From Astropecten irregularis (taxonomy: Eukaryota; Echinodermata; Asteroidea; Paxillosida; Astropectinidae): 64,000 nt of DNA. The stretch lies in NCBI GenBank assembly GCA_963971285.1, contig OZ020264.1:13344431-13408430 (forward strand), read 5' to 3'. The stretch's first letter is position 1. The number at the start of each line of letters is the position of its first letter. The translations under genes were made by a program, and so were the position numbers. Below are positions 1-64,000 of this stretch, piece by piece. The notes beneath the pieces were generated by a model. That model had not been told where the DNA came from, did not search any database, and saw nothing but the letters and a program-made list of their open reading frames with translations.

Positions 1-1235
1 TATAGAAGATACGTTTCTTCTCCTGCGATGCAATGATGTTCTGCTCCTCGTAGTATCTGGCGCTCTTCACGTACCGCATCCAGTTGCCTGTATTTGGATC
101 AGTTGCATCGATACAGAACAGACGTCTTCCTCTAGGTCCACGAATCTGTCAACGGGAATGAAATCATTCTCTTTGGTACCAATTTTAATTGCTAAGCAAC
201 GTGTGATGTCACAATACAAATCACTATGGTGGTAGGTATTGACAACTCATCTCTTTTATCTTAAAATTTCCAGCCCAGTCCTTGATCTAAATGCTCTTTC
301 AACGATCTTAGACGCCAATTTCGAAAGGAAAGGAATTAAAACATGGAAAGAACTTTTGTGCTAAAAGTCGCTTTGTTGTTCACCCAAACAAATATTATTA
401 TCATCATTATTAAGGCCTATTATAATGATGTATTCGGACAGAATCACACACAAATGAAAACAGTAAATTTGGCTTAATATCAAAATGGCCGCCTATGCAT
501 ACTTCCTCTGGTTGCGCGTGATTTTGAAAGAGAAGGCTATTATAGGATCTTTGGTCAATCATAGATCGTTTCAGTAAATGTTTAAGACTTACCTCCCAAC
601 TGTAAGTGTCATCTACCACGTCCTGAAGCCTCTTCTTCTTGCCTTCAAACGGCCCAAAGGTTTTTCCTTTCTTGATAGTTTTCTTAGCCCACACACCTTT
701 ATCATGGGAAGGACATTAATACCAAACTGTTACAGGGACATGCAGTTTAATATGTGTGGAGAACTGATCTGTTCTGTTAATTCGGATAAGTTCATTTTCT
801 GCCATAAAGGAAACGCATATAATTATATTTCCGTGTATTTCACTTGGATTGGTGTTGGTAGTTTTCGTGGAGGGGGTATCAGGGGGCGGGGCTAAATACA
901 ACACAGAACTGCCAACGCCTTTCCAATTGGGTCACTCCTTTGTCACCAATTCGGTATCCAGTCACCCAAACACTAACATTGTAAAGCAGGGTTACTACTA
1001 AACTTTTGAACCAGTGACACTGACCGACAAACATGCTGCCCCAGTTGGAAAGGGATATGCCTACGGACAGATATAAGTCACACTCACAGATAGCGTACAG
1101 GATGTCACTCAATTCTGATCGTAGTCGTACCAACAATTAACCAGTCTCACCTGTACGTTTGCTGGCCATAGATGATTCTTTGAATACTAGCTCTGGTGGC
1201 AAGCCTTTCCTTATGTGTTGTGGTACTTCCTCCAT
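1..1235 (-). CDS. PRDM2: PRDM2 (RIZ1) orthologue, 5' coding exons with PR/SET domain, partial
   Basis: Three exons join in phase on the minus strand: 1235-1151, 696-593 and 145-1 (continuing past the window edge). They give 111 residues. Donors (CAG|GTGAGA, GAG|GTAAGT) and acceptors (AAAG|, ACAG|) fit the splice consensus. The product begins MEEVPQHIRKGLP, contains GVWAKKTIKKGKTFGPF and SWE, then CIDATDP, GNWMRYV and EEQN, the hallmarks of a PR (SET-like) domain. From knowledge of the family it fits human PRDM2 best: EVPEH...GLP, GVWA.K.I.KGK.FGPF, the KKK after it, CIDATDP..GNW.RYV. PRDM2 is a nuclear H3K9 methyltransferase and zinc-finger transcription regulator; its zinc fingers would lie beyond the left edge. 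I chose the ATG at 1235 because it sits directly before the conserved EVP.H motif. The exon may extend upstream as 5' UTR to an AG near 1,260. The PR-domain call is very secure; PRDM2 rather than another PRDM is strong. Confidence 0.88.
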
Positions 1236-1269
1236 GTTGAAACACTCACACCTAGTCCTACACACAGTC

Positions 1270-2460
1270 AATGAACAAATTCAGAACAAGATGATCATTA
1301 ACAATGGATGCGCAGTAAAAACAACTGCAAGAATTGCGGTTAATGGAATGCAGACAAAAAATGAACAAAGAACAACCAAATTAAAGTCGGTCTACAATAA
1401 TCGCCAGTAAATTGCATTAGTATAATAGAACAAATCCCATAATCTAATACCAATTCATTATCACGTTTACCATGTCAATAACTCAATATCAAAATTCCTT
1501 CACCAGTATAATATGGAACCGTTTAACGTACAGGCTACGGTATAGACCTACCCTAATATAATTTCCCCTTATGAGACACACGTACAGCGTCTCTATTCAA
1601 ATCAACGTTGCCATGGATACTTTGCTATATCATTCTAAGGATTCCATACGTGCGCCACTCTATTCAGCTGTTATGCCACCCGCTTAATCAATTTATTATA
1701 ATGAGCAATGCATTCAATTTGAAAACTTTCCTCCTGAAGTATCCTAACCCTGTACCCTTTTGGCGTACAATTTCATTATGGGTTCGTCTATTTAGATGTT
1801 CATACATGAGTGATTCGAATACATTATACAAATACCACCACACCAACGTGTGACAAGGTAGAAATGCCATGCAGTCGACCTTGATCAATTACTGTGTGCG
1901 TTAATGCAGTCATGAAATTCAGTGCATGTATATATACAATCACCTATAGAAAATTTGCTCAAAAGAAATTTACGTGTTTTACACAATGCAGTGTGTATTA
2001 AAGGTGGGGTCAAAGGCAAAAATAGCGACAGGTTGGCCCAATAAACATACGTGAGCGTGACGTCTGTGTATTAAAGAACGGTATGGAAAACACCATCAGG
2101 TTTTGTTTAATGTCTTCGCTACGTACTTAAACGAGGACCATCATTGATCACCTGACTTTCCAGGCATGTTGATGTGATACAGTTCAGCCGATCGTGTATA
2201 TTAAATATTAACCTGGTTCAATATTAAGAAGTATAGGAATTAGGACAGTTGTTTTGTTGAGCATTCAATATGTGTTTGTTCCGTCTCGTCTACAAAGTAA
2301 CTGCGTCTGATGGGAATAGAATTACTATAAAGTCGGGAGAAGTTATAGGCCTATGGGCCTTCTCGATTCTCGTCGAAGTAGTGGGAATTTGCAGGCTGTT
2401 GAAACATTTTGTTCTCTTCCTAGCTCCATAGTTGTACTGAGCGAAATTCCCTCAATATAG
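1270..2460. other. Non-coding stretch upstream of PRDM2 coding exons
   Basis: AT-rich DNA with no open frame that looks like a gene and no recognised repeat. It lies 5' of the first PRDM2 coding exon and so is either intron or upstream region of that gene. Confidence 0.5.
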
Positions 2461-2461
2461 A

Positions 2462-2735
2462 CCAGTGGCGTATTGGGGGGATGGGCCTGGAAGGGGGGGG
2501 GGCACGTGCCCCGGGCGGTCTTTGTAGGAGGCGCCAAAAACTGACCCGCCATGGCAAACAAAAAAAGGAAGAAAAAGTTCAACTGTGGTGTTGAAATCAT
2601 TGAAATCTAATCCAGCGACCAAAGAAAGTCAAATTCCCAAATTTTCAAATTTCTTTTTTTGTCTATGGCCAGGGGCGTAATTTTAGCGCTTTCCCCGGGC
2701 GCCGTTTTCCCCAGATATGCCGCTGATACTGGCCC
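2462..2735. mobile_element. hAT-like MITE or nested fragments with CAGTGGCGTA / CAGGGGCGTA ends
   Basis: A GC-rich island holds CAGTGGCGTATTGGGG at 2,463, CAGGGGCGTAATTTT at 2,669, and a right side that reads in reverse complement as CAGTATCAGCGGCATA with several CCCCGGGCG segments. CAG(T/G)GGCGTA termini are typical of hAT MITEs in invertebrates. Boundaries and target duplication could not be fixed. Confidence 0.4.
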
Positions 2736-3142
2736 AAGGGAAAAACAATCCGCAAGGCTCCAACTGACTTTTTATTATGCTCATCGAATATGAAGCCCCT
2801 CGCCCCACGTAAATATTTAACAACTAGAAATGAAACATCAACCCCTCGAATGATAAATTGCTCTCATTTCTTGTTCATAACATGAAATGAATGTTGTCAT
2901 GTACGAAGTACAACAATTGTGTCTGTAGCAATGGGTATTTATTTTTTGCCAGATTTGCAGGTATACATGAAGGGTAGAAGGTCAGATTCTAATATCTATC
3001 TTAGCATAGGGAAGTCGCATTATAAATTAGTTTATTTACATCCATGCACCAATGCACACGAGGGAATACGACATCTTTCCTTGGTCACAATTCATGACAG
3101 TGACGTCCATGATTGTACATAATTATCCTTGGTGTATAACCA
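2736..3142. other. Short spacer, nothing recognised
   Basis: AT-rich sequence between the hAT-like fragment and the left end of the large transposon. No gene, RNA or repeat signal was seen. Confidence 0.4.
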
Positions 3143-3157
3143 CACTGTAAAAAATTT
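3143..3157 (+). repeat. Left terminal inverted repeat of the CACTA-type element
   Basis: CACTGTAAAAAATTT, identical to the reverse complement of the right end at 12,861-12,875. It is also the start of the first subterminal repeat unit. Confidence 0.85.
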
Positions 3158-4115
3158 CTGTTTTTTAACAGAGATTTTGTACTTGTTATTTGCTTTTACA
3201 TGTGTTTCGTTTTATTTTTAATGTTAATTGACATTTTGTCTGTAAATATTCATGTATTTTTACAATCGTTAGTGATTTCACTCATGGTTTGGTTATTTAA
3301 CATAGAAATTGTAAAATTACAGTGAAATTTAACATGACTTTTGTTTTTTTACATAGGCTGTGAAACATCTCAGTTTTTTTACAGAAAATGTGTACTTGTT
3401 TTATGCATTTGCATGTTTTTTGAAATATTTTTTTTTGTTATTTGACATTTATTTGTATATGTTCATGTATTTTTACAATTGATCGTGATTTCACTCATAG
3501 TTTTGTTATTTAACATAGAAATTGTAAAATTACAGTGAACTTAAACATGACTTGTGTTTTTTTACATATGCTGTAACACAATCTTAGTTTTTTTACAGAA
3601 AATGTGTACTTGTTTTTAGCATTTGCATGTTTTTTTGAAATTTGTATTGTTATTTAACATTTATTTGTATATGTTCATGTTTTTTTTTACATTTGTACGT
3701 GTTTTCACAGTCACTTGTGTTATTTAATTTAACAATTGTAAAATTACAGTGAAATTTAACATGACTCGTGTTTTTTTACATAGACTGTAAAATATTTTTT
3801 AAATTTTTTTTTTAAGTGTGAGTTTGTTATTTGCATTTACATGTTTTTAAATTCACGTTCATTGTTATTTGACTTTTATTTTTTAATTATTCATGTATTT
3901 TTACACGTTTGTGTTGATTTCACACACAATATTGTTATTTGATATAGAAATTGTAAAATAACATAGGGTTTTGCTTTTGTACATAGAATGCACAGAAATA
4001 ATTCTTTGTTTTTTTAAGACAATAATGTAGGCCTACTTGTTATTAATTGCTTTTACATGTTTATTGTTATTTCTAATAATTTCATTTACATTGTGTTGTA
4101 AATAGTCATGCACAC
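3143..4115 (+). repeat. Left subterminal tandem array, about 4.5 units of about 212 bp
   Basis: Units start near 3,143, 3,359, 3,571 and 3,785, with a decayed partial unit from about 3,990. Each begins CTGTRAAA or CTGTAAC, then TTTTTTACAGA, TGTACTTGTT, a long T-rich stretch, TTCATGTATTTTTACA, TGATTTCAC and AATTGTAAAATTACAGTGA. The recurrent TGTAAAA / TTTTACA words are candidate transposase-binding sites, as in the subterminal repeats of CACTA elements. Confidence 0.8.
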
Positions 4116-4144
4116 TCATCATGTATGGAGGCTAGGCCCCACAT

Positions 4145-4201
4145 ATTTTCTTTATTTCACACACACTTTTGCGCGTGTGTGTGTGTGAAATAAAGAAAGT
4201 A
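4145..4201. repeat. Inverted repeat with CA/TG core closing the left array
   Basis: CTTTATTTCACACACAC is followed after a short loop by GTGTGTGTGTGAAATAAAG, giving arms of roughly 20 bp. It lies at the inner edge of the left subterminal array and could form a strong hairpin. Function unknown. Confidence 0.7.
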
Positions 4202-5039
4202 TTTAGGGCTTATGGTTTTTACATATGTAAGATTCAAGTAGTAGAGATTGACAGATAGTCGTGAGACTTGGCCAACTTTTTATTTTACCTAAAACCTGTA
4301 TTTTAGCAGTCGGCTTGTTTCGGAGCACGTGAAGGTACAATGCCCTTCATCCAATCAGCAACACGAACTTAACGCGCGCGCGTGATGTTTGTGACATAGC
4401 GCCCAGCAACAACTTGGCCGGCCGTTTACAGCAGTGTAGGCTAGGCGTGTACACGTTGGATCCGTGCATGCACGAGTTTGAGTATATATGTATTGATGAA
4501 CTTGAAGTCGCCATTACGCACTGGCAAGCTGACAAGTCACGATTTGACTGAGGTATGGCACTTTTCATATAGGTTAGGATGTGGCGATAAATGCAATTTT
4601 CTGTTAAAGATTGGACATGAATCTTTTCAAACCACTCGAATATTATGTTTTTTCGTGGGATCGATATGTTGTCATAAAATAATGATGTGACATCATGACA
4701 TAACTTAAGCAGCTAGTGAGACACATGACTGAGTGATCATGCATTCAGGTCCACAGTATCAATTTAGTAAAGTAGGCCTATAGTTGGTACTTGGTAGGTT
4801 TAACGTTATAGGCCGCCTACACTACAGTCAAGTCGAGCCAGTATACGTTTCCCATGCCATATTGTTGCCTTTAACTGAAGTAATTCCCTGTAAAAACGGT
4901 AGGCCCACACAGTAAAAGTACAACAATAATCAGTGATAATCAATACCAGTACTTTACACCCGACATCAATGTATTTACATGCATAACGTTACATATGTAA
5001 ATTGTATGTTGCATACGGTGTATAACGTTAGGCCTCAAC
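4202..5039 (+). promoter_or_regulatory. Probable 5' region of the transposase gene
   Basis: About 840 bp between the left repeats and the transposase start. It contains a GC-rich patch (CGCGCGCGCG near 4,374-4,383, GGCCGGCC near 4,418-4,425) in an otherwise AT-rich element, followed by a TATATATG stretch near 4,484. This is consistent with a promoter but the start site cannot be placed. Confidence 0.35.
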
Positions 5040-7787
5040 ATGTATATTTGTCAGCTCTGTCAATATTCAACATCCTCCTTGAAGGAGTTCACTAATCACC
5101 ACCGTATACACAGAAATGTTCATAATTTCAGATTTTCCTGTGGAGTCCCTGGGTGTTTCTTGTCATTCTCATCCTACTCATCCTTCAACAGTCACGTGAC
5201 ACGCGATCATAGCAAGTATCGAAAAGAAAATCCTTCTCGTTTAAAGCACTCTGAGAACATTGCCGTGAAATGTTCTGTTAGGATTTGTCAGAAACAGTTC
5301 AACAATGTGAGTGATCTTATTAAGGATTTGAAATATCACATTGACTGTGGTATAAAAGTGGAGTGTCCATTTTCGTCTTGCTCACTATCCTTCCATAATA
5401 AATCTTCTTTAGCATCACACATCTCAAGAAATCACAGAGAATGGTCAGTTCAGAGAATCTGTCCCAATTCTCTGGTTGAAAAGTTGGATGCAAGTACAAC
5501 AGGTTTATCAGTCACGAACTTGGAACCTATTGCAGATAATGCAGGGGCATCATCACAATCAGAAAGTGATGAAAACCTAGATCATGATGATTGTGAAATG
5601 AATCATGAACCTGTGGTCACTGTAGACAGTTTTGCTCATAATTTGGCACTTCTGCTATTAAAACTTCAAGCGCAACTTCATGTGCCAGAAAGCACAATCC
5701 AGCTTCTAGTACAAGAACTAGAAAATATGCAAAATTTGGCATTGGAATGCTTAATTTCAAATTTGAAGAAATTGTTGCTAGAAGAAGGACTCCTGGAAAG
5801 TAGTATTTCAAAGGTAATAGAAGAGTTGATTTTGAATGATTGTTGGAAGCAAACATTGGACAGTAGTACAGGTAGTTTAAGGACATGTCACAAGAGGAAG
5901 GTCTATTACCAAACCAATTGTAACTACATAAGCCCCGTTTCTTTGTGTTTGGGTAAGAATGATCAGCAGAAATCAGTTTGTTTCCACTATGTTCCTTTGA
6001 AAGAAACCTTAATATCTCTCATGAACAACCCTTCTGTACAAGCAAATACACAGTCTTTCAGTATCGATAGACCTGTGGACTCCCAGGTAGACATTCTAAG
6101 TGACTTCAAGGATGGAAGCCTCTTTAGGTCAAATGAATTGTTCATGTCATCTGATGACACATTGAAGCTGATACTTTTCCAAGATGCCTTCGAGGTTGTT
6201 AATCCATTGGGATCAAGCAAAAAGAAGCACAAGATTTTGGCAGTGTATGTTTGTCTTGGTAACCTCCATCCACATGTTAGATCATCTGTTAACCAAATCC
6301 AATTAGTTCTTCTAGTAAAGGAGAAGGACTTTAAAACATATGGCCAGGATAAAGTGTTTGGACCATTACTTCGAGACTTGAAGGATATTGAGCAAAACGG
6401 TATACATACAGCATCAGGGACCATGAAAGGGTCACTTGTTGCCATCACAGGGGACAATTTAGGGTCTCACGGAATAGGGGGTTTTTGTGAAAACTTCAGT
6501 ACAAATCAGTACTTTTGCCGATACTGCCACATTACCCTGAATGAGTTTCACTCTGGAAATGGCTTCGAAGTTGGCGAAGAAAGGACCAAAGACAAGTATG
6601 ATAATGTGGTTGAACACCTTGAACAAAATCCTGAATTGAGGAGTCATATGGGAATCAAATTTCAATCAGTTTTCAATACACTGAACTACTATCATGTCTG
6701 CTCCCCTGGACTTCCTCCCTGTTTAGGCCATGATGTGTTTGAAGGGGTGGTCACATATGACCTAGCTTTGTACTTGAAGTACTTTGTGAAAACCAAATGT
6801 TGGTTTACATATGAGATGCTCAACAAGAAAATAAGGAGTTTTGAGTGCTTTGGTAGTGATGCCAGTAACAAGCCACCTGAAGTGCGTGAAAATGGGACAA
6901 GTCTTGGTGGGCATGCCATTCAGAATTGGTGTTTGTTAAGGATCCTGCCACTGATAATAGGTGACAAAATCAAAACAACATGTGATCCTGTATGGCAGTT
7001 GTGCTTACAACTCAGAGAGATTGTTGAGCTTGTGTGTTCTCCAAACATATCAACAGAACAAGTAGCTTATTTGAACGTTGTTGTACATGAGTATCTGGAA
7101 GAGAGGAAGGTTACATTCAGTGAATGTAGACTTCGTCCTAAACACCACTACATGGCTCACTATGCTGAGATGATACTGAAGTTTGGTCCCTTAATGAGAA
7201 TGTGGACGATGAGGTTCGAGAGTAAGCACTCTTATTTTAAGAAGTGCTTACAGCATTGCCAGAACTTCAAAAACATCACAAAGACACTTAGTGAAAGACA
7301 TCAGCAGCTTCAGGCATACATGGGAAGTGGTTCATTGCTCTCAGCTACAATGAGTTATGACAAAGCAATTCCTTTTCACCCCACCCTGTACTCAGCAGAG
7401 ATTGTAGGTTCCCTCAATAGGTTTGGATTGAATTCTCAAAATTCTGTAGTTTGTGACAAAGTCACCTTTAAGGGAATAGACTTTAAGAGAGGGCTATTAG
7501 TAGTAGTCGATTCATGTAACCCTAACATCACATTTGGCTGCATACAGATGATGGTAATTAAATCTGGCTTGTCTCTGTACATTGTTGTACGACTGTGTGA
7601 AGGTAGCTTTGAGACACATCTTGGTGTTTATAGTATACCTGGCCATGACGATTGTAGTGAAGCACCTGGTCAAGTGTCATGTATTGCAGTCAATGAACTT
7701 CTTGATTTGTTTCCACTTCCTGCATACCATATTGGAAGACAATGTCTTATTCCACTAAAGCATAGATTTCCAAAGAAGGAAACATAA
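5040..7787 (+). CDS. CACTA-type transposase with N-terminal C2H2-type zinc fingers, 915 aa
   Basis: A single uninterrupted 915-codon frame. Residues 1-135 hold C2H2-type fingers: C-x2-C-x12-H-x3-H at the start, then two C-x4-C-x12-H-x4-H fingers and one degenerate copy. An acidic/serine linker follows. The C-terminal two thirds looks like the RNase-H-like transposase of EnSpm/CACTA (TNP2-like) elements. Candidate catalytic residues are D382 (LFQDAFEVVNP), D472 (ITGDNLGSHGIGGF) and E727 (MRFESKHSYFKK). Other family signatures are CRYC near 495, LPPCLGHDVFEGVV near 560-572 and RPKHHYMAHY near 700-710. It would bind element ends and catalyse excision and integration in the nucleus. No intron is evident. 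The SAM-like gene starts 146 bp downstream on the same strand. The D/D/E assignment is by analogy, not alignment. Confidence 0.85.
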   Translation: MYICQLCQYSTSSLKEFTNHHRIHRNVHNFRFSCGVPGCFLSFSSYSSFNSHVTRDHSKYRKENPSRLKHSENIAVKCSVRICQKQFNNVSDLIKDLKYHIDCGIKVECPFSSCSLSFHNKSSLASHISRNHREWSVQRICPNSLVEKLDASTTGLSVTNLEPIADNAGASSQSESDENLDHDDCEMNHEPVVTVDSFAHNLALLLLKLQAQLHVPESTIQLLVQELENMQNLALECLISNLKKLLLEEGLLESSISKVIEELILNDCWKQTLDSSTGSLRTCHKRKVYYQTNCNYISPVSLCLGKNDQQKSVCFHYVPLKETLISLMNNPSVQANTQSFSIDRPVDSQVDILSDFKDGSLFRSNELFMSSDDTLKLILFQDAFEVVNPLGSSKKKHKILAVYVCLGNLHPHVRSSVNQIQLVLLVKEKDFKTYGQDKVFGPLLRDLKDIEQNGIHTASGTMKGSLVAITGDNLGSHGIGGFCENFSTNQYFCRYCHITLNEFHSGNGFEVGEERTKDKYDNVVEHLEQNPELRSHMGIKFQSVFNTLNYYHVCSPGLPPCLGHDVFEGVVTYDLALYLKYFVKTKCWFTYEMLNKKIRSFECFGSDASNKPPEVRENGTSLGGHAIQNWCLLRILPLIIGDKIKTTCDPVWQLCLQLREIVELVCSPNISTEQVAYLNVVVHEYLEERKVTFSECRLRPKHHYMAHYAEMILKFGPLMRMWTMRFESKHSYFKKCLQHCQNFKNITKTLSERHQQLQAYMGSGSLLSATMSYDKAIPFHPTLYSAEIVGSLNRFGLNSQNSVVCDKVTFKGIDFKRGLLVVVDSCNPNITFGCIQMMVIKSGLSLYIVVRLCEGSFETHLGVYSIPGHDDCSEAPGQVSCIAVNELLDLFPLPAYHIGRQCLIPLKHRFPKKET

Positions 7788-7933
7788 CATGCATCAAATT
7801 CAGTTCTAACATACAAATGTGAATCTGGCTTAGGTTACTACAAAATTGAAGATGGAGGCTCTATGTCCTACATAAATTTCATGTTGAAAGTGCTTAACTG
7901 CAGTTAAATTGCTTCTTTATCAGTTTTGCTAAA

Positions 7934-10900
7934 ATGGCGAGCAGCGATGAAAGTAATCAAACTGTGACTCTCAGTCCACTCTCCGAGTTCATATCCAAGT
8001 CATTACCACGGCTCTCGAAATGGGAAGTCAACCAGATAATGGAGAGGGCTCTAGAGATCGGTGTCGACCACCCCTCAGACTTTCAATATGTGAAGGAGGA
8101 AGACTTCCAAGACCTAAATCTGAGGCCTATCCACATGAGGAAGCTACTCAATGCTGCCAGCACACATGATAGAGGTAAATGAACTCTATACCAGAAACAC
8201 AGACATAGATTTGGCTGCAGCCATTCTACCACCCTGTTGAAATCTCATTACTCAAATGTGTATTTACTTATTGAAGTATTGATTGTTTTAACAAACCAAT
8301 ATCATTGTTGTAAGGCTGACTATCGGCATGTATTTTTTTGTGTACTTTTTTTTTTTTTACTGTATAGATCACAGATTTTTCAAAATGTTTCATACTTATT
8401 GGTACATGAAAGGAAGGTATTTGTTACAAAGTCATTATTCATCACTTTATACCTTTGATGAGCGTGTGTGAGAATTTTGCAAAACATTATATCCACACCC
8501 TACAAAGTCATATTCAGAACTGCTTATGTATGCTGACCTACTATTTTTTAGAGCTCAAAATGTACTCCAGAGGCTGTGCAAGTCTGTTTTTTTTTTCAAC
8601 TCTTATGTGTGCATGTTTGTGACTATTATTTTGAATGTCACAAGTTAAGGAATTTTCCTTTGGATTTTTGTATGATTTTAACTTATTTTTATCTGTTCTA
8701 CTAATGATTTTTTTTTTCATGAATTTGTTTATCTTTATAGAAAGTACCCTTGATATGTCACCAGTCTCCTCTGCATCACCTCCTTCATCCTTGGATACTT
8801 CAGTAGGTTCTGTGGGTTCTCCAACTGACTGGACAAGCAGTTTCTGCATCCCATGGGATAAGATGCCTACACCTCTCAAAGCAGATCTCAAACGCAAAGA
8901 ACGGCCATTGCCATCAAAGCGAAGACAGATGGTGAGAGTTATAGTGGATGAAATTCTAGCTCAGTGTAACAAACCAGGAAGGAAGGCCTTATCTTTAATT
9001 GCCTCCAAGATCGTGAATGAATACCCTGAATCATTTCAAGACAAACTAGGAGACAACAGGATAGGCCGTGGATATGATTCGCTCCTTGCCCAATTTGAGA
9101 CCAGGATTTCAAATATTAATCGACTAAAACCTAAAAAACATGTTCATGACTCAGAATCTGATGACAGCAGTACTAGTGGTCCCCCAAAAAAGATACATGT
9201 GCCTGCATGTAGCTATGGTACAAAGGACTGGCAGCCAATGTTGCCTCCGAGTGAAGATCCTTCCACCCAAAAAGAGAAAAAAGAAATATTGCTTGACTTG
9301 CATGCCAGAGAGGTATGGGATACTGCACAAATAGGACAACTCATGAATGACACATATCCAACTGTAAGGGCCATTATAAATTCAGCTGAGAAATCGATTG
9401 CTTCCATGACAACTGAGTGGCCTTTCCTCTTTGAAGAAGTTAGTATGCTGCAACATTTTGAGCGTTTGGTTGGAATCCCTTTGAAGGAGACACTTCTCCA
9501 TGCTTTTGAGTCAAAGGTTCCGAGATTAATCAGATATCTCCAGATGAAGCAGTCTTCCAAGTCTGCACTGAGGAAGTCGATGAAAGCTCTGGACACTGTC
9601 AAGAGAGAAATGCAAAGCAACGAGGCGGAAGTCCTTGGGATCCTCTTCCTTCTTGCTAGCTACTTCGGAGAAGATGCCAAAGCTCTTGTTCACACTTCAG
9701 ATGTAAGTCAGCACATGCATTTGACCAGTGTTTTTCATTATTCATCTTTTTTAAATTCCAGTTTTTCTTTTGCAGTTTGTGTGCTCCTGCTCATAAAAAT
9801 ACCACACCTCTATAAAACTCTAAAACAAATGTGGTTATTTATATCAGCACATATAATTAGCATGTGCACCTACTACATCCAATTTCCCTAAAATTACAGA
9901 GATGAGATGCCTGGTGCAATGCAAAACTCCATTTGAACATATGACAATTTAAGTAATTGATATTGCTTATTGATATTTCTAAGGTTTAGTAAAAGTGAAT
10001 AGGGTATACAAGATTCAAAAGAGATGTAATGTTTGTTAACAAGCTGTATGTTTTATACTATTTGTAACAACAGGAAAGCTCCAGTACATCTGTGGAATCT
10101 GATGAAGATGGACACCCGAACCTTCAAATACCACTCACACCCTGCATAATAGCTTGCGGTAAGGAAATTAGTGGCAGGCCAAGGGCCAATTTCACTAATG
10201 CTTTGCGATCATCGCTAAAGCACAAAGCCATCGCTAATCAGAAAACCGATTGCTACTTTGCGTTTAGCAATGGATTTGGGTTGTAGCAATGATCGCAAAG
10301 TGTTAGTAAAATCGTGCCCCCCCCCCTCCTTTTCTTCAGCTCAGTATGGCAGAGGATCGTAATAAGGTCTTGTGTTGTGACATTTAAAACTTTTTGAGTG
10401 TCACTTCAACTAGGCTTGAAAGTTTGCTGAGCCATCTCTCTTCATTTTCATATATATTAACTTCCCCAATTTTATGGAACAATGCAGTGTGGCTATTACA
10501 TTTTCAAATCATTGATGGAACCTATGTGAATTGAATGTAACACATAGTGAAATTTGTATACAAATGCTAGGCCCCATGTTGCTTTTATTCAACTTGGTGT
10601 TACAGTGAGACCATTGAAGTGAAAAAAATAAATTGTCTCTTAAAATTGGCGCTAGCAAAAATATTTCAGGGATGTTATTGAGAAGAAAATTGCCTTTCAA
10701 TTTTTCAAACAGGTTCATCGGCTCTTACAGCTCATAATTTCAAGCTGGCCATTGATCAAGTGGTGGTACAGAAATCCATCTCCTCTCCTATGCAAGCTCT
10801 CTGCATGATGTTTGCTGCATTCTTTAATTTCAACGTGCAGTATCCTGCAGAGGCCCAAGCAACACTTGAGCTGTTACAACGGTGTGTACAATATCCATGG

Positions 10901-11552
10901 CTTATGTTATTACTTATTTATTTTATGATATCACAATTTGTGACTTGTTGTTAGCATGCATACTCCATTATGCGCATTCCCCATCATCCTGCCATTAATT
11001 AATTGAATCTCATTATTCTATGTTGGAGACCTGCCCACAGGCAGAATTCCCACCACACCAAATAATATATGGAGTCATGAAAACCTCTGGGCCATTTGAT
11101 GGTAGGTTTGCATGTACAGGGCAAGTGTTCATTTGGCCTTTTGAATTACTAAAAAGGTTTATTCATAACAAACATTGAAACCATTGCAGGTTTTGGGAGC
11201 CAGATCTTGAAACGATGGTACTGTGCCAAATGTTTTTGAAACCTCAGTCAAAGATCCCTCTGTACAAATTGTCAACATGTTAATAGAAACTCTATTTTTT
11301 CCCACAGTTCTTTTGCCAACATTGATGGATCATGATTGCAACCTCTAATTTGTCTATTGTTTTTGCTGCAATTTGTTTGAGCATTTACGTAATATATTCT
11401 TGCATTTCCCCTGCAGGTGCCTGTTGGGAATCAATCCAGAAAAGGGCAGCAAGGCAAAATCTGATCCTGGACGAAAGGTTACCTGCACAAATACAAAGGT
11501 ACTGGCTCTTGTCAACGGAGTGAAGGATTTTGAGTCTGATTGGTCATTCTGA
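7934..11552 (+). CDS. SAMD3-like accessory protein of the transposon, five exons, 530 aa
   Basis: Exons 7934-8174, 8741-9702, 10074-10158, 10713-10881 and 11417-11552 join in phase with GT-AG borders to a 530-residue frame ending DFESDWSF-stop. The start ATG is in context aaaATGGCG. Residues about 10-75 resemble a SAM domain (VKEEDFQDLNLRPIHMRKLL). A Ser/Pro linker and IPWDKMP follow, then a conserved block about 130-190 (RRQMVRVIVDEIL, YPESFQD, GRGYDSL) that I recognise from the multicopy 'SAMD3-like' proteins of fish and invertebrates. The C-terminal part is helical, ending KVLALVNG. No catalytic motif is visible. It lies inside the transposon, 146 bp after the transposase on the same strand, so I infer an accessory role (for example end-binding or assembly), comparable to the second protein of plant CACTA elements. 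The gene model is well supported; the function is not. Confidence 0.8.
10176..10318. repeat. Foldback (MITE-like) insertion in intron 3 of the SAMD3-like gene
   Basis: CACTAATGCTTTGCGATCAT near 10,194 pairs imperfectly with ATGATCGCAAAGTGTTAGT near 10,290. The outer parts (GGGCCAATTT and AAATCGTGCCC) also pair. It is a short non-coding inverted repeat nested in the transposon. Confidence 0.6.
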
Positions 11553-11654
11553 GATTTAGAAGTGGTGCTCACCGAGTCTTGATGCATAGGGCATTTAACC
11601 ATATTGTTTGTATAATATAAGTATAATATAACTTGATAGGGGGATGTTTAACAA

Positions 11655-12235
11655 CAGTGTTTTATTTGCTTCTAACACCAAGTGGGTGTTTACTCAGTAT
11701 GAATATGATATTACTTGATGTATTTTATTTATTTTTTTTGGGGGGGGGTGTTAAACAAACAACAGTGTTTTATTTGCTTCAACACCAAGTGGGTGTTTAC
11801 TCAGTATGAATATTATATTACTTGATGTATTTGGGGGGGGGGGTGTTCAACAAACAACAGTGTTTTATTTGCTTCTAACACCAAGTGGGTGTTTACTCAG
11901 TATGAATATTATATTACTTGATGTATTTGGGGGGGGGGTTGTTAAACAAACAACAGTGTTTTATTTGCTTCTAACACCAAATGGGTGTTTACTCAATATG
12001 AATATTATATTACTTGATGTATTTGGGGGGGGGGGGGTTGTTAAACAAACAACAGTGCTTTATTTGCTTCTAACACCAAGTGATGGTTTACTCAGTATGA
12101 ATATTATATTACTTGATGTATTTTTGTTTTTTTGGGGGGTGTTAAACAAACAACAGTGTTTTATTTGCTTCAACACCAAGTGGGTGTTCACTCAGTATGA
12201 GTATGATATTACTTGATGTATTTTGTTGGAGGGGG
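11655..12235 (+). repeat. Right-side tandem array, about 6 units of 95-108 bp
   Basis: Units begin with CAGTGTTTTATTTGCTTC at 11,655, 11,763, 11,858, 11,954, 12,053 (CAGTGCTTT) and 12,154. Each carries AACACCAAGTGGGTGTTTAC (a short inverted repeat, AACACC/GGTGTT), then ATTACTTGATGTATTT, a poly-G run of varying length, and GTTAAACAAACAA. It lies downstream of the SAMD3-like stop codon and differs in sequence from the left array. Confidence 0.85.
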
Positions 12236-12860
12236 GTAACAAGCATTTTGCTGTTATTTGTTTTGAACACCAATTGGTGTGATTGTTGTGTGTTTCTTTA
12301 TTAAATGAAAGGTCTTTCACATTGAAAAGCAACGTGTCATGCAGTGAATCTTTTGTACACCTTTGACAACCTGAGATTCAGCTCAGTGAAACATTTAACA
12401 GCATGAAATGTAAAAAAGTGTAAAATTACGCTATTCGTATCAATTTTACATTCTTTACATTAACTGACAATTTATTAAACAAATAAAAGGTTTAAATGTT
12501 TTCAAAAGAAACAAGATTGTAAAAATACAGAAAAATATTTTTTTAAATACTGTCTTTTTTTCAATATAGATAAATCTGTATAAGCAAAAAAATGAAATTA
12601 ATAAAATGATCAAAAGTTCTGTATTTTGAAAAAATCGGTGCAGTTTGTGAACACAAAAAACAAACCATCAATTATTTCCATTAAAATATTTTGCGGTATT
12701 TTGCGAAAACAAGCTGATCTGTAGATAAGGATAACAACCATTTTATGTCTTTGAAGAAAACATCCGGTCTGTAAAAATACTTTACAAACGAACTGTTAAG
12801 TAAAATAATGAGGGGTTCTGGCAACTCAGTTGCCGGCACTTTTTCTGTAAATTTACAGAA
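12236..12860. other. Right subterminal region of the transposon
   Basis: AT-rich, with scattered TGTAAAAAT / TTTTTACA-type words (near 12,410, 12,520 and 12,771) that echo the left-end units in inverted orientation, and an AATAAA at 12,482 that could serve as the polyadenylation signal of the SAMD3-like gene. Confidence 0.5.
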
Positions 12861-12875
12861 AAATTTTTTACAGTG
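12861..12875 (-). repeat. Right terminal inverted repeat of the CACTA-type element
   Basis: AAATTTTTTACAGTG, the perfect reverse complement of the left 15 bases. Just inside it, CTGTAAATTTACAG is a self-complementary word. Confidence 0.85.
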
Positions 12876-13107
12876 CACACAACATAAGTCAGTCCCCCAA
12901 ATACATGCCACGACTAGCACCAGAGATGCCACCATGCAGTATTTCATGAAAAAAACTGAAACACCTTTACCCGGCCCAGAAAAGCCTGAAACTACCCTTA
13001 TCCCCTTTCAAAAAATGTGTTTCCTGGATGTTTCAGACAAAATCAAGTACCATATTAAATTTGTAAAATTTCTGAGCACAAAAACCCCTGAATTCAGGCT
13101 AAAACCT

Positions 13108-13350
13108 GGGGCCAATTTCATAGAGCTGCTTAAGCAGAAAATTTGCTTAAGCACGAAAAAACCTTGGTAGATAAAATCAGTATGCTGGCCAAAACTCCTT
13201 GTGAATGTTATGCTAAGCAAACAATGGCCGAATACAAGTCAAAAGCAGTAAACATCACATGAAAATTTGTTTGAAAATCCTGTTTGATCAAGGAAGACTT
13301 TTCATGCTTAAGCAAATTTTGTGCTTAAGCAGCTCTATGAAATTGGCCCC
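13108..13350. mobile_element. MITE, GGGGCCAATTTCATAGAGC family, copy 1
   Basis: Begins GGGGCCAATTTCATAGAGCT and ends with the exact inverse (AGCTCTATGAAATTGGCCCC). The inner CTTAAGCA words are also inverted. About 243 bp, non-coding. Related copies lie at 18,971-19,214 and 50,715-50,949. Confidence 0.8.
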
Positions 13351-14070
13351 TGAAAAGTGGCATCTCTGAGCACAAGGCATGCTAACGCCTAACAATGATT
13401 TGCCTTTTTCACTTGGCTGGTGATCTGTACATTACTTAGAGTCCATATAACGTTGGTGTTCACTCTTCAAAATACATGAACATGCATTCCTAACAACTAA
13501 TTCAAGTGCAACTTGAAAACATTTTCAAATCATGGCGTTAAACCTCGTCTTGGAAGTGTTGAGTGCATGAACATGAATCCCTGTAAATACACATCCGCAT
13601 TGCGGATTACACAATAATACGCATTTCACCCTAGCCCAGGCCCACAAAGCTCTGATTTTCAATCCTTATTCTAAGGTCAGGCATGTATGACAGATGATCG
13701 TTAACTCCATGCACAAAATAATACCACGTGTCATTAATTTGTTACTGTAAAGGGCAATTTTGGTGAAGAATCGACGTGACAAATATGACCTTCAGATAGC
13801 AAGAGAGAACTCATCACAGAGTGGAGCTCATCAAATATGAACTGATGAGAAACTATATACACTCTTCTCTCACGCATCATATTTCTGCACATATTGTGAA
13901 TGTACATGTACGATGATTGTTAACATGAACACAAATTGTGCAAGGCAATAAATGCTAAAAACATTGATTCGATGACGCAATAACAATTGCAAACATCCGC
14001 GAAAAGTTCAAAGGAAATGTATCTAAGGGCCTATATTTATATCTTTACGGAATAAATTGAAAATGTGAAA
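13351..14070. other. Intergenic or intronic DNA, nothing recognised
   Basis: No coding frame, RNA gene or repeat family was recognised. It lies inside the inferred first intron of PRDM2 if the exon at 18.3-18.45 kb is correct. Confidence 0.4.
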
Positions 14071-14074
14071 TCAA

Positions 14075-14562
14075 CTATCGACCAATCGACCAATTGATAA
14101 ATGTATCAATTTAATGATCGATCAATCGACCAAATAACCAATCGATAGATCGATAAATTTATTGGCCAATTGATTAATCGACCGATCCATTTATCAATTC
14201 ATCCATCACTAGACCAATCGACCAACCTATCAATCGATCAATCAACTAATGAACCAATCAATCGATCAACCGACTAATCAACAAATCAATCAATCATTCG
14301 ACTTATCAACCAATCAATCGATGCATCAAGCAATCAATCGATCAATCGACTAATCAACCAATCAATTGATCAATCGAGTAATCAGCCGATCAATCGATCA
14401 ACCAACTAATCAATCGATCGATCGACTAATCAATCAACCAATTAATCAGTCAACAAATCAATCAATCAATCGATCAGTCATCCAAATCGATCAATCAATC
14501 AATAAATCTATCAATCTATCAATAATCAGTCAGCCAATAAGTCAAATAATCAATCAATTAAG
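14075..14562. repeat. Degenerate CAATCGAT/CAATCAAT satellite
   Basis: Nearly 490 bp built from variants of a 4-8 bp word (ATCAATCGATCAATCAACTA and similar). The 78-codon open frame that crosses it only reflects the repeat. Confidence 0.85.
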
Positions 14563-17500
14563 TATTCCATTTATAAATACATGGTTTGTCCTAAATAATT
14601 GAAAACGGAAACGATTTTTTTCCAAATCACAAACATACCATTTCGAAGTAATCATGACGAGTTTCAGTGCAATTTCATACTTCCTGGTTCATATGTTTTG
14701 TTTTGTTTTCGATTGTTATTAAATATGGTTTGAGACATTAATCCAATCATCTAGTGTTTAAAATGAATCTAACACTTACCTTCCATCATATTGTCCGTGT
14801 TCAAGAACACGAAGCATACATGTAGCTGTTTCTGTTTTATTTGTGTACATGTGTGCAATGTATTAGTTTCTAATGCGTTTCATTTTTATTGCTACATTGA
14901 CTTATCAGCTGTTTGTGCATGAAGGTATGATGCAGAATCTCTCGTTGAGCGTTTCAATCTGAATTATTTCACACGAAGATTGATTAGTATCACCCTTTTC
15001 TGATCCAAAACTGACGACCATGCGTGGTTGTTTAGTAATCATACCTATTATGGACCACACCTTTCAAGGCAGCCATTTGAATAACATTAAATGCGTGTAG
15101 TTACATGAACATGTTCATGTATGGACGGAACATTATAAGTTCACGATAACTGATACTATGGCGATATCAGTTGAATTCTGTAATACAATGTTTACACATT
15201 AACCCATGCGTGAAGTATGCTTCGCCACAATGTTATTCAAATGACATTATAATTATGTTCGTCTGTATTATATGCCTGCATATTGTACATGTTACCATAT
15301 TGCTCTATGATATGTTACATGTAATCACCATACGGATGCTGATCTTACGTGTCCACATAACAAGATCAATCTGTCTGTCTGGCTATGCAGTGATACACGT
15401 AGGCGTTTACGTGCATGTGTGTATACAGTGCGACAGTTCTACCATTCTAGTCTGGTTTCGTTGACCGGGAGAGGGTCAAGGATCATTGTGTAAAGTTGTG
15501 CGGAATGTAAGCAATCGTGCGGTGTGAATACGGTGTGCTCGCTGCGTATTCAAGGCAAACGAGCAAAACTGGATAGGTCTATCCTTCTTGCATTTCATTG
15601 TGGTTTCTTTTGACTCCAATTTCACTTACTAGGAGCATGGATGAGACATTTCCTAACCATTACTCATGTCCGCTGAAGTTAAATTTCAATATTTAGGTTG
15701 TGTTCCGGTTGATGCCAGTCGTGTATACGTAGGCTAGGCCAATGTGTTTATTGAACCATGAATATTACTGACTTTTAACAATACGATGTTTTTATGCAGC
15801 AACGAGTGCTCTACGTTGTCAGCCATGTAGCAATGGCATACAAACCGAATTCTGTTTATTGATTGGGTTTTTTCGGTGAGCCGTAAGAAGATTTAATATT
15901 ACGCCAGCCTATCAAAACCCATTTAAATCCAACTTTTCTACTATAAAACTACTGCAAACTGCTCATCAGCCAAAAATAACCTGAAAATGCTTGGAGCTAC
16001 CAGAATCTTTCTCAAAGGAACTAAGTTACAAATAAAATATTCGGCTAGAACTCACAACAAGAACAAACAACGTAGTGTTTTCAGTTTGCATTAAGAGTGT
16101 TTTGGAATTTTGGACAAAGTGTATAATTGTGTGTCTAGCCCTGATGAAAAAGTCAGGTATATCCCTTGAGCATAAAAAATATTAAGGAAGGAATTAACGA
16201 TTACCACAGGCAAATTGTATTTCCTTATCCCAGCATAATGAGACCGAATGCCCTCATATGATATCTAGAGTTTTGTCAACATTGCATGTTTATCCCCATA
16301 CAGGAAGTTGCAACAAATTGCCGCAGGCCTTAAATAATAACGATCTGGCAAATTGCAGTTACGAATTATTTTTATAACAGATGCATAAATATGACCAGAC
16401 CAGGAAGAAAATAATTACCCATGCAGCGTGACATGGTATAGCAATGATGACCTCAATTTACACTGAGGCCTGGATTGAAAATTTAAACCCATTGAATTCA
16501 AATTTAGATTTAAATATTTCAATTCAACTAAACCGTAAAATAGTAACTTACTCTTGAAAAAAGTCATAAAAACAGAAATAATAAACATGAGCATTAAATT
16601 TTTTTGTAACAAAAAATAAGCTGTGATGAATTAAGTTTCATTTCATCTACACCATGGTATACTATGGAAGCGCTATAATAATAGGGAAGTTTCAATATTA
16701 GAAAATGAAGTCCATTATGTGAGTCAGAGTCATTATAAGAGGCATGCATGAACAATGCACAAGCAGTATGGAAGACGAATATCATCCCATTAGAGCCTAT
16801 AATTACAAACTGCATGGAGTTTTGTGCTCAACCTCACCCCAGTGCCTTGTAAAGTTTGCGCAATAGTTTAAGCATGGATGGTTTCCATTTGCTATTCTGA
16901 TTACGTAATGCCAATACGAGACTAGGCAGTCAACCTACAAAATCAATTCACAGTTTCACCATCGAGGTAATAATTATGTTCCTCTCATTTCATTCAACAC
17001 AAGTATCACTGATGTTAGCAGTGAAACTACAAGTAGGCCCCTATGAAACTTGATTCTTGTTTTCAACAGAAACATTCAATCATGATTCAATTAACACTCT
17101 ACAGCAGCCATGCAATTGAATATCAACCCAACAGGCAACAGCTGCTATTAAATAGTAACTTAGATAATATCAACAAAAACAATTTTACCCTCACAATAAA
17201 AACAGGAAAACTAAACAGCTGCTCAATATTGCACACACAAACAATACGATAACAATTACATGCAATTGTATAGACAAAATTAGCCGAGTTCTATAAACAA
17301 CATTCTAAAAGCTCGCTTTTATTCCTTAAATTCTCCTTATTTTTTAATTCATTTCGAATAAATAAAATTGGTAAAAACGAAATGAATTCCCGGTAAGAAT
17401 GTTGAGATTGATTTGGTTCGTCTCTGCCACGCCACATTCAGTGGAGGGCATCTGTAATTATATCTTTTAACAAACACGAATTAACAAAAACACACATGAT

Positions 17501-18305
17501 AATGGATATTTCTAAATTCTACATGTCACTACGTCAGTGTTTTGACAACACATTGTCCGTCCACTACATATGGTAGAGAACGATACACACGGAGTCATGA
17601 ATTAAACCAACATGCTCCCAAACGTTCGAAATTACAAACAGTACATGTACATGTACAGCCACTGTAGGCCTACACAGCGCATCATCATCAAACAGCAGTA
17701 CTACAACAATCCTCATGTGACCCACGTATGAAATACCAACGACATTACAAGCTTTAATTTCTAACAAGCACACGCACAATGTCCTTCAAAAAAAATGCCC
17801 TCCATAACTAGAGTGCGATGCGATGGCTTACACTAGAGTGCAGTCAACTGTTATCGTTATTATGCCATAATCCTGTACACGTATACGAACAGTATACACA
17901 TTATCAACAAGGTCACATTCTCAATTTGCTTCTAACTTCCTGCAGTTTTCTTCACGGATATAATGCTTAAATAAAACCATTCAAATCCATATTAAAATCC
18001 ACGTATCCTATAAGCAAGCTTGCATTTTCGTCAAGATGACATAGTATGACATGTAAACGATGTTATATTCATTTACGAATGAAATGGTTGTGAAATATTT
18101 TAGCGTAGAAATATCCATTCACTCTTTGGCAACCAGCAACTTTGCAACGTCAACTTTTGGTACGTAAAGAATACGCCATTGTCACGGCACTTCCACACAA
18201 GAGAGACAAGAAGGAAATTGCACATCGTCAGTCTTTCCAACGTAAAATATTTTCACATTCCCAAAAGTACGACACATGAACAGTAAAACTAGAAAGGGTG
18301 TATGT
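14563..18305. other. Non-coding DNA, about 3.7 kb
   Basis: AT-rich, with no convincing exon, RNA gene or repeat. Open frames are under 100 codons and have no recognisable motif. Confidence 0.4.
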
Positions 18306-18309
18306 TTAC

Positions 18310-18450
18310 CTTGACGGCTGTGGACGAAATGCAGCAATTACGCTGACTGGGAAGCTGCAACGAGGAAAAATTCGCTACGGAATTGGCAGTCAAAGCAGAA
18401 TGTGGTTTCCAAAATGGCGATAGACTTTCGGTGCGCGCGCAGCTTTTCAT
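18310..18450 (-). promoter_or_regulatory. Candidate minus-strand first exon and promoter, possibly of PRDM2
   Basis: On the minus strand an open frame of 47 codons starts at 18,450 and ends exactly at a good donor (GTCAAG|GTAAAC, boundary 18,310). The neighbourhood is locally rich in CpG (GCGCGCGCAC at 18,432-18,441) and holds a YY1-like AAAATGGCG at 18,411-18,419. In this AT-rich region that combination suggests a transcription start. The next known minus-strand exon is PRDM2 at 1,235. The phase (0) does not show a direct coding join to it, so this exon may be wholly untranslated or spliced through an unseen exon. Confidence 0.4.
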
Positions 18451-18970
18451 GTTTTTTGGTCAATGGAGTATTGCGTTGTGTGATACGCACGATTCGTTTA
18501 GTGTTGAAGTCATGGGGAATTTGGAAGTGTAGCCGCTGGCTGTGTTTGCGGTTCGCATTAATCTTGATCAGTGAAGTGCGCTGGACTAAAACTAAGCATC
18601 GGCATTTGTAACTCCTTGCGCTGCAGCTTCATTACATACATGCAAGAGTTTAGTTGTCAAAAAGTAAATATAACTTAAAGTGCATCGGTAAATTAAGAAG
18701 AAACAAAATTAGACCGAAATAGGTGTTATTTCCAAGCTTATACAATTAATTATTTGAAAATGGATGCACGTTCTGAAAAAAGAAGTGCATTGAAATGCTC
18801 CAAATTGAAGTTTCTTAATATTTGAATTAGGCCTATATTGACAATATTTGTAAGTTTGTCAATGTTTGAAAATTAAAGCCATAAATATATTAAAGATGCG
18901 AATACATACGGAATATTATAAATTCTGTCATGAGATTACCGGAGGATTTAACCATTCCTAACATGTGCTT

Positions 18971-19214
18971 GGGGCCACTTGAATTTCATAGAGCTGCTTA
19001 GCACAAAAAATCGCTAAGCATGACATTTCTGTCTAAGCAAAAACAGGATTGACAACCACATTTCTGTGTACGTGTTGTTTATCACTTGCAATTGTTCTTT
19101 GACTGTTGTTCGCTGACCATCAAATGGAATTTTCAATGGTGGTTTGTTTAAGTTGGGCAAGCTATTTTGTGCTGAGCAATTTTTTGTGCTAAGCAGCTCT
19201 ATGGAATTGGCCCC
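18971..19214. mobile_element. MITE, GGGGCCAATTTCATAGAGC family, copy 2
   Basis: GGGGCCACTTGAATTTCATAG at the left end and CTATGGAATTGGCCCC at the right, with inner GCTTAGCA / TGCTAAGC words. Same architecture as 13,108-13,350 but diverged. Confidence 0.75.
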
Positions 19215-21690
19215 TAGCTGTTTATTGTCCCAAACGCACGAAGCGAATATTATGTATGTGAATATTACTATTACAACTATGGAATTCAGACAATGTGTAG
19301 TTCAATATTTTATGACGTAATAATATCTATTAATAGAAAAGCTTTGACATTATACCTATATGCCTATAGTGAATATAATAATGTGCATATTACATATCAG
19401 ACCATATTAATAACCACACCGATATTTATGTGTCTCAACATAATCATCTGTTCAACTTCACTATACCTACGTTTAATGTTTCTATAATAAAAAATTGCAA
19501 AACCATAATTTTGCAGTACAAATTGAACTGCAATTTGGATGGAGATGAAAAACATACGTTCATGCTTGTTGCTTTGTCTGTACATGTTAAATCCAGTTGA
19601 TATTATTAACATAATGATGATTTCATTAATGGGCGATTGTGTCAAAATCACAATAAAATATTGCATTTGATACACTACACACAACGGCAACATAGCCTAT
19701 AGCTAATTAGCTCAAATTTATACTGTCACAGGACTCAGGTTAACATTATCATAAACTTTAGATTGTTGCTGTTGGCGAATCAATAATGCAATCGTTTTCC
19801 ATGGTACGTAGTGTGGCATGCAATCTGAATACATTTAAATAAATCAGTGTTTGTTCTCGTCTAATTACCGTGACTATCAACATTTGCTGTTTTGTTGCAT
19901 GGATTGTTAATGAGTATTCTGCTGAATGTAGCATTCTTACATGTCCAAGGACGAACAAATAAATTGCAATAATTGGATTGGTCCATATTTTGTTCTCAAA
20001 CAGATGTTTAGAATGCATCGTGATTAATGGTGCGATATCTAAAACTGGCGAATGTATAACTGTTCACAGTTTGTTCGATTTGGTTGATTTGTTCAGACTG
20101 GCGAGAATTTTACGACAGAATTGTTTTTGTAATGGAAAATCGATGAAATTAATTTAGTAAGTAAATGCAGGTTGCAGGTTGAATTGCTTCAGTATATCCG
20201 TTGATAGTTATTGTATTGTTGCTTCAATCAAATCTTTCTTATCTTGAGATAATAATTGTATGTATCCCGTAAAGCAAGTGCTGAATGATATTGTTGTTAA
20301 TTTTTCAACCAATGGCAAACCATACTGATTATGTTTATTTATAAAGCTTTCTTTACATAATTGAACTTTGACCTCGGTATTGTTTCGTTGTGTCACCGCT
20401 TTATGGAGGGAGAATACGATTATTTAGATTCCGTTTTTATCACTGATGAAGGATATCACAAACATGCTAATTCCCTATGCCAGAATGAATTGTGTTAAAT
20501 CCGATGATATTATGAACAATATAGCAGAGTATAGTATACACTGTCAAATTTTCTTTGCAAATGAAATAATATTGAACCTTTAATTGAACCACTGCTTCGA
20601 TTAAACGTTCCTCCATTTCTGTATCAGTGCTCCAGTGACCTTAATTAGAGGTCAAAGCTCATGATGACCTCGATAATTGATTTATGTTAATTTTCAGTTT
20701 GTCTCGTCAAAAACAAATAACTATGCATGATTTTAAGTTGAACACTGGTGAGCGTTATCAACTAATTAATAAGTATAATGAATAAGTGTTAATTGAAAAC
20801 AATATATTTATTTTGAATTTAGCTTTTACGAACATTACGGAACTTAATTAGATTTGGCATCATGTATATGCATTACTTTAGAAAATTTCAGGAAAATATA
20901 TTATTTGTGAATGAAACAAAAATGAATTCATTATTATCCTGATTTTGAAATGGCAATTTAAACCAAAACCAATGGTAGAAAATTAAATGTTAAAGCTAAA
21001 AGTGTTATCATGTGAAAGATTATATGAGCATAACAATAAGTGCATAGACAAATTATTCCCCGTGCATTTTACATTTTTGCGTCCTCATATTGCCACAAAA
21101 TATCAAATTGATTGGAATAATTGGACTTGACATTTCAGATTGAGTCTCGAGTTGCAGACTTCCATTAGCATTCATCTATTCAATGGCAACATTATATTCA
21201 CTTATCCCTCTTAAATCTCCCGAGTTTCATATATCAGAAGGTGACTATAAATAGCATCTTAGGTTCCATATTGATTCTAAGGTCTTTCGTAGTTCATCTT
21301 CATAGTAACAATATCTCCAATTCAGATCTTTGTTAATTCCTTTCTTTCATGTATTTTTGTGGTACGGAGTCATAAGAATGAAACAGGTCTGTCAAATGGA
21401 CGTGGACAATGCAAGAACAGCTTATTGTATTGACGTCAACGGGGTCAAAAAGCATCTAGATAAAAGTACATTGACATCAGAGTTAGCAATGAGAATATTC
21501 AGAATTGTTTTATTTTTATCAAAGAATTTTATTATCAGTTTGCTTTTTATAGCATGTGATATTAATCAAATATAAAGTAACAAATTGCGAATTATAATGA
21601 CAAATTCATAGCATACGGACAATAAAAGTTTTTTTATGATTTCCATGTAGGATTACTAATTTAAATCAATATGAGAACACATACAAATTG
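19215..21690. other. Non-coding AT-rich DNA, about 2.5 kb
   Basis: Nothing recognised on either strand; open frames are short and AT-driven. Confidence 0.4.
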
Positions 21691-21692
21691 CA

Positions 21693-22193
21693 TAGGTAGT
21701 GTCATACTTGGGTTTTTGTCAAAGAAATACAGATTCATAGGCAAAAATACAGGGAGATACAGTAACAGTCATCCGTGAAAATTTCAGTCCCATACGTTGC
21801 CCAGTTTTTGAGAAAACAGTGAAAAACGGCCATGGTATTTCTTTAGTCTTTTCTCTTTTATTTTTGATCTTTAAAAGATAAAAAATAATTTTGGTCACTT
21901 GTGTGTTTCTACCATCTTTACACCCTAGTGGCCTAAGTTATAGGTGAATCTGTGAAGATTTCTGTTTTGGTATGCTACCTTTAAAGGTGCTATAATACTT
22001 TTGAAGCATACCGAAAATGAAATCTTCACAGATTTACCTATAACTTACAGGGTATGAAGATAGTTATGGTAGAAACGTACCGTTCAAGATTTTCTCCCTG
22101 AATTGCTGTATTTATCAAGAAAAGAATAAAACTGACCAAAAAAAATTTGGATCTTTAAACCCAAAGTATGATAAGTTACCTTTAAGAGACAAT
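21693..22193. mobile_element. Composite foldback element, GGTAGTATCATACTTTGG family
   Basis: The left half starts GGTAGTGTCATACTTGGG and runs to about 21,985. From there sequence related to its right end (TCTTCACAGATTTACCTATA, GTAGAAACGTACCGTT) appears in inverted orientation, ending AAGTATGATAAGTTACCTTT. It is non-coding and related to 22,762-23,110 and 29,994-30,340. Confidence 0.7.
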
Positions 22194-22761
22194 TTTGCTC
22201 ATGTTTATACATTTCACGATGAGATCAGTATAATTCGTTTTTTGGTATACGTGTACCATGTTATTCTTATCATCTTTCGAAATTAGAAAATAGTTTGACA
22301 ATGCTTTTTTTCAAATCATGGTTGATTAAAATATACGATCGTTGAATTGGTAACACTGTTGACGAGTCATATAGCCTCGAGCACGCACACAGTCTCGTTT
22401 GGAAGCATCATACAATTTACATGAAGCAATTCTGTGTGGATATTTGATGACTGTGCTGTTTTACATTCAAGGTAACATGTATGATATAGAGATAGTTGTA
22501 TTAAAATTGCTCTGATATGATATGCAGCGTGGTAAACAAAGACTTCAATTGGCGCTTTTATTGTAGCATTATGACCTAAAGATTGATTGATTTCATAAGC
22601 ATCTGCTTAAAGTTAAAAATCACGTTGCAACATAAGAGTTGAATTGAGTGATTACAAGAAATGGTGAAAAAACACATCACAAATTAACATAACAATTAGT
22701 TAACAGCAGAGGCACAGTATTAATTAAAAAGTACAAAAATACATACAGTTGCATATACAAT

Positions 22762-23110
22762 TAAAGGTAGTATCATACTTTGGTTTTTGTCAAAGAAGTA
22801 CAGATGCATCGGCAAAAATATCAAGGAAGATACAGTCACAGTCATCTGTGAAAATTTCAGTCCCATACGGAGCCATCCTTTTGAGAAAATCATGAAAAAC
22901 GGCCACAGTATTTCTTAAGTCTTTTCTCTTTTTTTTTTATCTTTTAAAAGATCCAAAAGATTTTCGGTCGTTTTTTTACTAATTTCTGGATGAATACACA
23001 ATTTCAGGCGGATAATTCTAACGGTAGGTTTCTACTAGCACCATCTTCATACGCAAATCTGTGAACATTTCTGTTTGGTTTCTTACCAAAGTATGATATA
23101 CTACCTTTAG
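22762..23110. mobile_element. MITE, TAAAGGTAGTATCATACTTTGG family, copy 2
   Basis: Starts TAAAGGTAGTATCATACTTT and ends AAAGTATGATATACTACCTTTA. About 350 bp, with the shared interior GTCAAAGAAGTACAGAT, GAAAATTTCAGTCCCATACG and TCTTTTCTCTTTT. Confidence 0.8.
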
Positions 23111-26100
23111 TTAAATAATCACCATTTAACAATTGACCATACAAATTTGTTAAAAAAACAAAGATTATAAGCCACTTTGCTCTTTTCCAACTCATGCCAG
23201 TAATAGCAAAATTGCAATTGCGCATTTGTGTACATCTTTATGCAATTTTTAATTATTGATTACAGATAATGCATAGGCAAAAATAATAGCAGCAACAGCG
23301 CACTGTATAGGCCTGTTTGCTGATGTTCGCTAATGCCAATAATAGCAAAATTGCAATTGTGGATTGTGTGTCGTTTTGCCATTTTAAAACGTTGTACTGG
23401 TATTGTATTACCTTGAGCAGACAAAACAATTTCATCTGCCGTTTTGCATTTGTTCGGTTCATTAAGCATTTCTCATTGAAACTATCGTGTGTGGGAATGA
23501 AATTATTTTCATAAACGCTGCCACTACCTGGGAACGTGTTTATTGTAGAATGCTGCAGAAGCTGCATGCATACCGGCAGTGTATGAATGAAATTGAAATG
23601 ACTTTCCAGGTCATTTCATTCGTAAAAGCACAAGGCTTCATATATGTTATTGGTCTCACTTGAAAATAATGGAAAGTGTAGTGCACCGCGGACTAGAGTA
23701 GCCCCTTTGTATTATAATAATAGTCAATTTAAATCTAGGCCTATTTTTATTATAACACCAGTTGGAACTGTTTTGTACGGTAATTTACTTTGCTTTTATG
23801 TTTGTTGAAATAAAGTTCCACTTGAAAAGTCAAAAGTCTTTTCTTTTTCTTTTTCTTCTTTTTCTTTTTCTAGTTCTTCTTTTTCATTTCTTTTTATGCT
23901 TTCATTTTCCCGTTCTGTTCCGTTTTTTCTTTTCTTATCTATACATTCGTTTCATTATTTAACTGATTAAATAATGATTCCTAAATCCATTTTATTTATT
24001 CATTTATTCTTCACAATTTTGTCCACACATTATAAGGCTTGTAATACTGTGCCTAAAATGATTGTTATTTTGTTTATATTGTTTAAAATTTTCACTGTTT
24101 TCACAAAAAGTCGGCTATGGAATTGGAATTTCACACATGACTTGTATTGTATCTTTCCTGATATTTTTGCCCATGAATCCGCATTTCTTTGACAAAAACC
24201 AAAGTATGATATTACATTTAATGTAAAAATGCTCTTTCTCCGTCATGATACGGCACTATTGATAACACATGAAATAAACTAGATGATATGAGCTTTCCAA
24301 TTGATAGATTGAGAGCCTCTGGGCGCTATTCTCCTCGCTCTGAGTGAAACCTGAGACAATTCTGAGGATAAGAGGAGAAATTGACGAAAATAATACACAG
24401 TCATTGAATAACCTGCCATATGCTAACTCCTGCTACCCATCAGTCTGTGTACTGACTGATGACTGGCATATAAACTCTGATGGGTTATATGTTTTTATTA
24501 TTCCAAACAGTTCACAATAAACGCAGTCACACGTATAGAGAGACACGGAGATCAATAGCTTTTCAAAGTTGTCCTTATGGTACACCATGCTCAGCAAGAC
24601 CGTGATGAATGCCTGTAAGGTTAATATTACAGTGTGGTATGGTATAGTAGGCCACGTCACTGTAGTGATTGCCGCCATTGCTTGGCATTGATCATGCGTT
24701 AACGATCTTTATGTATGTTGTGCGCTGCACATGTCGCTTCTTGAATTATAAGTTGAACATTTTGATCACCTTAAGAACAAAAATGCGTCGTTATACACAG
24801 ATCATAGATCATACTGAAACGCGGCTGTGTTTCTATATTCCGTGATAAACTGCGTGAAATAGTTAAAGAGCAAATTGAACTTTATCTTCCATTATGAGCT
24901 GGCGCATTGTGTGAGATGCAGCGCGTTATTTCAATAAAAACAATTTTAAGACGATGCTAAATTAAGTCTGTTTTACTACAAAGAAAGAAATATAATTGCA
25001 GCATCGAGCAACCAGCTACATGGTTTTATGGCCTACATGAGACTAGACCAAACTGCTGGCATAATTTTGTATAATAATTCCCTGATATTGATAGTGTATA
25101 TAGGTCTACACGACACTTGTATAAACATCCTATTCATGTGGTTCAACGCTTCTTAATTGCAATTTGCCAGCATGGCTTGAAATGTACAATGGTTCCGCTT
25201 GATTCTTGGTTATATGCTTTCGTACACAAGTTTTTTTACTATAATTGATGATTATATCAAACAGATCGTACGGTATACTCTGATTATCTTGTATTACTAA
25301 AGGTCGCAGCTGGTGGCTAATATTTTGTTCTGGACATTGAGGCATGTATGGAAGGCTTCGTCACCTTATTCATTGTATAGCCTACCTTGTAGATATACAG
25401 GCATATCATTCAACGTGCGACGCTGGCATGGCACTCACAGAGCAAGACACAATTTATAAAGATGTCTACATTCCTGTAATCGATCCTTATCATTCTCATG
25501 ATGATGTTACCATAAGCCATTATTAAAGATACGCTGTGCGTGTCATTTGCCAATGCAGTTATAACTGAAAGAATCAGAAACTGGGAGAACGTGTTTGAAA
25601 TTACCCGGCTAGTATGAGCTAAGATTATACTTGCAAGGATATTTTGTCAAAGGAAACTTACAAGCAAAATAGTTTATAATAATTTTATAGATTGGAGTCA
25701 CATTGATTATCTTCTTCGTATAAACGACGTAAGTGAACGGCATTTGTTTGTATCATTCGTTGCAATATCTTATGAATGATGCTTCTTATCTTGAATGTGC
25801 TTTGTTCGTTCGATATTAATTTGCTTTTAGCGAGTAAGGTTATTCCTTCTATGAGATTCAGTTTGTGCTTATAGCAAACTGAAAGAAAATGCTTATAGTT
25901 AAAACATGACACATTGTTCTGTATTTCCACGTAAATTGAATTGTAAATATGTGTACGAGGTTTAAGTGAATGATCAAGGTTAAGACATTTGGATTCAAAT
26001 CGATTCATTTTATTTCATCTTTCACTTATAATAAAATGCGGCAATATCATGTCATATGAGAAAATGCATCACAAAACGGATTATTGAGTATGGCACAAGT

Positions 26101-26370
26101 TAAGGCCGCGTATAGCATGTTTCTGCCACTGAAACTTTTACAAATCATAATTAGAATTCTGATTAATAATATCATTTATATTTAATTACCATAGCAAATT
26201 CAAGTAAAACTATCAACGATGTAGAATTTGACATAATAGGCCTATGACTCAATGCTAATTTTCTAATGGGCCTAAAGATCAATTGCACTCGAACATGTTG
26301 GACGAAGAAATTCGGGAAATTTATACGTCTGAGTATTGTGCTACCATATCGTTTCCATACGCGTTTCACA
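23111..26370. other. Non-coding DNA, about 3.3 kb
   Basis: Contains a pyrimidine-rich CTTTTT-type simple repeat at about 23,835-23,935 and the right end of a decayed copy of the CATACTTTGG MITE near 24,190-24,225. A 107-codon minus-strand frame at 25,685-26,008 has no recognisable motif, neighbour exon or start context, and I do not call it. Confidence 0.4.
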
Positions 26371-26532
26371 TTCTGGTTGGCTTTTTAAAGTCTTATCCTG
26401 ACATCTGATTGGCTGTTACTGGTCTGATTCTGACTCCTGGTTGGCTTGAAGTTAAGGCATGATCCTGACTTCTCATTGGTTGTTGAGGTCTGATCCTGAC
26501 TCTGATTGGCTGTTTGCGGTGTGGCCCAGACT
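26371..26532. repeat. Five-unit tandem repeat, about 30-36 bp, one CCAAT/ATTGG-like box per unit
   Basis: Units start near 26,371, 26,403, 26,432, 26,470 and 26,501. Each has the core TCTGATTGGCTG or a variant (CTGGTTGGCT, CTCATTGGTTG) followed by TGATCCTGAC. Three of the five keep an intact ATTGG, the reverse of the NF-Y-bound CCAAT box. Confidence 0.7.
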
Positions 26533-27498
26533 TCCATTAACCTCCATTGAACATCATCCTTGCTGTCTAGACATGACGTAAGTGTAGTTGCATTTGTTAT
26601 GCCTACGGCATGGCGCGCAATTGCTGCTCGCATCATTACGAAGCTGACGAAACAAACCCAACGTGTGATCTGTCATTATACAAAATAGGTATTTGCTATT
26701 AAGATCAACTGCACTGGAAGGTCTCAGAAATTACTGAAAATACAACTGGAATGACTTTAAAAGAGGTTTGCACAGCCTCGTTGCTAGATTGTTGTCTTTT
26801 GGACCAAGTTAATGGGACAATTATGACACTGATGAGTTGTAAACTCAATGACATGTGGATAGATAATGAATACAGGCAAGTTGTAAACAGTATCATATCT
26901 CGACATGTAGGCAATGTTTTAGGTTGGGCCAAAGTAGCTCAAAATAATTCATCCAGTGAGGAAATAGACACCTTCTCAACGAGCTATCATGACAGGAAAC
27001 TTATACAGTAGAGCAGCATTGTATTATGACGTCATGATAAATTCATATTTCATTTCAGCAGTGAATGTCGCTCATTCCGTCGACCTATTGTTATAAGCCT
27101 GTTGTTAAGAAGACATTCTATCTTATCAAACCGGTTTATTATTGCAAATCCGTTTTGTGACGTAACCGAATATTTTGTGCTATTGGTACGTGCGCTGGCG
27201 ACAACTATCAAGGCACCTTTAGCCTCTCTTTCAATTCAGATGTCTGACGTCATACAAATATTGCATCAAAGAGCTTAAACGGTTACCAGGCGACAGCTTG
27301 GGAGATTTTGCTCTAGTAAGCATTGTGCAGTTCGTGAAGGTATTGAATTTATGTCTCAAAATGTCTGGCGTTGGGTAACATAATTCCTCTGTTGAAGCAC
27401 ACTGCACGATTCGATTATGCACATCTCTATGCACGCAACGGTTTATTGCAATGGGTATTTGCGTGGCATGTCCATGTCATGTATAGGCGTGCCTGTTA

Positions 27499-27868
27499 TT
27501 AAAGGTACAGTACAGTATTGGTAACATACCCAAACAGAAATGTTCACAGATTTACGTATATAACTTTCGATCATGGCATGAGGATGGTGCATGGCAGAAA
27601 CATACCGTTAAAATATTTCCCCCTGAAATGGTGTAGTTATCTAGAAATTAGTCAAACAAAGACCACTGAAACAGTTTTGATCTCGGGGTATAAGATCAAA
27701 ACCATTCTTTATGTTTTAACTAGTTAGGTTTTTGCTTTTAGTTTTTTCTCGTGACTCAGATCTCCGATTGAGCTCAAATTTACACAGGTTTATTACTTCA
27801 TGTACATGTTTGATCAGACAAAGTGTGAATACTTCTCTGTGACCTAAGCTTTATAATGTATTATACCC
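27499..27868. mobile_element. Foldback element, second subfamily with GATCTCGGGGTAAGATC core
   Basis: Begins TTAAAGGTACAGTACAGTAT, passes GAAACATACCGTTAAAATAT, the core TTTTGATCTCGGGG and TCGTGACTCAGATC, and ends near TGTATTATACCCT. The same element occurs inverted at 60,504-60,832, and its right half at 49,818-49,996. Confidence 0.65.
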
Positions 27869-29990
27869 TAACAATATACTTTTGTAAATTCAAAACACGA
27901 AATAACACTTAAACAAAAATTATCACCAAGACAAATAAATATCTAAAATGGCAAAAGGTGGAATTCTGTTCGACCCATTCAAGCTTAAATAATACCATAC
28001 TTAATGCTCTGCTTCTGAGTCCTGACCAAGGCAGTAAATGAGCATATTGATCGTTTTGTCAGAGAGCTTCAAAGGCTACAATTTGACTTCCAGATTAAAT
28101 ACCACACACATAAAATGATAATGTGGCAAGATTATCTTATTATGTATTTAACGGTAAAGTGATAATTTCATAATGGTACTTTAATTTACTCTTTTATATG
28201 TCATCGTGCAAAATTATGATCTTATTATGAACATATTACATCACAATTTTGTGTGTGCATGCTAATGCAACTGTTACATAATCGGTACTGTGCATTCAAG
28301 TTACCCTTATATTTCAGCTTGATTTGTGTAAGTTTGACTAATGAGATTAAAGTTTTGTTTAGTAATGTCGCTTTTGTTTTGGGGTCAGTTTCACCAGTGA
28401 TTTGATTGTTTTCCTATAAAACCCAGATTGACCCCCATCAGACAAATTTATTTCTTTAATATTAGGATACTTTTGTATTTTTGTTTATTAAATACGAAAT
28501 ATATGCTATAAGTTTGCGTTGTTTTCATACTTTTCTTAAATCTAGCTTCTACAAGCTAATTTTCAATTTTTCTATTAATAGTTCTGATTATGTAAATTAA
28601 TGTTTCGCAATCTATAGAGATCGGCGATAGCACAAAATGTGTACATATTGCGGCAGACTTCCAATATGGTTGTGGCATTAATGGCCCTTCACCAAGTTGT
28701 TATTTTCAGTCTGGAATTTGATGACATCGCATAAAACGAAATTTGATGTAAAAGCAAACATATGCATGTGCATGTGCAAAGCGAATTTACCAGCATTGAG
28801 ATTCGATATTATTTCCATTTGACTGTAATGCTTCGAGACCCGTATCATTACAGATCAATTTACACATTGTACATTATCACAGACTGCATTATATTCATCA
28901 GAAATTTAAACGGCATCAATACAATATGTTGAGGTACGTGATATAGACTAGCACAGAATGCATGCAGTGATGTATATTTTATTATGGGAGTGCACAAAGT
29001 AAATAATGACAATAGCAAAGTTCACTTCATAGGGGGGCACATGGTATAAAATACATAAATCATTTGACAAATTGCATAGTCATCCAAGAATGTATTGCAT
29101 TCATTTTTGATGGCTGAGACAATTGCATGCATGCTAATGTCAAGCTGGTATCATCGGAGTGTCTGGTGATGTGGCCTACTATAAATAACAGCACAGTTGC
29201 AGTAGCAACAACAGGACGACTTAAATGAGCAACAGCAACAGCAATATCAAAACAGCAACCATTATATCATCAACGGCAACAGCAGCAAACGGCCATCACA
29301 AATACGCGTACACAATGCAATCGATATGCCTTATGATTATTATTACATTGCCTTGAACACAATGATTGCCACTCGTGAATGTTTGTGAAATACTTTGCTT
29401 TATCATACAGTGGTTTGATCTAACAATGTTCATGCATGTTCGGCACAGCTTTCAATCTCGCCATAGTACGTGCGCTTAATATAATTCACCTGTTGACCTC
29501 ACTACAAAATTGCCCTTAGACTTCCTGCTGAATTCTATAGGCCGTAGAAACCTGTCGATACACCTCAAAGGTCCTGTTCTATATTTGTTATGCAGGAATT
29601 GCTAGTAAGGTTACGTTGACTATGATAATTATAATAGTACATATCCATGATAGAAATACCATTCGGCTTACATTATGCTTATTATTCATTACACACAGTC
29701 ATTTCATGTGGTAAAATGTTTACCATGGACAAAGTTAATTGGGAGAATTTTACAAAGAAGAAATATAGCACGATAGACTGGCATATAAATAACATTGTGA
29801 CGTGGTGATGGATTTTATGGGCATTCAGAATACAACCATGTACTGATGTGGCATCCATACTGTTATTATACCGTATAATATGCATGATACTGCAAAGTCG
29901 GACCGAACTTACCGATCCATAATATTAGGAACATAGATCGTTCAACATGTTTATGCCTCTAAACATAAATTAAAAATGGCCCAAATCAAT
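27869..29990. other. Non-coding DNA, about 2.1 kb
   Basis: No gene signal. A CAA/CAG-rich stretch at about 29,190-29,300 is low complexity. Confidence 0.4.
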
Positions 29991-29993
29991 CAG

Positions 29994-30340
29994 TTAAATG
30001 TAGTCTCATACTTTGGTTTTTATCAAAGAATGACAGATTCATGGGCAAAAATACCAAGACAGATAAAGTAACAGTCTTCTGTGAAAATTTGAGTCCCATA
30101 CCGTGCCCACTTTTTGAAACAGTGAAAAACAGCCACAGTATTTTTTTTAAGTCTTTTCTCTTTTATTTTTGATCTTTTAAAAGATTCGGTCGTTGTTTTA
30201 CTAGTTTCTGGATAAATACACCATTTCAGGCGGAAACATTTTAACGGTATGTTTCTACCACCACCATCCCATGTAAGTTATACGTAAATCTGTGAACATT
30301 TTTGTTTTGGTTTCTTATCAAAGTATGATACTACCTTTAA
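29994..30340. mobile_element. MITE, TAAAGGTAGTATCATACTTTGG family, copy 3
   Basis: Starts TTAAATGTAGTCTCATACTT and ends AAAGTATGATACTACCTTTA. The interior matches the copy at 22,762-23,110 nearly throughout. Confidence 0.8.
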
Positions 30341-31070
30341 AATCACTTTTACTTTCGCTCTGGTGATTTGATTTGGGAATTATTATGGTAGTTGAATTTC
30401 CGATGGTGAATAATAAAAGATATGAATTTAATGTCCTTGTAATTTGTCCGCCCAATTTTACCTATTTTCGAATGAGTGTTCGGTTTAGACAGATACAGAT
30501 GATTAGGTAAACAAGGCTTGGGCGTTGAACTCGTTTTTAAAATTAACATTTATTTTGGTGCTAAGCTGATGGCCAATAAAAGGATAACATTTACGCACAT
30601 CAAATGTTGTATTTACACAACCTTAACATGCATTTATAAATTATTTCCATTGTTATGATAATTCGCAAACTGAATAATAAGGACAGTGTTGATCCATTCA
30701 CGGTGTCTTGACGCTGAGGGCGCTGTTGTTTAAGACGAGACGAACCACTGAAAATGAAAAATAAGATCGAGATGAATTGGTAAAACTTCAATTCGATTTG
30801 TTTGTTTTCGCGGACGGACAATTTAGCCAAATAATTGTTTTCCATTGCCATTTCAAAGAAGGGAATACTGGACAGCTATCCATTCAATTGATTATTGATG
30901 TAACTCGTGAATAATATTAATTTGATTATTGCCCAAGTTAATTTTATTAATTAGGCCTAATTTGTTTCAGAATAGCAGTTTCAATGAATTCATTTAAAAA
31001 AGATAGAAAAATAGATATCTGCATTGATGCTTTAAATTCGCAAGAACCTGGTGAAATAAATACAATAATT
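30341..31070. other. Intergenic DNA upstream of PLEKHM2
   Basis: AT-rich, with no exon or repeat recognised. Confidence 0.4.
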
Positions 31071-31074
31071 AACA

Positions 31075-31295
31075 CTACCGCCCGCCCCCAACAAAACAAA
31101 ATCAGGCCCGAGACCACGCCCTCCCCTTTATTGCCCAACATGCAATATTCAAAATGGCCGCCACCTGTCACGAGCTTAGCCCACAAACTTGACTTGTCAT
31201 TTCACAAGTTTTCAGCCGTAAACTTGATGAAGGAAAAATTAAATACTGATTCTTTGTTATTTCTAGGAGTGACAATGTAAAGGTGTATTGCAGGG
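31075..31295 (+). promoter_or_regulatory. Probable PLEKHM2 promoter and 5' UTR
   Basis: Contains GC-box-like CCGCCCGCCCCC at 31,078-31,089 and a YY1-type AAAATGGCCGCC at 31,151-31,162, about 135 bp before the PLEKHM2 start codon. YY1 elements of this form commonly sit at or just after transcription starts of housekeeping genes, so I infer initiation near 31,130-31,200. A TTGCAG|G just before the ATG could alternatively be the acceptor of a separate 5' UTR exon. Confidence 0.5.
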
Positions 31296-34200
31296 ATGAG
31301 TTCCAGGCGAGGACATTTCAAGGATAGGATACTAGAGGGTGTCGCAAAAGCAATCAAAGAGGTGAGTCACTGAGTGTCCATCCAATCAATGCATAACTTA
31401 GACCATGCACAGTATTGTAGTACACTACATCATGCAATGGCAATGCATGTGCCTGGTAACGTGAAATGACACTGACTGTACATACATAAGCCTTATCGCA
31501 AATACCGCCTGGTTGATTTTGGACAATGGTGGAAAGGCACCATGGGAAGGAAAAAGGGGCATATTTTGTACCTTTCCCCTTCCCACAGTGCCTTTCGACT
31601 AGGCCCCCTATTGTCCAAAATCAACCAGGTGGTATTTGCGATAAGGCTTATGCTGCAAGTGTATGTGTAACTGTAAGGCCTACAGTGATTGTGGACAAGT
31701 GGGGCCTAAAAAGCAAAGGGAAGCAACTTACCACAGCACAGGCTGACAGAGACTTACCTAAATTATACTTTGGGTAACGGTGTTCAAGCAGGTCCGATAC
31801 CTGTAAAGGGTATAAACAACTTCATAGTTTCAACTGTTCCAAAATGATATTTTTTACTTTCAGCAAATGTTCCTGAGTCCTTAAATCGGCCAGATAGAAG
31901 AATTTTGTGCAACATTTCAGAGTAAAAATACAATTTTCTTACCTATGTTTGTTGCCATTTTCAAAACAGACAGACAAAACAGTTTTATTCCCTTTATAGG
32001 TATCGGACCTGCTTGTACACCGTTACCATACTTTCTTGGTTTCCTCTTCATAATTAGGATTTTAAGCAAGGTTAATTTTGTGGAAGAGGGGTAACGTTAG
32101 CCTGGCTAGGCATCATGATGTAGGGCTTTGATTTTAGAGGGAAAATGTGGGGTTAACACGGTAGGCCCTACTATAAAAAAAGGCGACATTTTACAGCCGC
32201 ACTGACAGCCGCAGATGATAATGTATTTCAAGTTCGCAACAAGGGCATAAGAAAATTGTAATTTTACACTGAAATGTTGCACAAATATCTTCAATCTAGG
32301 GAACATTTGCTGAAAGTCCAAATATCATATTGGAACAGTAGAATTAGAAGCTATTAAAAGTATTATTAAGTTGTTATTGTTTCCTTTATATTTATGGGCC
32401 CTACCAAGTAACACTTATTGTAATATCACAGTATCAATGTCGTTATTAACAAATGAGATACGTTTTGCTTTTGATTTTTAAAGGTTCATGGTTTTAGTTG
32501 TGGAGACGATGGTGACACGCAGACCATCACCAACGATGACCGTCCTCTGCAAAAACTTGTGGAGAGACTGGACCATGCTTTCCTCCATGGGTGAGTCAAA
32601 CTAACAGTCACAGCCACATGCAGTGAACAAATGTCATTGTGGCATTTTTGGAGATTAGTCCACTCTGGTTAGCTGGTACCCAGCTTCTATAGTAAACTAA
32701 CTCACCTTAATACGACTCTTTGTCTGTTCGGTCTGGGTACCAGTTAACCAGAGTGGACCAATCTCCGAGAATGCCGTCATTGAATTAGTTTACTACTGAG
32801 CATAATGGCAAGGATTCCTAACATTGGGAAAATAGTTCTGTGGAGTGTGGAGAGATCAAACCTAATATGTATGAATTTGGGCGATTCCAAAAAGTACGCC
32901 AACAAGAGTTTGCATCGCGTCGGCCAATAAATCACAAAGCACAGAATCTGTTGACCCTTTCCAGATGTGCATTGGGTCGTCAAATTGCATGATGAGACGG
33001 GAACGTGAGCCAGCAGTGTTGCAAATGATTAGCCAAGAAGGCTAATGCAGGAGTCATGGTGTCCTGACTTCGTTCTTTCAAGTCATGTAATTCATGTTGC
33101 ATTATATTCTCCAATTTTTTTCTCCTCGATAGACTGAAGAACGTAACCCGTGGTTACTGGGGTGTGGCCAAACTATTCGCCCATCGAGGAATCATCGATG
33201 AAATCACAAAGTTAGACCGACTCACCACAGACCTTGGGAGAAGTAAGTCAACAGTGAACATGAGACAAATTAGTTTTTGTATTCAACCATTTTGAGCAGT
33301 CGTTTATGATTAAGTTGTAATTGTGGATATTTTTGTCAGGTCGTGCGTGGCTCTACAAATGCCTGAATGATACGTCTCTGGAGAGTTATCTAAGATGCTT
33401 CCAAGAGAATCCAAATACGATGCGCAAGTATTACGTGGAGTAAGTATTCACAGATTAGGTGGATAAATTCCACAATTCATAACAAAAATCTGCTATTAAA
33501 CATTCTCTTTATCCGTTATGATGGTTGAGCATATGAGATAATTGCTAAGCATTTGCTACATTTTTATTTGTAACATTACTCAATGAAAACATGTTTCACT
33601 ATTTGCTGAAAACTCACAGTTAGTGTAGAATTTTCTGGTTGAAATTGAAAGAAGCAATTTGTTGCTTACAGTACCAGGTCTTGAAATGAGCCCAGATTAA
33701 ATGACTGGACTTTTTTCAATGACCAAACTGTGGGAACCGTATTTGAGTGACAAAGTTTAACTTGATAGCTAAACTTGCTTCGAGTTAGGAGGGCCCGATG
33801 TTTCGATCCTTGTAGGATCTTTCTCAAAGGCTAGAAAGATCTTGCTATGATTTGAATGTCAGGCCCTCCTTGCTCCAAGTATTTGATATATTTCAGGTCA
33901 TTATTTTGGCCAATGAGCAGTTTGCAGCAGTCTATTGGTTCTATCAATATTCAAACTTGGAAGATGTTTGGTTGAGTATAGACTGAGTCTACCATTTAGA
34001 ACATTTCAGCCTTACCCATTTTTTTCTATCATTTGTAGGACTGGAATCCTTCGAGATAAGCAGAGGATAATGCTGCTCCAAACTCTGGTCTCTGGCCTGG
34101 ATTTTGTGACCTTTGACCTTGAAATAGTAAGTACATAATTTTGCAGTTATCCAGGACCATGCAACACATCAGATTTGATGTTTGAGAGAATAAAGACTCG

Positions 34201-37200
34201 TACGATTTTGTAATTATAATTCCGTCCTATTTTTCGTATTTGACTTTTTCAGAACATTGCCTATTTTGATTTGGTGAGCTACATCCCTCGTTCTGCATCG
34301 ATATCGGAACCTGATGAAGATGTCGCAACGCCATCCAATGACAGCGGAGCTACGACACCAGGTACCCCAGCAACCCTCCCAGACACTGATGGTAACTCTT
34401 CCATCGCAAGCTCGGATGCTTTCTCCCCTATGGATGATTCTCCTCAAACAGCCGTGAAGATTCTAGACGTAAAGAGCAAACCGTTCAAGCTTGAGAAGCA
34501 GCACTCCTTGCCTCAGCATTACTCTGAAATAGACAAGTCTAACCTTGACTCTACGACCGAAACCAAATCCCAAGGAGATGGCGATGAACTAGCTGGGGTT
34601 CAGAAGCCGAGGTCTTTTAGTTCTGGTAGGATTCTTGATGCCAAGCCGGCAAGACCTGCTTCCCTTGGTGTTCCTTCTCGCAACGAGAACATCCTAGATG
34701 CCTCTCAGAAGTCTGTCGAGGACAGTATCAACGATGGAAGTCTTGAGGTTATCCGCGTGCGGACCAGGAAAGCCAAGAAAGGACACAAGAAGAAGAAGAA
34801 AGGGGAGAGGTCCTCCATCAACGGCGACAAAATGACGAGGACCGGCAGCTCAGGGACTCTGAGCTCACTGTGTGACGATGTTGAGTCGTCTAGTCCAAGA
34901 CTGGAAGCACCAGCTGCTGATACCATATCCAAGAGTAGCTCTCACTCTTCCCTTCATAGTTTCTCCGACCGTGGATCTCTGAATGAAGCTCCTAGCTTAG
35001 GAAAATCTGATGCAGACAGCCTGAATTGCATGGACATGATGAACGACAAAAGTCTGGAGAAGGTGAAGGTTGATGAAACTGATGCTGCACCAGCGATGCC
35101 AGAACTTATACAAAACATCGACGAGGAAACTGCAGCATCACTAGATGTAACGGAAACAGGAGACATGAACCAATCAAAGGAACCAAGCCTTATATCTAAT
35201 GACTTGCATCTAGAATCAGAATCATGTAACAAGGACCACAATCTATCAATCAGTGAGAATCTTGCCGAGCATCAACCTGAAATAGTCTGTACTGATGTCA
35301 AGCCCAGTCGAGGCTCGGCATCAAGATCTAGTCTCAATTTTGAGGAAACAGAGACAATGACGCTTATAACTCCAAGGCCCAAAGACCCTGCTCTAGATGA
35401 CGCTCAATTGACCGTAGCTCAGCCAAACCAGTCATCGTCTGAAAGTTTCCTCAACCAGAGTCTATCAGATGATCACAATAACTCCTTATCTTCCTATCCA
35501 TCGGAGACGGTACCGAGTTTTGCCGATCTCTTCACTGGGACCATGCCGCAGATTTCGGACGAGCACCCTTTGCCATCTCCTAGTTCGTCATCCTATTCCA
35601 CGTCAGACATCTCGGCCAATCCTAGCGAGGAAGGCCTGACAAAGTCCAATGGAAGGAACAGTAGAAGCATCAGGACATCATCAGATGCAAGCTCCTCCTT
35701 CAAGGAATCCACAGAAGGGGATGACAGCATCAGCGATGTTGCCAAGGAGACGGTTGCTAGGGACAGTCTGAATGCAGGAGAGGAAACTCATGATGCAGAA
35801 ATCAAGTGAGTATTTTGAGAATGCACAGAGTCTACCAAACTTTCATATTTCTGAACAAGATGAAGTTGATTAAATTCATGCCAATATGAAAATAATGATA
35901 ACATGTTCTATCTTTTGATACTCGGTGTGCGTTTTATTATTATCCCTGGTCATCGGGCTACGTTTGCATTCCTGAAATCATCTTGATGCCCTTCGAGAAT
36001 GCATCTCAAGTATACAGCCCCGGCCATTGTAAAGCACACAGGCTAATCAAACCACAAAGCCATCTCTACCCTCACAGGTACCCTGGGTGAAGAGAAGCAA
36101 TATGTGACAAAGCATCTTGCCCAAGGACACAAGCACTAACCCATGGCTGGATTCGAACTAACAATTGACCAAAAGACCTTGAGTACGACGCATCGGAGCA
36201 CTATAGGCCACAGCACCCCACACAAATGACCTTTCATTTCTTTTTGTCCATAATCTGCATGATTTGTGATCCGTGCGCCACCATGAGGGAGCGCTAGAGA
36301 GGTGCCAATGAGTTGGATGTTACCATGATGGTCAATAGATTGACTGTATTAAACTTCTTGGGTTACTACACATTGCTTTATCTCTTTGCAGAGTTGATAA
36401 CAATCTCAAGTTGTACCTGATGCTAGAGATCTTCAGCAGTGAAGAAGAACAATTCAAAAAGGTATCGTCATCAATTTTTTAAATCATCCAAATCATTTAG
36501 TTTGATACTTATTGCTAGTAAAAAAATCGCTTATTTCTCACTCAGTGTTGAAATTGACAGTGCGTGCCCCTAATCTGCTAGTCATTTGTAATTACAACCA
36601 CATTATGGCCATGCCTCTTATCCACTCACCTTTGACCTTTGACCTTACTCTGACCTATACATGTACCTTTCTGCAGTTGATCCGTATGAGCACCGGTCAC
36701 ATGGAAGGTGACCTCCAGCCAGTCTTTATCCTGCTGACCGATCGTACGTTATATATACTGAGACGAGGGGACAAGCGCGGTCATTTCTCCACACAGCAGA
36801 AACTGCCGTACAATTCACTGGACTATATCTCGGTAAGTAACTTATCTATTCAAGCATCGAAAATGGAAAAATTATACAAATAATGATTAATCAACAAAAA
36901 AGTGTACAAAAACGCCTGGATATTGGATCTTATATCCCAGACTGTTGCCATGGAGATTTATTAATAACTGACCAATCATCTGCACAGGTTGGTTTGAACT
37001 ACCAGACAATCCAGATTGTTTGCACCAATAGGAGGAAGCAGTTTTGGCTGACCACTGGAGACGAAACTCAAACAAGGTAAACATTCTACAAATAAACAAA
37101 CAAACAAACATATAAACAAACACTGTACTATAAAAGCCACATCCTCTTTGAGTGATCCCTGTGTACCATTTCTCAGGTTGCAGCATTGGTAACGCTGCAC

Positions 37201-40200
37201 GTATCTTCAATGATCCTTGGGATATAGCAGTATGTGAGCAGTTTCATGGCTTCTGATTGCCAACCGAACAAAGATAGGGACACCACCAACATAGGACTGA
37301 ATAGCTCAGTTGGTAGAGCACCTGTATGGTTCGAATCCTGCTCCAGTCAATTTTTCTTTGTTCACCTTTCAAAGATAATTGACTATTAGGGACGCACTGA
37401 TATAGAGTTGGATGGCTCAGTTGGTAAGAGCACCAGTACGGTATGCAGGAGGTTGCTGGTTCGAATCCCACTCCACTTTTCAGTGAAAAAGAGACTGTCA
37501 CGCTTTACACCAAATCTTAAAGCTAGTCCTAGTGTCCTAGTCTCTCCAAGGAAGTAAGTTGCTGTTTTTGGCTAGCCCATCTATTCTAACCCCAATCTGC
37601 TGGCTGGTCCTGACAGCAAGATTGCATGTTAACCCTCTTAGAGAGTAATGATGTCATCTGTAAATTGGTTTGTCAAACATTTGTGTGCTAAGACATCATC
37701 TACGAGTGGTTAATTAACTATACCTATCTTTCTAAAAACTGTTGTCGTCAGTGAAGGGAATAATATTAAATCTCTTACTCTGGTTTTCATTGATTGCTGC
37801 AGGTTTTTTCTGTGCTCGCTGCGACGCATCATGAATGAATGTCAACAAATTAACGAACCTGTCAGCATTTTGACTGATGCTACAGCTCAAGTGATAACGC
37901 TAAGAAAGTGGGCCGCTCAGGAAAGCAAGATGGAGGTATGTCTCAAAGACTAGCTTAGAGTTGGGAGGGCCTGACGTTTCAATCCTAATAGGATCTTTCT
38001 CAAAGACTAGCTTAGAGTTAGGAGTAATAGTAAAATATAGTAAAAAATTTAGTAAAATAGAAATTATCAAAAAATTTTGTTTTACTATAATTAATATCCC
38101 CATACTTAGACAAAGACAAGAACTGCATTGAGAGCCACTGTTAAACTCATCTTTTCATCTTGTTCAAATCTCTTCTTTGTTTTCTTTTCTCAACAGACAC
38201 ATGACGTCAAACTTCAGCTGTACTCCCTCGTCCACTGGGAGGACCTGACCGACCTGACAATGACCCCTGACCTCCAGCTCTATGAACCCCAGGTCATCAG
38301 GAAAGGTCACCTCTACTATAAGGTCGCTGGGAGCTTCCTGTTGGGCAGTTCCTGGAAGAAGGCGTGGTTTGTCCTGAGGAATGAGATGTTCTGTCGGTTT
38401 ATTCAGAGGAGCGATCAGCAGCCTGATCTCAGTGTCCAATTAAGGTAAGATGAATCCAATCATCAAGCATGGTCTTTGTCACCTCAAGGGCCTTTCTCAA
38501 AGCTCGGCTCTGGCTCCGGCTTCGTCTCTGTCATCCATATGCTGAACCAGAGAATCAACTTCCAAACCACAGCCAAAAGCCTCTATTTTGATACCTGTAA
38601 TTTTAGAATGGATTTCAGAAATGGAGACGGAGCCAGAGCCGGAGCCGGAGCCGAGCTTTGAGAAAGGCTCCACAACTGACAATACAGGTTGTGCTCTTTG
38701 ATTAACATTGGAGCTCCATTTCTGAGAGAAATATTTGTCTCTTATTTTTTATACTACATGTTACTTACAAATGAAATTACAAATTGAGTTGCTTCAATAA
38801 GATATTTGGCCAAGGTGTGCAAAACAGCCAGAAGGTGATTCAAAAGGGGACAAGCAGAATAGACTGGTCCCTTGTGCCCTGAACTGTGCATATTCACACG
38901 TGTGTATACGGGAAACATGACATGAGATGGCTAAGGGTATGGCATCATTATCTTACAGGATGCCTTACTTTGGCGGCTGCCGACGCGTCCGAAATGGAGA
39001 GCGCCCTCACAGCTTTGAGCTGATTCTGTCGGATGGTGCCTCCCTGGAGCTGTCATGTGACACTGAAGAGAAGGTCTCTGATTGGCTGCAAGCCATCTGC
39101 CAGGTCGTAGCGCAAGCTGTAAGTTTGTAGAAACTTTCAAAGCTTTTCTAGGTTTGCTTAGAGTTAGGAGGACCTGACACGTTTCAATCCTCATCTAGAT
39201 TTCATGGTGAACTTTGTGAATGAGTGGAAAGTTTGCAGGTGTCGTACTAAGATCCTTCGTCCCTTTCAAATTTCCTGAAGTGTCTCAGTATGTAACATAC
39301 TGAGGAACCTAGCCTCCCAAGGGTCATATAAATGGGAACCTTCTCTGTGGAATCTGTTCATTTATTTGGAAAGGGTTGAGTAAATTTTGAATTTTGAACT
39401 TGCTTGCCATTCTGGAGTACATCATTTGCTCTGCATTGACGTTTAACTTTGATGACCAAATGCTTTAACTATGATTACCCCTATTAGCAAGGCCATGCGT
39501 CAATGATATAACAAGCCTACATTCTTTGTCATCATACAGCAAGTTGCAGCTACTAGCCCCACCCATGCCCCGCCCCCCTGCCAGCCATGCTGTGCCGTGA
39601 CCACCTCCCGTAAGCTCCTCCTATGCCACGAAGATTGCCAGACCAACTTCTATCGTCTACTGGCTGGAGTGGACATTACGGACATCACTGGACTGACCAG
39701 TGACCCTGAGGATGGCACCTATGTCATTGTGGTCAGTACCTCCAATTGATTTATCCCTACCTGGTCATTCCCAGCAATGTCCCATTCTAAGGAAATCCAT
39801 TGACTTGTCTTCAAGATACATTTGACTCTGTCTTTGGGTCGATTTCATGAAGCCCTACGATCGATCGTAACTTGAGTTACAGAGGATAACCCATCATATC
39901 CTAGGCTAGAGTGGTTTGGATATGTGCAATGCATGGGCAATGAGAGAACACCCAAACTGCTATACCTATGGAAACCAACTCATGGGAAGGGCAGACATGG
40001 TCGGCCTAAAACTACATGGAGAGATGTCATTCAGAGAGATCTCTCACTCCTAGACACTGGGTGGTCAGTTGAAGATGCATAAGTGGCAGCTCAAGACAGG
40101 TCCATTTGGAAGTTTTTTCTCAAGTCAAGCAGCAAGTGCAGATAATGCATGAAGCTTTCCAGTTAGTTAGTTAGTTAGTCTACTTAGTTATCCTATCCTA

Positions 40201-40876
40201 TGTAGGGCTGCAATGCATCGTAAGTCCTATGATTGATTGTAAGTTATGATGAGTTTAGGGAAATCCACCCCTGTCAATCAACACCTGTTGAATGTATGGA
40301 TATTGTGTGTGGTTTATTTCTGTAGGCAATAGAGATGGGCAAAGCTCAGAAGCCCTGGGTGTTCTACTTCAACAGCGCTCAGGAGAAGACAAAGTTTGAG
40401 TCCACTCTCTGTGATGTGTGGAAGGAACAGCTACAGGTTAGTCTGCTTTATCCTACGAGATTTGTAATGGTCTAATGATGAAGACTTAGGATCATGTCAA
40501 TGCATAGGCTGCCTGGTAATGTGTAATGGTCCAGATGGAGGCAGCCATAGCTGGGACCATCACATACCAACCTATAGGCCAACCTCTATAGACCTATCCA
40601 ACCAGGCCTCTAATGGTCCAGATGGAGGCAGCCATAGCTGGGACCATCACATACCAACCTATAGGCCAACGTCTATAGACCTTTCCAACCAGGCCTCTAA
40701 TAAATAATATTTCCAATTCAAACCTTTGATCTGTTTATCAGGTTCCGTTACCCATAACTCCCATCTCCGATGATCGTGTGCAAAAGAGATGTCGAGAGTG
40801 CTCCACCCTGATCCAGTCGTCATGGCAACGGAGTGACAGCCTAATGAGAGGCCGTATAGGTGGGAGTATTTGGTAA
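31296..40876 (+). CDS. PLEKHM2: PLEKHM2 (SKIP) orthologue, lysosomal Arl8/kinesin adaptor, 15 exons, 1,105 aa
   Basis: Coding exons: 31296-31361, 32484-32590, 33133-33242, 33340-33439, 34039-34126, 34253-35805, 36392-36461, 36677-36832, 36988-37076, 37803-37935, 38197-38444, 38959-39118, 39540-39731, 40326-40436, 40742-40876. All borders are GT-AG and all phases join. Residues 1-157 form the RUN domain, with YWGVAKLF and the basic GRSRAWLY motif (R94, R96) in the Arl8-contact region. Residues 158-674 are a Ser/Asp-rich linker keeping LEVIRVRTRKAKKG and a lysine tract. The C-terminal part has PH-like modules: about 695-800 (MSTGHMEGDLQ, CTNRRKQFWL), a PH domain about 850-960 (GHLYYKVAG, WFVLRNE, SDWLQAIC) and a third about 961-1061 (HEDCQTNFYR). 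The protein ends with SSWQRSDSLMRGR. It matches human PLEKHM2 along its length (human about 1,019 aa). The family links Arl8 on lysosomes to kinesin-1 and to effectors. The linker contains no tryptophan, unlike human. Confidence 0.96.
31485..31652. repeat. 168-bp near-continuous inverted repeat in PLEKHM2 intron 1
   Basis: CATAAGCCTTATCGCAAATA at the left is mirrored by TATTTGCGATAAGGCTTATG at the right. The arms continue through CCTGGTTGATTTTGGACAAT and its inverse, and GAAAGGCAC / GTGCCTTTC. The loop is only a few bases. If transcribed with the intron it would fold into a long hairpin. Confidence 0.85.
31773..32027. mobile_element. hAT-like MITE in PLEKHM2 intron 1
   Basis: Terminal inverted repeats begin GGTAACGGTGTTCAAGCAGG on the left and GGTAACGGTGTACAAGCAGG (reverse complement) on the right, extending through TCCGATACCT. 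Flanks ATACTTTG (31,765-31,772) and ATACTTTC (32,028-32,035) match in 7 of 8 bases, fitting the 8-bp target duplication of hAT elements. About 255 bp, non-coding. Confidence 0.75.
32228..32345. repeat. Inverted relic of the neighbouring MITE interior
   Basis: In reverse complement, CTGTTCCAATATGATATTTG, CAGCAAATGTTCC and TGCAACATTTCAGTGTAAAA match the interior of the element at 31,773-32,027. No terminal repeats remain on this copy. Confidence 0.65.
32634..32782. repeat. Inverted repeat (arms about 50 bp) in PLEKHM2 intron 2
   Basis: GGAGATTAGTCCACTCTGG...GGTACCCAG at 32,650-32,682 is mirrored by CTGGGTACC...CCAGAGTGGACCAATCTCC at 32,733-32,766, with further matching outside. Probably a small foldback element. 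Confidence 0.75.
33781..33885. repeat. Dispersed repeat with GTTTCGATCC...GGATCTTTCTCAAAGG core
   Basis: GAGTTAGGAGGGCCCGATGT then TTCGATCCTTGTAGGATCTT and TCTCAAAGGCT, with an inverted AGGCCCTCCTTGCTCC closing it at 33,863-33,878. Other copies lie at 37,955-38,025, 39,160-39,195, 49,137-49,195 and 62,232-62,278. Confidence 0.7.
35985..36220 (-). mobile_element. tRNA-derived SINE of the Deu/V-SINE type, minus strand, in PLEKHM2 intron 6
   Basis: On the minus strand a tRNA-like head contains the B-box-like GTTCGAATCCAGCC. It is followed by a body with GTGTCCTTGGGCAAGATGCT and TCACCCAGGGTACCTGTGAG. That body, with CCTTGGGCAAG and a CACCCAGG...GGTACC segment, is typical of the conserved SINEs of fish, echinoderms and amphioxus. 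The tail runs through GTGCTTTACAATGG. Family name inferred from memory of these motifs. Confidence 0.7.
37295..37480 (+). mobile_element. Two tRNA-like SINE fragments in tandem, PLEKHM2 intron 9
   Basis: Two copies of an A-box (TAGCTCAGTTGGTAGAGCAC near 37,303; TGGCTCAGTTGGTAAGAGCA near 37,412) and a B-box (GGTTCGAATCC near 37,329; GGTTCGAATCC near 37,457). The first copy lacks most of the anticodon region. In the second, the T-stem and acceptor stem do not pair fully. These are tRNA-derived repeats, not working tRNA genes. Confidence 0.65.
37955..38025. repeat. Dispersed GACGTTTCAATCC repeat, copy 2
   Basis: GAGTTGGGAGGGCCTGACGT then TTCAATCCTAATAGGATCTT and TCTCAAAGACTAGCTTAGAG; part of the unit is repeated once immediately after. 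Confidence 0.65.
38487..38672. mobile_element. Foldback element with (GGAGCC)n-type arms, copy 1, PLEKHM2 intron 11
   Basis: Left arm GGGCCTTTCTCAAAGCTCGG then CTCTGGCTCCGGCTTCG; right arm CGGAGCCAGAGCCGGAGCCG then AGCTTTGAGAAAGGC. Arms of about 45 bp are built from GGAGCC hexamers. Related to 43,285-43,529. Confidence 0.75.
39160..39195. repeat. Dispersed GACGTTTCGATCC repeat, truncated copy 3
   Basis: GCTTAGAGTTAGGAGGACCT then GACACGTTTCAATCC. Only the left part of the unit is kept. Confidence 0.5.
39836..40265 (+). mobile_element. 3' tail of a non-LTR (LINE) reverse transcriptase, decayed, in PLEKHM2 intron 13
   Basis: From 39,903 the frame reads LEWFGYV, then KGRHGRPKTTWRDVIQRDL and, after an in-frame stop, AAQDRSIWK. 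This is the C-terminal pattern of LINE polyproteins (LRWLGHV ... GRP..TW..V..DL ... A.DR..W). A (GTTA)n run at about 40,161-40,177 looks like the element's simple-repeat tail. The flanking ATGAAGCCCTACGATCGATC and inverted CGTAAGTCCTATGATTGATT may be another small repeat around it. Confidence 0.75.
40524..40697 (+). repeat. Tandem duplication, 2 x 87 bp, before the last PLEKHM2 exon
   Basis: TAATGGTCCAGATGGAGGCA begins at 40,524 and again at 40,611. The copies differ at two positions over 87 bp (CCTC/CGTC and CTAT/CTTT), so the event is recent. The unit is a multiple of three and stays open, but it lies in an intron. Confidence 0.9.
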
Positions 40877-42480
40877 AAATAAGCATGATAATATTAATGA
40901 TTATAATAATACCCCAAAATAGATGGAAATTGTATTTAATAATTCTAATAGTCTTGTACTTCTGCTATTGTAATGCAACAAGTTGGCAGTGACATTTAAT
41001 TTGGTGGAGATAAGGTCAACTCAATCCTATTTGAGCTATGTTAGTGGAAGTGTCTGAAATTACAGGTGCTACGATTTGTCCAAGATGGAATTGGTGTTCA
41101 TCAATTTGCTCGTTTCAGTCCACGAAGCCAATAAAAGTAAACACTGAATACCTAAGTCGATGGAAAGACATATTAAACTCTATGTAGGATAATAGCAGAT
41201 AATATTGAATCTTTAAAGTTACCGCAGTAAGAAACATTACTTCAACTATTGAACGTAAATTCAAATAGGTCACTTCTAAACTATGTATTTCACTTCGTTC
41301 TCACCTGGGATGTTCTGCTATGTAAAATTGCCACAGATATCAAAATACTGAATAAATTATCTAAATAACTAAAGGAAACTATTAAATTAAGGTTATCTAG
41401 AACAAAATGTTTACTTGTAACCAGTCCTGCCAGTCAATGTTAATATTGTACCATAGATCAAATGTAAGTAAAGGTGCACAATTGAAGGTTGAATTCTAAA
41501 TGATATAAATGTAACCGGCTGAATGGTATGTGTCAAAGGTCGTGTCAAAGGTCATGTCAAAGGTTGTGTCAGATGCTCATGTGTTTTGTGTCGCTCTGTG
41601 TGCTAAATATTAAATGGCCAAAACAAAAAGAAATTTTTTTTAATAGTATCTGCAGATGTTAACCGTAATTGCTGTGTTGCAATGTAAATCAAAAGTGATA
41701 GTCCAAAATAACAACATATAATCATTGAATGTGGTATTTACAATCTACAACCTGATTAATGTATACAAATATTCAGTGATTTATTGGAACATGAAATTTT
41801 TATGAAATACTGATTATGATAATGATTATTATTATTTCTTATTTAATCTGAAAGATAACTTTTATTAAGTCAAACTTGAGAGGGAAATGATTTTGTGCAA
41901 TATACAGCAGTACAAAGTTTGTTGAAACACGAGACTGCAATATGGGCGTAATGTTTAAATTCCTTTTTTCATTAAGATTGTGAACTGTTTTTTTTTTCTC
42001 CATAAGTTGCAGTAAACTTTACAAACCTTTTCCAGTCGACTTTTGTTTGTAAGGGAAAATGTTGGGAACGATCTTTAATGGTATATATGTTTGTATTTTA
42101 ATTTTCACACTTAGCTTTACTCGACAAAAAGAGAGTTCATATATATTTTTAAAAGATTTTGTTATGATTTTCAGGTTTACAAACTACCTGTTTTAAAATG
42201 GTGTTGATTGGTTGAAAGTGTCTTCTGATATTTAAATGCAAAAGATTCTTGATGTATTATGAAGTTCAACTGCCTTGGTTGTACTGACCTTTTTACTAGG
42301 CTTTTATTCAGACCCTATTTTGTCAATTGAGTAATTCTTGTCTATTTATTTATTGAAGGGTCAGGAATGCAGGCTAGGGATTTATGACTCAGTAGTCTGG
42401 AGATGAGGCTAGTTTACAAGGACAGGACCAGTTACTGCAGCATAGGCATAGGTAGGTTTATGTTCATACAAATCATACAG
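40877..42480 (+). other. PLEKHM2 3' UTR and downstream flank
   Basis: AT-rich, no coding frame. AATAAA occurs at 41,130-41,135 and again near 41,351, either of which could end the transcript. Nothing else was recognised. Confidence 0.4.
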
Positions 42481-42482
42481 AC

Positions 42483-42830
42483 GTACATTATGTATAAGAA
42501 GTGCGACTTGAGTAGAGGTAATGGAACTCTAAATATAGTAACCTGAGTCACATCACTTGTACTACATCAATGGGAGATGTTACAGGCGTTACCCTACATT
42601 ATAAGTACATTATGTATAAGATCTTGGACTTGCATTCTAAATATAGTAACCTGAGTCACATTACTGGTACTATATCAATGGAAGATGTGACATGTGTTAC
42701 CATACATAGGCACATTATGAATAAGAACTGAGACTTGGAGGTCATTGAACTGTAAATATAGTAACCTGAGTCACATTACATGTATAATATAAATTTGAGT
42801 TGTGACAGGCGTTACCATGCATGGTATATG
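42483..42830 (+). repeat. Three-unit tandem repeat of about 115 bp
   Basis: Units start near 42,483, 42,604 and 42,711. Shared words are ACATTATGTATAAGA, CTAAATATAGTAACCTGAGT (third unit GTAAATATAG), CACAT and GACAGGCGTTACC. Non-coding. Confidence 0.75.
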
Positions 42831-43284
42831 AAGACACTTCTGGCTTTACTTTGTCAGATTAAGATTATAAACTAGAGATAGCCTGAGCATATTCTTGGTG
42901 CTGTATCAGCTCACTGATGTTGGCCTATATAGTAAAGTGGTTATTTGATCCAAATGTCATAGATTCATAATGCACGCAAATCTTAATACTGTATACCTAC
43001 CGGTTGATTCACATATTTGTGTATGTACTTAAGCACAGTGCCTATAACACTATACACACACACTGTATTGCAGCAAACAGTGACTGTCCAATAAAATGGT
43101 TTGAAAACATGACCTATATTGAAATGTCAGAATTAGGTTATTTATGTATCTCATTAGTATTGCTAGAATGCATTATATTGCTCTGTGCCTCTCCATAGAA
43201 GCCTGTAGATACATGGTTGACTGGTGAGTGGTGATCGTATGAGATAGGAACAGTAATGAGCTTGTATTTGATATCCAACCGATA
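42831..43284. other. Intergenic spacer
   Basis: AT-rich, no recognised feature. Confidence 0.35.
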
Positions 43285-43529
43285 GGGCCTTTTCCAAACC
43301 TCGGCTCCGGCTCAGGCTCCGGCTTCGGCTCCATTTCGTGACTCCATTTTTGAATAACAGGTATCAAAATAGAGGCTTTTGGTTATGGATTGGAATTAGA
43401 TTCTCTAATTTGAACAAGAAAACAGAGCTTCAGCTTCAATGAATAGCCACAACCTATATTTTCAGCAAATGGATGACAGCGCCGGAGCCTGAGCCGAAGC
43501 CGGAGCCGAGGTTTGGAAAAGGGCCCTAA
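43285..43529. mobile_element. Foldback element with (GGAGCC)n-type arms, copy 2
   Basis: Left arm TAGGGCCTTTTCCAAACCTC then GGCTCCGGCTCAGGCTCC; right arm GGAGCCTGAGCCGAAGCCGG then GAGGTTTGGAAAAGGGCCC followed by TA. Arms of about 55 bp are nearly perfect. The TA bordering both ends could be a target-site dinucleotide, but it is also part of the palindrome. Confidence 0.8.
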
Positions 43530-45870
43530 TATCCCTGGAGAGTGACTTAGCGGTGGGTAATTTATAGACATAATTGATCAAGGGGTTTATACTCGGCCTT
43601 TTAGCCAGAATGACAATTAACATGAAGTCTGCTGAAAATAATGATAGCTGCTTATATGCATGTCACGGCCCCACAGCAGAAATCCGATTTTCTTTTTTGC
43701 GTCACGCAAATATACCCTGCTTCACTTATATATTTTATTTTACAAATAGCGTCTGAAAGTGAACATCTTGGGAGACATCGGGAATTAAGGAGACATTTGA
43801 ATGTCTCCTTAAGGTACCAGCTACCTTTTAAAGATATAATTTAACTTTGAAAGTGAAATAAGAAAAATTGACTTCAAATTCAGTCCCTTATAGTTATTTG
43901 ATGATTACAATTTAACTTTAATAAACCGTTTTCATGTAGCGCATATCACAAGAAAAGATGTCTCTATGCGCTTTTAAGAAAGAAGGAGAAAGAAAGAAAT
44001 ATATAAACATGGACATAGAAGGATTCACATATAAACAGTCAGAAACACCAAAATGAATCCAATTTAAGAATAGATATGTTTCAAGTGCACTTTTAAATGT
44101 TCAATAGTACCAGCTTGCTTTAATGTTCTCTGGAAATAAAGTGTTCTAGAGTTGTGTTGCGGCTGCTGCAAATGCTATACATGTATACCACAAGATTCCA
44201 TTAAAAGTATGCACTGTAAACATGAATATTTTCGCTCTTCCAAACTTTATACGATTCCCTATTGATGTGAACATTGTCTAATGCAACATGCTCCACGACT
44301 CAGACAATATGTACGAGCATTAACATGTCCCTTGTGTGTATAAATGCGATATTTGTCAGCATGACCATGTATATCCCAGGGCAGTCGCTTCGCAAAGTGT
44401 CTTCTTCAATTACCAACACCACAAGGAATCAAATTGTTGAGCGAGCAGGAAGCAGCGAGGTCCCCCGTGATAATTGCACAATCGACGGCCTAGCAATCCC
44501 GGTGCCGCACACAGGATCTTCCCCGGGCGAAATGATGTTTTAATGCAGACGAAAATAGTACATTATTGCCTCGATGCTGTCCGGTTTGTTTCCCAAGCGA
44601 GTCCGATACCAGACCTGAAAAAGTTGAATCTCAAATGGATTCCTGCAGTGTATTCTCATTGAAATTCAGTAGGCCTATGTGCATCTACATGAGATTATTC
44701 AATAAAACAGAACTACCAGCAAGTTTAAGTTATTTTAATTTGAAAGTAAAATATTGATGCCTTTGGAAATAAGGCGCTTTTCATTCATGTTCCCACTTCA
44801 TATTCCCATGTTTACCAAATAATAAAAAACCAAACCAGTGAAAGAAAAAACATCATTTTTTATGAAAGGTAAGAGAGATGATTTTGGTAATCGAATATTT
44901 TACCGCCATTGAAGGGAGATATTGTTGACGAGGCTTTTGAAGAAGTGAAACGTCGTTCAAGAATCGCATAAAACTCCTCAAACTTTGCTCACAAATTAGT
45001 TAAGTTTGTCCTCTTCAAGCCAAGTTATCGTCAACTTTGCTCAATGCCATCGGGAGCTGTTTCAAGTACGGAAATCCAAACGGAAAATTCTGCACATTTC
45101 CCTCACCAGAAAGACAGTGGTTTTATAGGCCTACCGGTGAAACCCAGACCCGTCTCACAGTTCCTTGGTAGAAAAGTCTCTAATTTAAGTCTTTTTTTTC
45201 AGCTATAATGCACCTTATCCTCAGACCCATATGGACTTTTGGGTCTACAATATGATTGTTGGGCCTTAGCCACGCCCACAATTTATGCATAATTCATTAG
45301 TCACCGTGATTTGTACCATGCAAATCCAATATTACGTCTTATACTGTGATTTGAGTAATATTATTTGCATATACTGCATATTCATAGCGGCGTGGCAAAG
45401 TTGTCTACCCTTGTGCGCGTGATTTGAATACTAGCAGATGGATGCTTTCACATGCTCGTTATCATTGTGTATGGTAGGCCCACCCTGATTTAAAGTAAAC
45501 CCTTTGACTGTGTGATTTTATCAGATGGTTGCCGTGTAGTATTTGTTTTAAGCTCATAGACATCCTTAATGGTAGCCATGTCGCCATAATGTGTCATATT
45601 CAAAATATCTTCCTCATTCCACCAGCTTTTAAATGAGCATTAATGTCACATTGGCGCAATAATGAATAGATAATCACAGTGAATGGGTAACCACGTTCTT
45701 ATGTGCATAATCATTGAATTCGTGTTGGCATTCTATGGTCACAGTGCAATGCTGCATTCAGGCTCCTACGGGTCATGTGTAGAGGCACTTAGGTCGTCTT
45801 GCTCATTTCATTCGTCTTGTTTTCCTCGTTGTGTTATTTTGCTCTTTTCCTGAACCTGTCCAGTGCCGTA
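43530..45870. other. Intergenic DNA, about 2.3 kb
   Basis: No gene recognised. Overlapping short frames at 44,274-44,757 coincide with a slightly GC-richer patch but show no motif. A CTTTTAAGAAAGAAGGAGAA purine run lies near 43,970. Confidence 0.35.
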
Positions 45871-46055
45871 CCAGCCTCATTCCAAGAGCCCTAGACCCGT
45901 GAGTGACCGCTGGATGAACTGAGGTATTGAGAGGCTGTGAATAATCCTGAGAACGGAGTGTGGATGTCAGTAGCTGGGTCCGTACGCCTCAGAATCCTAG
46001 AGCTACACATTACCTAGACGACAGTACATATCTACAGGCAGGCACGTTATAATGG
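45870..46055 (+). other. Candidate 5' exon ending ATGG|GTAAGT
   Basis: A locally GC-richer, repeat-free segment ends at a consensus donor (ATGG|GTAAGTACC; boundary 46,055) with an ATG four bases before it. It could be the first exon of a plus-strand gene reading to the right. No partner exon is recognised, so confidence is low. Confidence 0.3.
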
Positions 46056-49000
46056 GTAAGTACCTGTAGCAGGGAGACAATTTCTACTGCATTGTACAAG
46101 CGTGATCGTACAGGTGACATTTCAATTATAAAACACTATGCGAGTGGGTACTTCCACAGATATTTACTATGCGCCCGTTCAATTATTACACAGTACCACA
46201 TTGCAGCTCAAGTAGGACAATTTAAAATTTAAGTTGGCCTATTTTTTTTCCCTCATGGTTTCAAATGTCATAATGTGGAAGTTATGAATAAATTATAGCA
46301 GATGAAATAGTACTTCCTCCTGAATAAATAAATGCAGGCATAAATGTACAAATAGACACATAAATACGTTGAAATGAAATAAAGAAACAACAATAAATTG
46401 TTTTCATTTAAATCCATGGAAAATAAAGTGTATCCACTCATGTGCATAATCGTAGTTTGTCATTCATTAAGAATTCTACATGGTCAATTAAATTGACCCT
46501 GGACTATTTTGTACACCGTTTATTGAACTGTAACTACAAGATTTGCATTTTCAATTTTGCCAGTATTGAATTAACATCAGTCCAAAATGCTTTCAAAAAT
46601 TTCGTTCATCAAAAAAAAAAGGTAAAACAAGGTACACGTACATGTTTGTCTAATTAGACAGGCCTATTGTTGACTTTTAAGGCTTAGAACAGGTTGAAAA
46701 CCATTGGTCAGCTAAGAATGGAAAGTTATATCAGGTTTATGTTGTATCACAAGAAACATTTACAGCAACAGGTGGTCTTGTAGTTGTTTTAAGCATCTTG
46801 TAAGTTTATATTTTTACTGAAATTTCGACCCAAATGGAATACTTTACCTCTTGAATCCAATTCCTCATTAATTCAAATCTCATAAATTCACCGACACGCT
46901 TCAGTGATTAGGACAACACGCAGCGATGCCTACGCGATATCACGACGCGCTACAATGAACACGATTCCAATTTAGATTATGAACTTCCCTGATTACTAGG
47001 TTTTTGTTTATTTCTTTGTTTTTCACTATTTAGACCAACTTGAAACTGTTTTTCCTGCAATCAGAAAACCAACTATATTAATTGTACAATTTGATTTGCA
47101 TTGGCTATGCTAATTGTGTCATTACTGATATCGTTGATAAATTATGATGTGTGCATTTATTTGGATATGAAATGCAGTACAGGAACTAGACTAGATGCAA
47201 ACAGCCGGAGGCTGTATATGTTTTAATGGCTTCAAATTACACACCCATCCATGGATATTGTGTAATAAGTCGAGCCATAGTCGTATATATTCGGGCTTGT
47301 CGTGGCTATGGCTTTCACTAACTAAAATAATGGCTGTCTTGTATTTGTAGCCCGAAGTCCAGCAATTCATTCTTCCATTATTTTATTTCAATTCTTTCTG
47401 CATATTAATTTGCTGTCATATTGAATGCATATACTTTATATGTTTTATCTGACTGAGTATAAATTACAATTAAGCAGCACTTGTCATGGTGCACTTTAAT
47501 TAATTCAATCATTACCATTATGATTGTTTTATTGCAGTTATTGCATTTATAATGTGTATAGGCAGCGTCAATATGTTTATGAAGTGACCAGATATTATAA
47601 TGACAGTCATTTTTCACGATTGTTGTTTACACGAGCGAGCCATATTGTGTAATCGCAGTGTGACAACTGCTCGTAATAATAAAGCGTAAATCAACCGTGA
47701 AGATTAATGTCAACACGAACAGAGACTACGAATTAATGTCACCTTTGACCTCTTGTAATTGGTAAGGGCGATCTGATATCTAGACGCTTTTGCAGTCGGC
47801 CAAGTGATCTTGTCAGATATCGATGGGTTTTTCCGTGAAACAAGCCGGTATCATTAATGAATGACTAAACTGCATAGACTGTTAATGTGTTTCCGGTGCT
47901 GTGTGGTCCTCTCTATATTACAGTTAAGGAGTGGCATGCGTAAGTGAATAGTCACTATACAGTGTGTGTGTAGCATCCGCAGCATCTTCAGTGTGTGTGG
48001 AGCATCACACAAACCTACATCATCACATACAGTGCTACACATCACATCATCTGTAAAGGTCAGCATCTGATGGTCAGCATCTGGGCTAATGGTCAGTGGC
48101 CGGAGTAAAAGCTTTACAGGTAAGCTGTTGGTCATCTCATATAATTGCTTTGAACCAGATCACAGTCTTCTGATGATTAGTCATCCTGTGAGCATTCTGA
48201 ATAAGGCGCGTCAGTTCTCTTGTTGCCTCATGAGGATTGGGTTTATCACACGCGTTAATATCTAGAGATGTAGGTACTATATCCGTACATGGACTATAGG
48301 CCTACCATACGGGCTTCGTATAAACGGGGATGGGGACAATGACTGAGCCTAAGCCTTGAACTTCATTTTATTCATCGGATGTCAATCTCACTGTAAATTA
48401 CCATCCATCTCTGTCTTCATTCTGCATTCTAAAGGTCACCGTAGACATACCTTGATCCTAATGGACGTGACCTTTGAATACCTCAGAGAAAAATAGAATT
48501 AATTGACAGGTTAATTTTAGGCTGCAAGGCGAGGCTTTTCGCTCGAGCTAGGACCATTGCTTCTCATTTATCAAGATGTTCTATCAGTTTTTAAAGATCA
48601 AAAAGTGGTTGGACTTACTCCCCTAATTCAATGATGTTTTGGCTGTTCCTTTGCAAACATGTCGTTCTTTAAAATCGATTTACTCGATTCAAGATAAATT
48701 TTTTGATTGAAGAGACAAAGACAAACGAATAAGCGTATAAACATATTGTGTCCGAATTTGCATGAATAAATATGAATATTATGGCATCAACAAATGGCAT
48801 CACTCCTACGTCGCAAATGGTATAAAATGTAGATTGTCATCGCTCTGACAAAACACTTGTCCAGTGTTATTTTCAAATACGGACGAATAAACCTTTTTCT
48901 GTTCTGATTCCTTTTTATGATTTACAATATGCATTAACAGTTTTAAATTTTGATCCTTGCTGAAACCTAACCACAAGATGTACTACACCAAAATAGCCAA

Positions 49001-49136
49001 TTTATAAGCAATTCAACTTGTGGAATATCCATAAAGGATAATCATTATGGTATAATGTAAATGACGATATTTAGATGTTGGTGATTATTTATAATTGTTC
49101 AGAAACATGGTGGCTTTTATGAGCTTTATAACTAAA
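46056..49136. other. Non-coding DNA, about 3.1 kb
   Basis: No recognisable gene or repeat family. A TTTACAG|GTAAGC near 48,113-48,125 resembles paired splice signals but has no supporting frame. Confidence 0.35.
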
Positions 49137-49195
49137 ATGCCTGGAGTATGGAGGGACTGACGTTTCGATCCTATAGCAGGATCCTTCTCAAAGGT
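49137..49195. repeat. Dispersed GACGTTTCGATCC repeat, copy 4
   Basis: GGAGGGACTGACGTTTCGAT then CCTATAGCAGGATCCTTCTC and AAAGG. Confidence 0.7.
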
Positions 49196-49817
49196 TACGA
49201 TATTTCTAGCTGAGTATCGCCGTAAGACCAGATAGGGCTACACTATTTCCCTTATTATATTATGTTATTATATGATGGAATTGTAGCATTGATAATGCGT
49301 GGGTCAAAGTTGAACTCCAATATTATTACACTTTATGCACTTTATTAAATATTCATAAATAACCTTAGAAGGTAGGAGGTGTCCGTAAGTGCAGGTTTAA
49401 TATCGTTTTAATATCAAATGTCAGCAGCAAGGACCCGGAAGCCGGTATTCATAGCCAATATCCACATCAAACGACACAGCCGCTACGGTGTGGTTTGTTC
49501 CCCCGTCGTTCCATGTACACAAACACCTTCATTATGACCTCCATAAACATTTGGCTGCCTGCCTCAGTGACGTCACCGATTACCAAGGCAATTGATTGGC
49601 TTTTGACCAATCAGGTTAACGCGTTGATTGCCTCTTGGTAAACACCTCGTGGAATTTACATTTCCGTGCTTATTATTGTAAATGTTAATGTAAATTGTTC
49701 AGGAAATTTTCCCACTGCAAGTTACATGATCTTATCAGTTCTGAATGTCCACATTTTGGACAATGGTGTTAACATTGATCCCGATTCATAATAATTGTCA
49801 ATGATGAGAGTGGCTAT

Positions 49818-49996
49818 CAACAGTTTTGATCTCGGGGTAAGATCAAAAGCATTCTTTATGTTTTCGGTATTTTCTCGTGACTCAGATCTCGATTGAGCTC
49901 AAATATTCACAGGTTTATTATTTCATGTACATGCTGGATTAGACAAAGTGTGAGTGCTGTTCTGTGAACTTTACCAATCATGTATTATACCTTTAA
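49818..49996. mobile_element. Half copy of the GATCTCGGGGTAAGATC foldback element
   Basis: CAGTTTTGATCTCGGGGTAA, TTCTCGTGACTCAGATCTCG and TTTATTATTTCATGTACATG, ending TGTATTATACCTTTAA. It matches the right half of 27,499-27,868 in the same orientation. Confidence 0.75.
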
Positions 49997-50714
49997 TTCC
50001 GATCATTGAATTCGCCACGTCTCCAAGCGAATTGCAAATATTACTTTAAGCGTAAATCCTTGTGGTAACTTATCTAAGTTTATTCTTTGGTCGTTAACAA
50101 AGAAAGTATAATGTTTAAATATTGTCGAAATAGCATTTTATTGTTTAGGTATTTGGCTGCATTCATGCACATGGAATTGCATAGTAGCTTTTTGACTTTA
50201 CCTGTATGGTGAGAAAGGTATTTGATTTTGTCTGGATGGCTCTGTGTCTGTTCGTGCGTTCACTGCACCTGCTCATATCAACATCACATCACAATCCCTA
50301 TGAAGCTTCCTTTAATTTGATTATCAATATTGATGCAAGGCTCGTATACTGAAAGCTTTTACCATAAGCCCTATCTAATGGAATAACATCCACGGATAGA
50401 CCACGGCCCCCCCCCCCCCCCATCTTGGGAGCTGGATTTGTTATTCTGAGGCAGAAAGACGATGTTTATTTTCTCAGTAGTGAATGGATATTATGTAAAC
50501 GTCTTATAGACTAATGTGACGTTTAGATGTGAATTTAATGTGATTATATATCGGTGCGTTATGTTCCTTGGTTGACATTCAGCAGAAGGCAAAATGCGTC
50601 AAATTTCCTGCAATTTATGGGAATTATGTGAAGTTGAATCTGTTTGCGATTGATCGGTAATGACCACGGCTATATCATCTTGTTGTAAGCAGATATTCGT
50701 TATAAGTGGACAGC
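49997..50714. other. Intergenic spacer with a poly-C run
   Basis: A run of 15-16 C at about 50,407-50,422; otherwise nothing recognised. Confidence 0.4.
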
Positions 50715-50949
50715 TGGGGGCTATACTGAAGCAAAAACAATTGCTTAAGCATGAAAAGTTTTCATTGATCTAACAGGATTACTAACCAAATTTCCATGTG
50801 ATGTTTACACCTTTTGACTTGTATTCGACCATTGTTTGCTGAACATAACATTCACAAGAAGTTTTGGCTGGCATACTGATTTTATTTACCAAGGTTTTTG
50901 GTGCTTAAGCTAGTTTTGGTGCTTAAGCAGCTCTATGAAATTGGTCCCA
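50715..50949. mobile_element. MITE, GGGGCCAATTTCATAGAGC family, copy 3
   Basis: The right end TTAAGCAGCTCTATGAAATT then GGTCCC is well kept; the left end is degraded (GGGGGCTATACTGAAGC). The interior ACATTCACAAGAAGTTTTGG and ACCAAGGTTTTTGGTGCTTA match the inverted interior of copy 1. Confidence 0.7.
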
Positions 50950-53900
50950 TGTAATATAACGAAGAGAAATTATGAGACTTTATAATCATATGTAGCTCGT
51001 TATAACGAGAGTGTTTACAAAAGCTCGTTATATTAGGAGTTATTTACTGAGATCATACCAAACAGTATCTGTTTTCAGTTTTACCTACGATATCTCATTT
51101 TGTATTTGTCAATTCTGAATGTCAATTTATATCAATTTTGTTTGTCGCCATCAAATTTGACCAAATCCCCCTCCATCTTAAACAGTAATTCATTGGAAAA
51201 GTGGAAAACAATCATTTCATAATCAGTGGAGCATCCTGTTCCTGATTAAATACTAAGCAGAAAATGGTTTGATTGGATTTAAAGTTAAACAGACTGTATA
51301 CACTTATCATTCAATCTGCTTAGTTAGATCTGCTTAGTGCTAAGTTGAAATGTCTTCTGCCAGTTTGTATCTTGGGCTGTTTGTATCATTCAATTCTTGC
51401 CTACTGGCATTTACTCAGTTTGTCTTGATATGCATGACTTGAAGACGTACTTGCACATTGCCTGTAATCCCTAGACAGGGACTTTTGATTAATTACAAAC
51501 TGTGGACTGGTATTATAATGGCCAACTGCATGATCGCATTGAGCTTATGAAAATACCCTGACGACAAGTTCATTGTATGGCGTAGGGAAGATCATCAATC
51601 TAAGCATCTTAAATGAATAATGCAATGGGTGGAAATTGATGGCTTGGGAAAAAAGGAAGTAATTTCCAAGTTGTTTGTCTCCGCGATGTTAAGATAAGTC
51701 TGGCTTAGATGCTCTGTGGAGTTATCGGTTATTCGCGGTGACTTCAGGATATATTATATTTATTTGTTTTACCTGCACACTTCATCACAAGAGGGCGTTG
51801 TTTTGTGTGTATCACGTGCGTCACGTGAGTGAACATGCGCACATGTCACTGCGGAGCGCATGAACTTTAAGGAAATTCACAAATTTAATATTTAAAGCTT
51901 ATCCATTTTTTAGTGAATAAACGGAAAACATGGTTTACTTTCTATATCCTTTGAAAGGTCAATTTTCGGCGATTAAGTAATGATAAAAGATAAAATTTCA
52001 CAGAGGTTCAAGCTTGACCAAACCCGTCTTTTGTGGAACCGATTCCTAAACCCATTCACCTTTAAGTCAACAATGTATTCCGAATCAGTGAGCACTGATT
52101 TCATCATGGGATTAAATCGCATTTAACGTGTGTAATAAAATGTGCATCAATGCACGCAATGTCCCCTTTGAAGCTGCATGACTAATATTTTGCAAGCGTT
52201 GCAGAATCAATGTTTAACGCACGCTCCTATATTCGCCTACTTAAACCTCAGTCATTTATCATTCCCATGATGGCTTCATATTTATTTCAGTTTGATTTCT
52301 ACCTCGCCTGACTTGTCTTGTTTGTCCATGCTACCTATCCTTTTCAAAGAAACATCCCTGCCTACCTGACCGTGTCTTCATGCAAGACACAGCGTCCCAG
52401 CTTGAGATTTCCATGAGAGGTTTGACGTCTTGTCCTGCATGATTCAGACCAGCTCTGATAGCTTGTCAATAAATAACCACTGCATCATGAATAATGATCG
52501 ATGAGTCTTGATATAAATGCCATAGACGTAAATGTCTCTAAAGAGACGAAGTCCTCCCAATCTCGCCTCTCAAATGCAGCTCTTAGTCTCCCTTGGAAAC
52601 CAAACAACTTGGAGATTTTGTGTAAAGGTTTGTGTCGGGCTCCTCTGGAGGAAATATCAAATTAAACTGAATCTTGGAATCAAATTGATATAAATTGTAA
52701 AGCAGGGCTTGTTCATATTGAGGGAATCAAATAATTTTATTCATTTTAGAGGACAGTATTCTTGATCCTTGGCACTTTGTATGTAAATTAGACTTGTGAG
52801 CTGAACGTGTAACTAGATATTTTTGTTTTTTTTGTTCCCTCTTTGCCTTAAATTGGAAGCAAGTTGATAATTTATATTCAATTTGTCAGTCAGCTGCTTT
52901 TGAATAACAGTGATTTATATTTAAATCAGTGTCTGAATCGTCTTTGATTGTGATCAAGAGGTGTCTGAAAAAGAAACTCCCAAAAATATGAACTCTTATC
53001 CAAAATGTAAAGTGACATGAATTTGGTTAATATTTATTCTGCATGTGCAGTTCAATCTCAGTAATACAAACTTGATATTAATTAATATTGATTAATATTA
53101 CTAAGGTTATTATCCCTTTACGTCTTTACTCATGAGTGCCGCACGGTGGCGCCCTTCCTGCTATTTAAAGGAAAATAAAGTAAACAGATGAGCCATGAAT
53201 AAGTTTTGTAAACAATTTTGTTTATTTTACTACATGTGTAGGCCTACTACATTCAATCTGGTTGATACTTCAACAAATTTGAGTTTTTCTTCCTTCTTTT
53301 GTTTCAACCACAAAATTGTGAATTTCGATCCAGGGCGGAAGTGGAAGTTGGTAAAATCGGTGGCAAGTTCTGGCGAGTATAATCAAGGATATGTATCTTT
53401 AAACGCTATTTCCCTGGCGTTTTGCAGTTTGCACGGTATCAATAGTGAGTTCGCGTTATGTTGGTAAAGCATCGGTTTACCATGAGGTTAGTGTAGGTTA
53501 CAATTCCCTTGCGAAATCGAACAGCAGCAGACGTATGTTGCAGGCGTGCTGGCCAGTCTAGAGCCTTATTTATCAAGCATGTAATTGAATGTAGTGAACT
53601 CCCTCGCCTGTGCATATAGAGAAGTCTATATCCGTGGATTCTCCGGTATCAAATTCGCACCAACTCGATTGCCGTTGGTGGCAAAAACCTTTCAAATATC
53701 TTTAATCATATTCCGTTGTGATGGAGGTATCAGGTATACCTTATGATCGATATTTCATTTATAGAATAGAAGTGTCTGTAGGAAAAATGATAATTTATTG
53801 GTGTTGTTTAATCATATTATCGGTACAGTATTTCATTTCATGTAGGCTATAGTGTTGGACGGTTTGAGTGCGTAGTTTGTGCCAGTGTTCAACATCATTT

Positions 53901-55400
53901 TTGGCGCCAAATATTGGCCCAGTGCAATATTAACACCTATCACAAGGTGGATATGCCCGGTCAATACTATCCAATGTTCTCATTGGATATTTACCGTGGG
54001 ATAGTCTCCAGCCATTGTACCATTACTGGAACTATCTTTTTACCTCATTACATGTTCCTCGTGTAATAATTTTCAATCATGTCTCATATTTCAAATCAGC
54101 TTTTTAGTCAAGCTTGTTCCAGCCATTAAGTGAACCAAATTGTTTTTATACATACAGTATAATGGTTTTCAGTCCTCTGCACTGAACATTGCAATCCCCA
54201 TGGAATACATTTCAACCTCTCTTAGACACCATTATCTGATTGATATTGAAATAGCTTTTGGCTGTGTACCTGAATACCACGTGAAATTTACCATTAGACG
54301 TTTCCTCACCCGAAGCTACAGTGGTTAATAGACAGCTTTCTGCCGACACCATTCCTCCCTTGTGGAATTGCACAATATTCTTGAAACGTGTCTTCTCCTT
54401 TACCATTAGTGGTTGTGTGGGATCTCTCAATGTTTGTTTCCGGTTTGTTCTTCCTGATGTAATCAGGAGTGGCGATCTTATCCATCTCATCCCACGCTAT
54501 TTGCTGCATTCTGTTTTCCTTCAGGCTACCAGCCTTGGCTCAATGCGACCTAATAGCTAGGTGATTGAAGTGCGGCTTATGTGAGGTTTACTGTTTGATA
54601 GTGAAATTTATCTTTCATCTGAGTGGTAAACATCTTACCACGAGTGGGCGTGTCTCTGAATGAGGGTGTGGCATCATAATGGGATATGAAATTGGGCTTT
54701 ATAACATGAAATCATGCCAATCGATCGAAATATTGTTATATTTGAATAGAATAGTAAAAGAAGATATTAATATTTTAAAATAAACCCTGGGAAGCGAGTC
54801 CAAAAGTGGTAAGCTCCAATAGGTAGGCTATAACATATTTTATGGAATTGGGCGTGCAATATACCAACGGTTCTTCGGTTGCTTGACTTGCATTCATGCA
54901 CTGCTGAAGGAAATTGCGTGTGGTATAGAAGAACTATTCAAATATTATGGGCGGATACAATAGTATCCATCCAGTTATGGGATGATTTTATACAATATTG
55001 TTCACGACAATGCTAGTATACGACTGTTTCATGTAACGTCGTTGCTTTTGTCTTTGTATTTCCTTTCAATATTTGAAGTTGAAGTTGAATAGAATCAAAA
55101 AGAGAAAACAAATCGACCTCTTGTCGTTTTTCCTCCAGGCTATATTTGTGTATGATTTCAAATCTACTTGTTCTTTATGCAATATCTAGTTTACCAATGG
55201 TAAATTAAAGGGATGTACCACTGTGACTTGATAATGTAGCTGATATAGACTCCTCTTGTTGCATATTACCGAGCCCAGGGCAACGTTGTAACGAGCAATT
55301 GACTTCCCCGGTAGTACCAATAATGAGATTTGAGCCTGATGTTCAGTACTGTGGTAGCATGATGTGAGTCGCCCGCCTGTAGGCTTAGGTACACCATTAA
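50950..55400. other. Non-coding DNA, about 4.4 kb
   Basis: No exon with support. A tRNA-like remnant may lie at about 53,459-53,509 (GTTGGTAAAGCATCGG ... GGTTACAATTCCC), too decayed to classify. Short frames at 53,195-53,467 and 54,140-54,560 have no motif. Confidence 0.35.
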
Positions 55401-55409
55401 ACGGTAGTT

Positions 55410-55504
55410 GAGATAACTGGACGGGTCCTTCGGGGACGGTTGGCCGGCCGTCGCGCTGCTCAGCCGGTCTGGCGTTTCGTTCTGTTCCGCCTGGCGATTT
55501 ACAC
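55410..55504 (+). promoter_or_regulatory. CpG-rich island with donor, candidate alternative first exon
   Basis: About 95 bp rich in CpG (CGGGGACGG, GGCCGGCCGTCGCGC, AGCCGG) ends at TTTACAC|GTAAGTTC (boundary 55,504). In AT-rich surroundings this resembles a promoter and 5' UTR exon on the plus strand. It has no ATG, so it would be untranslated. Confidence 0.35.
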
Positions 55505-58500
55505 GTAAGTTCTAATTGTCATATTGTCCACGCACCATGTCATAGTGTGTTTGGCTTTTAAAACTGCTAAAAAGGCTACACCCATATGCACGTAAATGTC
55601 AAGAATCTTGACTTTTAGTTAGAATCGGACAGAAACAGCAAAGACAACATCGCCAACAGTTTCCTGTGTTAGCAAATCCTCCTGGATTTCATGCAACTAA
55701 ACAATAACACTCATCGCAAAACTACCTTATTTTAATAACACTCAGACTCCTGTTTTGCATTAGCGAACTAAGTAGATTTGGGCACTTGAACAGGAAAACG
55801 GAAAGAATCGCCATGGTTATACTCACGAGCCCCTTTAGGTGTAGACAAACGTCAAAGTACTATTTGAAAGCTCTTTGCCTCGTTAATGTCATGTTGTTAC
55901 ATTTCAGAAATGAGATATGTTCACCTAATATGCTCTGTTTTGTCGAATCAGTCCATAATAGTGTGTGCTGTGAATGCAATTCAGCTTGTTTATCACAGAG
56001 AGACATCGGTGGCTATTTGATGATGTTGTCAACCAATAGACAACCTCGATCTCTTGATTCCCTCCCATGCCGGTTGGATTACGGCAGCGTCCCTGGGACA
56101 TCATCAGACCGGCAGCTTACCGGTCTGGGAACGACTGAATTTTCACAGACAGCCTGCGATTCAACAAATGATATATTTTTTGTTCTGAGTGACACGTCTT
56201 CAATTTCCGAGACCTGGACATTCAGTTCCCAAGGGCAGTATATTATTATTAATGTCTAGTTTTCGTTCTGCTTAATCTTTTCTGCTTTGTGTCCACGTAT
56301 TATTTATGTCTTTTAAATGAAATTCCTGAACGTGGTTGATGAATGTGGGCAATTTTATCATCACTGATAAGCAACAATTATTATGTAGACATACTTAGTG
56401 ATTACAGTGGACAACTAGTGTATCAAACATAAGGAGGACTCAGTGCAGTCAAACAATAGCCATATTTGTGACGTGTTTACAGTATTTGACCCAATTTGAG
56501 ACAGCGAGCCATGTAAATTACGGAGCCTTTTCTGCAGCTCTAGAAATTGGTTTTGACAGATGCTCAATGGGTTGGTTAAAGGAAACTGCCCTTTTATACG
56601 AACCTTCCGGTCTTAATTAAATTTTTATCAATTTGATTTATTTTGTTTGTGGTGAGAGAAAACATGGTCAGTATCGAGTTGAATTCTTAGTTAATTGAGA
56701 AGGTAGTAGTAATCTTACCTGGATTTCCTTTATAATTAAATCAGCGCTTTGAGTGTTTAGACACAAATCAGTCTAATGTTTTCCTATCTGCATGGATGGT
56801 CACTGTGACATATTTAATCTGATGGAGATCGACTCGGCTCCATCTGGAATCCCTGGCATGCAATTTAAAGCATTACCCGTTAACTATACATCGAGTATTC
56901 ATAAGACGAGCACTGGGCAGGAGTGAAATGGCTTTTTAACATCAGGCGATGGGAACATGATTAAAATTGCTTCAAGTTGTCCGTGTAAAGGTGACATGCT
57001 ATTAGGATAGTGTAGTCACTGTGTAGCGCATCACTTGAGGTTATGTGTAATATACAGGCTGTGCACAACTGTCATGGTTCGTCTGATAACAGCAATTCAT
57101 GATTTAACACATAAACCATCTGCTTCAAATTGGCCTTCAACCCAACCCCCCCAACCCCTATAGATTTGACACATTTGCATTTATCACCACAAAAACATAC
57201 AGACCATGCGTATTTCTTTATGGATAGGTGTAACGCGCTGCCATGAGTCTCCAATTCCATAATTTCATTTTTTACAAGATCTTACCATTATGGCACCATC
57301 TTATTTACGTCAACAAGGTTTGTTGGGCAAAGGTCGAGGACAGTTTTACTGTTTTGTTCAATCTGTTGTCCTTTTAATTTCTTGCCCTGTTTTGTATATA
57401 CATCTCCACTGCACAGAAACTCTAACTCAATTATTTTCATGTGTAAATTTGTCATTGAATTATCTCTTCACACCATTAAGCACCGGTGGGTCTGTGGCTT
57501 GACCCGTTACGTGTGGTATAATTATCAAACAGCTTATAATCTAGCAAGGACAGACAAAGCTGGACGGTCCAAACGGCAGCTGGAAAGAAAGAGAAAAAAT
57601 CGAAATAAGAATGAGGAAGAAAAATCGATGGAAACTAGAGCGCTCATAACCCGAGCAGATTGTGCAGAATAGACGATATTGCTTAAACCAACAGACGGCT
57701 GTTGCATGAGAAGCAATTAGGCAAAAATGCTTAATCAAACAGTTCCATATAATATACCGAATTTGAAAGTGTAAGAAATTATTAAAATTCTAAATAGATT
57801 AACCTAAACAGTAAAATGTTTTGATTTGTATCTGAGTGATAAAGGCATGCATTTGTATTTATATTATTTTGATTTTTGGTCGTAGGACTATACAATTAGA
57901 CGCACAATAGTTGAACTTAACAAAGAAAAGACCGATGTTCTAGGTTCTATTTATGTTCTGTAAAACAAGAAATCTAGATACTGCATTTTTTCCCATGATT
58001 TGCTTCTTTTCTGCCACAAAGAAATCCATTTAACGCTTAATAATACCGTTTATATAGAGTAAACTAAGGTTTTAATCGAAGGTTAGTTGAGTTTTTGCAG
58101 GTAGGAACCAACCAGTTGAAATTGATAACAAATATGATGTTATTCAAAACGGAATCCTAGAGACTGTAACCTGTTTACATAGTTAGACTATTGACTCTAA
58201 TGGTATAACGTTTGCAGGTATCTCCCTAGTAACTAGTGTAGGGTTTCACCATTAATGATCACTGCTAGGGTTCATCAGCAGGACTTGAAGTAATTATAGA
58301 ACATTGTTTGTCAGTTTCTCGCTCGTTACTTTCTAGATTTACCCAGTAATCTCACTACACTTCAAAATTGTGTAACTTGCTCCACACTCCTTATTTTGCA
58401 ATCCAATTTTGCAATTTTAATTACTTGGAATAATTTCTGCGGTGTTTTGTATGAACTTTGATTTATAGGCCTAGATTTACAATATTTCAGGAAGCATAAA

Positions 58501-59060
58501 TGAAATATAAAACCGTACCAAGACTTTCTTGTAAGGATGAGGATTTTTTCTCATCTGAAACTCTTGATTGAAGATTTGCTGCTTGGAAATTGTAATTGAA
58601 TTATTTATCCCAAATACTGAGGTGCATTATTTGGCTTTTACTTCAGATCTCGTGACTGTCACACATACAGTGATGCTGTTATGCAGTATTCTCAATGACA
58701 CCTTTTGCTAAGAAGTCATTCCTCATTTGTCAATAGCCAATTCGAGTTGGAGGGCGAGACCATTCTTGGCCTGGGGGTGATTTAATGCAATTGTAGGAAG
58801 GGATGTTGGGCTTAATTAAATCAAAGTCATTGTTTACGGAGTTGCAGAAAGTAGTAAACAAATTATACACTACCAAATAAAGCTATTTAAAAAAAACACC
58901 CAATATATTGTAAGACATAGCTTAACATTGGGGGGATCAAATATTAGGAATATTCACAGATTCAGATGGGGTTATTTGAATTTGAATTCAGTGTGTGAGC
59001 TGAGAGTCGACTAGATTTCATCCTTTATTTCCTGTTAAAGCGAAATTCACAGAGATCGTT
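55505..59060. other. Non-coding DNA, about 3.6 kb
   Basis: The longest open frame (55,786-56,259) opens at a TTG, has no recognisable domain and no splice partner; I do not call it. Nothing else was recognised. Confidence 0.35.
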
Positions 59061-59064
59061 TCTA

Positions 59065-59190
59065 GAAGTGATTAGAGCAAGTACTATATAAGTGCTACAG
59101 TCAACTACTGTTTCATGTATCAGATGAAGTGATTATAGAGCAAGTACTGTATAAGTGCTACTGTCAACTACTGTTTCATGTATTAGGTGA
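59065..59190 (+). repeat. Tandem duplication of about 61 bp
   Basis: GAAGTGATTAGAGCAAGTAC at 59,065 recurs as GAAGTGATTATAGAGCAAGT near 59,126, both followed by GTCAACTACTGTTTCATGTA. Confidence 0.8.
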
Positions 59191-60503
59191 ACACTCAAAG
59201 GTTACCAGGATACAGTGTTGCAATGCAACCCCGTGATATTTAAGGGGAGTTCCCGGTTTTAGATATCAGTGTAGAGTGCCGTCAGGCAAACGGACAAATA
59301 CTTGAAAAATATCGACATTTTAGGCGCCAAAAGTGCATCCGTGCAAAAAAAAGTGGCAAATATTTGCGCAGGCAGACGAAACCGATAGTCTACCTCCCAG
59401 CTATTGTTTTGGATTTTTAAAGAGGTTTTTATGCAGTCTCCTACTTTCATTTTAACAGAATCTTGAAGGATTTGTTTTTTGTTTTTTTTGCAAAAGGTTC
59501 AAGCTCTTTCTTTTATTTGATGGCCTCTTGTGCTTTGGCACTAACTGTAATGATGCATTGCAGTTGATTTGATGTCTGCTTGGTGCAGGTGGTTATAAAC
59601 AAGCCGTGGTACTTCCAATATACTTGAGTAAAGTCATTATTTTAGCAGTGAACCTACAGATTTGAACCGACTCACATATCGATGATTAGGAATAAGGTTT
59701 TCGTTCTGTTGTCAGCTTGGTACCCCCTTCTTCCATCGGGACAAACAAAACCTAGATGTACTAAATTTATTCACCTGATGCGTAAGTTACAGGACGAATG
59801 CTGCCCTATCCTGGTCTGATTAAAAGCAAAGAAATCCATTGGCGGTTTGTTTGTCCTTCTGCTTGATTGTTTGATCTTTGGTGACACCATCGGCAGGATA
59901 CATCACCCCTCTCTCTAGCTCTGTCCAACTCAACTGTGTAAAAGTCTAATCAATAACTCCAACTCGTTTCATGCTGTGATAATGTTTGCTGTGGCTTGTG
60001 GCACAGCGGTCTAGCTGCTGGATTCAAATAGGAAATCATACGATGCAATGGAGTTTGTTGTCATCCGTGAAGACGTGGGTAAACATTGGATTATTATTAT
60101 GATCATATTGGGAGTGAGTCGAATGGTGTTTTTTGTTCAAAGTGAATCGCTGAAGGTGTTTTTGTGGAGATGATGGTTTAGTTGAGTCTGGCGCTCCATG
60201 AAGCAGGTTTTAATTAAAATCACGACATTTGAATGGAGTGCCATCGTGTTTGTGTTAAAGATTGATGTTACTGTGTAACATATCATTTACAAATATTTTA
60301 ACCAAATTAATGTAGGCCTACAGAACGGCCGATAAGAGTACATTATGATTTCCTGTCAGGGACGTTGTTTGTAATGTTCGTTTCAAATTAACTTAATGAT
60401 TGTCAGGCTTTTAAGTCTAAGCAATGTACATTAATTATTGCAGTGATGTGGAGGACTATGTCACGCATTGATCAAGAACCTACTTCTATCCAGTCTCAAT
60501 TTA
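59191..60503. other. Non-coding DNA, about 1.3 kb
   Basis: No gene, RNA or repeat recognised. Confidence 0.35.
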
Positions 60504-60832
60504 AAGGTATGGTTGTTAAAGGTCTCAGAACAGCACTCACACTTTGTCTGATCCAATATTAAAATAATACACCTGTGTAAACTTGGGTTCCAACGGATAT
60601 CCGAGTCACGTGAAAATAGGGAAAACCCGATTCAATATTTCTTTTAAAACATAAAGAATGGTTTTGATCTTACCCCGAAATCTTTGTTTGACTAATTTCT
60701 TGATAAATACATCATTTCAGGCGGAAATATTTTAACGGTATGTTTCAACCAGCACCATCTTCATACCCTGAAAGTTATACGTAATCTGCTGTGGGGGTAT
60801 GTTACCAATCCTGAACTGTACATTTAAGAAGC
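60504..60832. mobile_element. Foldback element, GATCTTACCCCGAAATC type, inverted copy
   Basis: Starts TTAAAGGTATGGTTGTTAAA, carries ACTCACACTTTGTCTGATCC, GGTTTTGATCTTACCCCGAA and ACGGTATGTTTCAACCAGCA, and ends CTGAACTGTACATTTAA. It is the reverse complement of the element at 27,499-27,868. Confidence 0.75.
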
Positions 60833-60889
60833 TACTTCTATCCAGTCTCAATTTAAAAGAAATTAGTTCCCAATTCTGCGCTACAGCCA

Positions 60890-61020
60890 TCTCTTTGGAG
60901 CGCGTGATTCCGCGCGTGCGCACAGCCACGAAACGGACACGGCCGGGAAACGCCCTAACGGAAATGGAGGAGAAAGCAAATGATTAAAGGTCGCCGTGGA
61001 TACCATTGCCATGACAACAG
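60890..61020. promoter_or_regulatory. NRF1-like site and RFX X-box-like site in a GC-rich patch
   Basis: CGCGCGTGCGCA at 60,911-60,922 resembles the NRF1 palindrome. About 80 bp on, ATTGCCATGACAAC at 61,005-61,018 is close to the symmetric RFX X-box (GTTGCCATGGCAAC). Such pairs occur at promoters, but no exon was identified next to them. Confidence 0.4.
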
Positions 61021-63429
61021 CGCCTCACTTCCTAGATGCATCATTTGTAGTTACTTTCAAAATCGCTTGGTCAGCACAGTGTACAACCTAACAGCATGGA
61101 TGATATAGGCCGCTATATGTCCACATCCTTCATTGTGGAAATTCGACCTTATTGCTTTTCAAGGAAAACAACATAATATCTGATTGGAAATGACAGTGAG
61201 CATCCATATACAGCCACACTGGGGTTACAAAGTGCCACATATTGTATAGATGTACCAGTGTACTGGCATGGAAGGTATGGATGAAAGACCGTAGAATTTT
61301 TGGATAGATTTCTTTGTTTCCTCTTCTGCACTGTGTGTCTATGGTTGCTAAGCTACATTTTAACTTGAAGTTCAGTAGAAATACGCCGAGTACCAGTCAC
61401 ACTCATATTTCATCACGTGCAATCTTCGTTGGTAACCTAGATCCTTTAGTATACAAAATTACATCTGTGGTATTCACACTGTGGTCCTCCTATTCCGTTT
61501 GTTTGTGCGTTGGGGTGTTTGTCAGTTGGTTTTCATAGCTGTTTGTAGTGCTGTACTCGTTGACCTTTACCGACTGAAGTTTGAGTCCGTGTAGTTCCGC
61601 ATATGACACAGTATCCCCTATATCTCTATTTGCAGTTGCCATACATTGTCTATTCTATACAAATCTCAGACAGTTTTGTTCCTGATGAAAAGTCAGCTCC
61701 ATTGCATTGCAGTTCTTCCTTTCATGCAGCTTATATCAGTTGGTAACACTAAACCCTATGGGATGGTAACCCAATATTATATATACGCTTTGATATTTCA
61801 TCCTAATTCTGAGCGCAAAGATATAGAATGGTGAAGTGTTTATGAAGTTGATAAGCAATCCCTCGATCTGGTCATTCAATATTCTTGTCCAGCACTGGAA
61901 AATGCAACTGTATCTTTATAATATTTTGAAGTGAGGGATGTATTTATGAAGAAATATTTTGTAATATTATTTGGAAAAATATAGTTTCCAGTTATTATTT
62001 TTGATTTACTATGGAGTTGGACAGCAGATTAATAATTATGAGGACCTTAGCTTGCTTTTTGCAATGGAAAACATTGATTTGGAGCATATGGCTGTCTGAT
62101 TTTTTTTTATGACTTGATCCCTTTTGATATGATTGTGATGAGGGTTTGAGTGTCCGATAAATCCATAATGATGGTCGTATTGCAGTTTGATTGCAACTTG
62201 ACTTGTGAGTTAACAAGAACACACACACAAATGGGCCTGACGTTTCGATCCTATAGCAGGATCTTTCTCAAAGGCTAAACAGTTTATTACTTGTATCAAA
62301 AAATAATAAATATATAATTTACACATACACATATTTCAAGGCAAATGCCTGAAGAATCGTATTAAATTTTCATTTTATTCAAGATTAAACATACTTTATC
62401 ATCTGATGGGTTATCTATACTGTGGTAAATCATTCTGGACTTTGATAAATTGTAACAAACAATTTCGCAATTTCATTGATTCATATTTTATTCATTTTGA
62501 GATTTACACGGTATAGCTCTTAAAAATCGGCTCAGGCCGTTCACTTTGAAGATAGCTGAATATTCTGGCTCACCCACATCATTGCTCTGCTGTGTACTTA
62601 ATTTTAAGAAAGGAAATGAAAGATCAACACGCATAGCCATAGTATGAATGGTTTATTAGCCGTCATCTTGAATATCAAGGGCAGTATATTATAAGTGAAG
62701 TGTTATAGAAGTAAACGTAGGAGTGTACGAGGTTGCCTAACTCCCTGTGGAGGAGGTTTAATGGATCGGTCGCTGTACACGATGGACCATGATGCTCTTA
62801 GTACAAGCCACAAATGAGAATAGGTTCCAGGAATTGTATCAAACCGGATACATGCTAATGCATATAACCCTCAGGATGTCTACACTTTATTCTCACATGT
62901 TGTTGTTTTTCAAAGTGGTCTTTTAAATCTGCCTTTTTCGGTATTTCATCGCGAGTAATTAAAAAATGACGCACCATTGAAATAAAAATAAGAATAAAAA
63001 TTATATAGTTATCAAATAAAAAAGTGTACACTATTAAACCATGCATTGTTTTTAATATATAAAACAATGCGAAAATGGAGCTGAAATAAGCCATCTTGAA
63101 ATACAAGTTATTCCTCATTTTGCTTTGGAATTGTTTTATCGGTAACCTAGTTATGATATCATTCGTCATCAGCCTTTATCATCAGTGGCTGGGTATCATG
63201 TCTTATAATTAAGTCCACTTTGCTGAACTAATTAACGGCAGTGTGTAATGTATGTAAACATTTAGATTCCAATTAATCGATTTGAAGCCATCAGATGATA
63301 TGCAAATGATGTATGCTGATGTGCTAACCGGATCTTCTGTGTAGCGTGTTACAAGACTCCAAATGCACACAGGCGAAGTTAAGCCACGAGTGCTCGAATT
63401 TCTAATCTGCCATTTTTGTTTTTAATCTG
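61021..63429. other. Non-coding DNA, about 2.4 kb, with one dispersed repeat copy
   Basis: Copy 5 of the GACGTTTCGATCC repeat lies at 62,232-62,278 (GGGCCTGACGTTTCGATCCT then ATAGCAGGATCTTTCTCAAA). No coding exon was recognised. Confidence 0.4.
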
Positions 63430-63435
63430 ATCGGT

Positions 63436-63679
63436 CTAGCTCCCGCCCCTAAATGGCATCTGACATTTCGGCCAGACAAGTGAAGCGGACAGACTACAAC
63501 CCTACTGCAGGAAGAGCGACACAAAGTCCATCGTACGGGAGCGTGACGTCATCATGAGTGATGTCTGAGCTATAGAGGATCAGTCTATATTGCACACTGA
63601 TGTGAGAGAAGTTGAGACACCTTGCAACCTGCAACACGATCTGCTCAGATTCAACACAGGAGTCCGGGATGTTGTGTCA
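63436..63679 (+). promoter_or_regulatory. Promoter and 5' UTR of an unidentified plus-strand gene
   Basis: A GC box (CCCGCCCC, 63,442-63,449) is followed by a perfect palindromic CRE (TGACGTCA, 63,544-63,551). A four-codon upstream frame (M-S-D-V-stop) at 63,554-63,568 immediately follows the CRE and could dampen translation. Regulation by CREB/ATF factors is inferred from the CRE only. Confidence 0.5.
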
Positions 63680-63730
63680 ATGGGGGGAAGCTCACCTCTT
63701 GTTTGCCGGGGCGACGAGCAACTTCACACG
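63680..63730 (+). CDS. First coding exon of an unidentified gene (N terminus MGGSS), partial
   Basis: ATG at 63,680 opens a 17-codon frame, MGGSSPLVCRGDEQLHT, that ends exactly at a consensus donor (ACG|GTAAGA) in phase 0. Gly2 with Ser5 fits the N-myristoylation pattern, so the product may be membrane-anchored; that is inference from five residues. I do not recognise the protein. The gene would continue to the right of the window. An upstream GC box and CRE support this as a true 5' end. Confidence 0.4.
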
Positions 63731-64000
63731 GTAAGATAGATCATTAAACACGCTGCATTGGTTAAGTGTTACTACGTGCAGAATGGCCAGTATCTCAAAT
63801 CCAGCACAAAATACGACACCTATGTTTTTCATTTTTCAAGATGGACGGATAATATGTGGTGTTTCTGCGCTGCAGATGTCGTGTTGTGTAACATATTGAT
63901 TTAGGTCTGTCTAGTTAGCTATGAGCTTGTCAATTGTATAGAAGATGCTCTAAGTATATAATCAAATGTAAATACATTCCTACTATATGATAACACATTG
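63731..64000 (+). other. Start of first intron of the unidentified gene
   Basis: Sequence after the donor at 63,731, AT-rich and without further exon signal. Confidence 0.35.

Follow-up and report, generated by a model that had tools for sequence, protein, structure and literature searches.

An intact, probably still mobile CACTA-type transposon with a SAM-like second gene in Astropecten irregularis

Introduction

Plant CACTA/EnSpm transposons carry repeats of short motifs in their subterminal regions, as does the element from Astropecten irregularis described here. According to the accessible text of PMC4158355, they also share with it CACT ends, a DDE transposase and two genes, so that the two-gene layout singled out by the original prediction for this locus is normal in plants; their target-site duplication (TSD) is 3 bp, compared with 2 bp here. 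The zinc fingers of the C2H2 type at the N terminus of the transposase and the SAM-like second protein set the Astropecten element apart from them. The plant proteins TnpA and TnpD are described in PMC1636069.

CACTA relatives that duplicate 2 bp on insertion have been on record from animals since 2006 (PMC1636069, accessible part), which means that finding a CACTA in an animal is nothing new in itself. The earlier view that animal members are poorly described was thus overstated. The unusual part is the kind of second protein, with its SAM-like domain, which that prediction had left unidentified. The 2006 relatives, the TRC elements (SmTRC1 and kin), likewise combine a Transposase_21-type protein with a tandem-repeat region and further shorter proteins, their 2-bp TSD was likewise shown by empty repeat sites, and the sea urchin Strongylocentrotus purpuratus was reported to give TBLASTN matches to them. 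However, their terminal inverted repeats (TIRs) start with CCC instead of CACTG, their shorter proteins are products of alternative splicing, and the accessible part of the same source makes no mention of a SAM domain (PMC1636069).

Two further sets of elements offer comparisons, each taken from the accessible part of its source. ESTA, Plavaka and Mirage (CMCT; PMC12730594) resemble the Astropecten element in their C(2)C and H(3-4)H motifs, their mostly CA..TG termini and their TSDs of 2-5 bp; ESTA and Plavaka were described from fungi. The TransibSU RAG1-RAG2 transposons, reported from starfish, sea urchin and oyster, are also two-gene animal transposons with an accessory protein, but their 5-bp TSD and RAG2-like (Kelch-PHD) accessory protein both differ from what is found here (PMC4411706).

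Results

The window, meaning the whole 64-kb stretch of DNA analysed, holds PLEKHM2-like exons, which point to an animal host, with a family match in 2 of the 9 reading frames given. The predicted complete 9.7-kb element with matching CACTG termini was recovered with the same borders and ends (Table 1). Inverted-repeat termini of the CACT(A/G) type expected of EnSpm/CACTA are present, perfect over 15 bp in the window copy and over 12 bp in the C8, C25 and C1 copies, in which the right end is one base off that of the window copy. The arrays expected near both ends are also there, although they proved to be different sequences, with units of 214 bp and 96 bp. Short subterminal motif repeats, a further EnSpm/CACTA trait, are represented by TTTTACA, which is also part of the TIR and is enriched at both ends (16 occurrences in 3143-4000 against a mean of 2.4 and a largest value of 8 in 300 shuffles; 6 occurrences in 12381-12875 against a mean of 0.7 and a largest value of 4 in 300 shuffles).

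Table 1. Features of the element and their positions in the window
Feature	Position	Strand	Evidence or remark
Complete transposon, 9733 bp	3143..12875	+	Ends common to five full copies; precise junctions
Left TSD copy (CA)	3141..3142		CA flanks both ends in this copy; the remaining four have TA/TA
Right TSD copy (CA)	12876..12877		Same comparison across five copies
Left TIR, CACTGTAAAAAATTT	3143..3157	+	Inverts exactly to 12861-12875
Right TIR	12861..12875	-	Exact inverse of left end 3143-3157
5' subterminal array, 214 bp x 3.8, TTTTACA-rich on both strands	3145..3963	+	
Gene 1, intron-free, 915-aa C2H2 zinc-finger and DDE-type transposase (predicted)	5040..7787	+	Open in 5/5 copies
Gene 2 exon 1, SAM-like domain	7934..8174	+	SAM_TNK E = 1e-4, below cut-off; conserved in relatives
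Gene 2 exon 2, conserved region	8741..9702	+	26 genome matches; alignment
Gene 2 exon 3	10074..10158	+	
Gene 2 exon 4	10713..10881	+	
Gene 2 exon 5 with stop codon	11417..11552	+	
3' array, 96 bp x 5.0 in the window copy	11740..12223	+	C8 and C25 have longer versions
3' subterminal region carrying TTTTACA	12381..12875	+	98-99% identity in four other full copies

Exact matches to the 15-base end numbered 16 in the genome versus 9 for the reversed control, and the 15-mer was dropped as a stand-alone marker; by position, 9 of the 16 sites are element ends (7 of this element and 2 of two relatives). At two loci, L001 and L006, the exact 15-mer goes together with different internal sequence and with AC outside the repeat.

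A search for further copies with the same ends, suggested together with the prediction, returned five full elements of 9.7-11.9 kb on five different contigs and with different flanks. The left 418 bp is complete at five genome sites (99-100% identity), and so is the right 495 bp (98-100% identity), which exceeds what chance would give. Both genes are open and all four introns keep GT/AG in 5 of 5 copies, as expected from the predicted absence of stops and joining of splice phases; the marks of an autonomous element, namely same ends, different flanks and intact genes, were accordingly found in every copy. Divergence from the window copy amounted to 0.33-0.40% in gene 1, 0.68-1.15% in the 5' region and 0.89-1.07% in intron 1, and to 0.38-0.94% in the compared part of gene 2 exon 2, barely below non-coding DNA. 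The dN/dS values were 0.03-0.35 for gene 1 and 0.03-0.28 for gene 2 (9 of 10 copy pairs, those with dS > 0), with few changes underlying them and pairs that are not independent. The recent mobility proposed earlier is supported by these five near-identical intact copies, two of which (C17 and C25) differ by a single codon across both genes.

Identical 2-bp sequences stand beside both ends in all five copies, TA in four and CA in the window copy, and the 3-bp TSD typical of plant CACTA fitted none of the five. The C25 copy sits inside a dispersed repeat. Of the 86 matches listed for its flanks joined together, 38 run across the junction; all five of these that were fetched are uninterrupted repeat copies with just one TA at that point, which indicates that insertion duplicates 2 bp. 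The TSD is therefore corrected to 2 bp with respect to the original prediction, on the evidence of the five copies and the empty repeat sites. The proposed empty-site check succeeded for C25 and returned nothing for the window copy's own site, where the 41 matches listed include none, other than the two flanks themselves, that extends to the junction (40 of 157 candidates scored). Part of the window copy's right flank is a dispersed repeat. This copy is flanked by CA/CA and not TA/TA, and its 2-bp match could be due to chance.

In gene 1, the putative catalytic triad is D382, D472 and E727, accompanied by C493-x2-C496 and H703-x3-H707, with residue roles assigned from the motif pattern. Alignment of 12 family sequences showed D382, D472, C496, H703, H707 and E727 to be invariant in all of them and C493 to be replaced in two (L031 and L036). 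The EnSpm/CACTA arrangement of C(2)C and H(3-4)H between the second D and the E is present. Transposase_21 (tnp2) was the only transposase family matched by the window protein, at 17.5 bits and below the curated cut-off of 28.6 (E = 0.0025); it was matched by 3 of the 12 family members at E ≤ 0.01, and one member matched the Plavaka profile (E = 0.002). Compared with solved structures, the gene 1 profile returned zinc fingers and a few chance-level others, and no DDE enzyme. The profile comparison called for at the outset thus gave a match below cut-off together with CMC-type motifs, and these putative catalytic motifs agree with EnSpm/CACTA in its broad (CMC) sense.

The predicted model of gene 2 has five exons and four GT-AG introns and encodes 530 aa. 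SAM_TNK scored 22.7 bits for exon 1 against a cut-off of 25, and 19.7 bits for the whole protein. No credible match to gene 2 was obtained among solved structures or DNA-binding families, and the literature searched yielded no SAM-encoding CACTA/EnSpm element. Gene 2 follows the transposase, in the same orientation, at 19 of the 20 matches with ≥36% identity and at 0 of the 30 more distant ones (≤34% identity). Similarly, a SAM exon profile, built from two of the nine loci it matched, detected the exon at 9 of 14 loci from the closer group of relatives and at 0 of 11 from the more distant group, and in the transposase tree the gene-2 bearers (5 of 12) occupy one side of a branch with support 100/99. 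Sequence comparison thus strongly supports gene 2 as a retained part of the element.

For seven of the 26 matches to gene 2, no transposase is listed upstream. Two solo matches considered as possible domesticated genes were set aside, since the one on C18 adjoins 200 N and the one at C1:15162299 was covered over 1.3 kb.

Discussion

The reading we favour, at a probability of roughly 88%, is that of a cut-and-paste DNA transposon in an animal genome that is autonomous, was recently mobile and falls within EnSpm/CACTA in the broad sense (CMC). This figure covers the element and its class and leaves the job of gene 2 outside. The less expected feature of the element is the second gene, in which a SAM-like domain and a conserved region appear confined to one branch of relatives.

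The predicted DDE transposase of gene 1 would recognise the CACTG ends, cut them and join them, with the C2H2 fingers adding DNA contacts. Gene 2 may encode a further protein of the transposition machinery, comparable in function to plant TnpA, that assembles via its SAM-like domain and helps to hold the subterminal repeats of the two ends together. It is possible, if less than likely, that gene 2 of this same transposon is dispensable for moving and acts as a regulator, an anti-silencing factor or a once-captured host passenger. Its retention in one clade down to ~40% transposase identity, with order and strand unchanged, speaks against this, as does the low dN/dS among copies, since a useless passenger should decay; on the other hand, no DNA-binding family credibly matched gene 2, and the genome holds distant transposases without detectable gene 2, so CACTA-type movement without it seems possible. 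We propose, as a doubtful extension of the TnpA-like role, that this animal CACTA clade may move by a two-protein machine in which a SAM protein unrelated to plant TnpA assembles on the subterminal repeats and bridges the ends; SAMD3-like genes would then have been domesticated from it. The vertebrate 'sterile alpha motif domain-containing protein 3-like' genes, which carry a SAM domain and may resemble gene 2 at the C-terminal end, are candidates here.

That the element lies outside EnSpm/CACTA proper, in a distinct lineage (Mirage-, ESTA- or Plavaka-like), seems unlikely. The CACTG ends speak against it, as does Transposase_21 as the only transposase family matched by the window protein; the TA target duplication in place of 3 bp would suit it, but a 2-bp TSD is likewise found in the TRC elements, which are CACTA relatives from animals (PMC1636069, accessible part). 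The weak Transposase_21 score and the Plavaka match of one family member count in its favour, as does the splitting of such lineages within 'CMCT' by Kojima 2025 (PMC12730594, accessible part). That the copies are old and persist through segmental duplication or domestication, and do not stem from recent transposition, is extremely improbable, given their five contigs, different flanks and matching 2 bp beside both ends of each, as well as the empty repeat sites of one copy, and no support for it was found in the analyses made.

The element offers an animal CACTA that is intact and probably still mobile, whose ends are defined, whose target duplication is demonstrated and whose partner protein has been retained in evolution. 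With it, two questions become testable: whether a second protein is required by an animal CACTA, in the way that maize Spm depends on TnpA, and whether the bridging part can be played by a SAM domain. It is also a possible source for SAM-domain host genes; if the two-protein proposal is true, animal SAMD3-like genes would be domesticated copies of a transposon gene, in parallel to RAG2 from Transib.

Structure, copies and insertion sites of the element

A single element lies at 3143-12875 of the window (contig C29; genome 476 Mb), bounded by a perfect 15-bp inverted repeat that starts with CACTG. As originally predicted, two arrays, different from each other in sequence, and two open genes lie between the ends. 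The right end is AT-rich. The inverse of the heptamer TTTTACA is part of the terminal repeat, and the heptamer itself occurs on both strands 16 times in the left end (3143-4000; mean 2.4, maximum 8 in 300 dinucleotide shuffles) and 6 times in the right end (12381-12875; mean 0.7, maximum 4), compared with 0 or 1 in each of four control stretches.

Coordinates of the element, its full copies and other features
Feature	Location	Length or content
Element, window copy	3143-12875 (C29)	9733 bp
Left array	3145-3963	214-bp unit
Gene 1	5040-7787	915-aa open frame
Gene 2	7934-11552	five exons
Inverted repeat, gene 2 intron 3	10189-10312	56 bp, 79% complementary, 12-bp loop; possibly a small nested element
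3′ array	11740-12223	96-bp unit
Open stretch	34244-35806	521 aa, no family match
PLEKHM2-like host gene exons	36506-36880, 38110-38445	PH_PLEKHM2, E = 1e-19; PH, E = 0.004, below cut-off
Full copy	C17	11687 bp
Full copy	C8	11895 bp
Full copy	C25	11686 bp
Full copy	C1	9761 bp
Open gene 2 homologue L069	C18:3193000-3195900	contains a run of 200 N
Open gene 2 homologue L070	C1:15162100-15163400	

A genome search with the transposase gave five near-identical, full-length, stop-free copies (C29, C8, C25, C17 and C1) among the best 50 of 138 candidates scored. The left 418 bp (99-100% identity) and the right end (98-100%) are complete in the same five, giving genome-wide the further copies with shared ends that the original prediction called for. 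Besides these, 15 matches are listed for the left end, made up of the internal array and of partial matches on C1 and C30, and the right end has an extra complete match on C1 (92% identity) and five partial ones. One base differs at the right end of the C8, C25 and C1 copies, which shortens their perfect inverted repeat to 12 bp. The 3′ arrays of C8 and C25 are longer than that of the window copy, and the length of this array, whose units contain long G runs, varies among otherwise nearly identical copies (window against loci L039, L040 and L043). Elsewhere in the window, the 521-aa open stretch probably belongs to the PLEKHM2-like host gene, whose exons speak for an animal host.

Identical two bases flank both ends in all five copies, TA in four and CA in the window. 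The C25 copy is inserted in a dispersed repeat; a search with its two flanks joined listed 86 matches (best 40 of 1318 candidates scored), of which 38 cross the junction, and all five fetched empty repeats have a single TA there, compared with one TA on each side of the element. Because the same two bases stand outside both ends and the empty sites carry a single TA, the insertion duplicates 2 bp. The repeat (also seen at L077-L081) is ~260 bp long and uninterrupted in at least 38 places. Empty sites, also among the checks originally proposed, were recovered for C25 but not for the window copy, where none of 41 listed matches, its own two flanks aside, extends to the junction.

Coding capacity and probable recent activity

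Both genes are open in 5/5 copies, with the GT and AG of all four gene 2 introns kept, and the conserved frame of gene 2 supports its predicted splice model. Nine of the ten pairs show synonymous change, and their dN/dS ranges over 0.03-0.35 in gene 1 and 0.03-0.28 in gene 2, values based on few changes and on pairs with shared history; the tenth pair, C17 and C25, differs by one codon in gene 1 and has identical gene 2 codons. Divergence from the window copy was 0.33-0.40% in gene 1, 0.68-1.15% in the 5′ region, 0.89-1.07% in intron 1, 0-0.83% in gene 2 exon 1 and 0.38-0.94% in the compared part of exon 2. The latter is hardly less diverged than non-coding DNA, so that the gene 2 signal rests in the excess of silent changes. 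Together, these figures indicate that copies encoding functional proteins moved recently, in agreement with the mobility first proposed.

Gene 1, the predicted transposase

Pfam matches of gene 1 to a C2H2 finger (E = 7e-4) and Transposase_21 (E = 0.0025) were below cut-off; at E ≤ 0.01, Transposase_21 was matched by 3/12 family members and Plavaka by 1/12. Against solved structures, the family profile matched zinc fingers and no DDE enzyme. D382, D472, C496, H703, H707 and E727 are invariant in the 12-sequence alignment, and C493 is substituted in two of the 12. The portion consulted of Kojima 2025 (PMC12730594) gives D-D-E plus C(2)C and H(3-4)H for the EnSpm/Mirage/Chapaev/Transib group. 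The invariant residues, with putative roles, fit this pattern.

Gene 2 accompanies one group of transposases

The first exon of gene 2 resembles a SAM domain (SAM_TNK, E = 1e-4, below cut-off); family searches with exon 2 and the remainder gave no credible match. As a genome query, exon 2 gave 26 matches. Among the 50 scored of 138 transposase matches, 19 of the 20 at ≥36% identity have a same-strand gene 2 match no more than 8 kb downstream, compared with 0/30 at ≤34%, a dividing line chosen after the list was seen; with loci on C2 and C3 each split into two rows, 19/20 rows equal 17/18 loci. The chance expectation is ~0.0004 per gene 2 match. The sole exception, L014, has no exon 2 match, yet carries the SAM exon. 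A SAM-exon profile, built in part from L014 and L020 (two of its nine matches), matched 9/14 relative loci of the gene-2-bearing group (≥36%) and 0/11 of the distant group (≤34%), in loci with only 1.5 kb of flank. Any gene 2 that had diverged strongly among the distant transposases would have escaped detection.

For seven of the 26 gene 2 matches, no transposase is listed upstream: one on C18, one at C1:15162299, three on C11, and two pieces on C1 that lie ~5 kb from the diverged right end. The first two of these (L069 and L070) are possible solo or domesticated copies. Vertebrate 'SAMD3-like' genes, which may encode a similar protein, offer a lead only.

In the unrooted 12-transposase tree, a branch with 100/99 support separates the five gene 2 bearers from the rest. 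Six-member trees of both genes pair C11 with C3 (100/100 and 100/99). The window copy pairs with C2 according to the gene 2 tree (99/98) and, with less support, the 12-member gene 1 tree (94/98); the six-member gene 1 tree, with 73/73 and an unresolved fork, does not decide on this pairing. The two histories are without conflict, agreement being shown for one pair only.

Relatives at C15:15.79 Mb and C1:12.9 Mb, with partly broken transposases 41-43% identical, carry an exact CACTGTAAAAAATTT 1.3-1.5 kb upstream of the transposase, with TA outside. Many more CACTA-type transposases with long open frames show 28-34% identity and no detectable gene 2 (best 50 of 138); several, located on different contigs, score equally or almost equally, which hints at other recently active families.

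Discussion

The element most probably belongs to the broad animal EnSpm/CACTA group, not to plant-type CACTA. In the sections consulted, plant CACTA elements normally have two genes, as here, but a 3-bp duplication (PMC4158355) instead of 2 bp. CACTA-related animal elements, with matches also in a sea urchin, were in print in 2006 with a 2-bp duplication backed by empty repeats (PMC1636069, in part), the same kind of support as here. TransibSU, according to an excerpt of PMC4411706, is likewise a two-gene echinoderm transposon, with an accessory protein.

The transposase would cut at CACTG and join the ends into TA. SAM domains often self-associate, which would suit bridging at repeated sites. 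Less surely than the transposase step, the gene 2 product may be a partner protein with a role like that of TnpA, which in maize Spm interacts with TnpD, both proteins being required there (PMC1636069, in part). The open-access literature yielded no account of a SAM protein in a CACTA/EnSpm element, and Repbase may hold a description. The retained SAM-like partner gene is the aspect worth following.
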